From contig JAPKYA010000012.1 of assembly GCA_026394565.1 (NCBI GenBank), positions 1 to 50,233 of the forward strand: DNA of 50,233 nucleotides, read 5' to 3'. Both the position numbers and the translations under genes were made by a program. This document shows, in pieces, positions 1 to 50,233 of the stretch. Origin of the DNA: Methanothrix sp. (GTDB lineage: Archaea; Halobacteriota; Methanosarcinia; Methanotrichales; Methanotrichaceae). A model generated the notes under the pieces. The model ran no database searches. It had not been told where the DNA came from and was given only the letters and a program-made list of their open reading frames with translations. Positions within the stretch are counted from its first letter, which is position 1. Each line of letters starts with the position of its first letter.

Positions 1-444
1 GATAATATAATAAAAAAATACCATGGGAGAGAAGGTTTCTTGATCCAGTTGCTTTTAGATCTGCAAAGCGAGCTGCACTGGATCTCCAAAGAAGCAATCG
101 AGGAGCTCTCCCATAGGCTTAAAATTCCAACAAGCCAGATATTCAGAGTGGCAAGCTTCTATAAAGCGATGAGTCTCTCTCCAGTAGGCCGGCATAAAGT
201 ATGCGTTTGCATGGGAACCGCCTGCCAGGTGCGAGGCGCTCAGAGATTGCTGGATACAACCGAGTTAAAATTGGGGATAAAACAGGGACAGACTACATCG
301 GACTCTAATTTCACTTTAAATAGGGTCAACTGCCTGGGATGCTGCGCCATCGGCCCGGTAATAGTCGCAGATGATGAATATCATGGTCGGGTGGACTCCA
401 AGAAGGTAGAAAAAATTCTGGAGCAGCTTGCTTCCGATAGTTAG
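1..444 (+). CDS. NuoE/HydC-like thioredoxin-fold [2Fe-2S] subunit (5' end outside window)
   Basis: Small electron-transfer subunit of the NADH dehydrogenase 24-kDa type. It carries the usual [2Fe-2S] ligand pattern: C-x4-C in VCMGTACQ, then C-x3-C in NCLGCCAIG. The frame stays open to base 1 and the upstream residues (IIKKYHGREGFLIQLL) match the family's N-terminal helix, so the TTG at 40 is internal and the real start lies before the window. In the family this subunit docks on NuoF and carries an off-path cluster. It is 32 bp upstream of the NuoF-like gene in the same operon. Family assignment is firm; partner and substrate are inferred from the neighbours. Confidence 0.9.
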   Translation, partial: DNIIKKYHGREGFLIQLLLDLQSELHWISKEAIEELSHRLKIPTSQIFRVASFYKAMSLSPVGRHKVCVCMGTACQVRGAQRLLDTTELKLGIKQGQTTSDSNFTLNRVNCLGCCAIGPVIVADDEYHGRVDSKKVEKILEQLASDS

Positions 445-476
445 TACTATTAGATGATAGGAAAAATGGGGAAGAG

Positions 477-2414
477 ATGGTAAGACTTACATCAATCCAG
501 GATCTGGAGGTCTTGAGAGATGAAATCACGCGCAAGAGAGACCCCGGTAGAAAAGAGGTGGCAATCTGTACCGGTACCGGGTGTCTGGGCCTTGGCGCGC
601 GAAAGGTCGTCAGCGCCTTTGAAATAGAGGTGGAGAAAAGGGGTATGCAAAGAGAGATCAGCATTAAGGAGACGGGGTGTCCCGGCTTTTGCGAAAAGGG
701 AACTCTCGTAGTTGTATATCCGCCGGGAATCTATTACCTGGGCGTCCAGCCGGATGATGTGCCGGAGATCGTGGAGGAGACCCTTCTCAAAGGCGGGCTG
801 GTGGAACGCCTGCTTTACACAGATCCTGCAACCGGCCAAAAGGCAATACTGGAAGATGATATCCCATTTTATAATCATCAGATGAGATTTTTAATAAAAA
901 ATAATATAAAAATAAATCCAAAAAATATATACGACTATATAGCTCTGGGCGGCTATGCTGCACTAGCGCGCGTCCTATCACAAATGACGACCCTTGGGGT
1001 GATTGGAGAGATAAAAAAGTCGGGCCTCCGAGGGAGGGGCGGGGGTGGCTTTCCCACCGGGCAAAAATGGGAATCGACGGCTAGAGCGCCAGGCCAGCCC
1101 AAGTATGTGATCGTCAATTGCGATGAGGGAGATCCAGGCGCCTTTATGGATCGTGCCCTCATGGAGGGCAATCCGCACAGCGTTTTGGAGGGCCTGATAA
1201 TTGGAGCCTATGCAGTTGGAGCGCATAGCGGCTACATCTATGTGCGCATGGAGTATCCTCTGGCCGTGGAAAATGCCAAATTCGCCCTGCATCAGGCCAG
1301 AGAGCTGGGGCTTCTCGGTGAGAACATACTTGGCAGCGGATTTGATTTTGACGTATCCGTGCATAGAGGGGCAGGAGCCTTCGTCTCCGGAGAGTCGACC
1401 GCTCTCATGAACGCCCTGGAGGGCAAGGTGGGCGAGCCCCGGCCCAAGTACGTCCATACCTCGGAGTGCGGAGTCTGGAATCGACCGAGCATCCTCAACA
1501 ATGTGGAGACCTGGGCCAATATCCCGCTCATCATCAACCGGGGGGCTGCATGGTTTTCCTCCATTGGAACGGAAAGAAGCAAGGGAACCAAGATCTTCTC
1601 ACTGGTAGGAAAGGTCAACAATACCGGTCTGGTGGAGGTTCCCATGGGCATGAGCTTGGCCGATATAATTTACAAGATCGGAGGCGGAATTCCTGGAGGG
1701 AAGAAGCTCAAAGGAGTGCAGACAGGCGGCCCCTCCGGGGGAATAATTCCGGCGCAGTATTTGCAGACGCCGGTTGACTTCGACGAGCTTACTCGCCTTG
1801 GCTCTATGATGGGCTCAGGCAGCATTATCGTCATAGACGAGGATACCTGTGCCGTCGATTTGGCCCGCTACTTTGTGGACTTTCTCTGCGATGAGTCCTG
1901 CGGCAAGTGCCTGCCCTGCCGGGAGGGCCTGTTGCGAATGCGAGAGATACTGGACGGCATCGTTTCCGGCAGAGGGCAGGAGGGAGATCTGCAGCTCCTC
2001 AAGGAGATTGCCGAACTGATGAGAAAGGCGTCCCTCTGTGCTCTGGGCCGCACAGCCGTCAATCCGGTTTTAAGCACGTTGTCCCACTTTCCAGATGAAT
2101 ATGCGGCCCATATAATCGAGAAAAGGTGCCCCTCTCTGGCCTGCAAAGCCCTTGTTTCATATCACATAGAGCCCGAGATATGCATGGGATGCGGCCTGTG
2201 CCAGAAGAACTGTCCCCAGGGAGCAATCGAGGAAGGGGAGGCCGGCATCTGTGTCATAGATCAATCCCGCTGTACTCGATGCGGCATTTGCTTCGATGTC
2301 TGTCCGCCAAAGGCGAGAGCCGTCAGGAAGGTTTCTCGCGGCCTTTCCCAGTCTGCTTCCCCGACCAGTTTAGCGAAAGCGAAAGGCGACTTCAAGAGAG
2401 ATGAGAAGGCATGA
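477..2414 (+). CDS. NuoF/HydB-like flavoprotein with extra iron-sulfur domains
   Basis: 645-residue NuoF-type subunit in the long bifurcating-hydrogenase arrangement. An N-terminal thioredoxin-like [2Fe-2S] domain (C31, C36, C68, C72) is followed by the FMN/NADH-binding domain with GRGGGGFPTG at 186-195 and NCDEGDPGAF at about 214-223, an SLBB domain, and the N3-type [4Fe-4S] site C475/C478/C481/C521. The C-terminal ferredoxin domain has two [4Fe-4S] motifs (C569-C579 and C599-C609). Where many NuoF proteins read GEETAL, this one reads GESTAL (305-310), a change near the nucleotide pocket. The start overlaps no other gene; the stop overlaps the next start (ATGATG). The family oxidises or reduces NAD(P)H; whether this protein uses NAD(P) in a methanogen is not shown. 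Confidence 0.92.
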   Translation: MVRLTSIQDLEVLRDEITRKRDPGRKEVAICTGTGCLGLGARKVVSAFEIEVEKRGMQREISIKETGCPGFCEKGTLVVVYPPGIYYLGVQPDDVPEIVEETLLKGGLVERLLYTDPATGQKAILEDDIPFYNHQMRFLIKNNIKINPKNIYDYIALGGYAALARVLSQMTTLGVIGEIKKSGLRGRGGGGFPTGQKWESTARAPGQPKYVIVNCDEGDPGAFMDRALMEGNPHSVLEGLIIGAYAVGAHSGYIYVRMEYPLAVENAKFALHQARELGLLGENILGSGFDFDVSVHRGAGAFVSGESTALMNALEGKVGEPRPKYVHTSECGVWNRPSILNNVETWANIPLIINRGAAWFSSIGTERSKGTKIFSLVGKVNNTGLVEVPMGMSLADIIYKIGGGIPGGKKLKGVQTGGPSGGIIPAQYLQTPVDFDELTRLGSMMGSGSIIVIDEDTCAVDLARYFVDFLCDESCGKCLPCREGLLRMREILDGIVSGRGQEGDLQLLKEIAELMRKASLCALGRTAVNPVLSTLSHFPDEYAAHIIEKRCPSLACKALVSYHIEPEICMGCGLCQKNCPQGAIEEGEAGICVIDQSRCTRCGICFDVCPPKARAVRKVSRGLSQSASPTSLAKAKGDFKRDEKA

Positions 2415-3844
2415 TGAAGCTCAGAATAAATATCGACGGTCATGAGATTGAGACCGATGCCGAGGGTGGCCCGGTCACGATCCTGGAGGCGGCGAGGCTG
2501 GCCGGCATCCATATACCCACGCTATGCCATCATCCTTCTCTCGAAGCCTATGGATCTTGCCGGCTGTGCACTGTGCAAATCGTTAAAAATGGCCGGAAAA
2601 AGTTTGTCACCGCCTGCAACTATCCGGTGGAGGATGGCCTTGTCGTAAATACCTGCTCTCCGGAGGTTGCGGACATTAGGAAGATGATATTAGAGCTTCT
2701 CATAGCCCGATGCCCCCAGGAGAAAAGATTACAGGAGCTGGCCGGAGAATACGGGATTTTCAAGCCTCGCTTTATTTTAGAGGATAAAAATTGCATCCTC
2801 TGCGGGCTATGCCACCGGGTCTGCGAGGAGCTGGTGGGTGTCTCGGCCATCAATGCTCAGAATCGAGGAGTTTCCAGGGATGTGGATACGCCCTACGGAG
2901 AATTATCAGAGGACTGCATTGCATGTGGAGCATGTGCCCTGGTATGTCCCACGCGCTCCATATTGGAAAGAAAAAACATCTACCCGCTGTCCTCTGCAGA
3001 TATAATAGAGTTGGAAGAGGAATTTCTGAGTGGAACGATTGATAGCGACCTGGGAGTCAATAGGGAGATGTTTGCCGGCAAGAGCAGCATAGAGGGGCAG
3101 GATGGGGGCATGGCGACCTCAATTCTCCAACGGAGAATTGAGATGGGCCTGCTGGATGCGGCTGTGGTTGCCCAAAAAAATAAGATCTGCGGAGCGAATG
3201 CTGCTTTGGTTGACGAAACTGAGTCAATTTTGCAGGCAAAGGGGACGAAGTATGTGCGGGTGTCTGTTATCGCCCCGCTCCTGGATGCCTTGCAGAGGGG
3301 CAAAAGGAGAATTGCAGTTGTCGGCACGCCCTGTCAGATCCGAGTGGTCAGGAAATTGCAGAGGCAGGGCTATTTCGATGAAAAATTTCCGGACGCAGAG
3401 ATGTTTCTCATAGGGCTCTTCTGTTTCGAAAGCTTCGATTACGAATCCCTCAAAAGTCGCGTCAGAGAGCTTTTCGGCATAGATCTGGATAAGGCCGAAA
3501 AGATGCAGATCGCCAGAGGAAAATTCATAGTGACAGTAGACGGCAAACAGTACTCCTGCCGTGTGCGGGAGCTTGAGAACGCTGTGAGGGCAGGCTGCTC
3601 GTTTTGCGGTGATCTGGTCAATCGGCTGGCAGATATATCCATAGGCTCGATTGGAAGCCCGGATGGATACTCCACTGTGATAGTCAGATCGGAGCGGGGG
3701 GTAAAGCTGCTGGAAGGGGTGCAGTTTGACAGAAGAGAGATAAACAAGGATGAGATCGTCAAGCTGGCTGCAATTAAAAAGAAAAATGCAGATAAAAATT
3801 TTGCAGGGATTGTTGCAGGGCTGCCGGACCGGCTCGATGCTTAA
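2411..3844 (+). CDS. NuoG-N-terminal ferredoxin module fused to FrhB/FdhB F420-binding domain
   Basis: 477-residue fusion. Residues 1-80 form a plant-type [2Fe-2S] ferredoxin (C39, C50, C53, C69). Residues 125-180 hold two [4Fe-4S] motifs (C128/C131/C134/C138 and C169/C172/C175/C179), as in NuoG or HydA N-termini. Residues about 205-460 match the coenzyme F420 hydrogenase/dehydrogenase beta subunit (FrhB/FdhB/FpoF family), with GTPCQIRVVRKL at 305 and a CSFC motif at 396-399 followed by ADISIGS. There is no H-cluster domain and no formate dehydrogenase domain, so the F420 domain sits where bifurcating hydrogenases carry their catalytic part. It overlaps the NuoF gene by 4 bp, which implies translational coupling. 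The domain calls are strong; the overall reaction is inferred. Confidence 0.88.
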   Translation: MMKLRINIDGHEIETDAEGGPVTILEAARLAGIHIPTLCHHPSLEAYGSCRLCTVQIVKNGRKKFVTACNYPVEDGLVVNTCSPEVADIRKMILELLIARCPQEKRLQELAGEYGIFKPRFILEDKNCILCGLCHRVCEELVGVSAINAQNRGVSRDVDTPYGELSEDCIACGACALVCPTRSILERKNIYPLSSADIIELEEEFLSGTIDSDLGVNREMFAGKSSIEGQDGGMATSILQRRIEMGLLDAAVVAQKNKICGANAALVDETESILQAKGTKYVRVSVIAPLLDALQRGKRRIAVVGTPCQIRVVRKLQRQGYFDEKFPDAEMFLIGLFCFESFDYESLKSRVRELFGIDLDKAEKMQIARGKFIVTVDGKQYSCRVRELENAVRAGCSFCGDLVNRLADISIGSIGSPDGYSTVIVRSERGVKLLEGVQFDRREINKDEIVKLAAIKKKNADKNFAGIVAGLPDRLDA

Positions 3845-3850
3845 TTCAAT

Positions 3851-5773
3851 TCAACGTTCGATTTCGATCTGGGCCTGAGCAGGTGCAAGTCTGTGCTCAG
3901 TGCTCATCTCAAATTCGACTCCTTTAGGTCCTACACTAAGTCTCCATCTCTCCATACTCCTGTAGAGAAGGACAAAGAGGATTGTTGCAGTGAAGAACAT
4001 CAACAGAGCTGTAAACGATGTTTCCTTCAGTTTTTCTGTCCAGAAAAAGTAGATTGACACCAATAATAGCGGCAAAACCAGAAATATAGCAATCATAATT
4101 TGCTCTATTGTTATCTCTGAAGGGAACATGCCTGAAGACGTCTCGACTTTCTCGACGAGCCGAAGATTCCTTATCGCTTTTATGTTTCTTGGATCGATGG
4201 TTCTAGCCATGGAAAACTCTTTTCTTGCCTTGGAAAAAAGCTTCTTTTTGGTATATACCCAGCCCAAGTTATTGTGGATTTCCGATTTGGCCGAGTCATC
4301 CATTTTATCAGAGTGCTCCAGCGCGAATTTGTATTTTTTCTCTGATTCATCCAACCAATCTTCATCAGCCAAAATGTCGCCAAGAGTTCCCAAATAATTT
4401 GGGTCCAAAGGATCAATATCCAGCGCAATTCTTACTTCTTTTTCTGCCTCGCTAAACCGCCTCCCTTTTCTCAATAGATTTGCGTAGTTGTTGTGAGCTG
4501 CGGCAAGATTGGGATCGGCCTTGATTGCGAGACGGTACTGCTCTATAGCCTCATCCTTTCTTCCCAGATCTGCGAGCAGCACGCCCAAGTTGGAGTAAGC
4601 CGCGGCAAGATTCGGATCAGCTTTTAATGCCATCCTATACTGCTTTTCTGCCTCATCCTTTCTTCCCAGATCTGCGAGCAGAACGCCCAAGTTGTAATAG
4701 GCGGCTGCATAATTTGGATCAATTTCGGTGGCCAGCCGGAATTGCTTCTCTGCCTCATTCATTCTCCCAAAATCAATGAGCAGTATGCCCAAGTTGTAGC
4801 AAGCCGTCGAATAATTTGAGTCTGCCTTAATGGCGAGGCGGTACTGCCCTTCGGCTTCAATCTTTCTGCCCAGATCTTTGAACAATATACCCAAGTTGTT
4901 GTAAGCTGCCGCATAATTCGGATCAGCCTTTATGGCCATATGATATTGCTCTTCCGCCTCGCTCTTTCTACCAAGATCTTCAAGCAGCATGCCCAAGTTG
5001 TAGTAAGCCGCCGAATAATTCGGGTCAGCTTTTATAGCGAGACGATACTGCTCCTCTGCCTCATTCTTTCTCCCCAGATTATTGAGCAGTATGCCCAAGC
5101 TAAAGTAAGCTACAGCAGAATTTGGATTAGCTTTGGTGGCAAGCCTATACTGCTCTTCGGCCTCATTATTTCTGTCCAAATCTTTGAGCAGGTTGCCTAA
5201 ATTATTGTGGGGTTCTGCTAGATTCGGGTTAATCTTTATTGCCGAACGGTATTGCACCTCTGCCTCATCATTTCTACCCAAATCTTTGAGCAGGTTGCCT
5301 AAATTATTGTAGGCTTCTGCTGAATTCGGATCAATCCTGATAGCCATACGGAACTGCTCTTCTGCCTCTTTTTTTCTCCCCAAATCAATGAGCACCACGC
5401 CTAAGCCTGTGTGTGCCAACACATAATTTGAATCAAAATTGATGGCCTTTTTATAGAGTTCTTCAGACCTTTCGAGGTTATTTAAAAAATATGAGGCCCT
5501 TCCTGCATTATTGTATGCCAACGCCTTTTCATCGAGGCCTTCTGCAGCTGCTAATACCAGAATATACACATGTTTGTATTGCTTGGCTTTATCCTGGATT
5601 TCAGACAATTCCAGAAGTCTTTGCGGGCTTATTTCCATCTTTTTGGCTAAAGCAATTGCATCGCCAACGCAAGCATCCAGGTCGCCTTTCTCTAGGCAGG
5701 AAGCAATCTTTTCCAGGAGGGCCTTTTCCATATCTTCTGTCATGAGCATCCTTTGACGATTCTCAATCCCCAT
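3851..5773 (-). CDS. TPR-repeat protein with two C-terminal membrane segments
   Basis: 640 residues. From about 90 to 500 the protein is a run of at least ten 34-residue tetratricopeptide repeats with the consensus AxYNLGxLLxDLGRxxEAEEQYRxAIKxDPN. Two hydrophobic helices follow near 555-575 and 585-602, so the TPR superhelix is probably tethered to the membrane. TPR arrays bind proteins; no partner can be named. Some repeats are nearly identical at the DNA level (about 4540-4700), which suggests recent unit duplication. It converges on the redox operon with only 6 bp between stop codons. An earlier or later in-frame Met near the N-terminus could be the real start. Confidence 0.8.
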   Translation of the reverse strand: MGIENRQRMLMTEDMEKALLEKIASCLEKGDLDACVGDAIALAKKMEISPQRLLELSEIQDKAKQYKHVYILVLAAAEGLDEKALAYNNAGRASYFLNNLERSEELYKKAINFDSNYVLAHTGLGVVLIDLGRKKEAEEQFRMAIRIDPNSAEAYNNLGNLLKDLGRNDEAEVQYRSAIKINPNLAEPHNNLGNLLKDLDRNNEAEEQYRLATKANPNSAVAYFSLGILLNNLGRKNEAEEQYRLAIKADPNYSAAYYNLGMLLEDLGRKSEAEEQYHMAIKADPNYAAAYNNLGILFKDLGRKIEAEGQYRLAIKADSNYSTACYNLGILLIDFGRMNEAEKQFRLATEIDPNYAAAYYNLGVLLADLGRKDEAEKQYRMALKADPNLAAAYSNLGVLLADLGRKDEAIEQYRLAIKADPNLAAAHNNYANLLRKGRRFSEAEKEVRIALDIDPLDPNYLGTLGDILADEDWLDESEKKYKFALEHSDKMDDSAKSEIHNNLGWVYTKKKLFSKARKEFSMARTIDPRNIKAIRNLRLVEKVETSSGMFPSEITIEQIMIAIFLVLPLLLVSIYFFWTEKLKETSFTALLMFFTATILFVLLYRSMERWRLSVGPKGVEFEMSTEHRLAPAQAQIEIER

Positions 5774-5884
5774 TCGCCCTGCTGACTTTAATAATTCTTT
5801 CCTCCATCATCCCGAATTCATTATTGATAATCATCGCAATTTTCGCTCGAAAGATCTATACAGGAACAGGCCCAATCTCTGTTC

Positions 5885-6196
5885 ATGGACTACTCATTCA
5901 AGCGAGGCTTCAAGCCCGATTTAGAGCGAATTCAAAAGGCACTGGAAGAGGAGTTTCCGGCTGAGATCAAGCAGGAGGAAGGCAAGCTACTTCTCAGCTT
6001 TGGAGCGCTTAAAAGCATCTGTGTGTCGATCACCGGCAAGAAGCTCACAGTGACCACAGAGTCGGCGATAGGCGCGGACGACGTCGTCGCCATGGATACC
6101 AACAAGCGCTTTAGAAATTTCCTGGAAAAAGCCACAGGCTACAACGCCAAGCAGAGACTGCAGATGGCCAAAAAAGAGGTAGCCAAATCAGAATAA
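5885..6196 (+). CDS. DUF5611 family protein
   Basis: 103-residue soluble protein recognised as the small archaeal DUF5611 family (KRGFKPDLERI near the N-terminus, a beta-rich centre, a basic C-terminus ending AKKEVAKSE). Function is unknown. It is transcribed away from the TPR gene, and its last 9 bases overlap the 3' end of the convergent S-adenosylmethionine synthetase gene. The basic, charged surface would be compatible with nucleic-acid binding, but nothing in the sequence proves that. The family name is from memory and moderately sure; the reading frame itself is well supported by codon pattern and spacing. Confidence 0.75.
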   Translation: MDYSFKRGFKPDLERIQKALEEEFPAEIKQEEGKLLLSFGALKSICVSITGKKLTVTTESAIGADDVVAMDTNKRFRNFLEKATGYNAKQRLQMAKKEVAKSE

Positions 6197-7318
6197 AGTC
6201 AGCTTCCCCTTGACAAACTGCTCCACCAGGGCGTCAGTGCTCTCCAGCCAGAAGTCCAGTATGGCATCGACCTTCGCCTCCATTGCCGGGGTCAGCGCCG
6301 TGTCGCCTGAGATCTGTACGCCGCGCAGAAGCGGCCGGCTGATGGGCGAGCCGATCTTGCTGACTAAAGTTACATAGGCCTCCCCCACCCCATCCAGCTC
6401 AGCGATCTCAGCGGCTGCCTTTTGAGCCAGCACATTGTAGATCTTGCCCACGTGGCTGACCGGGTTTTTTCCGGCTATGGCCTCCATGGTCATGGGCCGC
6501 ATGGGCGTGATCAGGCCGTTGCCGCGATTGCCCCGGCCCGTGGCTCCGTCGTCGCCCATTTCGATGGAGGTGCCGGTCACTGTCAGGTAGATGTTCTCCC
6601 CGGCATCGGCGCAGTTCACACAGACCTCCACATCCCCGGCACCCTCGGCCTTTCTCATGACTGCCTCCTGGACGGCAACCTTGGCCTCATCGTATTCCTC
6701 TCGCGAATTTATGTACCGGGAGACCATGGCCGCTGCTACTACGAGGGTCAGCTTGTCTCCTATTCGCACCGCCATGAGCTTGGTGTCCTCTCCCACGCCA
6801 TGCACGCTTCTCACAACATCCTCCAGATCCAGGATGAGCTCTTCGGTCTCGCTCAGCGGTGCGTAACCAACTCCGATGGAGGTATCATTGGCTCCCCGGC
6901 CAATGAGGCTTCGTAGCTCCGGTGCGCCTTCTTCCACGCGCGGCTCGACATCGAATTGCTGCAGATTTTTCACGGTTTTATGGAAGAGTGATGCTGTTGC
7001 CTCCTCAATGATATCGTTGATCGGCTTTCCGGATGGTCGGCTGGCCCGGCCGCCCACGACTACGCAGGGGGGCTTTAGAATCGCGCCTCCTGCAAAACGC
7101 GGCGCGCTCTTGCCTGCGATGATGAGGACCTTGTCCACATTGTGGTGCAGGATTTGGCCGAACTCGTCCAGATAAAACCGGCAGAGAGAGCGGGAGATGG
7201 CCTCAGAGATGCCGTCCGCCAGGGTATCCGGGTGGCCTATGCCTTTTCTCTCTACCACTTCGAATGGAGAGGCAACGTGCTTATTCAGGGTGATCATCTT
7301 ATCATATGCTGCATCCAC
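6188..7318 (-). CDS. mat: S-adenosylmethionine synthetase, archaeal type
   Basis: 376 residues of the archaeal methionine adenosyltransferase family, which makes S-adenosylmethionine from ATP and methionine in the cytosol and is very divergent from bacterial MetK. Diagnostic stretches are [20 protein letters not shown] at the N-terminus, [20 protein letters not shown] in the middle, [16 protein letters not shown], and [11 protein letters not shown]. Length is slightly below the roughly 400 residues usual for the family, but no motif is missing. The product feeds the SAM-dependent enzymes seen elsewhere here (ArsM, the DUF1156 methylase, the ICMT-like protein) and is hydrolysed by the DUF62 enzyme family. 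It lies 4 bp downstream of the large hypothetical gene, so the two may be co-transcribed. Confidence 0.96.
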
Positions 7319-7322
7319 CTGG

Positions 7323-9545
7323 TTACTTTGCCCCAGTCAGGCAGAAGCCCACAAAAGATCCGTCGTTGTACCAGTTCCCATTGCAGCTTACAATAGTCCT
7401 ATCCCAGGATCTTATGCGCACCACATATCCACACGGTTCCATATTCGTCGTGTCCAAATGCCACTCTCCACTCTCCCCAATTGTGGGAACATCTGGATAT
7501 GACCTAGATCCTGGAATGACATGGGATCCATGAGCAAATCCTGATGGCTCAACAGACAGCTCTAGAGTCCTGAAGTGCTCATCGCTAACTTCGTAGGTGC
7601 CGTAGATTATATCACCTATCTGGAATGTGTCGCAGCTCTTTGCTTTCTGCTTCGGACCGCCATTCCTGGAAAACTCAGTGATCGCTATCTTGGTCTTGGG
7701 AGCCTCCTGGTCCAGATCTATGATCACATTCTGTACGATCGTCCCGGAAGGACTGCATTCTGTCTGGCCTGCTGCAAAGGCATTTGAGGTAACCGGATCC
7801 TTGGCCTCTATTCTGATCTCCCAAAGCCCGGTCTTTCCGGCAGTGTTCCAAACGGCAAGAAGGCCCGGCGGATTGATCTTGGCCCAGCCCACGCCCGGTT
7901 GAGGCGGAGCTTCGAGATAGGTGTAGTAGCCCTCCGAGTCGACAGAGACGGTTACAGGAGCACTGGTGGACATGCTCGAACCAACTTGCCTGTCAAGGTA
8001 AATACCGAAGCTATCATTCAGATGCTGCCAGCTTCCTCCGAGATGCTCCTTTACGGATATCTTGTACCTAGGCTTATTTGCCGTTGGCGTCGATAAATTA
8101 GGAGCTCCGGGTATATGTCCGAAGATGGAAACCCCACCGCCAAAAGGACATTCTCCCGGTGCAAATCCCGTATCCGGATCTATGCTGCAGACGGGCACGC
8201 CGCAGATTGACTGGATATAGGGTGTATAATCTCCCGTCTGACAGACTGGCCCGGGGTAGATATGGATCAGCGTCTCCTCGCGATTTCCCCAAGTGGGAAT
8301 ATAATCAGGGCTGTTTGGTGGCGGGGAAACCTCCCAGGAGAGAATGGTTCTGACCCTGGCAATGACAGGACCGTCCTGGCATGGATTTCTGTGTTTGGCG
8401 AGGTTCACAGGCTGGGAGACTGCATACTTCAATCCTTCAGCCGGAATGTGGCTGATATCATGCACATTTGCCTGCGCCGTACCAACCCACTCCCATAGGC
8501 CTGTTCCCCAATCCACCCAGAAAGCAATATACTGAGTGCTTCCCTTGCTGCAAAGATTACCTAAAAATCCATAAGGCAGCTTGACTGTAAATATTCCAAC
8601 TAAGCATTCGTAATTGGGATCCAGGCCGATGCACTGCAATTCCTCATAATTAGTGTTTCCATCCGTCTTGTTAATCTCAGAAATGACCTTCCCCAAATCG
8701 ACCTTGAGTTCGGAAAAGATAGCGCTGTTGGCAAGAGATAGTGATGATAGCGATGCCGATGATTGGGACTTTGCAATGGCCTTTTTAATATTAGGGAAGA
8801 GGTAGCGCTGCTCTGGCACATTTTGCTTCTTGCAGATCTGCTGAATCTCCGTCAGGCTTAAGATCTTGGGCTCCTTGACCTTGATCTGCTGCTCCATATC
8901 AATCAGCTTCAAATTATCCGGCAGAGAAATTTCAGCATGCTCGAGAAGCTTCTTGAGTGGCGGGAACTTTAAAACATCTATCTGAATGCAGTTCTCCTTC
9001 ACGTTCCCCCAGACGGGGGAATGGTTCGGCATATTTTCGGGAGGGGGACTGCTCCAGGAGAGAATAGCCCTTACTTTAGGAAGGACCTCTTTGTTGCAGA
9101 AATCCTTTGCAGGATCAATGCGCAGCGTTACAGCGTATTCCAGAGGCTTGTCTCCAGGAATATCATAGGCCGTAAAGCTTGCCATACCCTGATCCTTCCA
9201 GGTGGCCCCATTATCGTAAGACAGGTAGAATCGCACATGCTCAGGAGAGCCGTTGGTGCATATGCCTCCGCTGTATCCAAAAGACTTTTTTATAAAAATA
9301 ACAGCTTGAAGCTTCTCAAAAAAGGGATCGTATCCAAGACATCTGATCTCTTCATAAGAGGTATTTGAGCTCATGATCTTTACCGGTTCAAGAGCTATCC
9401 CTGAAATGTTGCCGAAGTAGTTGGGATTAGCGAGCGTCAACTCCTTGAATTTGGCTCTCTCGGGCTCGATTTTGTATGCAATTCTAGCGGCAGGCATTTT
9501 CCCAAATACTTCTTTAGGCTCATTAGTTAAGACCTCTTTTTTCAT
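7323..9545 (-). CDS. Hypothetical protein with an internal tandem duplication
   Basis: 740 residues, no recognised function, no signal peptide and no membrane helix. Residues about 40-195 and 285-430 are copies of the same domain: both contain a Y-E-E-(I/L)-(R/Q)-C-(I/L)-G-(Y/L)-D-P motif, a G-(Y/F)-x-G-x-(I/L)-C-(T/S)-(N/K)-G-S segment, a (R)-A-I-L-S-W or R-T-I-L-S-W strand and a P-(V/T)-W-G-N ending. Residues about 440-740 form a separate part with a beta-sandwich or Ig-like look (DLDQEAPKTKIAITEF onward). A TATA-like run (9565-9576) and GAGGAGA (9551-9557) precede the ATG. It lies directly upstream of the SAM synthetase gene. No function can be assigned. Confidence 0.7.
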   Translation of the reverse strand: MKKEVLTNEPKEVFGKMPAARIAYKIEPERAKFKELTLANPNYFGNISGIALEPVKIMSSNTSYEEIRCLGYDPFFEKLQAVIFIKKSFGYSGGICTNGSPEHVRFYLSYDNGATWKDQGMASFTAYDIPGDKPLEYAVTLRIDPAKDFCNKEVLPKVRAILSWSSPPPENMPNHSPVWGNVKENCIQIDVLKFPPLKKLLEHAEISLPDNLKLIDMEQQIKVKEPKILSLTEIQQICKKQNVPEQRYLFPNIKKAIAKSQSSASLSSLSLANSAIFSELKVDLGKVISEINKTDGNTNYEELQCIGLDPNYECLVGIFTVKLPYGFLGNLCSKGSTQYIAFWVDWGTGLWEWVGTAQANVHDISHIPAEGLKYAVSQPVNLAKHRNPCQDGPVIARVRTILSWEVSPPPNSPDYIPTWGNREETLIHIYPGPVCQTGDYTPYIQSICGVPVCSIDPDTGFAPGECPFGGGVSIFGHIPGAPNLSTPTANKPRYKISVKEHLGGSWQHLNDSFGIYLDRQVGSSMSTSAPVTVSVDSEGYYTYLEAPPQPGVGWAKINPPGLLAVWNTAGKTGLWEIRIEAKDPVTSNAFAAGQTECSPSGTIVQNVIIDLDQEAPKTKIAITEFSRNGGPKQKAKSCDTFQIGDIIYGTYEVSDEHFRTLELSVEPSGFAHGSHVIPGSRSYPDVPTIGESGEWHLDTTNMEPCGYVVRIRSWDRTIVSCNGNWYNDGSFVGFCLTGAK

Positions 9546-9763
9546 AGCAATCTCCTCGAATATCTATATATAAATTTTTTCTTGGCCGTAAGAAAGATAA
9601 GAATGCTAAATTAGAGTACCTCTTGCTTATCTTGAGTTTTGCATTTAACATCCGATTATTTATTAACAGTATTGGTATACTCTTTGCATATATTTCTTGC
9701 GAGTCAACACCACACTCATTAATTTTATTTCAATTTAAGATCTCTATAGGCCTTAGGAATGAA

Positions 9764-9771
9764 TTTATAAG
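9764..9771 (+). promoter_or_regulatory. Archaeal TATA box of the pan gene
   Basis: TTTATAAG centred about 29 bp upstream of the ATG at 9797. The usual archaeal TATA-to-transcription-start distance of about 25 bp puts the start at or within a few bases of the ATG, so the pan mRNA is probably leaderless. This argues for the start at 9797 rather than the longer reading frame that opens at 9623. Confidence 0.6.
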
Positions 9772-9796
9772 CTTGAAAGACTCAGGACTTATTTAT

Positions 9797-11032
9797 ATGA
9801 GTGAAACATCGGCCATTTCCGGTCAAGAGACCATTCAGGAGTCCTTCGTAAAGAGGATAAACGCTCTGCAGTCCGACAACAAGAGCCTCGCCGAAGAGCT
9901 GGAAACCACCAGGATGGAGAGGGAAGAGGTAAGAGCAAAGCTCTTCGAGTCCCTCATTGCCAACAAAAAATATCTGCGAGAGGTTGAGCGGCTGAAGAAA
10001 GAGAATGTGCTCCTCAAGAGGATGCCGCTGTTCCTGGCAACGGTTGTGGAGATGGGGTCGGACTATGTCCTGCTCAGGCAGCACGGCAATAATCAGGAGT
10101 TCATCACTACTGCTCCGCCGGAGCTGATGGGGATCATCCAGACCAACTCTCGTGTGGCCATAAACAACTCTCTGACCATCGTTCGCGTCCTGGACCGCTC
10201 TGTGGATGTCCGCGCCAAAGTAATGGAGTTGATAGAGGCTCCCGATGTGTCCTACGAACAGGTGGGCGGTCTGGAAAGCCAGATTCAAGAGATCAGGGAG
10301 ACCGTGGAGCTGCCGCTCACGAATCCCGCAATCTTCAAGGATATCGGCATAGAACCGCCCAGAGGCGTCCTGCTCTACGGATTGCCGGGAACGGGCAAGA
10401 CCATGCTCGCCAAGGCTGTAGCTCACGAATCCAGGGCCACTTTCATCCATATGTCCGGCTCGGAGCTGGTGCACAAGTTCATTGGAGAGGGGGCGCAGCT
10501 CGTTCGCGATATCTTCCAGATGGCGCGCGAGAAGGCCCCCAGCATCATATTCATCGACGAGATCGACGCTGTGGGAAGCATCCGTACCCATGACGGCACC
10601 ACGGGAAGCGCGGAGGTCAACCGCACTATGATGCAGCTTTTGGCGGAGATGGACGGATTTAGGACCAGGGGTGACATCAAGATCATCGCGGCTACGAACA
10701 GAATAGATATTCTGGACCCGGCGCTGCTGCGGCCTGGTCGCTTTGACAGGATCATTGAGATTCCCATGCCTTCTGCAGCTGGAAGGCTCAAGATCCTGGA
10801 GATTCATTCCCGGAAGATGAAGAAGGATGAGGACGTGGACCTGACGGAGATTGTCAAGACAACCGAGGAAGCGAGCGGTGCCGACCTCAATGCCATTGTG
10901 GTTGAGGCAGGCATGAATGCTCTGCGAAGAGGCGCATCTTCGGTTGGCAAGAGCGATTTCGAGGTGGCAATCAGAAAGGTGCTCGGGGATGAGGTCGAAG
11001 GATCGGAAGAAGCCCTGAGGATGTTCTCTTAG
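9797..11032 (+). CDS. pan: Proteasome-activating nucleotidase (PAN), AAA ATPase
   Basis: 411 residues from the ATG at 9797. PAN forms a hexameric ATP-driven unfoldase on the archaeal 20S proteasome. The order is an N-terminal coiled coil (about 15-75), the OB domain (about 80-150), then the AAA module with Walker A GLPGTGKT, Walker B IIFIDEIDAVG and the second region of homology with RPGRFDRIIEIP. A longer open frame from 9623 adds a hydrophobic, AT-rich N-terminus that is really promoter DNA. The C-terminus ends RMFS, so the HbYX gate-opening tail would be hydrophobic-Phe-Ser rather than containing Tyr. A 422-residue antisense frame covers the same DNA and is a shadow. Length fits the family. 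Confidence 0.95.
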   Translation: MSETSAISGQETIQESFVKRINALQSDNKSLAEELETTRMEREEVRAKLFESLIANKKYLREVERLKKENVLLKRMPLFLATVVEMGSDYVLLRQHGNNQEFITTAPPELMGIIQTNSRVAINNSLTIVRVLDRSVDVRAKVMELIEAPDVSYEQVGGLESQIQEIRETVELPLTNPAIFKDIGIEPPRGVLLYGLPGTGKTMLAKAVAHESRATFIHMSGSELVHKFIGEGAQLVRDIFQMAREKAPSIIFIDEIDAVGSIRTHDGTTGSAEVNRTMMQLLAEMDGFRTRGDIKIIAATNRIDILDPALLRPGRFDRIIEIPMPSAAGRLKILEIHSRKMKKDEDVDLTEIVKTTEEASGADLNAIVVEAGMNALRRGASSVGKSDFEVAIRKVLGDEVEGSEEALRMFS

Positions 11033-11057
11033 GCGGCAAAAAGCCGCCATTATTTTT
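11032..11057 (+). terminator. Hairpin plus T-rich tail after pan
   Basis: GGCGGC (11032-11037), an AAAAA loop and GCCGCC (11043-11048) form a perfect 6-bp GC stem that begins at the last base of the stop codon. It is followed by ATTATTTTT. Archaea terminate mainly on T-runs, so the hairpin may also stabilise the transcript end. Confidence 0.6.
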
Positions 11058-11109
11058 AAACTCTACAGTCCATCTTCAGTTCTGTATTGTCCCTATGAAT
11101 CCGGAAATG

Positions 11110-11117
11110 TTTAAGTA
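11110..11117 (+). promoter_or_regulatory. TATA box of the mscS-like gene
   Basis: TTTAAGTA lies 24-31 bp upstream of the ATG at 11141, the distance expected for a leaderless archaeal transcript. The surrounding bases 11100-11130 are AT-rich compared with the coding DNA on either side. Confidence 0.45.
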
Positions 11118-11140
11118 CTTATTTTCCGTTCCTAGCTCTA

Positions 11141-11845
11141 ATGAATCTTACAGCAATGGCAGGCATGACCGATCCGATTCTTCTGGCAAATTGGATTCAA
11201 CAATCTGTAGATTCAATGACGGGCAGACATGTTGACCTGGTCTTTGTCCAGATTTTGGCAAATACCATCCGCAGCATAGATTTGGCATTTATTTTTGTAA
11301 GCACAGTTGTTATAATAATAATAGCACTTTTAACTCGCACCGCTGTGCGCATCGTAGACCGCATGCTGGTGAATTATATTCCCACTGTGGTGAGCAAGGT
11401 GCAAATGAAGATGGACGAGACCATGCAACTCATGATCCGCAGGCTGTTTTCGGCCACCATCTATGTAATCGGCCTGATACTCATCATCTCTCAGGTACCG
11501 CAGCTACGCAGCCTGGCCACAGCCATGCTTGCCGGCGCAGGCATTGCAGGTCTGGCCATAGGCTATGCCGCCAAGGATTCTCTCTCCAACTTCACCTCCA
11601 GCGTCTTCATAGCTGTTTTCCAGCCCTTCCGGGTGGGAGATTCGGTAGACTTCCGAGGAGAATACGGCCAGGTGGAGGACTTGACCCTGAGGCATACGGT
11701 AATTCGAACCACCGACAACAAGAGAATTATCGTTCCTAATAGCATCATGAACATGGAGCCGATCATCAACTGGTCCATCAGGGAGCCGGAGATAACCTGG
11801 ATGGTGGACTTCGACCTGGAGAAGGCTTCCGACATCGACTGCTGA
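11141..11845 (+). CDS. MscS-family mechanosensitive channel, C-terminally broken
   Basis: 234 residues of the small-conductance mechanosensitive channel family, which opens under membrane tension to release solutes. Three membrane helices are visible. The third carries the MscS pore signature AGAGIAGLAIGYAAKDSLSNF (about 128-148, quoted to show the Gly/Ala pattern), followed by the beta domain (FRVGDSVDFRGEYGQVEDL and the RTTDNKRIIVPNS motif). The frame stops at DIDC, inside the cytosolic domain, whereas the family continues for about 50-60 more residues. The expected C-terminal residues appear in another frame immediately after (next entry). The channel may be non-functional or may be a truncated variant. 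Confidence 0.8.
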   Translation: MNLTAMAGMTDPILLANWIQQSVDSMTGRHVDLVFVQILANTIRSIDLAFIFVSTVVIIIIALLTRTAVRIVDRMLVNYIPTVVSKVQMKMDETMQLMIRRLFSATIYVIGLILIISQVPQLRSLATAMLAGAGIAGLAIGYAAKDSLSNFTSSVFIAVFQPFRVGDSVDFRGEYGQVEDLTLRHTVIRTTDNKRIIVPNSIMNMEPIINWSIREPEITWMVDFDLEKASDIDC

Positions 11846-11991
11846 TGAACTCCAGGTACTCGGAGCTGACCTTGCGGCTGGAGGTGACCGTTCCCGGCAG
11901 GAACGTGGCTAAGGGCATCGGTTGCGATATAAGAGAGGCGGTTAAAAAGGAGTTCGAGGTGCAGGAAATTCTTCCAGCGCCCACGCCTTGA
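11845..11991 (+). pseudogene. Detached 3' end of the mscS-like gene
   Basis: A 48-codon frame opens with the ATG that overlaps the upstream stop (TGATG at 11843-11847). It reads MNSRYSELTLRLEV... and ends GCDIREAVKKEFEVQEILPAP. This is the usual end of MscS proteins (a beta strand, then DIREAIKKAF-type helix). About 20-30 residues expected between DID and the Leu-rich strand are missing, so the break looks like a deletion combined with a frame change, not a single-base error. Translational coupling through the stop/start overlap is possible, but a split channel would be unusual. Confidence 0.6.
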
Positions 11992-12024
11992 GGGAAAATA
12001 TTAGCGCAAGCTTAAACCCTTTTA

Positions 12025-13077
12025 ATGAGCATCGCACCCAGGATTATCTTGACCACAGATTCCTATGCCAAAGCCGTCATCGAAGCCGCCCTCTTCGCCT
12101 CAGGCAGAACGCTCTCGCCGCGGGAGCTGGCGGATCTCTCCGGCCTCTCCCAGGAGCGGGCGCGCGCCCTGGCGGACGACCTGGCGACGGAGTACGCCGC
12201 CCGCGATTCAGGCATCGAGATCAAGAGCATTGGCGAGGGCTATTCCATGCAGGTTCGCTTCGGCCTGGCCGGGCGCGTCCTCTCCTTCGCCCCCAAGGAG
12301 ATCGAGGCACCCCTCATCAGGACGCTGGCCATCATCGCCTACAAGCAGCCCATCAAACAGAGCGTTCTGGTGGAGATCCGGGGCAACAAGAGCTACGATC
12401 ATGTGAAAGAGCTGGTGGAAAGGGGCCTCATCAATGCGGAGAAGTTCAGCCGCACCAAGCTGCTCACCACCACGCCAGGCTTCGCCGATTACTTCGGCAT
12501 AAGCTCCTGCAATCCCCAGGCCATCCGAAGAGCCCTTCTCAAAGACAAGAGATTGGTGGGAGTCTCGCCCATGTACGAGAGCCTGGCTTTGCGCCTTGCC
12601 CTGGACTACATAGTAGTAAATCCCTATAAGCCCGAGGCGGTGGACCTGGAGCGCCTAAAAGAGATCGAGCTTCTCGTACTCGCTCCCGGCTATGCGGAAA
12701 GGGTCAAGCAGCACTACACCGGCCAGATGCTGGAGGCGGGCGTGCGTACGCTTTCCCAGCTCAAGGAGAGCGCGGAGAGGATCTGCCAGGAGTCGGGCTG
12801 CGGGGACGTCGAGCCCCTGGCGGTGGAGATCGATTCGCTGCTCAAGAGATTCCGGCAGAGGGCGAAAACCGCCCGGGCAATTAAGCCGCTCACGCCCATG
12901 ATCGAGGAGATGGCCCGCGACCTGCGCCTGATCGTGCAGGAGGGCGGCCTAACGGTTGCTCCCGACTCTGCCGGAATTGAGGCGGATATCCTGGTGCCTG
13001 CCCACCAGCCCTACGACATGGATATTCTGGAGAGAATTGTGCAGCGCTACGAAAAGATTCTGGGCGGGAAGTCCTAA
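12025..13077 (+). CDS. scpB: ScpB-like segregation and condensation protein with C-terminal extension
   Basis: 350 residues. The first 190 or so are ScpB, the winged-helix partner of the kleisin ScpA in the SMC complex: VIEAALFASGRTLSPRELA, then an ALIRTLAIIAYKQPI-like core (here APLIRTLAIIAYKQP) and RGNKSYDHVKELVERGLI. ScpB is usually about 180-200 residues, so the remaining roughly 150 residues are an extension of unknown role, containing helices that resemble a helix-hairpin-helix (LRTLSQLKE-like TLSQLKESAERICQ). No scpA or smc gene is nearby. An AT-rich TATA-like run (11994-12002) sits about 25-30 bp upstream of the ATG. The DNA is markedly GC-rich compared with the mscS region. Confidence 0.85.
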   Translation: MSIAPRIILTTDSYAKAVIEAALFASGRTLSPRELADLSGLSQERARALADDLATEYAARDSGIEIKSIGEGYSMQVRFGLAGRVLSFAPKEIEAPLIRTLAIIAYKQPIKQSVLVEIRGNKSYDHVKELVERGLINAEKFSRTKLLTTTPGFADYFGISSCNPQAIRRALLKDKRLVGVSPMYESLALRLALDYIVVNPYKPEAVDLERLKEIELLVLAPGYAERVKQHYTGQMLEAGVRTLSQLKESAERICQESGCGDVEPLAVEIDSLLKRFRQRAKTARAIKPLTPMIEEMARDLRLIVQEGGLTVAPDSAGIEADILVPAHQPYDMDILERIVQRYEKILGGKS

Positions 13078-13166
13078 TGGTCAATGAAAAGCCATTAACA
13101 ATTGACCCTTCCGCCTAAGTCCCATAATCTCGTTTTGAAGTCCTGCGCCGCATTTCCGCTCGCCCC

Positions 13167-13270
13167 CATCAGCCCCCGCCGAGAGGGCCGTCACCATGCA
13201 TGATGATTTCTGCAACAGGCTCATCTGGGCGATAATAATCTGGCGATGGCTTCGCTGCTCAAGGAGTTCT
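13167..13270 (+). pseudogene. Decayed N-terminal fragment of a DNA methyltransferase (copy A)
   Basis: ATGCATGATGATTTC at 13196 begins a stretch reading MHDDFCNRLIW. After a one-base frame change it continues GDNNLAMASLLKEF. The pattern LIWGDN-(N/K)-L-(A/V)-MASLL-KEF is the conserved N-terminal segment of site-specific DNA methyltransferases of the type III-like class, just before the motif leading to the SAM site. Nothing of the catalytic domain follows. The same sequence recurs at 14437. The segment CATCAGCCCCCGCC at 13167 also recurs at 14274, so the two regions share an ancestor. The rest of 13078-13282 shows no gene. Confidence 0.55.
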
Positions 13271-13282
13271 TATGGATCATCT

Positions 13283-13858
13283 TCAGAGGCCGACCTTTGC
13301 CTTTATCTGGGAGACGTCTGATTCAATTCTCATCAACCTCTCGCCAAGGGTTTCCTTCATGTCAGAGCGTAGTTCTCCAATCTCACCCACAATTGCTTCA
13401 CTTGATTCTCTGATATCTTCACGCGTCTCCTTCAGCTCATAACGAGTGGCTTTGATTTCACTCTTTAATTCTTCACGAGTGGCTTTTAGTTCTATTAAAA
13501 TATCTTTATTAACAACGATAAGCTCTGTGAGCTTTTCTGCAGCTACATCAAGCCTCTGATCCGTCTCGCCTCCGCCGGATACAACCTTGAAGAAACCTTC
13601 AAAATCGCCTGTTGCAGAAGAATACTCTATCTTGATGTCGACCACATGGATTAATGTATTCTTGATGTCAAGCGCCCGAAGCAAGATCTCAAGGTCAATG
13701 GTCTCGCCCTCGGCCACCACTTTCACGCGTCCGTCCTCTAGGTTCTGCACATATCCTTTCAGCCTTAAATTCTGAGCAATGGTGACAACCCTTGCCCTGT
13801 AGCCGGTCTTCTGGACCTTGCCGGAGACGTAAGCGGTTAGCCTCTGCATCACATTCAT
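13283..13858 (-). CDS. Acylphosphatase-like domain fused to a coiled coil
   Basis: 191 residues. Residues 1-90 match acylphosphatase: YVSGKVQKTGYRARVV holds the phosphate-binding loop with its catalytic Arg, and GYVQNLEDGRVKVVAEG holds the conserved Asn. The loop reads K-T-G-Y-R where active enzymes usually read G-V-G-F-R. Residues 105-190 are a charged heptad region (KATREELKSEIKATRYELKE) predicted to be a coiled coil. An ATG at 13849 gives the usual acylphosphatase start (MQRLTAY), and the TATA-like TTTATATAAA at 13871-13880 fits a leaderless start there better than at 13858. The coiled coil suggests an oligomeric or scaffold role. Catalytic activity is uncertain. Confidence 0.75.
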   Translation of the reverse strand: MNVMQRLTAYVSGKVQKTGYRARVVTIAQNLRLKGYVQNLEDGRVKVVAEGETIDLEILLRALDIKNTLIHVVDIKIEYSSATGDFEGFFKVVSGGGETDQRLDVAAEKLTELIVVNKDILIELKATREELKSEIKATRYELKETREDIRESSEAIVGEIGELRSDMKETLGERLMRIESDVSQIKAKVGL

Positions 13859-13926
13859 CGTAGCTCTCTTTTTATATAAACGTTAACCCCTCGGCAGGTC
13901 TGGAAGCATTTACTTCTTCAAAAAGA

Positions 13927-14205
13927 TCATTCGCTATCTGCGATATCTCTGGCTACGGCAGGATCAAGCTTGATTATGCCTTTGGCCTTTCTAACCGGGC
14001 TGCCAATCTCAATGTTCCCCTCAATCTGCAGGAGTTCAAGATCTTCTGAGTCATTAGTGCCTTCAAGCTCTGCTAATCTCTCCGCGGATGCCTTGCCAAG
14101 TATGCCGTAATATTTTGAAAGGTCGCATCTGCCCATCTGGGCCTCTTCTAGCGGCCTTAAGACACCACGTTCATAAACGCATTCAATGGTATTAGGTGCA
14201 ATCAT
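13927..14205 (-). CDS. AF2212-like (DUF104) antitoxin family protein
   Basis: 92 residues. The N-terminus IECVYERGVLRPLEEA is the hallmark of the AF2212/DUF104 family, archaeal antitoxins usually paired with a VapC-type PIN toxin. A second part, YYGILGKASAERLAELEG, resembles another segment often present in these antitoxins. The C-terminal 25 residues are not recognised. No PIN-domain gene is found on either side, so the antitoxin is orphaned or acts on a toxin elsewhere. It lies between the two methyltransferase relics, in a region that looks like decayed mobile or defence DNA. Confidence 0.7.
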   Translation of the reverse strand: MIAPNTIECVYERGVLRPLEEAQMGRCDLSKYYGILGKASAERLAELEGTNDSEDLELLQIEGNIEIGSPVRKAKGIIKLDPAVARDIADSE

Positions 14206-14273
14206 AATTTTGCCGTTGTCTTAATGGACTCACGGGGCTAAATATTCTTCATTTGCAAGCCTCTCTGACATCC

Positions 14274-14500
14274 CATCAGCCCCCGCCCAGAGGCCCGCAC
14301 CCATGCCTGACCCGTTCGCTTTTGCCCGGACAACCCTCATCCTCTCTCCCAGATGAGAAGATCGAGACAGTGGACATGCCCAGGAGCGAGGCCCTGGCAT
14401 CCGGTCAGACAACTCTTGGCGAACTGCAGACCACCATGCATGATGATTTCCGGAATCTGCTCATCTGGGGAGATAACAAGCTGGTCATGGCGTTGCATTA
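14274..14500 (+). pseudogene. Decayed N-terminal fragment of a DNA methyltransferase (copy B)
   Basis: An open frame through this stretch ends ...GELQTTMHDDFRNLLIWGDN followed by KLVMAL and then runs into unrelated AT-rich DNA. The motif LLIWGDNKLVM is typical of the N-terminal part of site-specific DNA methyltransferases. The SAM-binding and catalytic motifs are absent, so this is a remnant. It matches copy A at 13167-13270, and B keeps about 120 bases (14300-14430) that A has lost. The 14206-14534 gap contains nothing else that looks coding. Confidence 0.55.
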
Positions 14501-14534
14501 TCTTATTATTATGTTATTTATTTAAATCAATCGC

Positions 14535-15635
14535 CTAAATCCATTCCTTTTTCCGGAAATAGGCCATCATTACCACTACTACCATCAGCATCAATATTAA
14601 AACGGCCGGGTAGCCCAAAGGAGACTCCAGCTCCGGCATGAACCTGAAGTTCATACCATACAGCCCCGCCAGGAAGGTGAGGGGTATGAATATGGTGGAG
14701 ATGATGGTCAAGAGCTTGATCACCTCATTGAGCTTGTTGCTCAGGCTGGAGAGGTATGTTTCCAAAAGCGAGGCGGACATATCGCGGAAGGTCTCGATGT
14801 TCTCGATCACCTGGATGGTGTGGTCGTATACGTCTCGCAGGTATATCTTTGTAAGCTCTGAGATCAACGGCGAATCCGTTCTCTGCAGCCGGCTGATGGC
14901 TTCACGCAAGGGCCAGACGGACTTTCTCAGGAACAGCATGTCTCGTTTCAGATTGTAGATGGTGGGAAGTATGCCCGGCTCTGGATTTGATACCACCGCA
15001 TCCTCCAGATCCTCGAACCTGTCCCCAAGCTTTTCCATGATTACAAAATAATGGTCAACTATCGAATCCATCATGGAGTAGGCGAGATAGTCCGCACCCT
15101 GCTTCCTTATTTTGCCTTTGGCTGTACGCAGCCTTTCTCGGAGCGGATTGAATACGTCTACTTCCTTCTCCTTAAAGGATATTATAAAATTCTTGCCGAG
15201 AATTATGCTGACCTGATCCATATCGAGCTTGGTATCTCCCGACTCTTCATCACCCTCTTCATCATAGTAAAGCATCTTGAGCACAATGAAGATGTAGTCG
15301 TCATAATCCTCGATCTTGGGACGCTGATCGGTCAGTATGTCCTCGAGTACCAATGGATGAATTCCATAGCAAGAGCCAAGTTTCTCCAGGACATCCGGCT
15401 GGTGTAGACCCTCTATGTTTATCCAGGTGACCGTGGGCTTCTCTCGGAATACAAAGGCCTCATCTACTTGCTTTAACTCTGTTTCCTGATAGTGCTGCTC
15501 ATCGAAGTCTATGACCGTAATCCTGGGCTTCTCCCGCTCGCCTTGGCTGACCTCAGGCGGGTCTGTGGCAGCAAGATCAGTTTTACAGGCCTCTTTACTG
15601 GATTGCTCCAAGGAATACGCTCCAATTTTTATCAT
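14535..15635 (-). CDS. corA: CorA-family divalent cation (Mg2+/Co2+) transporter
   Basis: 366 residues from the ATG at 15635. CorA forms a pentameric channel for Mg2+. A long cytosolic N-terminal domain (LVLEDILTDQRPKIEDYDDY) is followed by the long stalk helix and two C-terminal membrane helices, the first ending in the signature YGMNF and the second followed by the basic tail FRKKEWI. The start was set by the ATGA overlap with the Nramp stop. An upstream Met at 15689 is possible but would bury the start deep in the Nramp gene. It is the last gene of the Lrp-MgtE_N-Nramp-CorA operon, which argues for magnesium rather than cobalt as the physiological ion. Confidence 0.93.
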   Translation of the reverse strand: MIKIGAYSLEQSSKEACKTDLAATDPPEVSQGEREKPRITVIDFDEQHYQETELKQVDEAFVFREKPTVTWINIEGLHQPDVLEKLGSCYGIHPLVLEDILTDQRPKIEDYDDYIFIVLKMLYYDEEGDEESGDTKLDMDQVSIILGKNFIISFKEKEVDVFNPLRERLRTAKGKIRKQGADYLAYSMMDSIVDHYFVIMEKLGDRFEDLEDAVVSNPEPGILPTIYNLKRDMLFLRKSVWPLREAISRLQRTDSPLISELTKIYLRDVYDHTIQVIENIETFRDMSASLLETYLSSLSNKLNEVIKLLTIISTIFIPLTFLAGLYGMNFRFMPELESPLGYPAVLILMLMVVVVMMAYFRKKEWI

Positions 15636-16912
15636 TTTCCAAGGCTCGGAATCAAAGCCGTCACTACCAACAGCAGAGTGAGAATGCACATGATAATTGT
15701 AGTGGTCCAGGCAATGACGTTAAAGAGCTTACCGTTGACATATTCTCCCATCAGCTTCTTGTTGTTGACAAGCATTAGCATGAATACCAGCACCAATGGC
15801 AGCAGAGATCCATTTATCACCTGGGATAGGACCATTATCGTCAGCAACGGAGCATCAGGAAACAGGATGATAATTGCTCCAAAGGCGATAAGCATGGTAT
15901 AGAGCAGGTAGAATTGAGGCGCATCCCAGAATCTCTTATTTAGGCCTGAATCCCAGCCCATTCCCTCGCATAGGAAATAGGCCGTAGATAGCGGCAGTAC
16001 CGAGGCGGCAAAGAGAGAGGCATTGAGGAGCCCAAAGGCGAAGAGCCAGGCAGAATAGCTGCCCGCCAAGGGAAAGAGCGCCAGAGCTGCGTCTTTTGCC
16101 GTCTCGATCTGTATGCCGTTGACAAATATGGTTGCGGCGCAGGTGAATATTATGAAGTATGATACCACGTCGGTTATTATGCATCCGACATAAACATCCC
16201 ATTTCGTATACTTATATTCGGATAATTTCACTCCTTTCTCGACAATGGTAGATTGCAGGTAAAACTGCATCCAGGGCGTGATAGTTGTTCCAACAACTCC
16301 AATCACCATATAAAGATATCCTGGCTCCAGGCTCACGCTTGGAGTCACAGTCTGAGTGAAAAGAAACTTCCAGTCAGGGTGCAGCATCATTCCGGAGATG
16401 ATATAAGTAATATAGACTGAACTGGCGAGAAGAAATATCTTCTCCAGGGAGCGGCGGTTGCCCTTGACAACGGCCAGCCAAACCAAGGCGGCGGCTACGG
16501 GCACCGAGATATACTTGCTTACGCCGAAGATCTCCATGCTTGCCGCAACTCCTGCAAACTCCGCAGTTGTGGTACAGAGGTTGGCGATGATGATTCCCAA
16601 GAGCAGTATCACAGTGGGCTTAACCCCGAAGTGTTCCCGGATGAGATCTGCCAGCCCTTTGCCTGTCACCACGCCCATGCGGGCGCACATCTCCTGCACC
16701 ACAAATAGGGCTATGGTGATGGGTACCAGCGTCCATAATAGAGAGTATCCGAAATGGGCGCCGGCGATGCTGTAAGTTGTTATGCCCCCTGCATCGTTGT
16801 CCACGTTTGCAGTGATTATTCCCGGGCCCAGGACGCCAAGGAAAATAGCCAGTTGGGAGATCTTTGGAATTCTGCCCTTTAAATTGAGTCTTTGCAATGA
16901 CTGAAGATTCAT
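15632..16912 (-). CDS. Nramp (SLC11)-family metal transporter with altered metal site
   Basis: 426 residues with about eleven hydrophobic helices. Helix 1 aligns well with Nramp (GPGIITANVDNDAGG, then AGAHFGYSLLW), but the canonical D-P-G-N motif reads D-A-G-G (D40 to G43), losing the Asn ligand. Helix 6, usually A-x-x-M-P-H, reads T-x-x-T-P-W (about T209-W214), losing the Met that favours soft transition metals and the conserved His. It is one base overlapped with the upstream sensor gene (TGATG) and four bases with corA (ATGA), so the three are translationally coupled. A magnesium role is inferred from the residues and the operon; manganese or iron transport is not excluded. Confidence 0.88.
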   Translation of the reverse strand: MNLQSLQRLNLKGRIPKISQLAIFLGVLGPGIITANVDNDAGGITTYSIAGAHFGYSLLWTLVPITIALFVVQEMCARMGVVTGKGLADLIREHFGVKPTVILLLGIIIANLCTTTAEFAGVAASMEIFGVSKYISVPVAAALVWLAVVKGNRRSLEKIFLLASSVYITYIISGMMLHPDWKFLFTQTVTPSVSLEPGYLYMVIGVVGTTITPWMQFYLQSTIVEKGVKLSEYKYTKWDVYVGCIITDVVSYFIIFTCAATIFVNGIQIETAKDAALALFPLAGSYSAWLFAFGLLNASLFAASVLPLSTAYFLCEGMGWDSGLNKRFWDAPQFYLLYTMLIAFGAIIILFPDAPLLTIMVLSQVINGSLLPLVLVFMLMLVNNKKLMGEYVNGKLFNVIAWTTTIIMCILTLLLVVTALIPSLGK

Positions 16913-18276
16913 CAGGCAGCCCCTCTAACCCGGCGCAGCTTATGATAGTTCCAGGGCATGCGCTTCCTCAAATCCTCGGGGATGATGTCGTCGAGTGCGT
17001 CGTCAAAGGTTACTATTCCCAGGATCTTGCCGTCATGATCTACTACTGGGACGCAGAGAAAGTCGTACTTGGAGAGAAGGTTTGTAACCTCCTCAATGGT
17101 CGCAGTGGGAAGCACGCTCAAGACATCTTTCTTCATTACGTCTCCAGCCTGCAAGGCAGGATCTGCCAGAATGAGATCGCGTAGCGACATTACACCTAAA
17201 AGCTGTCCCACGTCGTTTTGGACATAGATGTAGTAGATCATGTCGATCTCCTGCCCGGACCTGCGAAGCCTGGAAAAAATTTCCGATATGCTGGAGCCGG
17301 ATGAAACTGCGATATATTCCGTTGTCATGAGGCTTCCGGCAGAACGGTCGCTGTAGCGCATCAGCTCCTTGATCTCCTCAGCCACCTCCTCATTCATGAG
17401 GTTAAGGACTTCTGTGGCTTTATTTTCCGACATAATTCCCAGCAAGTCCGCAGCATCATCTGGATTCATATTCTCCAGGATGTCGGCCACATCATCGCTA
17501 TCCATTTGCTTCACCATGGTTGCCTGTACCTCTGGGTCCATCTCCTCCATGGTCTCGGCGGCAGTCTCGTCGCCCAAGGAGTCGAGTATCAAAAGCCGAT
17601 CTTTATTGTTCAGATCTTCGAGAATATCGGCGATATCGGCGGGATGCAGATCATTGATTGTCTTTCTTGAGATCTTGAGATGAATGCTGCGAAGACTGGG
17701 ATCGAGAGGATCGATATATGACCAGGGTATGATGTGACTTGGGAGCTTGTCTAGAAAACTTGATGTGAGCCCGGAAAACCCCAGCCGTCTCAATATTCCC
17801 TTGAAGCCGACGTCCACTGCCACCAGGCAGAGCGACCTCTTTAACTGGGCCAGTAGAACGTCGTTAACTCTCACAACCTTCAGGCCGTCTATGTCCACGA
17901 TCTGTCTATCGAGAATGGTCTCTGTTACCAGGAGTTCCTTGTCTGATAGCTTCCCAGGAGGGATCTCGTCCCTGGCCACATCCAGCCGTATATCTCCATT
18001 GATGGAGCTGACGCTGGACATGGGCAAGATGACCTTTTCGCCAAGGATGTTAGAGGTATAGACAATTCGAGAGATCTCCAGCAGCGTTTCACCAGACTTG
18101 AGAGACAGGTTGGTGAGCTTTCCAACAGCTTTCCCTTCTTTGTCTACGATCTTCTTGCCCTGCAACTGGCTGAAGAAGCTGACCCTGTTCGTGCCGTTTG
18201 CTGCTGTCTCTTTGACCCATAAAGGACCCGGAGCTTTGATCTTCTCGGTGATGCTCTTGGATGTGCGCATCTGCAA
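16912..18276 (-). CDS. Soluble MgtE-type sensor: PRC-barrel-like, MgtE_N and CBS domains, no channel
   Basis: 454 residues with no membrane helix. The N-terminal 190 residues look like two PRC-barrel-type beta domains (GKKIVDKEGKAVGKLTNL; DRQIVDIDGLKVVRVNDV). Residues about 195-300 are the MgtE N superhelix (LHPADIADILEDLNNKDRLL; DPEVQATMVKQMDSDDVADI). About 305-430 form a CBS pair (DRSAGSLMTTEYIAVSS; DVMKKDVLSVLPTATIEEV). In MgtE these domains bind Mg2+ and gate the channel, but the channel domain is absent here. It is adjacent to and overlapping the Nramp gene, so it probably gates or regulates that transporter. This is inference; the domain order itself is clear. Confidence 0.88.
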   Translation of the reverse strand: MQMRTSKSITEKIKAPGPLWVKETAANGTNRVSFFSQLQGKKIVDKEGKAVGKLTNLSLKSGETLLEISRIVYTSNILGEKVILPMSSVSSINGDIRLDVARDEIPPGKLSDKELLVTETILDRQIVDIDGLKVVRVNDVLLAQLKRSLCLVAVDVGFKGILRRLGFSGLTSSFLDKLPSHIIPWSYIDPLDPSLRSIHLKISRKTINDLHPADIADILEDLNNKDRLLILDSLGDETAAETMEEMDPEVQATMVKQMDSDDVADILENMNPDDAADLLGIMSENKATEVLNLMNEEVAEEIKELMRYSDRSAGSLMTTEYIAVSSGSSISEIFSRLRRSGQEIDMIYYIYVQNDVGQLLGVMSLRDLILADPALQAGDVMKKDVLSVLPTATIEEVTNLLSKYDFLCVPVVDHDGKILGIVTFDDALDDIIPEDLRKRMPWNYHKLRRVRGAA

Positions 18277-18279
18277 CCT

Positions 18280-18738
18280 CTAAATCGGAGATGTCTCTTC
18301 TTTTGCTCGCTCTACCACCACGATCTCATGCAGGTCTTCAATGCCTTCAATCGACCTTATGCGATCGTTTATGAGGGTATTCAGCTCCTCTAAGCTCTTG
18401 GACCACACCTTAACGAAGAGATCGTACTCACCCAGTATCCCATAGACCTCAGTTATCTCAGGGATCTTCGCTAAAGCCTTGACGGCCTGGTCCTGTCTTT
18501 CATTGTCTGTCTGCACAAGCATAATCGCTGTCACGGCATAGCCAGTGGCCACCGGATTGGCTGTTATGGTGAATCGCTCTATGACCCCATTGGCCTTCAT
18601 GCGTTTGAGGCGGAACTGTATGGTCGCATCGGAGATGCCGGATTTTCTTGACATCTCTTGCAGGCTCATGCGTGCATTCTCCCGAAGACTGCGAAGAATG
18701 ACTCTATCCACTTCGTCAAGGTCCACGCTATTGCCCAT
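18280..18738 (-). CDS. Lrp/AsnC-family transcriptional regulator
   Basis: 152 residues. The N-terminal winged helix-turn-helix (residues about 8-55, LDEVDRVILRSLRENARMSL, then SRKSGISDATIQFRLKRMK) is followed by the RAM ligand-binding domain (about 65-145, with the GEYDLFVKVW strand). Lrp proteins form octamers or dimers and are usually autoregulated. The gene is first in the operon, 3 bp from the MgtE-like sensor gene, and a perfect 8-bp inverted repeat lies 36 bp upstream over the predicted transcription start. It therefore probably controls its own operon, but the ligand (amino acid or other) cannot be read from sequence. Confidence 0.93.
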   Translation of the reverse strand: MGNSVDLDEVDRVILRSLRENARMSLQEMSRKSGISDATIQFRLKRMKANGVIERFTITANPVATGYAVTAIMLVQTDNERQDQAVKALAKIPEITEVYGILGEYDLFVKVWSKSLEELNTLINDRIRSIEGIEDLHEIVVVERAKEETSPI

Positions 18739-18773
18739 ATTGATCTGGTATTCTCCTTAGTGATCCTTTATTG

Positions 18774-18806
18774 TATTGGTATATTACCAATATTACCGTA
18801 TAAAGG
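18774..18806 (-). promoter_or_regulatory. Operator palindrome and TATA box of the Lrp operon
   Basis: TATTGGTA (18774-18781), TAT, TACCAATA (18785-18792) is a perfect 8-bp inverted repeat with a 3-bp spacer. On the minus strand the TATA-like CCTTTATA (18799-18806) lies just upstream, so transcription should start around 18775, inside the palindrome. A bound repressor would block initiation. The remaining DNA up to 19046 is AT-rich and shows no gene. Confidence 0.6.
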
Positions 18807-19046
18807 TTGCCCTTTCCCTAATATTAATTATTAATAATAATGGAATATAATATTTCTATTGGTTGGTTTGAAATAAAAAGTTGAAAATTAGGTTATTCAC
18901 TGCTGGTTGGTGGAATCCTTATTCGCGCTGCATTTCCCGTTCTGGTTCTTCTTTATAACTATATTATTTTTAAGATAATACACAGCAACTTGCTGCGCGG
19001 ATGCGTAGCCGCCGTATCACTCAGCTAGGACATTCACGGGCCTTTC

Positions 19047-19206
19047 TCAGATGTCTGGGGCTCGGATCTGGAGGGAGTAACACGCATCCATGCGAAAGCC
19101 GCTCGATCTGAAAGCGGATGTGCTCTGTGAGGGGCACGCGGGCATTTACCAGGGCGAGAAGATAGGGAAGTATATTGAGGGGTACTTGAAGAGATATGGG
19201 ATGTAG
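19047..19206 (+). pseudogene. 3' fragment of a metallo-beta-lactamase-fold hydrolase
   Basis: From 19090 an open frame reads MRKPLDLKADVLCEGHAGIY and continues QGEKIGKYIEGYLKRYGM to a stop at 19206. D-(V/I)-L-C-x-G-H-x-G-I-(Y/F) followed by a IEGYL helix is the usual C-terminal end of MBL-fold hydrolases. In another frame just upstream (19047-19090) SDVWGSDLEGVTR continues the same protein family. A frame change at about 19085 joins the two. The metal-binding HxHxDH motif is gone, so this is a relic. Confidence 0.5.
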
Positions 19207-19284
19207 TCTAAGAAAGCTTTCTGGATAAGTTTTCGGCAACTCTTATATTGGTAGAGGGACGAAGCAGAACAAAGGAGGAGCTTT

Positions 19285-20085
19285 GTGATCCCATCCAAAA
19301 GTGTAGCAGACAGAATTAAAAGATCCGTCGCCAAATTCCAGCCGGTCCTTCGAGCTGCAAGAGACAGAGATGTAAATGAATCGGACACGTCCGGCATCGT
19401 CAAAGATATGCTGGCCGAGCTGTTTGGCTACGAAAAATATCAGGAAGTCACCAGCGAACTAGCGATCCGAGGGACCTTCTGCGACCTCGCAATCAGGGTT
19501 GATAACAAAATCGAGTTCCTTATCGAGGTAAAGGCCATCGGAACGACCCTCAAGGAATCCCATTTGCGCCAGGCTAGAGACTACGGCGCTAACAACGGAG
19601 TTCCCTGGGTGATCCTAACAAACGGCATGATGTGGCGAGTCTTCAAGATTCGCTTTGAACAACCAATAAGCTATGATCTTGTCTGTGACTTAGATTTCTC
19701 TTCCATAGAAGGAAAGCTAGAGGGAGATCAAGAAAAGGTGTTCATCATCTGCAAGGAAGGCATCAGCAAAGACGCCCGAGAGCAGTTCTATGAGAAAACC
19801 CGATCTCTCAACCGCTTCGTTCTCGGCGCACTCGTCATGTCCGATGAGGTTGTTTCAGTGATTCGACGTGAACTTAAGAAAGTTTCGGACGGATTCCTTG
19901 TTGCACCCGAAGACATCAAGAAGGTCTTGGAGAACGATGTGCTTAAAAGAGATGTGATTGAAGGAGAAGAGGCACAAAAGGCACAAAGCCGCTTGAAACG
20001 GTTCTATCGCAAAGCCTCCAAGGAAAATGTTGAGGATGCAGCTCCAGAAATCCAAACTCCACCAGAGCAAACGAAAGACGGCTAG
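19285..20085 (+). CDS. HsdR_N-type PD-(D/E)xK nuclease-domain protein
   Basis: 266 residues. The first 140 match the type I restriction HsdR N-terminal nuclease domain: D67 in TFCDLAIR, E81-V-K83 in FLIEVKA, and the Q-x3-Y motif at Q96/Y100 in HLRQARDYG. This is a complete core of a Mg-dependent nuclease. Residues 150-266 are mainly helical and are not recognised. No helicase or HsdS is attached, so it is a stand-alone nuclease or a regulator. The start is GTG with a strong Shine-Dalgarno, AAAGGAGGAG at 19271-19280. The next gene follows after 11 bp and is probably co-transcribed. Confidence 0.8.
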   Translation: MIPSKSVADRIKRSVAKFQPVLRAARDRDVNESDTSGIVKDMLAELFGYEKYQEVTSELAIRGTFCDLAIRVDNKIEFLIEVKAIGTTLKESHLRQARDYGANNGVPWVILTNGMMWRVFKIRFEQPISYDLVCDLDFSSIEGKLEGDQEKVFIICKEGISKDAREQFYEKTRSLNRFVLGALVMSDEVVSVIRRELKKVSDGFLVAPEDIKKVLENDVLKRDVIEGEEAQKAQSRLKRFYRKASKENVEDAAPEIQTPPEQTKDG

Positions 20086-20096
20086 GAGCAGCAAAA

Positions 20097-20930
20097 ATGA
20101 AATCCACTCAGGAGATTGATAGGCAAGTTTACGAATTGGCCCGAGGCTATCTGCCCAGTCTGAATATACCGGGAGTGACGCAAGCACTCATCGAAAAATA
20201 CCTTGATCCACTCCATCCTAGACCTACGTCAAAAGAAGGACTGTATCTCCGCATTCTTGAGTCCGCTCAGAATGCACACATGAAGGCTGGTGTCATTGGG
20301 AAATCGATTGGTGGCGTAGACAAATTGGCCCCAGTCTTAATTGATTTCAATCCGCAGGCGGTTTTAGACAGGTACGGAGACAACTGGCAAGACGTTCTTG
20401 ATCATATAGAAAAAGAACTCAAGCCAAGAGGCCAAATTCGCAAAATGGAGCAGTGCATTTGGCCGCGCTACTGCCGGACAATCCTCTCCGCGGCTAGATT
20501 TGTAGAGCAGTTTGAATCTGCAGGTGATTTCTATAATTGGGCTAACTTTTTTGATAGAGATGAGAGAGCGCGGGCAAGTCTACCCATGCTCATGGATAGA
20601 GAGATAGATGGATTAGGCTTTGCCCTCTCCTGCGATTTGCTCATAGGGCTTGGATACGTAAATTTCCCCAAGCCCGACGTTCACCTGCGTCACATCTTTG
20701 CAGCGTTGAAACTATGTAAGCAAGAAGATGATGATTACCAATTATTTAAAGCGATCATCCGCCTTGCGAGGCATGCTGGTGTCACTCCCTACAATGCAGA
20801 CAAAGTGTTTTGGCTGATTGGAAGCGGAAACTTCTACGACGATCCCTTGATTGGAAAAAAGGGAATTATTGGCCGCCATGAAAAAGACTTTGTTCAATTT
20901 GCTCGCTCGAAGATTTTCGAGGATAAATGA
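20097..20930 (+). CDS. Helix-hairpin-helix glycosylase/Nth-like protein (divergent)
   Basis: 277 residues. Residues about 170-200 (DGLGFALSCDLLIGLGYVNF, then PKPDVHLRHIF) have the form of the helix-hairpin-helix plus Pro/Asp strand of endonuclease III/AlkA glycosylases, where the Asp (here D194) activates the reaction. The N-terminal half is helical and not recognised. No iron-sulfur cysteine cluster of the Nth type is seen, so this is a distant member at best. It is paired with the HsdR_N-type nuclease gene, so the two may act on the same modified or damaged DNA. The glycosylase call is a pattern-based inference, not a firm identification. Confidence 0.5.
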   Translation: MKSTQEIDRQVYELARGYLPSLNIPGVTQALIEKYLDPLHPRPTSKEGLYLRILESAQNAHMKAGVIGKSIGGVDKLAPVLIDFNPQAVLDRYGDNWQDVLDHIEKELKPRGQIRKMEQCIWPRYCRTILSAARFVEQFESAGDFYNWANFFDRDERARASLPMLMDREIDGLGFALSCDLLIGLGYVNFPKPDVHLRHIFAALKLCKQEDDDYQLFKAIIRLARHAGVTPYNADKVFWLIGSGNFYDDPLIGKKGIIGRHEKDFVQFARSKIFEDK

Positions 20931-20957
20931 ATAGCGAGAACGTCTCGTTCATAATCC

Positions 20958-21992
20958 TCAATCTCGCAGGACGCTCTCGATCCGAAAGATCCCCTTTTCT
21001 TCCACGATCTCAATTTCCGCATCCAGGAAATGCGCTGCCGTCCAGATGTTGGTCCTGGCGTGCAGAGATATCTCCCGCACAGTGCAACTGCCGCCTGCCA
21101 GGGCCAGATAGGGAATGAGCTGGTCGGCCAGGTGCACATCCACAGCCGCATGGGATTTGAGCTCCAAGATCAGCTCCTCTGCCGCCCTTCTTCCCACTTT
21201 TTCCGCAGGCAGGCCCCTCTCGCCCAGACAGCTCGCGCCCTTGCAGCCGGACCAGAGGGTGATGCCGCTTCCCATGGATGGCAGGCGCAGGGCCTGTTGC
21301 GTTATCCGGGCCGCGTAGCCCGCCTGCTCCAGCACTTCCGCCGCCGAATCGGCCTGCCTGGCAGCCACGTGCTCGGGCAGGTTGGAGCAGTGAGACACTC
21401 CCTGCACCGTACTCTTCCTACTTTGCGTATTCTGCCCAGTCTCTGCAGCCCTGCCTTCCAGGCGAGCAGCCTTCAGCTTGGCAGGCTCGACCTGCAAAAG
21501 TACCTCTCCCTGCCCCCGCGGATAGTATCCTCTCTGTAAAACCTCCAGGCTCACCTTGGCCCCGAACGAGAATAGAGCGGGCAGAAAGACACTCTTAAAA
21601 TAGTCAACCGTAGGAGCCCACTGTACATCCGTGCCTCCTTGAACCCGCAAAGAAGAAGGTGCACCGGCCCGGAGCAGGGCGGGCAGAAGGCACTGCATGA
21701 GCAGGGTCACGCTGCCGGCGGTTCCTATCTCCACCCTGTGCCTGCCTCCCCGAATCTCTCCCGGTGTGAAAACGATCTCGGAAGATCCCGGCGTAGCTCC
21801 AGATGTTCTGGCATCACAAATGCCGGCTAATGCCGTTATGGCCCGCGCATGCTGTGCCGCCAGGCCGGGTTTGGGCCGGCCTTGCCGGATCTTGCTTATG
21901 TGCACGGGCTTTCCCATCACTGCAGAGAGGGCCACAGCTGTGCGCACGATCTGGCCGCCGCCTTCTCCAAAGGAGCCGTCTATTTCAATCAT
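20958..21992 (-). CDS. rtcA: RNA 3'-terminal phosphate cyclase
   Basis: 344 residues. RtcA converts RNA 3'-phosphates to 2',3'-cyclic phosphates with ATP, going through an adenylated His. The N-terminal [20 protein letters not shown] is the family signature, [18 protein letters not shown] is the second repeat motif, and the catalytic His lies in [18 protein letters not shown] near the C-terminus. A linker at about 180-230 is longer and more polar than usual. Its ATG overlaps the arsM stop (ATGA at 21992-21989), so it is translationally coupled to arsM, an unusual partnership. Convergent with the glycosylase-like gene (27-bp gap). Confidence 0.95.
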
Positions 21993-22816
21993 CGCTTGAA
22001 GCCGCTTACCTTTACGCTGGATATGCAGCCCTCAACTTTTTTAGTCTCTTCGGCAGATCCTTGCAGGCTCTTTAAAATCGCCTGGCCGGTTGGATCATTG
22101 GTCATGCAGTCCAGAGGGAAGTCCGATTCCTCGATCACACAGACGTCCTCGAATCCTGCCGACTTTATGGCATCAAGATACTTATCCTTCAGGAGAGCTC
22201 CTGCCACACACCCCACATAAGCCTCAATGGATTGCTTGACAAAATCCGGCAGTCTCTTCTTAAGGACGATATCCGAGACCATCAACCTGCCGCCGGGCCT
22301 TAGAACTCTGAAAGCCTCTCGGAAGGCCTTCTCCTTGTCCGGCACCAGGTTGATGACGCAGTTGGAGATGATGACATCAACTGTATTATCCTCGACTGGC
22401 AAGGCCTCAATCTCTCCCAGTCGGAACTCCACATTGCCGTAGGCACCCTGGCAAGCGTTGGCTCTTGCCCGCGCCAGCATCTCCTCAGTCATATCGACGC
22501 CGATGACCTTTCCCATCGGGCCAACGGCCTTTGATGCCAAAAAGCAGTCAAAACCGCCGCCGGACCCCAGGTCCAGGACTGTCTCTCCCTCTTTTAAGGA
22601 GGCAAGTGCAATCGGGTTGCCGCAGCCTAGCCCCAGGTTGGCTCCTTCAGGCACGGCCTCTATCTGCTCCTCTGAGTAGCCGATCTTCCTGCTGATACGC
22701 TCTGGCTTGGTCGATGTGCAGCAGCCAGACGAGCAACAGGATGAGGCATTCTTTGCCACACGCGAGTAATTCTCTTTTACCGCATTCTTTAGCTCTTGAT
22801 CTTTCATCTTTTCCAC
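21989..22816 (-). CDS. arsM: Arsenite S-adenosylmethionine methyltransferase ArsM
   Basis: 275 residues. ArsM methylates As(III) using SAM. The SAM-binding motif is [14 protein letters not shown] (about 81-94). The three catalytic cysteines of the family are present: C65 in GLGCGNP, C153 in SNCVINL and C203 in AYVGCVAG. An extra N-terminal cluster, C27-C28 and C32-C33 (SSCCSSGCC), is likely to bind metalloid. It is 4 bp downstream of the AbrB-like gene and overlaps rtcA. The identification is firm; whether the protein actually protects against arsenic here is inferred from the conserved residues. Confidence 0.93.
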
Positions 22817-22820
22817 CCAC

Positions 22821-23087
22821 TTATTCTTTAAAGGCCTCGTTTATTACCGGCCCCAGTCGTGACTTGACCATCTCCTCAAGCTCTTCCACTTTGATTAAAG
22901 AGAGGCAACAGATCTTGCCGTTTTTCTCCAAGCTGAGCAGCGCCAGCTTATCTCCCGGCCTTATCTTTGCTCTCTCTCGGATCTCCTTGGGCAGCACCAT
23001 CTGTCCCCTCTCGTCTATGGTTACTATCGATTCCACTCTGCAACTGCTTATCTCGCCGGGAGGGCAGCAGGATTCATTCTCATTCAT
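22821..23087 (-). CDS. AbrB/MazE/SpoVT-type DNA-binding protein with cysteine pairs
   Basis: 88 residues. The swapped-hairpin AbrB fold is visible in SIVTIDERGQMVLPKEIRER (about 20-39) followed by KIRPGDKLALLSL. Cys7-Cys8, Cys16 and Cys60-Cys61 are not part of the usual fold and could bind arsenite, mercury or an iron-sulfur cluster. It is the first gene of a three-gene operon with arsM and rtcA. Proteins of this type have been annotated as HgcAB-associated or as metalloid-operon regulators. This protein may repress the operon until metalloid binds the cysteines; that is an inference. Confidence 0.8.
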   Translation of the reverse strand: MNENESCCPPGEISSCRVESIVTIDERGQMVLPKEIRERAKIRPGDKLALLSLEKNGKICCLSLIKVEELEEMVKSRLGPVINEAFKE

Positions 23088-23238
23088 TATTGCACCTCAT
23101 GCTATTACTGCAATTGCAGAGTTTTCTGAGAATATAAGCTTTTCTGAAAAATCTGAATGACCGGATAAACTACATTATTATGTCGAGAACTTGCTTTGAC
23201 GCGGGAGCCTGCGAGTTCAATAAAAATTGATAAAGAAA

Positions 23239-23248
23239 GCTTATAAGC
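23239..23248 (+). promoter_or_regulatory. TATA box of the helicase gene
   Basis: GCTTATAAGC centred about 29 bp upstream of the ATG at 23273 predicts a leaderless transcript beginning near that ATG. This supports the ATG over the in-frame GTG at 23261. Confidence 0.55.
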
Positions 23249-23272
23249 ATTAAATCTCAAGTGACACTAACC

Positions 23273-26200
23273 ATGGCGCGGCTAGAGGAACTCACACCAG
23301 GGGCGATGGTCAAAGGCATACTGCCTGACGGCCTCATCACAGTGATTCAGGCGAAATGGCATGGCTCCAATGTGGTGGAGCTGACCTACAAGGACAGCTC
23401 GGGCAGCCCAAGATGCGAGCTTTTATACCGCGATCGTGAGCCGATATTAGAGATTGCATCAACTGGCCTTCCCTGGTCCTTCGATGCCGATGGCAAATTG
23501 TTCCGCCTGGTATCGGAGGCGCGCCGCATACGCATGGCATATCTCTTCGATCCGCTGCTCGCCGTTAATACCTCGCTCGTAGACCCACTACCGCATCAGA
23601 TAACTGCAGTTTACGCTGAGATGCTTACTCGCCAGCCGCTGCGCTTTCTTTTGGCGGACGATCCAGGTGCAGGCAAGACTATCATGGCAGGGCTTCTCAT
23701 CAAAGAGCTCTTGGTCAGGGGTGATCTGCATCGGTGTTTAATCTGCGCTCCCGGCAGCCTGGTGGAACAGTGGCAAGATGAGCTAGGCAGCAGATTCCAT
23801 TTGCCTTTTGATATCATCACCAAAGAGACCGTGGAGGCTTCTCGCAGCGGTAATCCCTTTGCTGAAAAGAACCTAGCCATCATGCGTTTGGATCACGTCA
23901 GCCGTAATGATGAGCTACAGGCAAAGCTTGAGCAAACTGATTGGGATCTCATAATTTGCGATGAGGCCCACAAGATGTCTGCCACTTTCTTTGGGGGTGA
24001 GGTGAAATACACCAGGCGCTATCACCTGGGCAAGCTTCTTTCTAGACTTACCAGGCACTTTCTACTTCTAACCGCGACTCCACACAATGGTAAGCCGGAG
24101 GACTTTCAACTCTTCATGGCCCTACTTGATGGGGACCGATTTGAGGGCAAGTTCCGCGACGGCGTGCACAGTGTCGATGTCTCAGATTTAATGAGGCGCA
24201 TGGTAAAAGAGGATCTTCTCAAATTCGATGGCAAACGACTATTTCCTGAGAGGCTCGCCTATACTGTAAACTACAGCCTCACCAGTATTGAAGCGGATCT
24301 CTATGCTCGTGTCACAGATTATGTCCGAGAAGAGTTCAACCGGGCCGATGCCCTGGAGAATGAAGGCCGAAAAGGTACTGTTGGCTTTGCCCTCACAACA
24401 TTGCAGCGTCGATTGGCCTCCTCGCCGGAGGCGATTTATCAATCCTTGCTGCGCAGGAAAGAGCGCCTTGAGAAGCGGCTACGTGAAGAGAAATTGTTGA
24501 AGCGAGGCTCTGAAGCACGGATAGAGGCCGCAAAAGATCTGCCCAGTCTCACCGAAGAAGAGATGGAGGATCTGGAAGATTCCCCCGACCTGGAAATAGA
24601 GAAGACCGAGGAGAAGGTAACGGATCAGGCCACAGCTTCTCAGACCATAGCTGAACTGGAAAAAGAGATATCCACTTTAAGAGACCTTGAGATTTTGGCC
24701 AGAAAGGTCAGGGCCAGCGGGAAAGACAGGAAATGGGATGAGCTGTCCAAGCTTCTCGATAACAATCCGGAGATGTTCGACGCTCATGGCCACAGAAGAA
24801 AGCTGGTGATATTCACTGAGTTTCGGGATACTCTGAACTATTTGTCCGAACGCATCAGAAACCAACTGGGGCATCCTGAATTTGTTACCACCATTTACGG
24901 AGGTATGGGCCGGGAAGACCGGAAAAAAGCTAAAGAGGCATTCACCCAGGATAAGGATATTCTGATATTAGTAGCCACTGATGCTGCCGGCGAGGGCATC
25001 AACCTTCAAAGAGCACATCTTATGATCAACTACGACCTGCCCTGGAATCCCAACCGCCTGGAGCAACGCTTTGGTCGGATTCACAGGATAGGGCAGACCG
25101 AGATCTGCCACCTCTGGAATCTCGTGGCTGCTGAGACCCGAGAGGGTGAGGTCTACAATCTCTTGCTGCGAAAGCTGGAGGAGGAGAGCCTTGCTCTGGG
25201 CGGCAAGGTCTTTAACATCCTGGGAAAAGTTACATTTGAGAATAAATCGCTGCGAGAGCTTCTCATAAAAGCGATAAGGAAAGGCGAAAGTCCGGAGGCG
25301 CGCGCCTGGCTAAATCAGGTCGTAGACAATGCTTTGGATAAGCAGCAGCTCATTGCTCTGATAGAAGAGCACGCCCTGGTGCATGACAGCATGGACGTAA
25401 GCCAGGTCATGCGGATAAAAGAAGATATGGAGAGGGCTCTGGCAAGGAGATTGCAGCCTCATTTTATAGCATCCTTTTTCCTGGAGGCTTTCAAGCTGCT
25501 GGGTGGAAGCATCCGGGAGCGAGAACCGAAGCGCTATGAGATCAGCCATGTCCCTGCCGTCATCCGGAATAGAGACCGAATGATTGGAACAGGAGAGGCC
25601 GTGCTAACGCGGTACGAGCGGATATGCTTCGAGAAGGAGATGATCAATGTGCCGGGAAAGCCATTGTCCGCTTTTATATGCCCAGGCCATCCCCTTCTGG
25701 ATGCTGTTATTGACATTATTCTAGAGCGGTACAGGGATCTGCTGAAGAACGGTGCTGTTCTCATCGACCCCAGCGATCCGGGAGAGAAGGCAAAGGCACT
25801 GGTTTATTTGGAGCACTCAATCCAGGACGCCAGGACAACCAAGTCCGGAGAGTACAGGGTAGTCTCCAAGAGGATGCAGTTTGTGGAGATCGGACCGGGC
25901 CAGGAGGCAAATAACGTCGGATATGCGCCTTACCTGGACTACCGGCCTGCGACGGTTGAGGAGCAGGAGATCATCAAGCCGTTGATGAGAGAGGCCTGGA
26001 TCTGCAAAGGCCTGGAGGAGATGGCCTATTCCTATGCTGTGGAGCACCTGGTTCCTCAGCATCTCTGCGAGGTGAAAGAGAGGCGTGAAGAGTTGATCAC
26101 CAAGACCTTGATCGCGGTCAAAGACAGGCTTACCAAGGAGATCAACTACTGGGATCATAGAGCCAATGAGCTGCGAGAGCAGGAAAGAGCCGGGAAGGTA

Positions 26201-26800
26201 AATGCCAAAATCAACTCTGCTAAAGCTCAGCAAAGAGCGGATGATTTAGATGGCCGCCTTCAGAAGCGCATAACTGAGCTGGAGCAGGAGAGAAGGCTCT
26301 CGCCCATGCCGCCGGTGGTTGTGGGCGGTGCTCTGGTGGTGCCTCAGGGATATCTGGACAGGGTCATGGGACGGAAGAGTGGAGAGAGCCTCTCGGTCAA
26401 TGCCGTGGAAAGGGCCAGGGTAGAGCAGATCGCCATGCGAATAGTGATGCAGGCCGAAGCAAAGCTAGGCTACGAGCCCAGGGATGTGAGCCGTGAGAAC
26501 TGTGGCTATGACATCGAGTCCAGAAGGCCGGATACAGAGCCGCAAGAAGGCGGAAGGCTGCGGTTCATCGAGGTCAAGGGCCGAGCCTCGGTAGCGGATA
26601 CTATTACGATTACCAAGAATGAGATCCTGACCGGGCTGAACAAGCCGGAAGACTATATCCTGGCCATCGTTCTGGTGGATGGGGATCAGACAGAGCTGTG
26701 GTATTCCCAAAAGCCGTTTGGCAAGGAGCCGGACTTTGGGGCAGAGAGCGTGAATTATTCAATAGATGATCTTCTTGTCGGAGCAGAAGGTCCTCTTTGA
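23273..26800 (+). CDS. SNF2/DEAH-type helicase with C-terminal DUF3883 nuclease-like domain
   Basis: 1175 residues. Superfamily II helicase motifs: LLADDPGAGKTIMAGLL (motif I, about 127-143), DEAHKMS (motif II), LLLTATPHNG (motif III), ATDAAGEGINLQRAHL (motif V) and QRFGRIHRIGQ (motif VI). The long C-terminus ends in DUF3883, with D1080 in GYDIE and E1100-V-K1102 in FIEVKGR, the arrangement of PD-(D/E)xK nucleases. Coiled-coil segments lie between helicase and DUF3883. Helicases of this form recur in archaeal and bacterial defence islands beside DUF1156 methylases and DUF499 ATPases, as here. A leaderless ATG is preferred over the GTG at 23261. Confidence 0.88.
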   Translation: MARLEELTPGAMVKGILPDGLITVIQAKWHGSNVVELTYKDSSGSPRCELLYRDREPILEIASTGLPWSFDADGKLFRLVSEARRIRMAYLFDPLLAVNTSLVDPLPHQITAVYAEMLTRQPLRFLLADDPGAGKTIMAGLLIKELLVRGDLHRCLICAPGSLVEQWQDELGSRFHLPFDIITKETVEASRSGNPFAEKNLAIMRLDHVSRNDELQAKLEQTDWDLIICDEAHKMSATFFGGEVKYTRRYHLGKLLSRLTRHFLLLTATPHNGKPEDFQLFMALLDGDRFEGKFRDGVHSVDVSDLMRRMVKEDLLKFDGKRLFPERLAYTVNYSLTSIEADLYARVTDYVREEFNRADALENEGRKGTVGFALTTLQRRLASSPEAIYQSLLRRKERLEKRLREEKLLKRGSEARIEAAKDLPSLTEEEMEDLEDSPDLEIEKTEEKVTDQATASQTIAELEKEISTLRDLEILARKVRASGKDRKWDELSKLLDNNPEMFDAHGHRRKLVIFTEFRDTLNYLSERIRNQLGHPEFVTTIYGGMGREDRKKAKEAFTQDKDILILVATDAAGEGINLQRAHLMINYDLPWNPNRLEQRFGRIHRIGQTEICHLWNLVAAETREGEVYNLLLRKLEEESLALGGKVFNILGKVTFENKSLRELLIKAIRKGESPEARAWLNQVVDNALDKQQLIALIEEHALVHDSMDVSQVMRIKEDMERALARRLQPHFIASFFLEAFKLLGGSIREREPKRYEISHVPAVIRNRDRMIGTGEAVLTRYERICFEKEMINVPGKPLSAFICPGHPLLDAVIDIILERYRDLLKNGAVLIDPSDPGEKAKALVYLEHSIQDARTTKSGEYRVVSKRMQFVEIGPGQEANNVGYAPYLDYRPATVEEQEIIKPLMREAWICKGLEEMAYSYAVEHLVPQHLCEVKERREELITKTLIAVKDRLTKEINYWDHRANELREQERAGKVNAKINSAKAQQRADDLDGRLQKRITELEQERRLSPMPPVVVGGALVVPQGYLDRVMGRKSGESLSVNAVERARVEQIAMRIVMQAEAKLGYEPRDVSRENCGYDIESRRPDTEPQEGGRLRFIEVKGRASVADTITITKNEILTGLNKPEDYILAIVLVDGDQTELWYSQKPFGKEPDFGAESVNYSIDDLLVGAEGPL

Positions 26801-26828
26801 AAGGTTTAGGGAAAGCAAGCACTCAGTT

Positions 26829-27056
26829 CTAGCTTACCTGCAGGAATTTATCTCTGACTTTGTCGAAGGTTTCCTCAGCCATTCGCTTGCCCAAGGCTCG
26901 AGGGTCTTCGATTTCTATCATTGCCTTTCTTTGGAAGCATTTGGGCAAATAGGTCTTTTCAATCTCCTTAATCGACCTGTATTTCTTCGGTGCACATGCT
27001 TCCATATTAAGCCCTACAGGTTTTGCATCCATTCTCTGACCGTCCCAGATCAGCAA
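26829..27056 (-). CDS. Hypothetical small protein, third gene of the protease cassette
   Basis: 75 residues from a TTG, or 67 from the ATG at 27032, which is the more likely start. The C-terminal half (PRALGKRMAEETFDKVRDKF) is an amphipathic helix. The rest, including two cysteines (EAC, PKC), is not recognised. No match to a known family is visible. It is co-directional with the 54-residue gene and the protease: if TTG is used it overlaps that gene's stop by 7 bp, otherwise it is 17 bp downstream. Being small and unrecognised, it could be a substrate, an adaptor or a toxin/antitoxin-like partner of the protease. Confidence 0.45.
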   Translation of the reverse strand: MLIWDGQRMDAKPVGLNMEACAPKKYRSIKEIEKTYLPKCFQRKAMIEIEDPRALGKRMAEETFDKVRDKFLQVS

Positions 27057-27214
27057 AAAAGCTCAGCAGCATCGCACCACGAGCTTTTTTCTGGGGGCTT
27101 CTCCGGTGGTTTTTGTTTGACAAATGGGGCGATCGTTTTTTGCATCTCCTTTAGATTATTCCTGGCCTGAACAAAACGATCATTAGCATCCTTGATTTTC
27201 TCCTTATTAGTCAT
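27050..27214 (-). CDS. Small proline/lysine-rich hypothetical protein of the protease cassette
   Basis: 54 residues from the ATG at 27214, which overlaps the last 8 bases of the protease gene (ATGACTAA). A helix MTNKEKIKDANDRFVQARNN is followed by KQKPPEKPPEKSS and a cysteine-containing end. A longer frame from 27253 exists but would overlap the protease gene by 47 bp. No family is recognised. The tight overlap indicates translational coupling with the protease, so the two proteins probably act together. Confidence 0.5.
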   Translation of the reverse strand: MTNKEKIKDANDRFVQARNNLKEMQKTIAPFVKQKPPEKPPEKSSWCDAAELFC

Positions 27215-28121
27215 TTTTTCCACCACCTTTGGGAATCGGCATGGCATATGCATATGTTTTTGTTTCGATGGATTTCGATACTCTTCCGCTTACGTAGTTA
27301 TTCATTCTTATGTACAGCTCATAAATAACTTTCCATAGGTCATCTTTTGCATCAAGTTTTTCGACTTTCAGGCCGCATTTCAGCGCATCGCTTCTGTAGA
27401 TCGGCCGACCGTGTGTTTTTGTCTCCTCGGGGGTCAAAAATATTTGTATCTTTGATCGAATATCGTCTTCTGAAATCCCTTTCATCATCCCATTTGCAAG
27501 GGTCTTTACTGCGATATCCTCAGAGAGAGATTGAATCATCCTCAAATGGTCAATCTCTTTTTCGTTGTAGTTGGAGAGCTGTTGGAGATACGGTTCAAGA
27601 CGACCTTTGGATTTTGTGGCCCTATCAAAGAGATCTTCATAGCTTTTTATAACATTATATGCCGATCCGAATGTATTAGTATTAATTTTAATCTGAGGAT
27701 CTATCGGTCCCAATTCAGAGGTAGGACCCATAAGAATTTTGCTGGCGCCAAAGCATACCATAGTTGCTGCCGATTTAGCTTTATTGGGAACTATCGCCCA
27801 ATATTCATCGGTTCCGCTGTAACTGCGACATGCGCGAATTATCCTCTCAGCAGTAAGACCGCTGCCGCCTGGCGAATTTATTACCAAGGCAAGGCCGTTT
27901 GATAGATCCATTTTTTGGAGAAGACCTTCCAGCATGTCGGCATCCTCGTCGGTAATCATGACCGGGTGATTGAAACTTGTAAAGTAAACTATGACCGGCC
28001 TTCCGAGAATCCTCTCCAAATTTTTTATTATTCTGGTTCTAGTGGCCGGAATTTGATTTTGTTCAGCCATGACTTGTCCAAAAATTGGATCTTTTGTACC
28101 ATCTGTCATCGATAATACCAT
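27207..28121 (-). CDS. SDH_sah/SppA-like serine proteinase (ClpP fold)
   Basis: 304 residues of the serine dehydrogenase proteinase family (clan SK). The oxyanion segment LVINSPGGSGLTAERII is followed by the nucleophile region KAKSAATMVCFGASKILMGP with a Ser flanked by Lys, and by TSELGPIDPQI, all diagnostic. There is no membrane helix, unlike many SppA proteins, so it is cytosolic. Its C-terminal 90 residues (KTYAYAMPIPKG at the end) are variable in the family. It is divergent from the methylase and convergent with the helicase, inside the defence island, and heads a three-gene minus-strand cassette. A role in defence is inferred only from position. Confidence 0.85.
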   Translation of the reverse strand: MVLSMTDGTKDPIFGQVMAEQNQIPATRTRIIKNLERILGRPVIVYFTSFNHPVMITDEDADMLEGLLQKMDLSNGLALVINSPGGSGLTAERIIRACRSYSGTDEYWAIVPNKAKSAATMVCFGASKILMGPTSELGPIDPQIKINTNTFGSAYNVIKSYEDLFDRATKSKGRLEPYLQQLSNYNEKEIDHLRMIQSLSEDIAVKTLANGMMKGISEDDIRSKIQIFLTPEETKTHGRPIYRSDALKCGLKVEKLDAKDDLWKVIYELYIRMNNYVSGRVSKSIETKTYAYAMPIPKGGGKND

Positions 28122-28218
28122 AAGAGATAACTATCTAAAATACTTTTTCCTAGTTGTCCAAACATCCCTCTTTAGCTTATTCATGGCGCAGAGTTGAAAT
28201 TCTAGTTCCATATCTTGA

Positions 28219-31026
28219 ATTGCAGGAGATTTCCCAACGCCCGCCCTATCCTATCGCAAGAAGCTCATCGAGGTCGCCCTGCCCCTGGAGGCCATCAACA
28301 CAGCCTCGGCTCGGGAGAAGTCTATCCGCCACGGCCATCCTTCCACACTGCACCTCTGGTGGTCTAGAAAGCCTTTAGCCACGTGCAGAGCAGTGCTTTT
28401 TGCCTCCATTGTCGATGATCCCTCCAGCCGTCCCGAGGAGTTTCCCACCGAGGCGGCTCAGGAGACGGAGCGCCAGAGACTTTTCAGGATCATCGAGCGT
28501 CTGGTGCTCTGGGAGAACACCAACAATGAGATTGTTTTGAACGAAGCCCGCCGGGAGATCCTGAAGGCAACGGACGGCCATCCACCACCGGTCCTCGATC
28601 CTTTTTGCGGCGGCGGCTCCATTCCCCTGGAAGCGCAGCGCCTGGGCCTTGAGGCGCACGGCAGCGATCTGAATCCCGTAGCGGTGCTGATCACCAAGGC
28701 CCTCATCGAGATCCCGCCCAAGTTTGCCGGAATGCCGCCCGTGAATCCTGAGTCCAGGAAGCAGAAGAAGCTGGGGGACAGGTGGCCAGGTGCCTCAGGG
28801 CTGGCCGAGGATGTGCGCTACTATGGCAAATGGATGAGGGATGAGGCTGAAAAAAGGATCGGGCACCTTTACCCAAGAGCGAAGCTTCTCGACGGCAGCG
28901 ACGCCACGGTTATCGCCTGGCTATGGGCCAGGACGGTGAAGTGCCCAAATCCGGCCTGCGGGACAATGATGCCGCTGGCTAGCAAGTTTTGGCTATCAAC
29001 AAAGAAGGGAAAAGAGGCGTGGGTGGAGCCTTTAATTGATAATAGCAGTGATGATCGTATTATAAAATTTGAAGTCAAGACCGGCCAAGGAATGCCACCA
29101 GAGGGCACAGTCAATCGACGCGGGGCACGCTGCATCGCTTGCGGGACGCCTGTGGGATTTGATTACATCCGGGCAGAATGGAGAGCGAAGCGGATGGAAT
29201 CGCAACTCATGGCAATTGTGGGTGAGGGCAAAAAAGGCAGAACGTACCTGCAACCTATTTCAAGCAATGATGAGACTTCGATATCGGCTAAATTGCAGAA
29301 TGTTCCTGATACAGATCTTCCAAAGCAGGCGTTAGGTTTTAGAGTCCAGATTTATGGGATGACAAAACATCGTGACCTTTTCACTTATCGGCAGCTCATT
29401 GCACTTAGCACGTTTAGCAGCCTCGTAAAAGATGCGAAGGAGCATGCATATAATGATGCCATTAGGGCCAAAATGGCAAGCGATGATACTGCACTAGCTG
29501 ATGGTGGATTGGGCAGCAGAGCATATTCTGATGCAATAGCTTCTTATTTGGCTTTTGCAGTTGACAAAATGGTAGACACGAATACAATTTTGTGTACATG
29601 GCAGGTTGATCCTCCGCGACTTCGAGCTACTTTTGGTCGCCAGGCCTTGCAGATGACATGGGATTACGCAGAAGCAAATATCTTCGGCGATGCGGCTGGT
29701 GACTTCCAGAGATGCTTTGGATCTATTTGCGAAATACTAGACAGACAGAATCCGGTAGCAAATGGTTTTGCTGCACAACTTGATGCAGGACTCACTATAA
29801 AAGACATATCTCTATCTTGTCCAATTATCTCAACAGATCCACCATATTATGATAATATTGGTTATGCTGACTTATCTGATATATTCTACATTTGGCTTAG
29901 AAGTTCTATTGGATCTCTTTATCCCGCATTATTCAGTACTCTATTAACACCCAAGGCCAAAGAATTAATTGCAAGTCCATTCCGCTTCGAAGGAAGTAAT
30001 GAGCATGCGCAAAAATTTTTTGAGAAAGGGCTTATAGATGCATTTGGACACATTAATAAGTCCCAAAATAAAGAATACCCGCTAACAATTTATTATGCGT
30101 ATAAACAAGTAGAAGATGATGGAATTGAGATCGGCGTAGCCTCAACAGGGTGGGAAGTGATGCTTGATATCCTAATGAAAACTGGCTATGCCATTACAGG
30201 GACTTGGCCTTTACATACTGAATTGAACACAAGGAACAGATCTAGGTCATCTAACGCCCTCGCTTCCTCCATCGTCCTCGTCTGCCGGCCTCGCCCCGAA
30301 GACGCGCCTGTGGCCACCCGCCGGGAGTTTCTCTCCGCCCTGAAGCGAGAGCTTCCCGAGGCCCTGCGGCAACTGCAAAAAGGCAACATCGCCCCCGTGG
30401 ACCTGGCCCAGGCGGCCATCGGCCCCGGCATGTCCATCTTCTCCCGCTACTCTAAAGTCCTGGAGGCGGACGGTGAGCCCATGCGCGTGCGGACCGCTCT
30501 GCAACTGATCAACGTCCACCTGGACGAATACCTCTCCGAGCAGGAGGGCGAGTACGATGCCGACACCCGCTGGGCTTTATCCTGGTTCGAGCAGTACGGC
30601 ATGACCGAAGGCCCGTTTGGGGACGCGGAGACGCTCTCCAAAGCCAAGAACACCTCCGTCTCCGGCATGATCCAGGCAGGAATCCTCAAGGCCGGTGCGG
30701 GCAGGGCCCGGCTGCTGAAACGAGAGGAGATGGATGCCTCCTGGTCGCCGGAGTCGGACAGCCGCCTCACCGTCTGGGAAGCGACGCAGTACCTGATCCT
30801 GGCTTTGGAGAGCCGGGGCGAAGCGGGCGCAGCAGTGCTGCTGCAAAAACTGGGAGGCCACGCCCAGAACGCCCGAGACCTGGCCTACCGGCTCTACTCC
30901 ATCTGCGAGCGGAAGAGCTGGAGCCAGGAGGCTCTGGCCTACAACTCACTGGTGATGGTCTGGCCCAGGCTCTCCGAACTTTCCCGGGAAAAAGAGGCTC
31001 AGAGGGGCCTGGATAGCTTTCAATAA
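28219..31026 (+). CDS. DUF1156 adenine-type DNA methylase, start codon missing
   Basis: About 935 residues in the open frame. The DUF1156 N-terminus (YRKKLIEVALPLEAINTASA, then SIRHGHPSTLHLWWSRKPLA) begins at 28252. It is in frame with motif I DPFCGGGSIPLEA (about residue 127) and the catalytic DPPYYDN motif (about 538). Zinc-type cysteine pairs CPNPACG and CIACG lie between. From the stop at 28216-28218 to 28393 there is no ATG, GTG or TTG in this frame. The first standard start (GTG 28393) would cut off the conserved N-terminus. A one-base loss near 28247-28252 or a non-standard ATT start at 28219 would explain it. Probably a self-protecting methylase of the island. Confidence 0.82.
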   Translation: MAGDFPTPALSYRKKLIEVALPLEAINTASAREKSIRHGHPSTLHLWWSRKPLATCRAVLFASIVDDPSSRPEEFPTEAAQETERQRLFRIIERLVLWENTNNEIVLNEARREILKATDGHPPPVLDPFCGGGSIPLEAQRLGLEAHGSDLNPVAVLITKALIEIPPKFAGMPPVNPESRKQKKLGDRWPGASGLAEDVRYYGKWMRDEAEKRIGHLYPRAKLLDGSDATVIAWLWARTVKCPNPACGTMMPLASKFWLSTKKGKEAWVEPLIDNSSDDRIIKFEVKTGQGMPPEGTVNRRGARCIACGTPVGFDYIRAEWRAKRMESQLMAIVGEGKKGRTYLQPISSNDETSISAKLQNVPDTDLPKQALGFRVQIYGMTKHRDLFTYRQLIALSTFSSLVKDAKEHAYNDAIRAKMASDDTALADGGLGSRAYSDAIASYLAFAVDKMVDTNTILCTWQVDPPRLRATFGRQALQMTWDYAEANIFGDAAGDFQRCFGSICEILDRQNPVANGFAAQLDAGLTIKDISLSCPIISTDPPYYDNIGYADLSDIFYIWLRSSIGSLYPALFSTLLTPKAKELIASPFRFEGSNEHAQKFFEKGLIDAFGHINKSQNKEYPLTIYYAYKQVEDDGIEIGVASTGWEVMLDILMKTGYAITGTWPLHTELNTRNRSRSSNALASSIVLVCRPRPEDAPVATRREFLSALKRELPEALRQLQKGNIAPVDLAQAAIGPGMSIFSRYSKVLEADGEPMRVRTALQLINVHLDEYLSEQEGEYDADTRWALSWFEQYGMTEGPFGDAETLSKAKNTSVSGMIQAGILKAGAGRARLLKREEMDASWSPESDSRLTVWEATQYLILALESRGEAGAAVLLQKLGGHAQNARDLAYRLYSICERKSWSQEALAYNSLVMVWPRLSELSREKEAQRGLDSFQ

Positions 31027-31065
31027 TCCGAGAGTTAAAATACTCCGAGATAGTAATATCCATAG

Positions 31066-32211
31066 ATGATCATCTCCCGGCTGATTCTGAAGAACTGGCG
31101 CAACTTCCAGAGCGTAGACGTGCCTTTGCAGGAAAGGATTATCCTGGTCGGCCCCAACGCCTCAGGCAAGTCCAACCTCCTGGATGTCTTCCGCTTCCTT
31201 CGCGACATCGCCAAGGATGGGGGCGGTCTTCAGAAAGCAGTAGCTGACCGGGGACGCCTTCCTAAGATCCGGTGCCTCTCTGCCAGGAGAAGCTCAAATG
31301 TCGAGGTCGAGATCCATCTGGCCGAGTCCTCTGAGGAGCCGGTCAAATGGAAGTACGCTATCGGCATTACCCAGGAAAAAGGAGGAAAGCGCCGTCCTAT
31401 CTTGGTTTACGAGAAGGTCTGGTCGGGCAATGAGCTAATAATAGACAGGCCAGACGAGCACGATAAAGAAGATGCTCAACGTCTTACCCAGACCCACCTT
31501 GAGCAGATCAATTCAAATTTACTCTTCAGAGAGATCGCTGCCTTCTTAACCACCATTCAGTACATGCACCTCGTCCCCCAGCTTCTTCGCTATCCTGATG
31601 CATTCCCCGGCCAGGATATGCCGGGCGACCCCTTTGGCAAAAGATTCCTGGAGGACCTTGCTAGAACGAGCGATAAGACCAGAAGCACCCGGCTGAATAA
31701 GATCGAGAGTGCACTTCACGATGTTGTGCCTCAGCTCAAAGAGCTCTCTTTCATCAAGGACGAAACTGGTGCTCCCCATCTTGAAGCAGTTTATACTCAC
31801 TGGAGGCCAAAAGCAGGAAAGCAACGAGAGGATCAGTTCTCTGATGGCACTCTTCGTTTAATTGCCCTTCTCTGGTCGCTCCAGGAGGGGAAATCGCTTC
31901 TCTTACTGGAAGAGCCTGAGCTTTCGTTGAACGCAGGGATAGTAAGTAAGCTTGCTCCTATGATCTCAAGGCTGCAAAGACAGACAAAAAGGCAAGTAAT
32001 GTTGAGCACCCACAGTCCTGATCTTCTTTCGGATAAAGGAATCGGGGGTGAGGACGTTTTGCTTCTCATACCTGGGCCTGAGGGTACAGAGGTTCAGGTC
32101 GCCACTTCGCAAAAAGAGATTAACGACCTTCTGGAGGGTGGCTTAAGTATTGCAGATGCCCTACTTCCCATCACCAATCCTCAGAGAGCCTTGAGTTCGT
32201 GGGGCATTTGA
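31066..32211 (+). CDS. AAA-family (OLD/RecF-like, ABC-type) ATPase
   Basis: 381 residues. Walker A GPNASGKSN (29-37) follows an N-terminal LKNWRNFQSVD strand typical of RecF/OLD-like ATPases. The ABC signature region is FSDGTLRLIALLWSL, with Walker B LLLLEEPELSLN and the H-loop MLSTHSPDLL. There is no attached TOPRIM or other nuclease domain. It is 39 bp downstream of the methylase, in the same direction, and the next ORF begins 1 bp after its stop. Similar ATPases are common in defence islands, where they sense DNA ends or phage products. The precise role in this system is not known. Confidence 0.85.
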   Translation: MIISRLILKNWRNFQSVDVPLQERIILVGPNASGKSNLLDVFRFLRDIAKDGGGLQKAVADRGRLPKIRCLSARRSSNVEVEIHLAESSEEPVKWKYAIGITQEKGGKRRPILVYEKVWSGNELIIDRPDEHDKEDAQRLTQTHLEQINSNLLFREIAAFLTTIQYMHLVPQLLRYPDAFPGQDMPGDPFGKRFLEDLARTSDKTRSTRLNKIESALHDVVPQLKELSFIKDETGAPHLEAVYTHWRPKAGKQREDQFSDGTLRLIALLWSLQEGKSLLLLEEPELSLNAGIVSKLAPMISRLQRQTKRQVMLSTHSPDLLSDKGIGGEDVLLLIPGPEGTEVQVATSQKEINDLLEGGLSIADALLPITNPQRALSSWGI

Positions 32212-32212
32212 T

Positions 32213-32449
32213 TTGAGCGATCCCAAGGCGCATCTGATCAATTTGGCCCGAATCTCAAGAAAGCGAGATCTTCGGGAGGATATTTTGCCAAGAATCAGGA
32301 GCACCGCAAAGCAGGGCCCCGCATACAACGAACGGCTGGTTTCCTTTGTCAGGGAGGCGTGGAACCCCTCAAAAGCACGCCTTAATTCCCCTAGCCTGGA
32401 GAGAACTCTAAAAGCGCTTGAAGCATTTGCACCCCGTTGGGAATTTTAA
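32213..32449 (+). CDS. Small hypothetical protein downstream of the AAA ATPase
   Basis: 78 residues from a TTG that follows the ATPase stop almost directly (TGATTTG). The protein is basic and helical (LINLARISRKRDLREDILPR; then AYNERLVSFVREAW). No family is recognised. The close spacing suggests a translationally coupled partner of the ATPase. No clear Shine-Dalgarno precedes the TTG, so the start codon is uncertain. Confidence 0.5.
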   Translation: MSDPKAHLINLARISRKRDLREDILPRIRSTAKQGPAYNERLVSFVREAWNPSKARLNSPSLERTLKALEAFAPRWEF

Positions 32450-32505
32450 TACTAATAAGATAATAAAAAATAGGTCAGATCTCAGTTCAAAGGAGAGTTA
32501 GGAAG

Positions 32506-35841
<3,336 letters not shown>

Positions 35842-35936
35842 ACGATCCCAAGCTCAGATTGTGTCGTTCACTGAGGTCTACAATATCCGGAAGAGGCTGG
35901 AATTGACGAATACGCTGATTCAAATGCAATAATTAG

Positions 35937-36470
35937 CTAAAAAATGTCGCCCGGTGGCTTGCTGTCGCTCTTGGACACTGATATCAGGCGCTCTACACCG
36001 CTCATCTTCTCGATGAATGTCGCCACCGCGGCCGGCACCAGCCCGGCCCAGTCACCATTCTCCCTCATCAGCTTCCTGATGGCCGTCCCGGAGTAAAGGT
36101 CTCTCTGGTACATAGGCAGCTTTCTTATCAGAATGCCCGCCTCAGAGATGAGTTGGACCACCAGAGGATTGTTGGAATAGACCACATCAAAGCTTGGAAC
36201 CATGGATTGCAGGTGAGAGACCCATACAGAGTTTCTTTTGATGTCCTGTAAAGGCGTGACGATAGAGCGCTCTCTCAGATCGCTTTCGCCTAAAGCGGCA
36301 TAAATCATCTCCATCCTCTCGCCGCCGGTGAAGGGATTCTCGGGGGTGTGGCTCTCCTGGGCGCTGCCGATTACTATTACTATCTCCTCTACCTCCTCTG
36401 CGATCTTCTCCAAGACCGCCTGATGCCCCAGGTGATAGGGCTGGAAGCGCCCGATGTAGAGAGCGCGCAT
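35937..36470 (-). CDS. Nicotinamide-nucleotide adenylyltransferase, archaeal type
   Basis: 177 residues from the ATG at 36470. It transfers AMP from ATP to NMN to make NAD. The nucleotidyltransferase motif is GRFQPYHLGHQ (residues about 7-17), the second motif is YSGTAIRKLM, and GSAQESHTPENPFTGGER between them is typical of the archaeal enzyme. A TTG at 36479 inside the mer stop would add three residues (M-K-I) but is less likely. It is the last gene of a six-gene operon with mer. NAD and F420 metabolism placed together may be meaningful, since the window also begins with an NADH/F420-type redox operon. Confidence 0.93.
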   Translation of the reverse strand: MRALYIGRFQPYHLGHQAVLEKIAEEVEEIVIVIGSAQESHTPENPFTGGERMEMIYAALGESDLRERSIVTPLQDIKRNSVWVSHLQSMVPSFDVVYSNNPLVVQLISEAGILIRKLPMYQRDLYSGTAIRKLMRENGDWAGLVPAAVATFIEKMSGVERLISVSKSDSKPPGDIF

Positions 36471-36475
36471 GATTT

Positions 36476-38221
<1,746 letters not shown>

Positions 38222-38225
<4 letters not shown>

Positions 38226-39436
38226 TTTATTGTTTCCGCTACTATTATCCCTCTCCTCTCCAGCTCCTGCATGAAAACGCGATAGGCATCATCTTTGATG
38301 GCGTCTTCAGGGGCTACGATGCCTTTTTCCTTGATCTCTCCCTTCGCCAGCAGCCTGGCCGCTACCGCCGCAGAGGAGCCCGTTACCCTGGCCATGGCAG
38401 AGATGCCGTTCGCACTATCCGCACCTGTCCACATGAAACAGTCCGTCTGCTTTTCCTTTCCCCATGCAGTGTTCCACATGACGCAGACGTCCTCGTCGCC
38501 CGGAAGAGGTCGAAGCCGCGGCTCGATCAGCAACAAAAAGATGTCTCTAGGCCGGACGGCAACGCCGGCAAAGTTCAGGGGCTCGATATCCAGAAGGCCG
38601 CAATCCTTGAGGGTGTCAATAGCCTGCCAGTGGCCAGGCCAGCGAATTGTCTTCTCCGAAAAGCTCAACAGGCGGCTGCGGGTATAAAGGAAGCTGGGCA
38701 TGCCCGGAGTGATGGCGCATTCCAGCTCTTCATCCTGCCCGCACTCCTGAAAACGAAAGCTCTCCCGTTCGGAGGTGGCTTTCACCTCAGCGATCTTGCC
38801 GTCCTGGATGGTTCGGACATTAACCATGTACTCGCGCAGCACATGTTCGAAGGACCAGGTGATCATGTACTGCAGAGGATGGCGTGCTGCCGCCTTCCGG
38901 CTGGGAATGCCGCCCACGCGCGCCACCGCCGAGGTAGCCTGCACCTTTCTAATTCCTTCAGCCAAAGTCACATTGGCCAGGCCCGGAGCAAAGCCCATGC
39001 CGTCCAGCAGGGTGACGCCGCAGTCGCGTGCTCTCTTGTGCAGGGACTCGCCGTAATCATCCAGGCTCATGCCCGCCTGGGCCTCCAGCCCTTCCGTCTC
39101 GTAAGGGTCCGGCCTTCTGTGGTACTCCTCCAGGATGTCCACCACATTCAAGCCCGTGCCAATGGCTGTCTCAATGGTTTTGTAGCTGCCTTTTCGGTCG
39201 GGCAGGGTGATGATGCCCACATCGTACTCCTGCATGAGCGCTCGCGCTTTTCTGGCGTCGGCGATGTCCAGGACGTGGGCAACGACCTTCTCGCTGCCGA
39301 TCCATTTCAGGGTCTTGTCCAGGGAAGGAGAGCTTCTGCCCACGATGCCCACTGCCTCTGCTCCGCCGTAGCGGGCCAGGTCCCAGGCTACAGCCGAGCC
39401 GATCCTGCCAGTGCCGCCGAAGACGAGTGCTTTCAA
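38222..39436 (-). CDS. Saccharopine-dehydrogenase-family NAD(P)-dependent oxidoreductase
   Basis: 404 residues from TTG 39436. The N-terminal Rossmann motif is ALVFGGTGRIGSAVAWDLAR, followed by VVDILEEYHRRPDPYETE and GVTLLDGMGFAPGLANV in the catalytic domain. These place it in the saccharopine dehydrogenase/reductase family (related to carboxynorspermidine and lysine pathway enzymes). The specific substrate cannot be read. The start is set by GGAGG about 9 nt upstream of the TTG; the longer frame from 39502 begins inside the OB-fold gene. The second-to-last codons overlap the DUF62 ATG (ATGA). A member of the mer operon. Confidence 0.8.
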
Positions 39437-39458
39437 TTCCTTTCCTCCATTGCGTTTT

Positions 39459-39842
39459 TCATGCGGAAAGCACCTGGACATCTGCCTGCCTGGAAACCAC
39501 AAGCTCTTCGTTGCTCTGAAAAGCCGAGATGGTCCCTCTGATCTTTACCCGGTCTCCGGCTTGAATCCGAGCTTGAAGCTCCTTCGCGCCCGCTCTGGCC
39601 GGAATGAAAATCGGAAGCGATGTCGAGCCCAGCTTGAGAAGCAGGTTGCCGCCGCTCTTGGTGGGCTTTATCTCCAAAACCAGTCCTTCCACGGTAAGGC
39701 CTGCGTCCTTTTGGGGTGAAGAATCAGAAGAACTATCCAGATCACCCTCTCCGGGAGCGAAGGCCCAGAATGCCACGGCCAGAGATCCCAGGGCCATGAG
39801 GAGCAATACTACTACTATCTTCTCTTCCTTTTGCATCCTCAT
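39459..39842 (-). CDS. Membrane-anchored OB-fold protein
   Basis: 127 residues. The N-terminal helix KIVVVLLLMALGSLAVAFWAF (about 8-28) anchors it to the membrane or is a signal anchor. The following segment GEGDLDSSSDSSPQKD is a linker. The C-terminal 80 residues (VEGLVLEIKPTKSGGNLLLK; GDRVKIRGTISAFQSNEELV) have the five-strand OB-fold look of a nucleic-acid- or ligand-binding domain outside the membrane. It is 22 bp upstream of the saccharopine-dehydrogenase-like gene in the same operon. Function is unknown. Confidence 0.7.
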   Translation of the reverse strand: MRMQKEEKIVVVLLLMALGSLAVAFWAFAPGEGDLDSSSDSSPQKDAGLTVEGLVLEIKPTKSGGNLLLKLGSTSLPIFIPARAGAKELQARIQAGDRVKIRGTISAFQSNEELVVSRQADVQVLSA

Positions 39843-39917
39843 GATCTCTTATCCCTGCGATGAAGCCAAGGCTACGGCGCAAGCTCTGCGCGATTATGTG
39901 AAAAATGTTTTATATTA

Positions 39918-40094
39918 TTATTTTTTCTCTTCCGGCTTAGCTCCGAAGCGCTCCTGCCAGCCCTTCTCCAGGTGCTCCAGGCAGATGTCGCATACGCCCT
40001 TGTATGCACCCTCGGGGTAGGTGAGGTTGTGGACGGGGGCCTTTATGGGAAAGAGCAGCGGTCGTGCACGAGTACATAGTTCGCAATCAGCCAT
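39918..40094 (-). CDS. 58-residue zinc-ribbon-like protein
   Basis: 58 residues, MADCELCTRARPLLFPI then KGVCDICLEHLEKGWQERFG. Two C-x2-C pairs (CELC and CDIC) form a small zinc site. GGAGATG about 9 nt upstream of the ATG at 40094 is a Shine-Dalgarno. The stop is at 39918. It is first in the operon that continues with the OB-fold protein, saccharopine-dehydrogenase-like enzyme, DUF62, mer and NMN adenylyltransferase. It lies 75 bp upstream of the OB-fold gene. Small Cys-rich proteins of this type can be regulators or metal-binding partners. Confidence 0.7.
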   Translation of the reverse strand: MADCELCTRARPLLFPIKAPVHNLTYPEGAYKGVCDICLEHLEKGWQERFGAKPEEKK

Positions 40095-40191
40095 TTGAAT
40101 TCATCTCCAATAGGAAGTGTGTTAGTAGTTCCTATTGTTTAAGTTTTCTCCTGCTAAAAATCTCACCTAAATTAAAATTTACACCACATTC

Positions 40192-40788
40192 TTATTTCTT
40201 TATTTTAAGGTTTATCGGTATTGATTCGCTGAAATCCTTGTGGTCAGTCCTAGCTACGATATAGATTGATCCGATATATTTATTTGGTGATGAATTTGTC
40301 GGAATATTAAAGCTAATTTTAAATTTCTTAATTTCGCCTTTTTTTAATTCAATGACAAAATCCGGTTCTAAGGAAACCCAATTAACTCTGCTATTATTAT
40401 TGATCCCTGTAATGGTTAGATTGATTCCATTCAGATCTGCTCCCATATTTGTAATTGAAAGATCACTGCTATTGGAATAAGGAGAACTAATGTTTTCATC
40501 TATTGTCTTAGGTTCAATATATAGATTCATAGGAGGATACATCGACAACAATATTGCAAATGATAAAGATAAAAAGATAAATACTGAAAAAAAACCATGT
40601 ATACTCTTAAGCTCAGGAGCAATAAAGGGAATATGTTTTTTTAAATCAGATAAATAAAGACCAATTGATATAATAAATGTTATAACTATAAAAACAGGCA
40701 AGGCATCTCTAATACCGATGATTGCAGCAGACATTATTGCAAATAGAAGCTCCATTAATCCAACGACAATGATTCCATCGGCGAACAC
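40192..40788 (-). CDS. Membrane protein with C-terminal extracytoplasmic beta domain
   Basis: 198 residues. Three hydrophobic helices (about 4-25, 29-48, 66-85) are followed by a soluble C-terminal region of about 110 residues with Asn-rich loops and alternating strands (NLTITGINNNSRVNWVSL; FKISFNIPTNSSPNKYIGSI), resembling a CARDB or Ig-like domain. The GTG start is supported by GGAG about 8 nt upstream. No function is recognised. It is AT-rich compared with the flanking genes and is co-directional with the next gene upstream (24-bp gap), which is also an AT-rich membrane protein. Confidence 0.65.
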   Translation of the reverse strand: MFADGIIVVGLMELLFAIMSAAIIGIRDALPVFIVITFIISIGLYLSDLKKHIPFIAPELKSIHGFFSVFIFLSLSFAILLSMYPPMNLYIEPKTIDENISSPYSNSSDLSITNMGADLNGINLTITGINNNSRVNWVSLEPDFVIELKKGEIKKFKISFNIPTNSSPNKYIGSIYIVARTDHKDFSESIPINLKIKK

Positions 40789-40812
40789 GATTATTTCTCC
40801 AAATTAACTGCC

Positions 40813-41622
40813 CTAGTAGGTTTTGGTCTCCTTCGTAGTATGTGTCGTTTGTTTGCCATTTGTTGTAGTTTTCTCGGAATGAGTACTACTCCCGCTGCCA
40901 CCTTTTGAAGTATCGCTCGTGTCTGATTTTTCTACATTTGGTTTATATATTACTGTAGTGTGTGTGTTTTCAATCGTGCTTTTGGTTGGAATTACCTCAA
41001 GATATCCCAGTATGGCTGAGAACAGCGATTCATTGTATCTCAAATACGCAACATAACTGCTATTGAGGCATACCCATGCCAGAGAAAAAGATAAAAGAAA
41101 AATCAATAAAGCATAATGCCAGGGAATGTTCATTGTCTCAAAAATATAAAACGGCACGACAAAACTAAATGGCAAGAGAGAGATAAATGTATTCGAATAA
41201 AACTCGGAATAGCAGTAAGTTTCCTCAATGAGGTATTGATTTAAAGTTGTGCCTCCGCATTTTTTAAAAAAAAAGCTGCGGGCTAATTTTTTGGGGGTTG
41301 CATTATCCTGCTTGGCAATACTGAAGCATTTATCCCTTAGATTCATTATTGTACAATAACGTGTTGTTTTGTCAAAAAATCGGTCTTCAATAATAGAATG
41401 ATGAATTCCATCCAAAATTATACCTAATATCGATCCTATCAATAATATAAAACCAGAAAAAGAAATTAAACCTTCAATTCCTTTGGCAAACACAAACGAG
41501 GAAAGATCATCTGGGCTCCATATATCCAGAAGCATAAAAAGAGTTATTGCAGAGAAAAAACCCGGAAACGTATGGGCGAGTAGATGCTCAAATTTAAATA
41601 GAGATGGGATCTCGGTAGCCAT
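40813..41622 (-). CDS. Hypothetical multi-pass membrane protein with Thr/Ser-rich tail
   Basis: 269 residues from the ATG at 41622, chosen because GGAGGAAATA directly precedes it; an earlier in-frame start at 41640 reads through this Shine-Dalgarno. About four hydrophobic segments (near 25-40, 50-70, 145-165, 172-195) and a polar middle region precede a C-terminal tail of about 50 residues (EKSDTSDTSKGGSGSSTHSE) that is low-complexity. No family is recognised. The gene is strongly AT-rich, like its downstream partner, so the pair may be a recent import. Confidence 0.6.
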   Translation of the reverse strand: MATEIPSLFKFEHLLAHTFPGFFSAITLFMLLDIWSPDDLSSFVFAKGIEGLISFSGFILLIGSILGIILDGIHHSIIEDRFFDKTTRYCTIMNLRDKCFSIAKQDNATPKKLARSFFFKKCGGTTLNQYLIEETYCYSEFYSNTFISLLPFSFVVPFYIFETMNIPWHYALLIFLLSFSLAWVCLNSSYVAYLRYNESLFSAILGYLEVIPTKSTIENTHTTVIYKPNVEKSDTSDTSKGGSGSSTHSEKTTTNGKQTTHTTKETKTY

Positions 41623-41798
41623 TATTTCCTCCAAATCCAAGGCTAAAGCACAGTCACCAAATTTGGATCTCTTATATCAAGCTTAACTATAAATAAGTTT
41701 CGTGTATCAACATATATTTATCCCATCCAAAAATATTCTGCCTACACACCTAACAGACAATGTTAGAATCATTTTTAAAAAAATTAGCAAAACAAAAG

Positions 41799-42089
41799 CT
41801 ATCTCGATTTCTGCGCCCTGTATGCCTCGATATCTCCCATAACAATCTTTGGATGGCTGTTGTGCTTGAAGCCCTCCACCACGGCATGGTCCACCCCCTC
41901 TGCCTCAAGCTCGGCCAGCGCAAAGTCCAGACCCCCGCGCTCCCTCTTCACCATAAGATGCGCCACTCCCAGACCAATAACCACATCCGTCCCGGCATCG
42001 AAGTGACGCTTGGTGTCGCCCCGGTCCATTGGATGGCCGGCCATATTCTTGATTATGCCCACCTTGCCATGCTTGGCCAGCGAGGCCAC
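41799..42089 (-). pseudogene. MobB-like protein lacking its P-loop
   Basis: 96 residues from a GTG at 42089. The body (HGKVGIIKNMAGHPMDRGDT, then GTDVVIGLGVAHLM; VDHAVVEGFK) matches the molybdopterin-guanine dinucleotide biosynthesis protein B family. The family's N-terminal P-loop, which ends GKT before LVASL, is missing. Upstream in frame the sequence reads HGREAALVASLAKHG right after a stop (TGA at 42113-42111). The product is about 60 residues shorter than usual. A truncated adaptor could still bind partners, but loss of nucleotide binding points to decay. It lies downstream of radB. Confidence 0.5.
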
Positions 42090-42165
42090 CAGGGCGGCCT
42101 CTCGCCCGTGTCATATCCTGGCCTTCGGCTGCACTCTTGTCTTTGGGACAGATCTGTGGTTCTTT

Positions 42166-42831
42166 TTACTCCACGCCGCGAGCGGTCAGCCGGAAATCCG
42201 CCGTTCCTCCCTCCGGGGAAGAGCGGTGCTTCATGAGCCGGGCGCTGCGCAAACCCTCTCCTTTCTTCTCCAAAAAGATGATGGCCTTGCAAATGTGCTC
42301 CAGGCCCGTTCCCCCTATTGGCCGCAGCGCTTTGTTCTCGATGTCCGTGTAGACCTGATTGGTTATTACTACGGGAATCCTGTGCTTGCGAGCAATTTCC
42401 TGCAGCTCGGAGAGCTGGACGGTTAAAGTTCGGCGAATAGAACGGTTATCCTCCGCCTCCAGAAGCACGCGATAAAGGGATGTTGCCGAATCGAGAATTA
42501 TCAGGCCTAAATCTCGGCCGGCGATCTTGGATGCCTCGCGAATGGCTATTGCCTGCTGCTCCAGGCTCATGGGCTCAAAGATCATGATCTTCGCGGCCAT
42601 CTCTTCTGCACCGGGACCGGCGATCTGTTTGAACCTCTCCGCGGAAAAGCCCTCAGTATCTATGAATATGACGCGTAGATCGCGAGCCACGGCCTGGACC
42701 GCCAGTTGCATAACTATGTTGCTTTTTCCCGTGCCCGACTCACCGTAAAGCTGGCTTATTATGCCCGATTCAAATCCCCCGCCTAAGAGAAGATCCAGGC
42801 TCTGGCAGCCGGAAGGCAAACGGTCAAGCAT
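42166..42831 (-). CDS. radB: DNA repair and recombination protein RadB
   Basis: 221 residues, normal for RadB, the euryarchaeal RadA paralogue that helps recombination but has no strand-exchange activity. The N-terminal helix-hairpin-helix domain of RadA is absent, as in all RadB. LYGESGTGKSNIVMQLA is Walker A and DLGLIILDSATSL is Walker B, followed by VVITNQVYTDIE. It is 13 bp downstream of the DUF447 gene and heads toward the mobB remnant, inside the mmp9-citG-DUF447-radB operon. The family role is established; the operon partners suggest co-expression with cofactor genes. Confidence 0.95.
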   Translation of the reverse strand: MLDRLPSGCQSLDLLLGGGFESGIISQLYGESGTGKSNIVMQLAVQAVARDLRVIFIDTEGFSAERFKQIAGPGAEEMAAKIMIFEPMSLEQQAIAIREASKIAGRDLGLIILDSATSLYRVLLEAEDNRSIRRTLTVQLSELQEIARKHRIPVVITNQVYTDIENKALRPIGGTGLEHICKAIIFLEKKGEGLRSARLMKHRSSPEGGTADFRLTARGVE

Positions 42832-42844
42832 CGTTGTGAATCAC

Positions 42845-43438
42845 CTATCTTACATGAGTGAAGCTATCGATCCTATCCATTAGCCGGTCCATGGCCTCCC
42901 TCTCCCTGGGACCGCCACAGCGGTTGATGATCCTTTGCATCTTCATCATCTCCTCGAAATAGGAATCGGTGCGAAGAGCCAGATACCTGGTGGCGGCAAC
43001 CGCCGCTTCAATCACAAGATTTGCACCCCGGTTGCAGGCGCGAAAGTCTCTATGCAAAACCTCGCCCTTAACCAGCTCTACCTTGGCGATGATGATATCC
43101 GTGGCAAAAGCCTCGCATTTAAAGAGCCCCCAGGCTTCTGCCTCTTTCAGCACGGGCAATTCTTCCCGACGCGTGAAATATTCCGGATCAAGGTCTTCTA
43201 TTGCCGTCTCCGCGAAAAGCCAGGCGTCATGGCTGATATTGGCCACAAACCATCCCTTAGTCAGGACGTTTTCATAGGTATGAGTTCCCAAGAAAAGCCG
43301 CACATAAAGGCTCTCTCCATCTCTGATGATGCCCAGAGGTGCGGCATTGATTCTGCCTGCTCTCTCCGTAGTTGCGATTACCTCGTTTATGCCGTCAAAT
43401 ATACCCAGCTCATCTAAAGCGTCATTTCCATAAAACAT
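42845..43438 (-). CDS. DUF447 flavin-binding-like protein (MTH863 family)
   Basis: 197 residues. The motif NEVIATTERAGRINAAPLGI at the N-terminus and GWFVANISHDAWLFAETAIE, with FTRREELPVLKEAEAW, match DUF447, an FMN-binding split-barrel family of methanogens and methylotrophs. In bacterial methylotrophs such genes lie in methanopterin/methanofuran biosynthesis clusters, and the family is often next to a CitG-like gene, as here. Function is not established. It is 2 bp from the CitG-like gene and 13 bp from radB. Confidence 0.8.
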   Translation of the reverse strand: MFYGNDALDELGIFDGINEVIATTERAGRINAAPLGIIRDGESLYVRLFLGTHTYENVLTKGWFVANISHDAWLFAETAIEDLDPEYFTRREELPVLKEAEAWGLFKCEAFATDIIIAKVELVKGEVLHRDFRACNRGANLVIEAAVAATRYLALRTDSYFEEMMKMQRIINRCGGPREREAMDRLMDRIDSFTHVR

Positions 43439-43440
43439 TA

Positions 43441-44283
43441 TTAAAACCTCAAATCCCTCAGAAGGGAGATAAATAAAGATGCTGCAATCAGGTCGGCCGT
43501 GGACCCGGGATTGATGTCCTGCGCCAGAAGATCGCGGTCAAGCTGATGAGCCTTGCCAAGGGTGTCATCCAGGAGCGCATCGCCAGCCCGGCACGAGACC
43601 TGATGGGCCAACTCCCCCCCAAATTTGGCGCAAATCAGGCTGTCGGGCACCTCTGCCAGCGCCTCCAGGAAGGTTCTGACCACGCCGTCGTTCAGGCCCC
43701 ATCTTTTGGTCTGCTCGGCCAATCTATCTGCGAGCAGAAATGAGCGCTCATAGTTGGTGGACCATTCGCGAGCCACAATGTCATGATTAGAGGAGAGCCT
43801 CATCAGCTCCAGCAGAGTCTTGCCGCTGTCGCGAACGGCTTTTCGCGAGTTCTTATCTTTCAAGCTGAAATTGTCCACCTCGGCAACTCTGGCTTTGGCC
43901 TTCTCGAAGGCGCTGTAAAAGTCGATGGCATCGATTACGGTGGTCTTCTCCAGAACATCTTTTAGCTCCGCCTGCAATTCGCCGGTCTTTGCGGCAGCGA
44001 TCGCTATGGGAATCATGAGAACCAGAGAGCCGAAGTGAGTGTTGCTGCTTAAATTCCAGGTCTGCCAGGCTTCTATCCCCTCTAGAATAAGCGAGCCCGC
44101 GCTTCCTTTGCCAAGGGCGGCTTTGCGAAAGACGGGGTAAGCGGAAACGGCGCTTGTCAGGAAGTGATGAAAGCCGATATCGGAAAAGTCGTGGCAGCGA
44201 TCCACATTGCCGGGCTTGGGACTGGAGGAAAGCTCAAAGAGCATAGCCAGCACTGCGCACTGGGCCACGCGATCAGGACTCAT
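43441..44283 (-). CDS. CitG/MdcB-family triphosphoribosyl-dephospho-CoA synthase-like protein
   Basis: 280 residues. Conserved segments are ELSSSPKPGNVDRCHDFSDI, SSNTHFGSLVLMIPIAIAAA and QDINPGSTADLIAASLFI. In bacteria CitG makes the precursor of a citrate-lyase prosthetic group, a role that makes no sense in a methanogen. Archaeal and methylotroph homologues occur near H4MPT or methanofuran genes, so a coenzyme-ribosylation or ATP-dependent adenine-release reaction in C1 cofactor synthesis is more likely. It is 15 bp downstream of mmp9 and 2 bp upstream of DUF447. Confidence 0.82.
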   Translation of the reverse strand: MSPDRVAQCAVLAMLFELSSSPKPGNVDRCHDFSDIGFHHFLTSAVSAYPVFRKAALGKGSAGSLILEGIEAWQTWNLSSNTHFGSLVLMIPIAIAAAKTGELQAELKDVLEKTTVIDAIDFYSAFEKAKARVAEVDNFSLKDKNSRKAVRDSGKTLLELMRLSSNHDIVAREWSTNYERSFLLADRLAEQTKRWGLNDGVVRTFLEALAEVPDSLICAKFGGELAHQVSCRAGDALLDDTLGKAHQLDRDLLAQDINPGSTADLIAASLFISLLRDLRF

Positions 44284-44298
44284 GTCTTATCAGCAGGA

Positions 44299-45270
44299 TT
44301 AGGAAAGAAGCTCTTTTGCCAGCTTCTTTTTCAGTTCCATGTACTCCTTTGCCGAAAGCCCGATTCTGGACAATGCTGCATCTCGAAGATAGCACTGCTT
44401 GCTTATTTTGCAGCACCAGACAAGGCTGCCAAAGCAGGTTCCATCGCCCTTCTCCAGGGGTGTGCCCTTGGCAAAGGAGAGCTTCTTTTGCACAAACTCC
44501 TCCGGCGTCATTCCTGCCCTTTTCAGAGCGCCCAGGACCGGGCAGTTCTTGACGGGAGGGCAGCAGAAGGCCAGGCCGCGCAGGTCGCCGCCCGCGCAGA
44601 TGTGCTTGGGTGCATTGCACCAGCCGCTCAAAGAGTCGTACTCCTGCAATGCCCCGGAGAGCCACTGTGCAAACTCGGGGTCCGCCCCCCGCAAAGATAC
44701 TACATCCGCACCCATGGCCAGCAGATTCCTGGCATCTTCAAACTCGCCGATATCGGCCAGGGCCATGATGACCGGACCTCTGCTGTCCTTTGCCTTCTTG
44801 ACCATTTTTGGTCCGGCTCCGTTCAGGCCGCGCAGGTCGAGGTGAATTATGTCCAGCTCGCTCTCATTGAGCTTTTCTAAAAGAGCATTGGATAGGTCTT
44901 CCGGCCTTATCCTCAGGGAGAGGGTGACGCCGCAGCGCTTTAGGCGGGGAATGAGCTCCAGAAGACGGATTGGGTCGCGAATCTTGGAAAGCCGGAGGTC
45001 GAGCAGGCAGAGATTTCGGCTCGCGAGCCGGGCTGCCTCCAAAAGGGGCTCATCGCGAGAACAGGTGGCGGACAGTCCAAAGGCACCTTTTTCTTTCCTG
45101 GATTTTTCGCTGATTTTTTCTAAACTGGCCTGCATCTCATCGAGAGGGACCTCATCCAGATCGAAGTCATCCAGCAAGAGCAAGCCCGCTGCATTGTTAA
45201 AGTCGGGCTTGTTATGTGAAGAAATAACGGCAATGGGATTATCGATATGCAGATATCCTACTTCAAGCAT
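44299..45270 (-). CDS. Methanogenesis marker 9 protein
   Basis: 323 residues. The N-terminal two thirds look like a TIM barrel related to dihydrouridine synthase (ADIGEFEDARNLLAMGADVV). The C-terminal part is cysteine-rich: CNAPKHICAGGDLRGLAFCC, KNCPVLG, then GTCFGSLVWCCKISKQCYLRD. At least nine cysteines suggest iron-sulfur clusters. This C-terminus is the diagnostic part of the methanogenesis marker 9 family, found almost only in methanogens and relatives. Function is unknown. It is first in the operon with CitG-like, DUF447 and radB genes and is divergent from the next gene (147-bp gap). Confidence 0.9.
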   Translation of the reverse strand: MLEVGYLHIDNPIAVISSHNKPDFNNAAGLLLLDDFDLDEVPLDEMQASLEKISEKSRKEKGAFGLSATCSRDEPLLEAARLASRNLCLLDLRLSKIRDPIRLLELIPRLKRCGVTLSLRIRPEDLSNALLEKLNESELDIIHLDLRGLNGAGPKMVKKAKDSRGPVIMALADIGEFEDARNLLAMGADVVSLRGADPEFAQWLSGALQEYDSLSGWCNAPKHICAGGDLRGLAFCCPPVKNCPVLGALKRAGMTPEEFVQKKLSFAKGTPLEKGDGTCFGSLVWCCKISKQCYLRDAALSRIGLSAKEYMELKKKLAKELLS

Positions 45271-45417
45271 CGGAGTGTAATGTCGTCCCTGAAGATATCA
45301 GCCTTTCGCTGCTAATATTTCAAATTATATTTTATTTATCATGTTAGCCATTGCAGACAAGCTCGATCCTCTGCCATCTTTATATCCCAGAAAATCCTAA
45401 GGCTTTACGATGATATC

Positions 45418-45801
45418 ATGGTGACCTTCAAAGTAGATGCAGACGTGAAAGGAACGGGAAAGGATGGGGCTTTGAGCGTCCAGGTCTCCGGGGAAGAGGG
45501 CAGTCCCATATCTGCACGGATATCCGGCGATTCCAGGAGTCCCATTGCCGTGGGGCCCATAGAGGTTGCACCCATCACCATAATTCCGGATTTAGAATTG
45601 GTGGCAAAGACCATTGATTTCGGCGCTCTTATCGGTGTTTTCACAAAATTGTCCCAGGGGATCAAGGTGGATGTCGCCAATTCCGGTGCACCCCTGTCCA
45701 TAGCTCTCGGGAAGATCCCCGTGGATTTGACTATCTCCGTTTCTTCTCCTTCTCAGGAGGCGGTCTTCAAGGTGGAGATCAAAGGCACTGTAGGTGAGTA
45801 A
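45418..45801 (+). CDS. Hypothetical beta-rich protein
   Basis: 127 residues with no signal peptide or membrane helix. The sequence is a series of short strands rich in Val, Ile, Gly and Ser (FKVDADVKGTGKDGALSVQV; PIAVGPIEVAPITIIPDLEL). No family is recognised. ATG 45418 follows a TATA-like CTTTATATCC (45378-45387) by 31-40 bp. It is 7 bp upstream of the small multidrug-export gene and likely co-transcribed. A small soluble domain made mostly of beta strands could be a ligand-binding or structural protein. Confidence 0.55.
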   Translation: MVTFKVDADVKGTGKDGALSVQVSGEEGSPISARISGDSRSPIAVGPIEVAPITIIPDLELVAKTIDFGALIGVFTKLSQGIKVDVANSGAPLSIALGKIPVDLTISVSSPSQEAVFKVEIKGTVGE

Positions 45802-45808
45802 AAATTAA

Positions 45809-46279
45809 ATGGTCTTAATTCTCCCGGCCTGGCTGATAACGCTGGTGGCTGCGGCTCTTCCCGTCTCCGAGGTTCGTGGTGCCATACCGCTGGCCATAGG
45901 TGTCTACGGATACACGCCCTGGCAGGCCTATCTCTTATCCGTCTTCGGCAACCTTCTGCCCATAATTCCCCTGCTCCTCTTTCTGGGGCCTGTCTCCGAT
46001 TACATGAGGCGTTTTAGCTGGGGCGATAGGTTCTTTTCCTGGCTTTTTGCCCGTACCCGCAGGAAATACATTCAGGAGCATGAGAACTTCGGGCTGACGG
46101 CCCTGGCCATCTTTGTGGCCATACCTCTGCCCATGACCGGAGCCTGGACGGGCTGTGCCGTTGCCTTCTTGCTCGGATTTCGTTTCTGGCCGGCGTTCGC
46201 GGCTATCGCGGCAGGCGTTCTCCTCGCCGGAGTCATAGTCACGGCTACGGTGGTGGGCGTGCAGTGGCTGGTGTTTTGA
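45809..46279 (+). CDS. Small multidrug-export-type membrane protein (COG2426)
   Basis: 156 residues with about four hydrophobic helices. The N-terminal ALPVSEVRGAIPLAIGVYGY and the internal AIFVAIPLPMTGAWTGCAVA are signature segments of the Sm_multidrug_ex (DUF2426/PF06695) family, related to DedA-type proteins. The name is historical; transport substrate is not shown. A decayed second copy of the 3' end is at 47194-47240. It follows the beta-rich hypothetical gene by 7 bp. Confidence 0.85.
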   Translation: MVLILPAWLITLVAAALPVSEVRGAIPLAIGVYGYTPWQAYLLSVFGNLLPIIPLLLFLGPVSDYMRRFSWGDRFFSWLFARTRRKYIQEHENFGLTALAIFVAIPLPMTGAWTGCAVAFLLGFRFWPAFAAIAAGVLLAGVIVTATVVGVQWLVF

Positions 46280-46347
46280 GGAAGGCTGTCGGTTGTCAGG
46301 ACTGATTGCTCGAAATTTCTGGAATAAGTTAAAATAGTAATAACTCC

Positions 46348-46698
46348 CATTATATTTATGAGGTGAGACTATAGGCGACACAACTATCCATGTCTGTATC
46401 GCTCCTGTAACCACCCATCATCTCCAAGAAGATCCGCCTGATTTCATCTCACGGCTGTCCTTCGGTTTCTAGCGGGCTTAACGGCCGTGACATGCTCTGT
46501 GGCGAACGAAATGGAAAAATTCTTTTTTTGGCGATTTGCTGAGAATTAGAATGCCAGAGTATGCAATTTTTTTATAAAATATATTTAAAAAATATATCTT
46601 GCATGAAAAATAGCTTTGCTAGTATGTACTACCAAAAAATATAAATAGCGTTGCTTCCACTATTAGTTAGCATTATATGATGTATGGGGTGAGACTAT
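46348..46698 (+). repeat. Duplicated leader sequence
   Basis: CATTATAT-TTATGAGGTGAGACTAT at 46348-46372 and CATTATATGATGTATGGGGTGAGACTAT at 46671-46698 are nearly the same, including a GGTGAG Shine-Dalgarno-like core. The second copy leads into the secreted protein gene; the first leads into DNA with no open frame. The 46280-46696 gap otherwise holds AT-rich DNA and a TATA box but no gene. Confidence 0.5.
46637..46648 (+). promoter_or_regulatory. TATA box of the secreted repeat protein gene
   Basis: AAATATAAATAG lies about 50-60 bp upstream of the presumed start at 46697, giving a short untranslated leader that carries the GGTGAG Shine-Dalgarno-like sequence. Confidence 0.45.
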
Positions 46699-47125
46699 CA
46701 AAAAAATAGATGTTTTATCGGTATTGGTTATGGCCGTTCTGTCTTTTCCTATAACTGCGCAGGATTATGGGATGGTTAGCGACGGGGATTTAGATATTAT
46801 TGGAACCGGTATTTTTGAGACGGAAGGATCAGCTTTCAAGTTCCCTGCCGGTCAGGATACTAATATCGATACTCTATCAGTCGGAAATGACAGAGCTTGG
46901 GCCTTTGGAAGCAGTCGGCAAAAGACTCCCATTGCCACTGCTGCCAACAACCTGGAGATCAAAAAGAATCGGCATTCAGGAAATTGTAGTCCCTGCAAAA
47001 CCTCTTGCCTTGATCGCTGCACCAAAGTTAATATGGATCGTATCAAGGTAGGCAATAGGGTGGCCATGGCTTTCGGACCGGTTTCTGCCGCCAACCACAT
47101 CAAGATAGTCACCAATCAGCAGTAG
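46697..47125 (+). CDS. Secreted small protein with two internal repeats, unusual start
   Basis: About 142 residues if initiated at ATC 46697, 133 from TTG 46724. The ATC start gives (M)KKIDVLSVLVMAVLSFPITA, a good signal peptide with the Lys-Lys N-terminus, and GGTGAG lies 4-9 nt upstream. The TTG start has no Shine-Dalgarno and loses the charged end. The mature protein has two similar segments: TNIDTLSVGNDRAWAFG and VNMDRIKVGNRVAMAFG. Between them is a Cys group (CSPCKTSCLDRC). No family is recognised; a cell-surface role is likely. ATC as start suggests a mutation from ATG. Confidence 0.55.
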   Translation: MKKIDVLSVLVMAVLSFPITAQDYGMVSDGDLDIIGTGIFETEGSAFKFPAGQDTNIDTLSVGNDRAWAFGSSRQKTPIATAANNLEIKKNRHSGNCSPCKTSCLDRCTKVNMDRIKVGNRVAMAFGPVSAANHIKIVTNQQ

Positions 47126-47193
47126 CTTTAAATTTTGGCCTAATATGCGCCGTGACCCGAACTTAGACGACGGAGCAATTGCCTCCCAAAGCC

Positions 47194-47240
47194 GAGGTCA
47201 TAGTTACGGGCACGGTCGTAGGCGTGCACTGGTTTTTTAG
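47194..47240 (+). pseudogene. 3' remnant of a second COG2426 gene
   Basis: The frame EVIVTGTVVGVHWFF with a stop at 47238-47240 matches the end of the 45809-46279 gene (GVIVTATVVGVQWLVF). DNA identity over about 45 bases is high. No upstream part remains, so this is a residue of a past duplication. Bases 47126-47193 hold no other gene. Confidence 0.55.
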
Positions 47241-47252
47241 GTGGGGCTTGAA

Positions 47253-47924
47253 TTACCAGACTAAGGGCAGCAAACGGTAACGCCTTTCTTGGCAATATTC
47301 ATAGTAGCCGGACAAGTCCCTCAACAACACCTTCTCTTCGCCATAAATCCGCCACACCAGGAGCGGAATATACAAGGAGAAGAAAGGCACTGCCCACCAG
47401 GATCCAAGTGCTATCGGCGTGAGCAGATACATGACCAAGAAACCCAGGTACATAGGGTGGCGGATGATGGAATACGGACCTGCAGTGATGACCTTTTGAC
47501 CTTCCACTACCTCTATCGTGCGAGATGCGTAGCTGTTCCCTTTAAAGACCCAGAGAATGAGACCGTAGCCAAGGAGCACACCCGCGTCAGCCGCGAGTAC
47601 CATCGAGGACGATACTTGATTCAAACCATGCAGCCTCAAATCAATTGCAATGGCTAGAAATCCTGCAATGAAGACGGCATTGCCCAGAAGGATGATAGTT
47701 CTTTGTTCCGGTTCTTTCTCTTGAAACTTCATCCGTCGTTCCAGCAGCTCTGGATCGGTTTTTAGGAAATAGCTAACTGCATAAAGCATTGGCATGAGAA
47801 GAACTACCCAATAGAGCCATCCCTGCCAGTAGTGAAGAGTACCGGCTAAAGCAAAAAGGATAACGGGTATCATAAAGGCTGCTAATCCGAATCTAATGAT
47901 CACCTGCCTTCTTAGCATATTCAA
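47253..47924 (-). CDS. ICMT/PEMT-family membrane methyltransferase
   Basis: 223 residues with about five membrane helices. The C-terminal VITAGPYSIIRHPMYLGFLV and EEKVLLRDLSGYYEYCQ are the signature of the isoprenylcysteine carboxylmethyltransferase / phospholipid N-methyltransferase fold, in which RHP and the E-E-x2-L segment bind SAM. Substrate is unknown; archaeal homologues could methylate lipids or prenylated compounds. It stands alone, with a 98-bp AT-rich gap upstream. Confidence 0.88.
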   Translation of the reverse strand: MNMLRRQVIIRFGLAAFMIPVILFALAGTLHYWQGWLYWVVLLMPMLYAVSYFLKTDPELLERRMKFQEKEPEQRTIILLGNAVFIAGFLAIAIDLRLHGLNQVSSSMVLAADAGVLLGYGLILWVFKGNSYASRTIEVVEGQKVITAGPYSIIRHPMYLGFLVMYLLTPIALGSWWAVPFFSLYIPLLVWRIYGEEKVLLRDLSGYYEYCQERRYRLLPLVW

Positions 47925-48023
47925 TCTATGCGACTCAATAATGCTTCACCTCTGTTTGCTTATACGCAGCAACCTTCTTTAGGTGCTATTGCCTTATACA
48001 TTTCTGATCTCCTAATTGCGAAT

Positions 48024-48323
48024 CTATCCGCGAAACCCAAGCTTCTCGATTTCCCGGTTGATTCGCGCCTCTTCCTCAGTTAGATCCGGCTGTTCCAGGG
48101 CTTCCACAGCCTTTCTGATGGCTACACCCACCAATATGCCCTTCAGGAAGGCGTGTCGATCCTCTTCTTCGATGGTGTTGATGACACGGTTCATGTACCG
48201 CTCAATGGTGGTGCCCGGAATCATCCTGAAGGAATCGAGTTCATCTGAAACAGCATTCAGCTCTTCCTCATCGAAACCGAAGCCTTTCAAGAATGCTGAT
48301 AGATCCTCGTCGTCACCGCTCAT
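48024..48323 (-). CDS. Hypothetical acidic helical protein
   Basis: 99 residues, acidic and predicted to be all helix (DDEDLSAFLKGFGFDEEELN; EEEDRHAFLKGILVGVAIRK; EEEARINREIEKLGFRG). No family is recognised. It starts with ATG 48323, lies 54 bp upstream of the tRNA gene's end on the same strand and is not obviously in an operon. A small helical bundle could be a regulator or adaptor, but nothing proves it. Confidence 0.55.
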   Translation of the reverse strand: MSGDDEDLSAFLKGFGFDEEELNAVSDELDSFRMIPGTTIERYMNRVINTIEEEDRHAFLKGILVGVAIRKAVEALEQPDLTEEEARINREIEKLGFRG

Positions 48324-48377
48324 GGATAAGATATATTGCGCTTAAAGTAGTTCTTTTTATCTACGGATAAGAAAACG

Positions 48378-48449
48378 TGCGGCTGCCGGGATTCGAACCC
48401 GGGTTACAGGCTTGGGAAGCCTATGTCATAACCGCTGGACCACAGCCGC
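48378..48449 (-). tRNA. tRNA-Gly(CCC)
   Basis: 72-nt cloverleaf. The acceptor stem GCGGCTG pairs with CAGCCGC, the D arm has GTC/GAC, the anticodon arm is TAGGC-TTCCCAA-GCCTG with anticodon CCC, and the T arm is CCGGG-TTCGAAT-CCCGG. The discriminator base is A at 48378. CCA is not encoded. No intron is seen. Confidence 0.95.
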
Positions 48450-48723
48450 TCATGCCCTTGATAATATGATGTGCCTTTAGCCATTTCCACTTCCAATATT
48501 TAAAGGTTACAGGATCGATCGCCCTCGCTGAGGGAGCATTCGCCGGGGCGAAATCGAGCGACTTCCCCTTTTGCTGCTCCCCCTCGCCCACGCGCGCGAG
48601 CCCGCCCGGAGGGCTGCAGCGCCCGGCTCTTGTTGGCCGGCTCTTTTCCGGATCTTCCTTGTATTGTGCGGCAGCAGCAGACAATAGATGTTATTTCCGG
48701 ATTTCAAGGCCTATTGGATCGTC

Positions 48724-48839
48724 TTTGTGCGTACTTTGTGAGCTTTGTGTGCTTTATAGTTGATAGTAGTATCCAATTTTAAACCATGTGCTTATTTATT
48801 TCACCATAAAGATCACAAAGCGCACAAAGAACTCACAAA
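48724..48839. repeat. Imperfect inverted repeat with 36-bp arms
   Basis: The left arm (48724-48759, TTTGTGCGTACTTTGTGAGC onward) and the reverse complement of the right arm (48804-48839) agree at most positions, sharing TTTGTG, CTTTGTG, GCTTTGTG and CTTTAT blocks. The 44-bp loop is AT-rich and has no frame. The element is directly 3' of the cyclophilin-like gene. The G+C-rich stretch 48450-48723 shows no gene. Confidence 0.65.
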
Positions 48840-48853
48840 AAAATGGCGAGATC

Positions 48854-49207
48854 TCATCTTCTGCACAGAACTACCCGGTCTCCGGCTGCCACGCTCTTGA
48901 AGATCTCCAGCCCCTCTGTAACCTTCCCGATGTGGTTCACAGCCGAGTAGGGCTGCGTCTTGCCGAAGAAGATGCAAAAGGCCGGGCCCTGCGACCAATA
49001 GCAGATATCGCCCGCAATTGCGGAGGGCGATGGATTTTCATTTTCCATCTGCAGAGGCACATCGAAGTAGACTTCCTCGCCCCAAAGGTTGGCTATGCCT
49101 TCGATGGGAAGTGCCCGAAAAAATGAATCTCTGATCTTGGAATTGCGATCGTCCAGCTTTGCCAGGGCCTTTCCTTTTCCTATAACGTCGATCTCTATCA
49201 TCCTCAT
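48854..49207 (-). CDS. Cyclophilin-like-fold protein (DUF369/TM1367 type)
   Basis: 117 residues. The segments GIANLWGEEVYFDVPLQMEN and GDICYWSQGPAFCIFFGKTQ, with a terminal VAAGDRVVLCRR, match a small family with cyclophilin-like beta-barrel fold known from TM1367 and archaeal homologues. The catalytic residues of true cyclophilins are not conserved, so prolyl isomerase activity is doubtful. It is 44 bp downstream of the Bax1-like gene on the same strand. Confidence 0.75.
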   Translation of the reverse strand: MRMIEIDVIGKGKALAKLDDRNSKIRDSFFRALPIEGIANLWGEEVYFDVPLQMENENPSPSAIAGDICYWSQGPAFCIFFGKTQPYSAVNHIGKVTEGLEIFKSVAAGDRVVLCRR

Positions 49208-49251
49208 GAATTTAGCCTTCCTTTTTTTCTGTCCTGCCGCCAGAAATCAAC

Positions 49252-49992
49252 TCATATCTTAACAATTTCCGCATTTTCCGGGTCTAGTCCGCTCCATTTC
49301 GCCCTATACCCGAGCATGCTGAGCGCCTGGCTATAAGCTTTTATTCCATATCTCTCAAAAATCTTGAGGGAATCATCGTGCTTCTTCACGCCTATCAATT
49401 CGTCCTGGATCGTTTCCAGGACCTGCTTGCTTACAAGCTGGTCGCCCAAAAGTGAATAGCCGGGCGTATTCTGGCCTTTGACCACTTCTTTTAGAGCCTC
49501 AAGACTTACGCCGTATCGCTTAGCGGTCTCATCCAGGTTGATAACATTTAGATCGCTGTCAAATGAAATTTCCGTGCCCTTCAGCTTTGCAATCTCATCC
49601 GATTGCCGCTTTTCCTCATATCTCCGGAGAATCTTGATTATCTCCAGATGCGGAATTTTTTTATCATAAAAAAGGAGGTTCTCCGCCTGGAATTCTGAGC
49701 CCGTGCATGCCAGGCTTCTGTTCACAAGCAGGATCATGCTATCCTTTTCCTGCAGCAAATTCAGCTTCTCAATCTTATGCTTTAGATATTCAGGAGTCCA
49801 AAAGCCGATGATCTCGACGTATATCCTGGTGCCATTTCGCTCCAGGGAAAAGTCTGGAATGAAGGCATACTGGCCCGCTTTCAATACTGCTGGCTCTCTT
49901 TGAACTGTCCAACCCTTGAAGCCAAGCTGATAAAATTCATTCTCGATGGCGCTATCGAAGCCGATCTCCGACCGTCTCCTTTTTATCATCAT
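49252..49992 (-). CDS. Bax1/DUF790 nuclease, N-terminal domain absent
   Basis: 246 residues. The nuclease core is FIPDFSLERNGTRIYVEIIG followed by FWTPEYL, with D, E and K-like positions of the Holliday-junction-nuclease fold used by Bax1, the nuclease partner of archaeal XPB helicase. Bax1/DUF790 proteins are usually about 400-500 residues; the N-terminal half is missing here and the protein starts just before IENEFYQLGFKGW. The upstream DNA belongs to a divergent gene, so the lack is not due to the window edge. No XPB gene is seen nearby. Either a short natural version or a truncated gene. Confidence 0.75.
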   Translation of the reverse strand: MMIKRRRSEIGFDSAIENEFYQLGFKGWTVQREPAVLKAGQYAFIPDFSLERNGTRIYVEIIGFWTPEYLKHKIEKLNLLQEKDSMILLVNRSLACTGSEFQAENLLFYDKKIPHLEIIKILRRYEEKRQSDEIAKLKGTEISFDSDLNVINLDETAKRYGVSLEALKEVVKGQNTPGYSLLGDQLVSKQVLETIQDELIGVKKHDDSLKIFERYGIKAYSQALSMLGYRAKWSGLDPENAEIVKI

Positions 49993-50028
49993 GAAAGATA
50001 ATGATATATGTAACCGAAGGTAAGAAAA

Positions 50029-50233
50029 ATGTATAAAAAAATTGGAATATTGGCAATAGCGGCAATACTGCTGCTATTGGCGGTAGGGTTTGCTGACGGA
50101 ATTGCAGCGCATAGCAAGCAAGAAACTTTTGAAAGAATGCCTATTCCAGACGTTCTGGTCGCAAATAACAGCGAAAATAATCTGGTCCCAGTTGTAACTC
50201 CGCCGGACTCTGGAACGGGATACCTCGGGGACA
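50029..50233 (+). CDS. Secreted or lipid-anchored protein (3' end outside window)
   Basis: The first 68 codons are visible. A signal peptide, MYKKIGILAIAAILLLLAVG, with two Lys, a long hydrophobic core and a plausible Ala cleavage region, is followed by a polar, Asn-rich segment (VLVANNSENNLVPVV). GAAGGTAAG a few bases upstream of the ATG acts as Shine-Dalgarno. The start is only 36 bp from the divergent Bax1-like gene. The frame continues past 50233, so no family can be assigned. Confidence 0.7.
   Translation, partial: MYKKIGILAIAAILLLLAVGFADGIAAHSKQETFERMPIPDVLVANNSENNLVPVVTPPDSGTGYLGD

Follow-up and report, generated by a model that had tools for sequence, protein, structure and literature searches.

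A Methanothrix operon with a NuoG/FrhB fusion subunit, probably encoding an F420-Bfu complex, and its relatives in ANME-1 archaea

The F420-Bfu architecture (Type 1, BfuB clade 45) was named by Schut et al. (2022; PMC9304861), who proposed that it forms F420H2 from NADH and ferredoxin and counted two sequences, in Methanosaetaceae only. No published assay of F420-Bfu was found in the literature, and the homologous complexes that have been assayed (HydABC, HydABCSL, Wor-Bfu, and Nfn-Bfu) bifurcate. The bifurcating hydrogenases HydABC and HydABCSL have the BfuBC core in common with the locus described here, but where that locus has FrhB they carry H-cluster or NiFe subunits, and their Cys476 position holds Cys or Thr. 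The tungsten aldehyde oxidoreductase complex Wor-Bfu (BfuABC, 9mqx) has the closest solved BfuA (247 aa) and a close BfuB. Its BfuA and the fusion subunit share the same cluster set, both without the His-ligated cluster, but the third substrate of Wor-Bfu enters via separate subunits and not via a fused FrhB. Furthermore, an FrhB-type module is wired to another oxidoreductase in the F420-reducing CODH and Fwd of an ethanotroph (PMC11493965), for which F420 reduction was measured; these enzymes have no NuoEF, no NAD, and no bifurcation. By analogy, the reduction measured with these FrhB-plugged enzymes would support an F420 role in the present case.

In this work, 50,233 nucleotides of Methanothrix sp. 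(contig JAPKYA010000012.1, the window) were analysed. The window starts with a NuoE-like gene, a NuoF gene, and a gene fusing the NuoG/HydA N-terminus to a complete FrhB domain, in that order:

1..444, + strand: BfuC/NuoE/HydC-type subunit, 147 aa, truncated at its 5' end by the contig boundary; carries [2Fe-2S] cluster C1
477..2414, + strand: BfuB/NuoF/HydB-type subunit, 645 aa; sites for FMN and NAD(H) and probably for ferredoxin
537..815, + strand: BfuB N-terminal Trx-like [2Fe-2S] domain (the B5 cluster in Schut et al.), aa 21-113
1848..2144, + strand: BfuB B1 [4Fe-4S] and disputed B2 metal site; B2-type ligands C458, H545, C551, C556 retained, with V496 equivalent to Cys476
2163..2315, + strand: BfuB C-terminal 2x[4Fe-4S] domain, aa 563-613; houses clusters B3/B4, where ferredoxin is proposed to dock; PF00037, PF12838
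2411..3844, + strand: BfuA-FrhB fusion subunit, 477 aa
2411..2962, + strand: NuoG/HydA/BfuA N-terminal part; [2Fe-2S] C39, C50, C53, C69; [4Fe-4S] C128/131/134/138 and C169/172/175/179
3071..3724, + strand: FrhB/FdhB F420-oxidoreductase module; FAD and one [4Fe-4S]; PF04422 8.8e-11, PF04432 5.8e-40

A domain search confirmed the operon and its coordinates as an earlier note had read them from the sequence, and equally the fusion of a [2Fe-2S]/2x[4Fe-4S] N-terminus to an FrhB domain with no H-cluster. The first subunit matched PF01257 (2Fe-2S_thioredx, E 6e-48 in a profile search), NuoE being thioredoxin-like, and its top PDB sequence match was NiFe-HydC (7t2r_C, 1.3e-35). In the window's NuoE-like subunit, the C1 ligands are Cys 70, 75, 111, and 115 in a C-x4-C...C-x3-C pattern. 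In NuoF, the Complex1_51K, SLBB, and NADH_4Fe-4S domains are flanked by a Trx-like [2Fe-2S] domain at the N-terminus and a 2x[4Fe-4S] stretch at the C-terminus; the extra cluster domains at both ends, which the note had seen as a bifurcating trait, are thus present, and the nearest PDB sequences are bifurcating HydB (7t2r_B, 3.8e-220; 8a6t_B, 1.5e-219), with Wor-Bfu 9mqx_B at 1.9e-211. The B5 domain matched PF01257 just below the cut-off (3.3e-5) and the 2Fe-2S ferredoxin model NF041612 at 1.1e-16. The fusion gene overlaps the NuoF stop and carries Fer2_4, 4Fe-4S dicluster, FrhB_FdhB_N, and FrhB_FdhB_C domains. The top PDB sequence match of its BfuA part (aa 9-183) was BfuA of Wor-Bfu (9mqx_A, 1.3e-41), and the FrhB module matched the Frh beta subunit (3zfs_C, 5.5e-37) and Fsr (7npa, 1.1e-40). 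In a Foldseek search the fold of this module matched 8riu_B (1.5e-25), with FrhB chains at target TM-scores of 0.81-0.84. Invariance points to C308, C338, C396, and C399 as its [4Fe-4S] ligands. In the HMM search the fusion stayed below the curated cut-offs for both true FrhB and FpoF.

Unlike NuoG of complex I, the fusion subunit reached only 75 bits with the full NuoG model TIGR01973 (cut-off 470), and the His-ligated [4Fe-4S] motif of NuoG/HydA was found in 0/43 fusion rows; unlike HydA of [FeFe]-hydrogenases, it gave no match to the H-cluster Pfam families, and NCBIfam hydrogenase models matched only its N-terminal part (aa 5-192). By their Pfam domains, BfuB, BfuC, and BfuA agree with the Bfu family (BfuABC), and the FrhB_FdhB N and C domains together with the predicted FrhB fold would place the C-terminal half in the FrhB/FpoF/FdhB family. 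Judged from sequence, the BfuBC core has the FMN/NAD fold and every cluster motif of bifurcating HydBC bar one disputed ligand, and the predicted FrhB F420 module stands at the C-terminus of BfuA where the H-cluster domain would be. The product of the operon is probably a HydABC-like Bfu complex of Type 1, belonging to the F420-Bfu kind, with predicted coupling of F420, NAD, and ferredoxin. It shares with F420-Bfu (PMC9304861) the three-gene layout, the organism family, the replacement of the H-cluster in BfuA by an F420-dehydrogenase domain, and the predicted coupling. The proposal in the earlier note that electrons are exchanged among F420, NAD(P), and ferredoxin is consistent with everything tested, but it is not new, since Schut et al. 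(2022) had already predicted it. New here are the copies in ANME-1 and in the f12/f37 families, a further FrhB fusion of independent origin, the changed B2 ligand position, and the alternation with another Bfu.

The fusion occurs in 22/50 Methanotrichaceae genomes, in 21 of them in one piece and in one (G016) across two contigs; one copy sits on a contig of 3,008,626 bases (G003). This recurrence rules out the assembly artefact that the note had considered. Among ANME-1 genomes the fusion was found in 29/51: 22 carry it at near full length, 4 have it interrupted by contig ends, and 3 have a second type. NuoF lies directly upstream of the fusion in 11/11 named loci and NuoE is present in 10/11, the remaining locus being cut by the contig. 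The window's genome and G003 each hold just two FrhB-family proteins, one of them the fusion. For ANME, Chadwick et al. (2022; PMC9012536) described FrhB8 'NuoF-Trx' clusters composed of an FrhB paralogue, a divergent NuoF, and a thioredoxin-like gene. These are very probably the ANME-1 copies found here; their description, in the portion of that paper drawn on, mentions no NuoG-N fusion, Bfu family, or bifurcating role. The second-type operon adjoins the F420-dependent Mer in 3/3 f12 genomes and stands beside NadM (NAD synthesis) in the two f12 genomes whose contig extends far enough (called by HMM in L130 and by eye in L128). The ANME-1 type II loci L129 and L132 lack these neighbours, nor were they seen around type I loci; where they occur, they would support an F420/NAD role.

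Capture of the FrhB module took place on two separate occasions (AU p 5e-5). In a tree of other Bfu BfuB that has no rooted outgroup and does not contain the sequences of Schut et al., BfuB branches within those of Chloroflexota, a placement with starred support. In Methanotrichaceae, F420-Bfu alternates with a different Bfu complex: 22 genomes have the former, 13 the latter, none clearly both, and 15 neither (n=50). This exclusion has a one-sided Fisher p of 1e-4, or 9e-4 if an unclear BfuB fragment (G425) is taken as both, each uncorrected for relatedness, and p is only 0.08 among the 33 genomes of at least 90% completeness (G017 as carrier, G425 as both). An assignment of the alternative complex to Nfn-Bfu was abandoned; it combines a NuoG/molybdopterin-like A subunit (751 aa) with a SudB-like FAD/NAD subunit.

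We hypothesize that FAD in the FrhB module exchanges hydride with F420H2 (or F420), and that single electrons would pass from the FrhB [4Fe-4S] through the BfuA clusters, both [4Fe-4S] and then the [2Fe-2S], to B1 and FMN in BfuB. There they would be split between NAD+ and ferredoxin, the latter via BfuC and the B3/B4 clusters, for a predicted overall reaction of 2 F420H2 + NAD+ + Fd(ox) <=> 2 F420 + NADH + Fd(red). Using the potentials from Table 1 of Schut et al. (Fd -500, F420 -360, NAD -280 mV; PMC9304861), confurcation from NADH and Fd(red) to 2 F420H2 yields about -12 kJ/mol by hand calculation, and about -4 kJ/mol with E0' values; with so small an energy change the reaction should be reversible. 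During growth on acetate, Methanothrix reduces ferredoxin at the CO-dehydrogenase step, and the complex may be expected mostly to form F420H2.

The F420-Bfu reading draws on predicted domain and cluster content, operon order, and conservation in Methanotrichaceae and ANME-1. Sixteen cysteines fitting four clusters are invariant in 38/38 type I fusion rows. Among the 45 fusion-operon BfuB rows, which include duplicates, the B1 ligands are kept in all (C475 and C478 in 44/45, the other row being a gap), as are the eight Cys of B3/B4; the B5 cysteines C31, C36, C68, and C72 are kept in 11/11 rows whose DNA reached the domain. On the other hand, the predicted fusion model is poor between its halves (pLDDT <50 at residues 120-163, in the dicluster region), and one of the five B2 ligands proposed in HydABCSL (Cys438, Cys476 or Thr, His525, Cys531, and Cys536, A. 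mobile numbering) has disappeared from every type I copy, four being kept. The loci without the Mer/NadM neighbours also count against the reading. The B2 site is itself disputed, being [2Fe-2S] in A. mobile and Zn in T. maritima, and the Cys476 position is Cys or Thr in hydrogenases. In type I NuoF it is Val in 33, Ile in 2, and Glu in 1 (n=36, after nine duplicate rows were removed), and in 54 other BfuB rows, from which the type I copy L020 was left out, it is T in 22, C in 22, V in 5, S in 4, and A in 1. The altered site (V496) could have switched off the ferredoxin branch, and the potentials of F420 and NAD are close, as a simple non-bifurcating NADH:F420 oxidoreductase with the extra NuoF clusters as inherited ornament would have it. 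We consider this improbable: the B3/B4 and readable B5 cysteines are all kept, B2 retains four of its five ligands, and non-bifurcating homologues are without B2-B5 (PMC9304861).

That a bifurcating complex uses NADP(H) and not NAD(H) has a precedent in the NADPH-linked Nfn-Bfu, albeit through a different module, but is quite unlikely here. NuoF contains GRGGGGFPTG, NCDEGDPG, and GAGAFVSGES, which we take to be FMN/NAD loop motifs of the NAD-enzyme type. Moreover, NADP-linked Fno exists alongside the complex in 32/34 Methanotrichaceae genomes searched (next door to the operon in G197), so an NADP route would be partly redundant; replacement of Fno in Methanothrix was rejected on the same count. 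It is very improbable that NuoEF-NuoG-N is an N-module feeding NADH and F420H2 electrons through Fpo' to methanophenazine: complex I does have an N-module of NuoE/F/G-N, and Fpo' lacks FpoF in 22/27 Methanothrix genomes (2026 survey), but inspection of loci by eye showed no recognisable fpo gene next to the operon, BfuB is far nearer to bifurcating HydB (E 1e-220) than to complex I NuoF (about 1e-105), and the operon is absent from 6/6 genomes of genus g9 (containing probable M. thermoacetophila), a group reported to possess Fpo' too. Papers do report Methanothrix without FpoF, M. thermoacetophila among them, as the note had mentioned in suggesting a second route for F420 electrons. However, the operon is missing from g9 and also from other Methanotrichaceae and was apparently deleted in one genome (G017), leaving a scar, so a general FpoF replacement was rejected.

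F420-Bfu could replace Fno at most in ANME-1, where Fno, the usual F420-NADP link, was found in 0/29 fusion-carrying genomes. A bolder reading, tentative and on the whole unlikely, is that in ANME-1, where Mer and Fno are both missing, a main exchange between the MetF-fed NAD(P)H pool and the F420 pool runs through F420-Bfu, which confurcates NADH and reduced ferredoxin to F420H2 for the respiratory chain; that the BfuBC core was acquired from Chloroflexota-like bacteria and has been coupled in archaea to FrhB on at least two occasions, as well as to HdrA; and that it works with a B2 site unable to be five-coordinate as proposed. How electrons of MetF-derived NADPH return to energy metabolism without Fno is called open by Chadwick et al. 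(PMC9012536), and F420-Bfu in ANME-1 would bear on that question if the predicted function is true. The natural loss of one proposed B2 ligand offers a ready test of the disputed bifurcation mechanism of Bfu. If the predicted function holds, F420-Bfu would give methane archaea a membrane-free electron trade between NAD, ferredoxin, and F420.

The earlier note had read the three genes at the start of the window as NuoE, NuoF and a NuoG/FrhB fusion lacking an H-cluster, and the domains claimed for all three were borne out by Pfam and NCBIfam:

1-444, NuoE-like gene (the window opens inside it)
477-2414, NuoF, the second gene of the operon
2411-3844, BfuA-FrhB fusion gene, whose start lies inside the NuoF stop

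From the N- to the C-terminus, the fusion protein contains a [2Fe-2S] motif and a pair of [4Fe-4S] motifs of the BfuA/HydA type, followed by a full FrhB module. No H-cluster domain was found in this third subunit with Pfam/NCBIfam, and the His-ligated [4Fe-4S] motif of NuoG was present in none of 43 rows. The AlphaFold2 model of the fusion (43 sequences; mean pLDDT 73.9, pTM 0.66) was good in the FrhB half and poor in the dicluster linker. By Foldseek, the C-terminal half matched F420-reducing CODH (8riu), Fsr and FrhB, and the N-terminal half matched BfuA of Wor-Bfu, HydA and HoxU. The source genome is a 2.29 Mb bin that is 79% complete. A 640-aa, highly repetitive TPR protein (3851-5773, minus strand) is encoded convergently to the fusion gene, whose stop is 6 bases away, and Mer (TIGR03555, 471 bits) is encoded on the same contig at 36485-37438 (minus strand), 33 kb from the operon.

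Both the reaction, NADH + ferredoxin -> F420H2, and the class F420-Bfu were already proposed by Schut et al. 2022 (PMC9304861), and the name was not found elsewhere among the openly licensed PMC papers searched. With the potentials in their Table 1 (NADH -280, Fd -500, F420 -360 mV), the donors NADH and Fd average -390 mV versus -360 mV for F420, which gives about -12 kJ/mol for four electrons by hand calculation; the same calculation with E0' values gives about -4 kJ/mol. The reaction is in principle reversible. In all three genomes of family f12 (G064, G073, G080), Mer, the F420-dependent methylene-H4MPT reductase, is located directly upstream of NuoE-NuoF-A, and NadM (NMN adenylyltransferase) is the next gene downstream in G064 (TIGR01527, 257 bits) and G080 (recognised by eye); the G073 contig stops within the A gene. 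The complex is therefore tied to both F420 and NAD. These neighbours were absent at L129 and L132, the two flanked ANME-1 loci of type II, a second and separate fusion type. No conserved metabolic neighbour was found in the loci read of type I, to which the window's fusion belongs, except that Fno adjoins the operon in one genome (G197). A protein of 273-283 aa with a 4Fe-4S dicluster is encoded immediately before the operon and divergently transcribed in three Methanothrix loci:

L048, 330-1166
L049, 4666-5514
L050, 1781-2599

As to how widespread the architecture is, which the earlier note had proposed to check with HMMs, it was found in Methanotrichaceae and ANME-1. Among named genomes there were 579 matching loci, and the 80 best of these included 11 fusions, all in records of Methanothrix/Methanotrichaceae or of ANME-1 type (ANME-1 cluster archaeon, Methanophagales, Methanosarcinales, Methanomicrobia archaeon), and NuoF was directly upstream in all 11. 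In a draw across the phylum, 58 of 392 genomes matched at E 1e-45, many through one half alone. The fusion is carried by 22 of 50 Methanotrichaceae genomes (one copy, in G016, is split across two contigs), and a further genome, G017, has a remnant only. Family f10 corresponds to ANME-1, as four of its loci are DNA-identical to named loci (two Methanophagales, one ANME-1 cluster archaeon, one Methanomicrobia archaeon). It has 29 carriers among 51 genomes: 22 with type I at full or nearly full length, 4 with a type I copy truncated at the edge of its contig, and 3 with the second type at ~44% identity.

Another BfuB, ~50% identical, was observed in 13 fusion-free Methanotrichaceae genomes (six were read, the remainder found by search). 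In this alternative Bfu, NuoE and NuoF are accompanied by an A subunit that is NuoG/molybdopterin-like and by a FAD/NAD subunit that is SudB/NfnA-like (the SudB-like call was tested in G022):

L141, 5667-11230
L142, 3204-8601
L144, 1-5495
L145, 5087-10600

No clear case of both Bfu types in one genome was found among the 50 Methanotrichaceae. The alternation is significant overall but weak in near-complete genomes (p 0.08), with relatedness uncorrected. G017 retains the sequence on either side and the final third of the fusion, with ~3.46 kb missing; barring misassembly of the bin, this is a deletion scar. On this evidence the operon is useful yet dispensable. The 4Fe-4S dicluster protein of 273-283 aa also occurs in G017.

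Two other Bfu operons were observed in ANME-1-family genomes. In one, BfuA bears the C-terminal half of HdrA (HdrA2 model, 455 bits, tested in L138) and the DNA immediately upstream encodes the HdrA-like N-terminal part; this is possibly a double-bifurcating Bfu-Hdr complex. The other, possibly a glutamate-linked Bfu, consists of NuoE, NuoF and a short BfuA, then a protein of 529 aa that contains a glutamate-synthase region (PF01645, 5e-13, tested in L148):

L138, 4285-8573, HdrA-linked (G270)
L139, 4266-8529, HdrA-linked (G304)
L146, 5387-10044, glutamate-synthase-linked (G304)
L148, 6155-10828, glutamate-synthase-linked (G141)

In the tree of FrhB parts, the 17 rows of type I (support 98/95) cluster with stand-alone FrhB from genomes of Bathyarchaeota and the ANME-1 family, and the 5 rows of type II are placed elsewhere; constraining both together was rejected (AU p 4.8e-5), in a tree with long branches elsewhere. 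Unlike their FrhB parts, the BfuB subunits of types I and II lie near each other, in a clade (99/96) that also takes in one Dehalococcoidia sequence and the ANME-1 Bfu linked to HdrA or to glutamate synthase, although type I by itself is not firm (85/84). This clade is nested among Chloroflexota. Because the FrhB parts separate and the BfuB subunits nest together among Chloroflexota, the bifurcating core looks to be of bacterial origin and to have been wired to F420 later, on two occasions.

The disputed B2 site of BfuB was modelled by Feng et al. in A. mobile HydB with a [2Fe-2S] cluster on Cys438, Cys476, Cys531, Cys536 and His525, the Cys476 position being Cys or Thr in others, and Furlan et al. 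describe the T. maritima site as Zn on three Cys and one His. Cys476 aligns without gaps to V496 of the window's NuoF. This position is Val in 33, Ile in 2 and Glu in 1 of 36 non-duplicate type I rows, which keep the other four ligands save for one gap at C458. It is also Val in type II (4/4) and HdrA-linked BfuB (2/2), Cys in both glutamate-synthase-linked BfuB, and Thr, Ser or Cys in the alternative Methanothrix BfuB; among 54 further BfuB, the majority of them bacterial, T and C account for 22 each, V for 5, S for 4 and A for 1. Judged from the alignment, the F420-Bfu clade would retain a Cys3-His site, and the cluster could not form there with five ligands as modelled, because the Cys476 position is Val, Ile or Glu while the other four ligands are kept.

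Chadwick et al. (PMC9012536) state that ANME-1 are universally without Fno, and they count the route by which NADPH electrons from MetF return among the important open questions. Fno (TIGR01915) was found in 32 of 34 Methanotrichaceae genomes searched and in none of 46 others (42 f10, 3 f12 and 1 from family f37), which were picked for matching the fusion query and include all 29 ANME-1 carriers. Mer was found in one of 51 f10 genomes, a non-carrier, and a MetF-family protein (PF02219) in 42 of 51, including 26 of the 29 carriers. Against F420-Bfu as the return path, it was not found in 22 of the 51 genomes, although these bins are incomplete. A rival candidate for the electron route is a cluster of MetV, MetF, HdrA (~660 aa), stand-alone FrhB and a second HdrA-like protein (~580 aa), observed in four ANME-1-family genomes:

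L179, 2140-8560 (G163)
L180, 2553-8981 (G205; the only locus with HMM-confirmed families)
L181, 160-4811 (G323)
L182, 1949-8349 (G131)

This cluster could pass MetF electrons directly to HdrA and F420; according to Chadwick et al. (PMC9012536), MetF is clustered with HdrA in no ANME-1 genome they analysed. Returning to the fusion complex, F420-Bfu is a candidate answer to how MetF electrons return in ANME-1, provided that NAD(H) is supplied by MetF or by some other enzyme.
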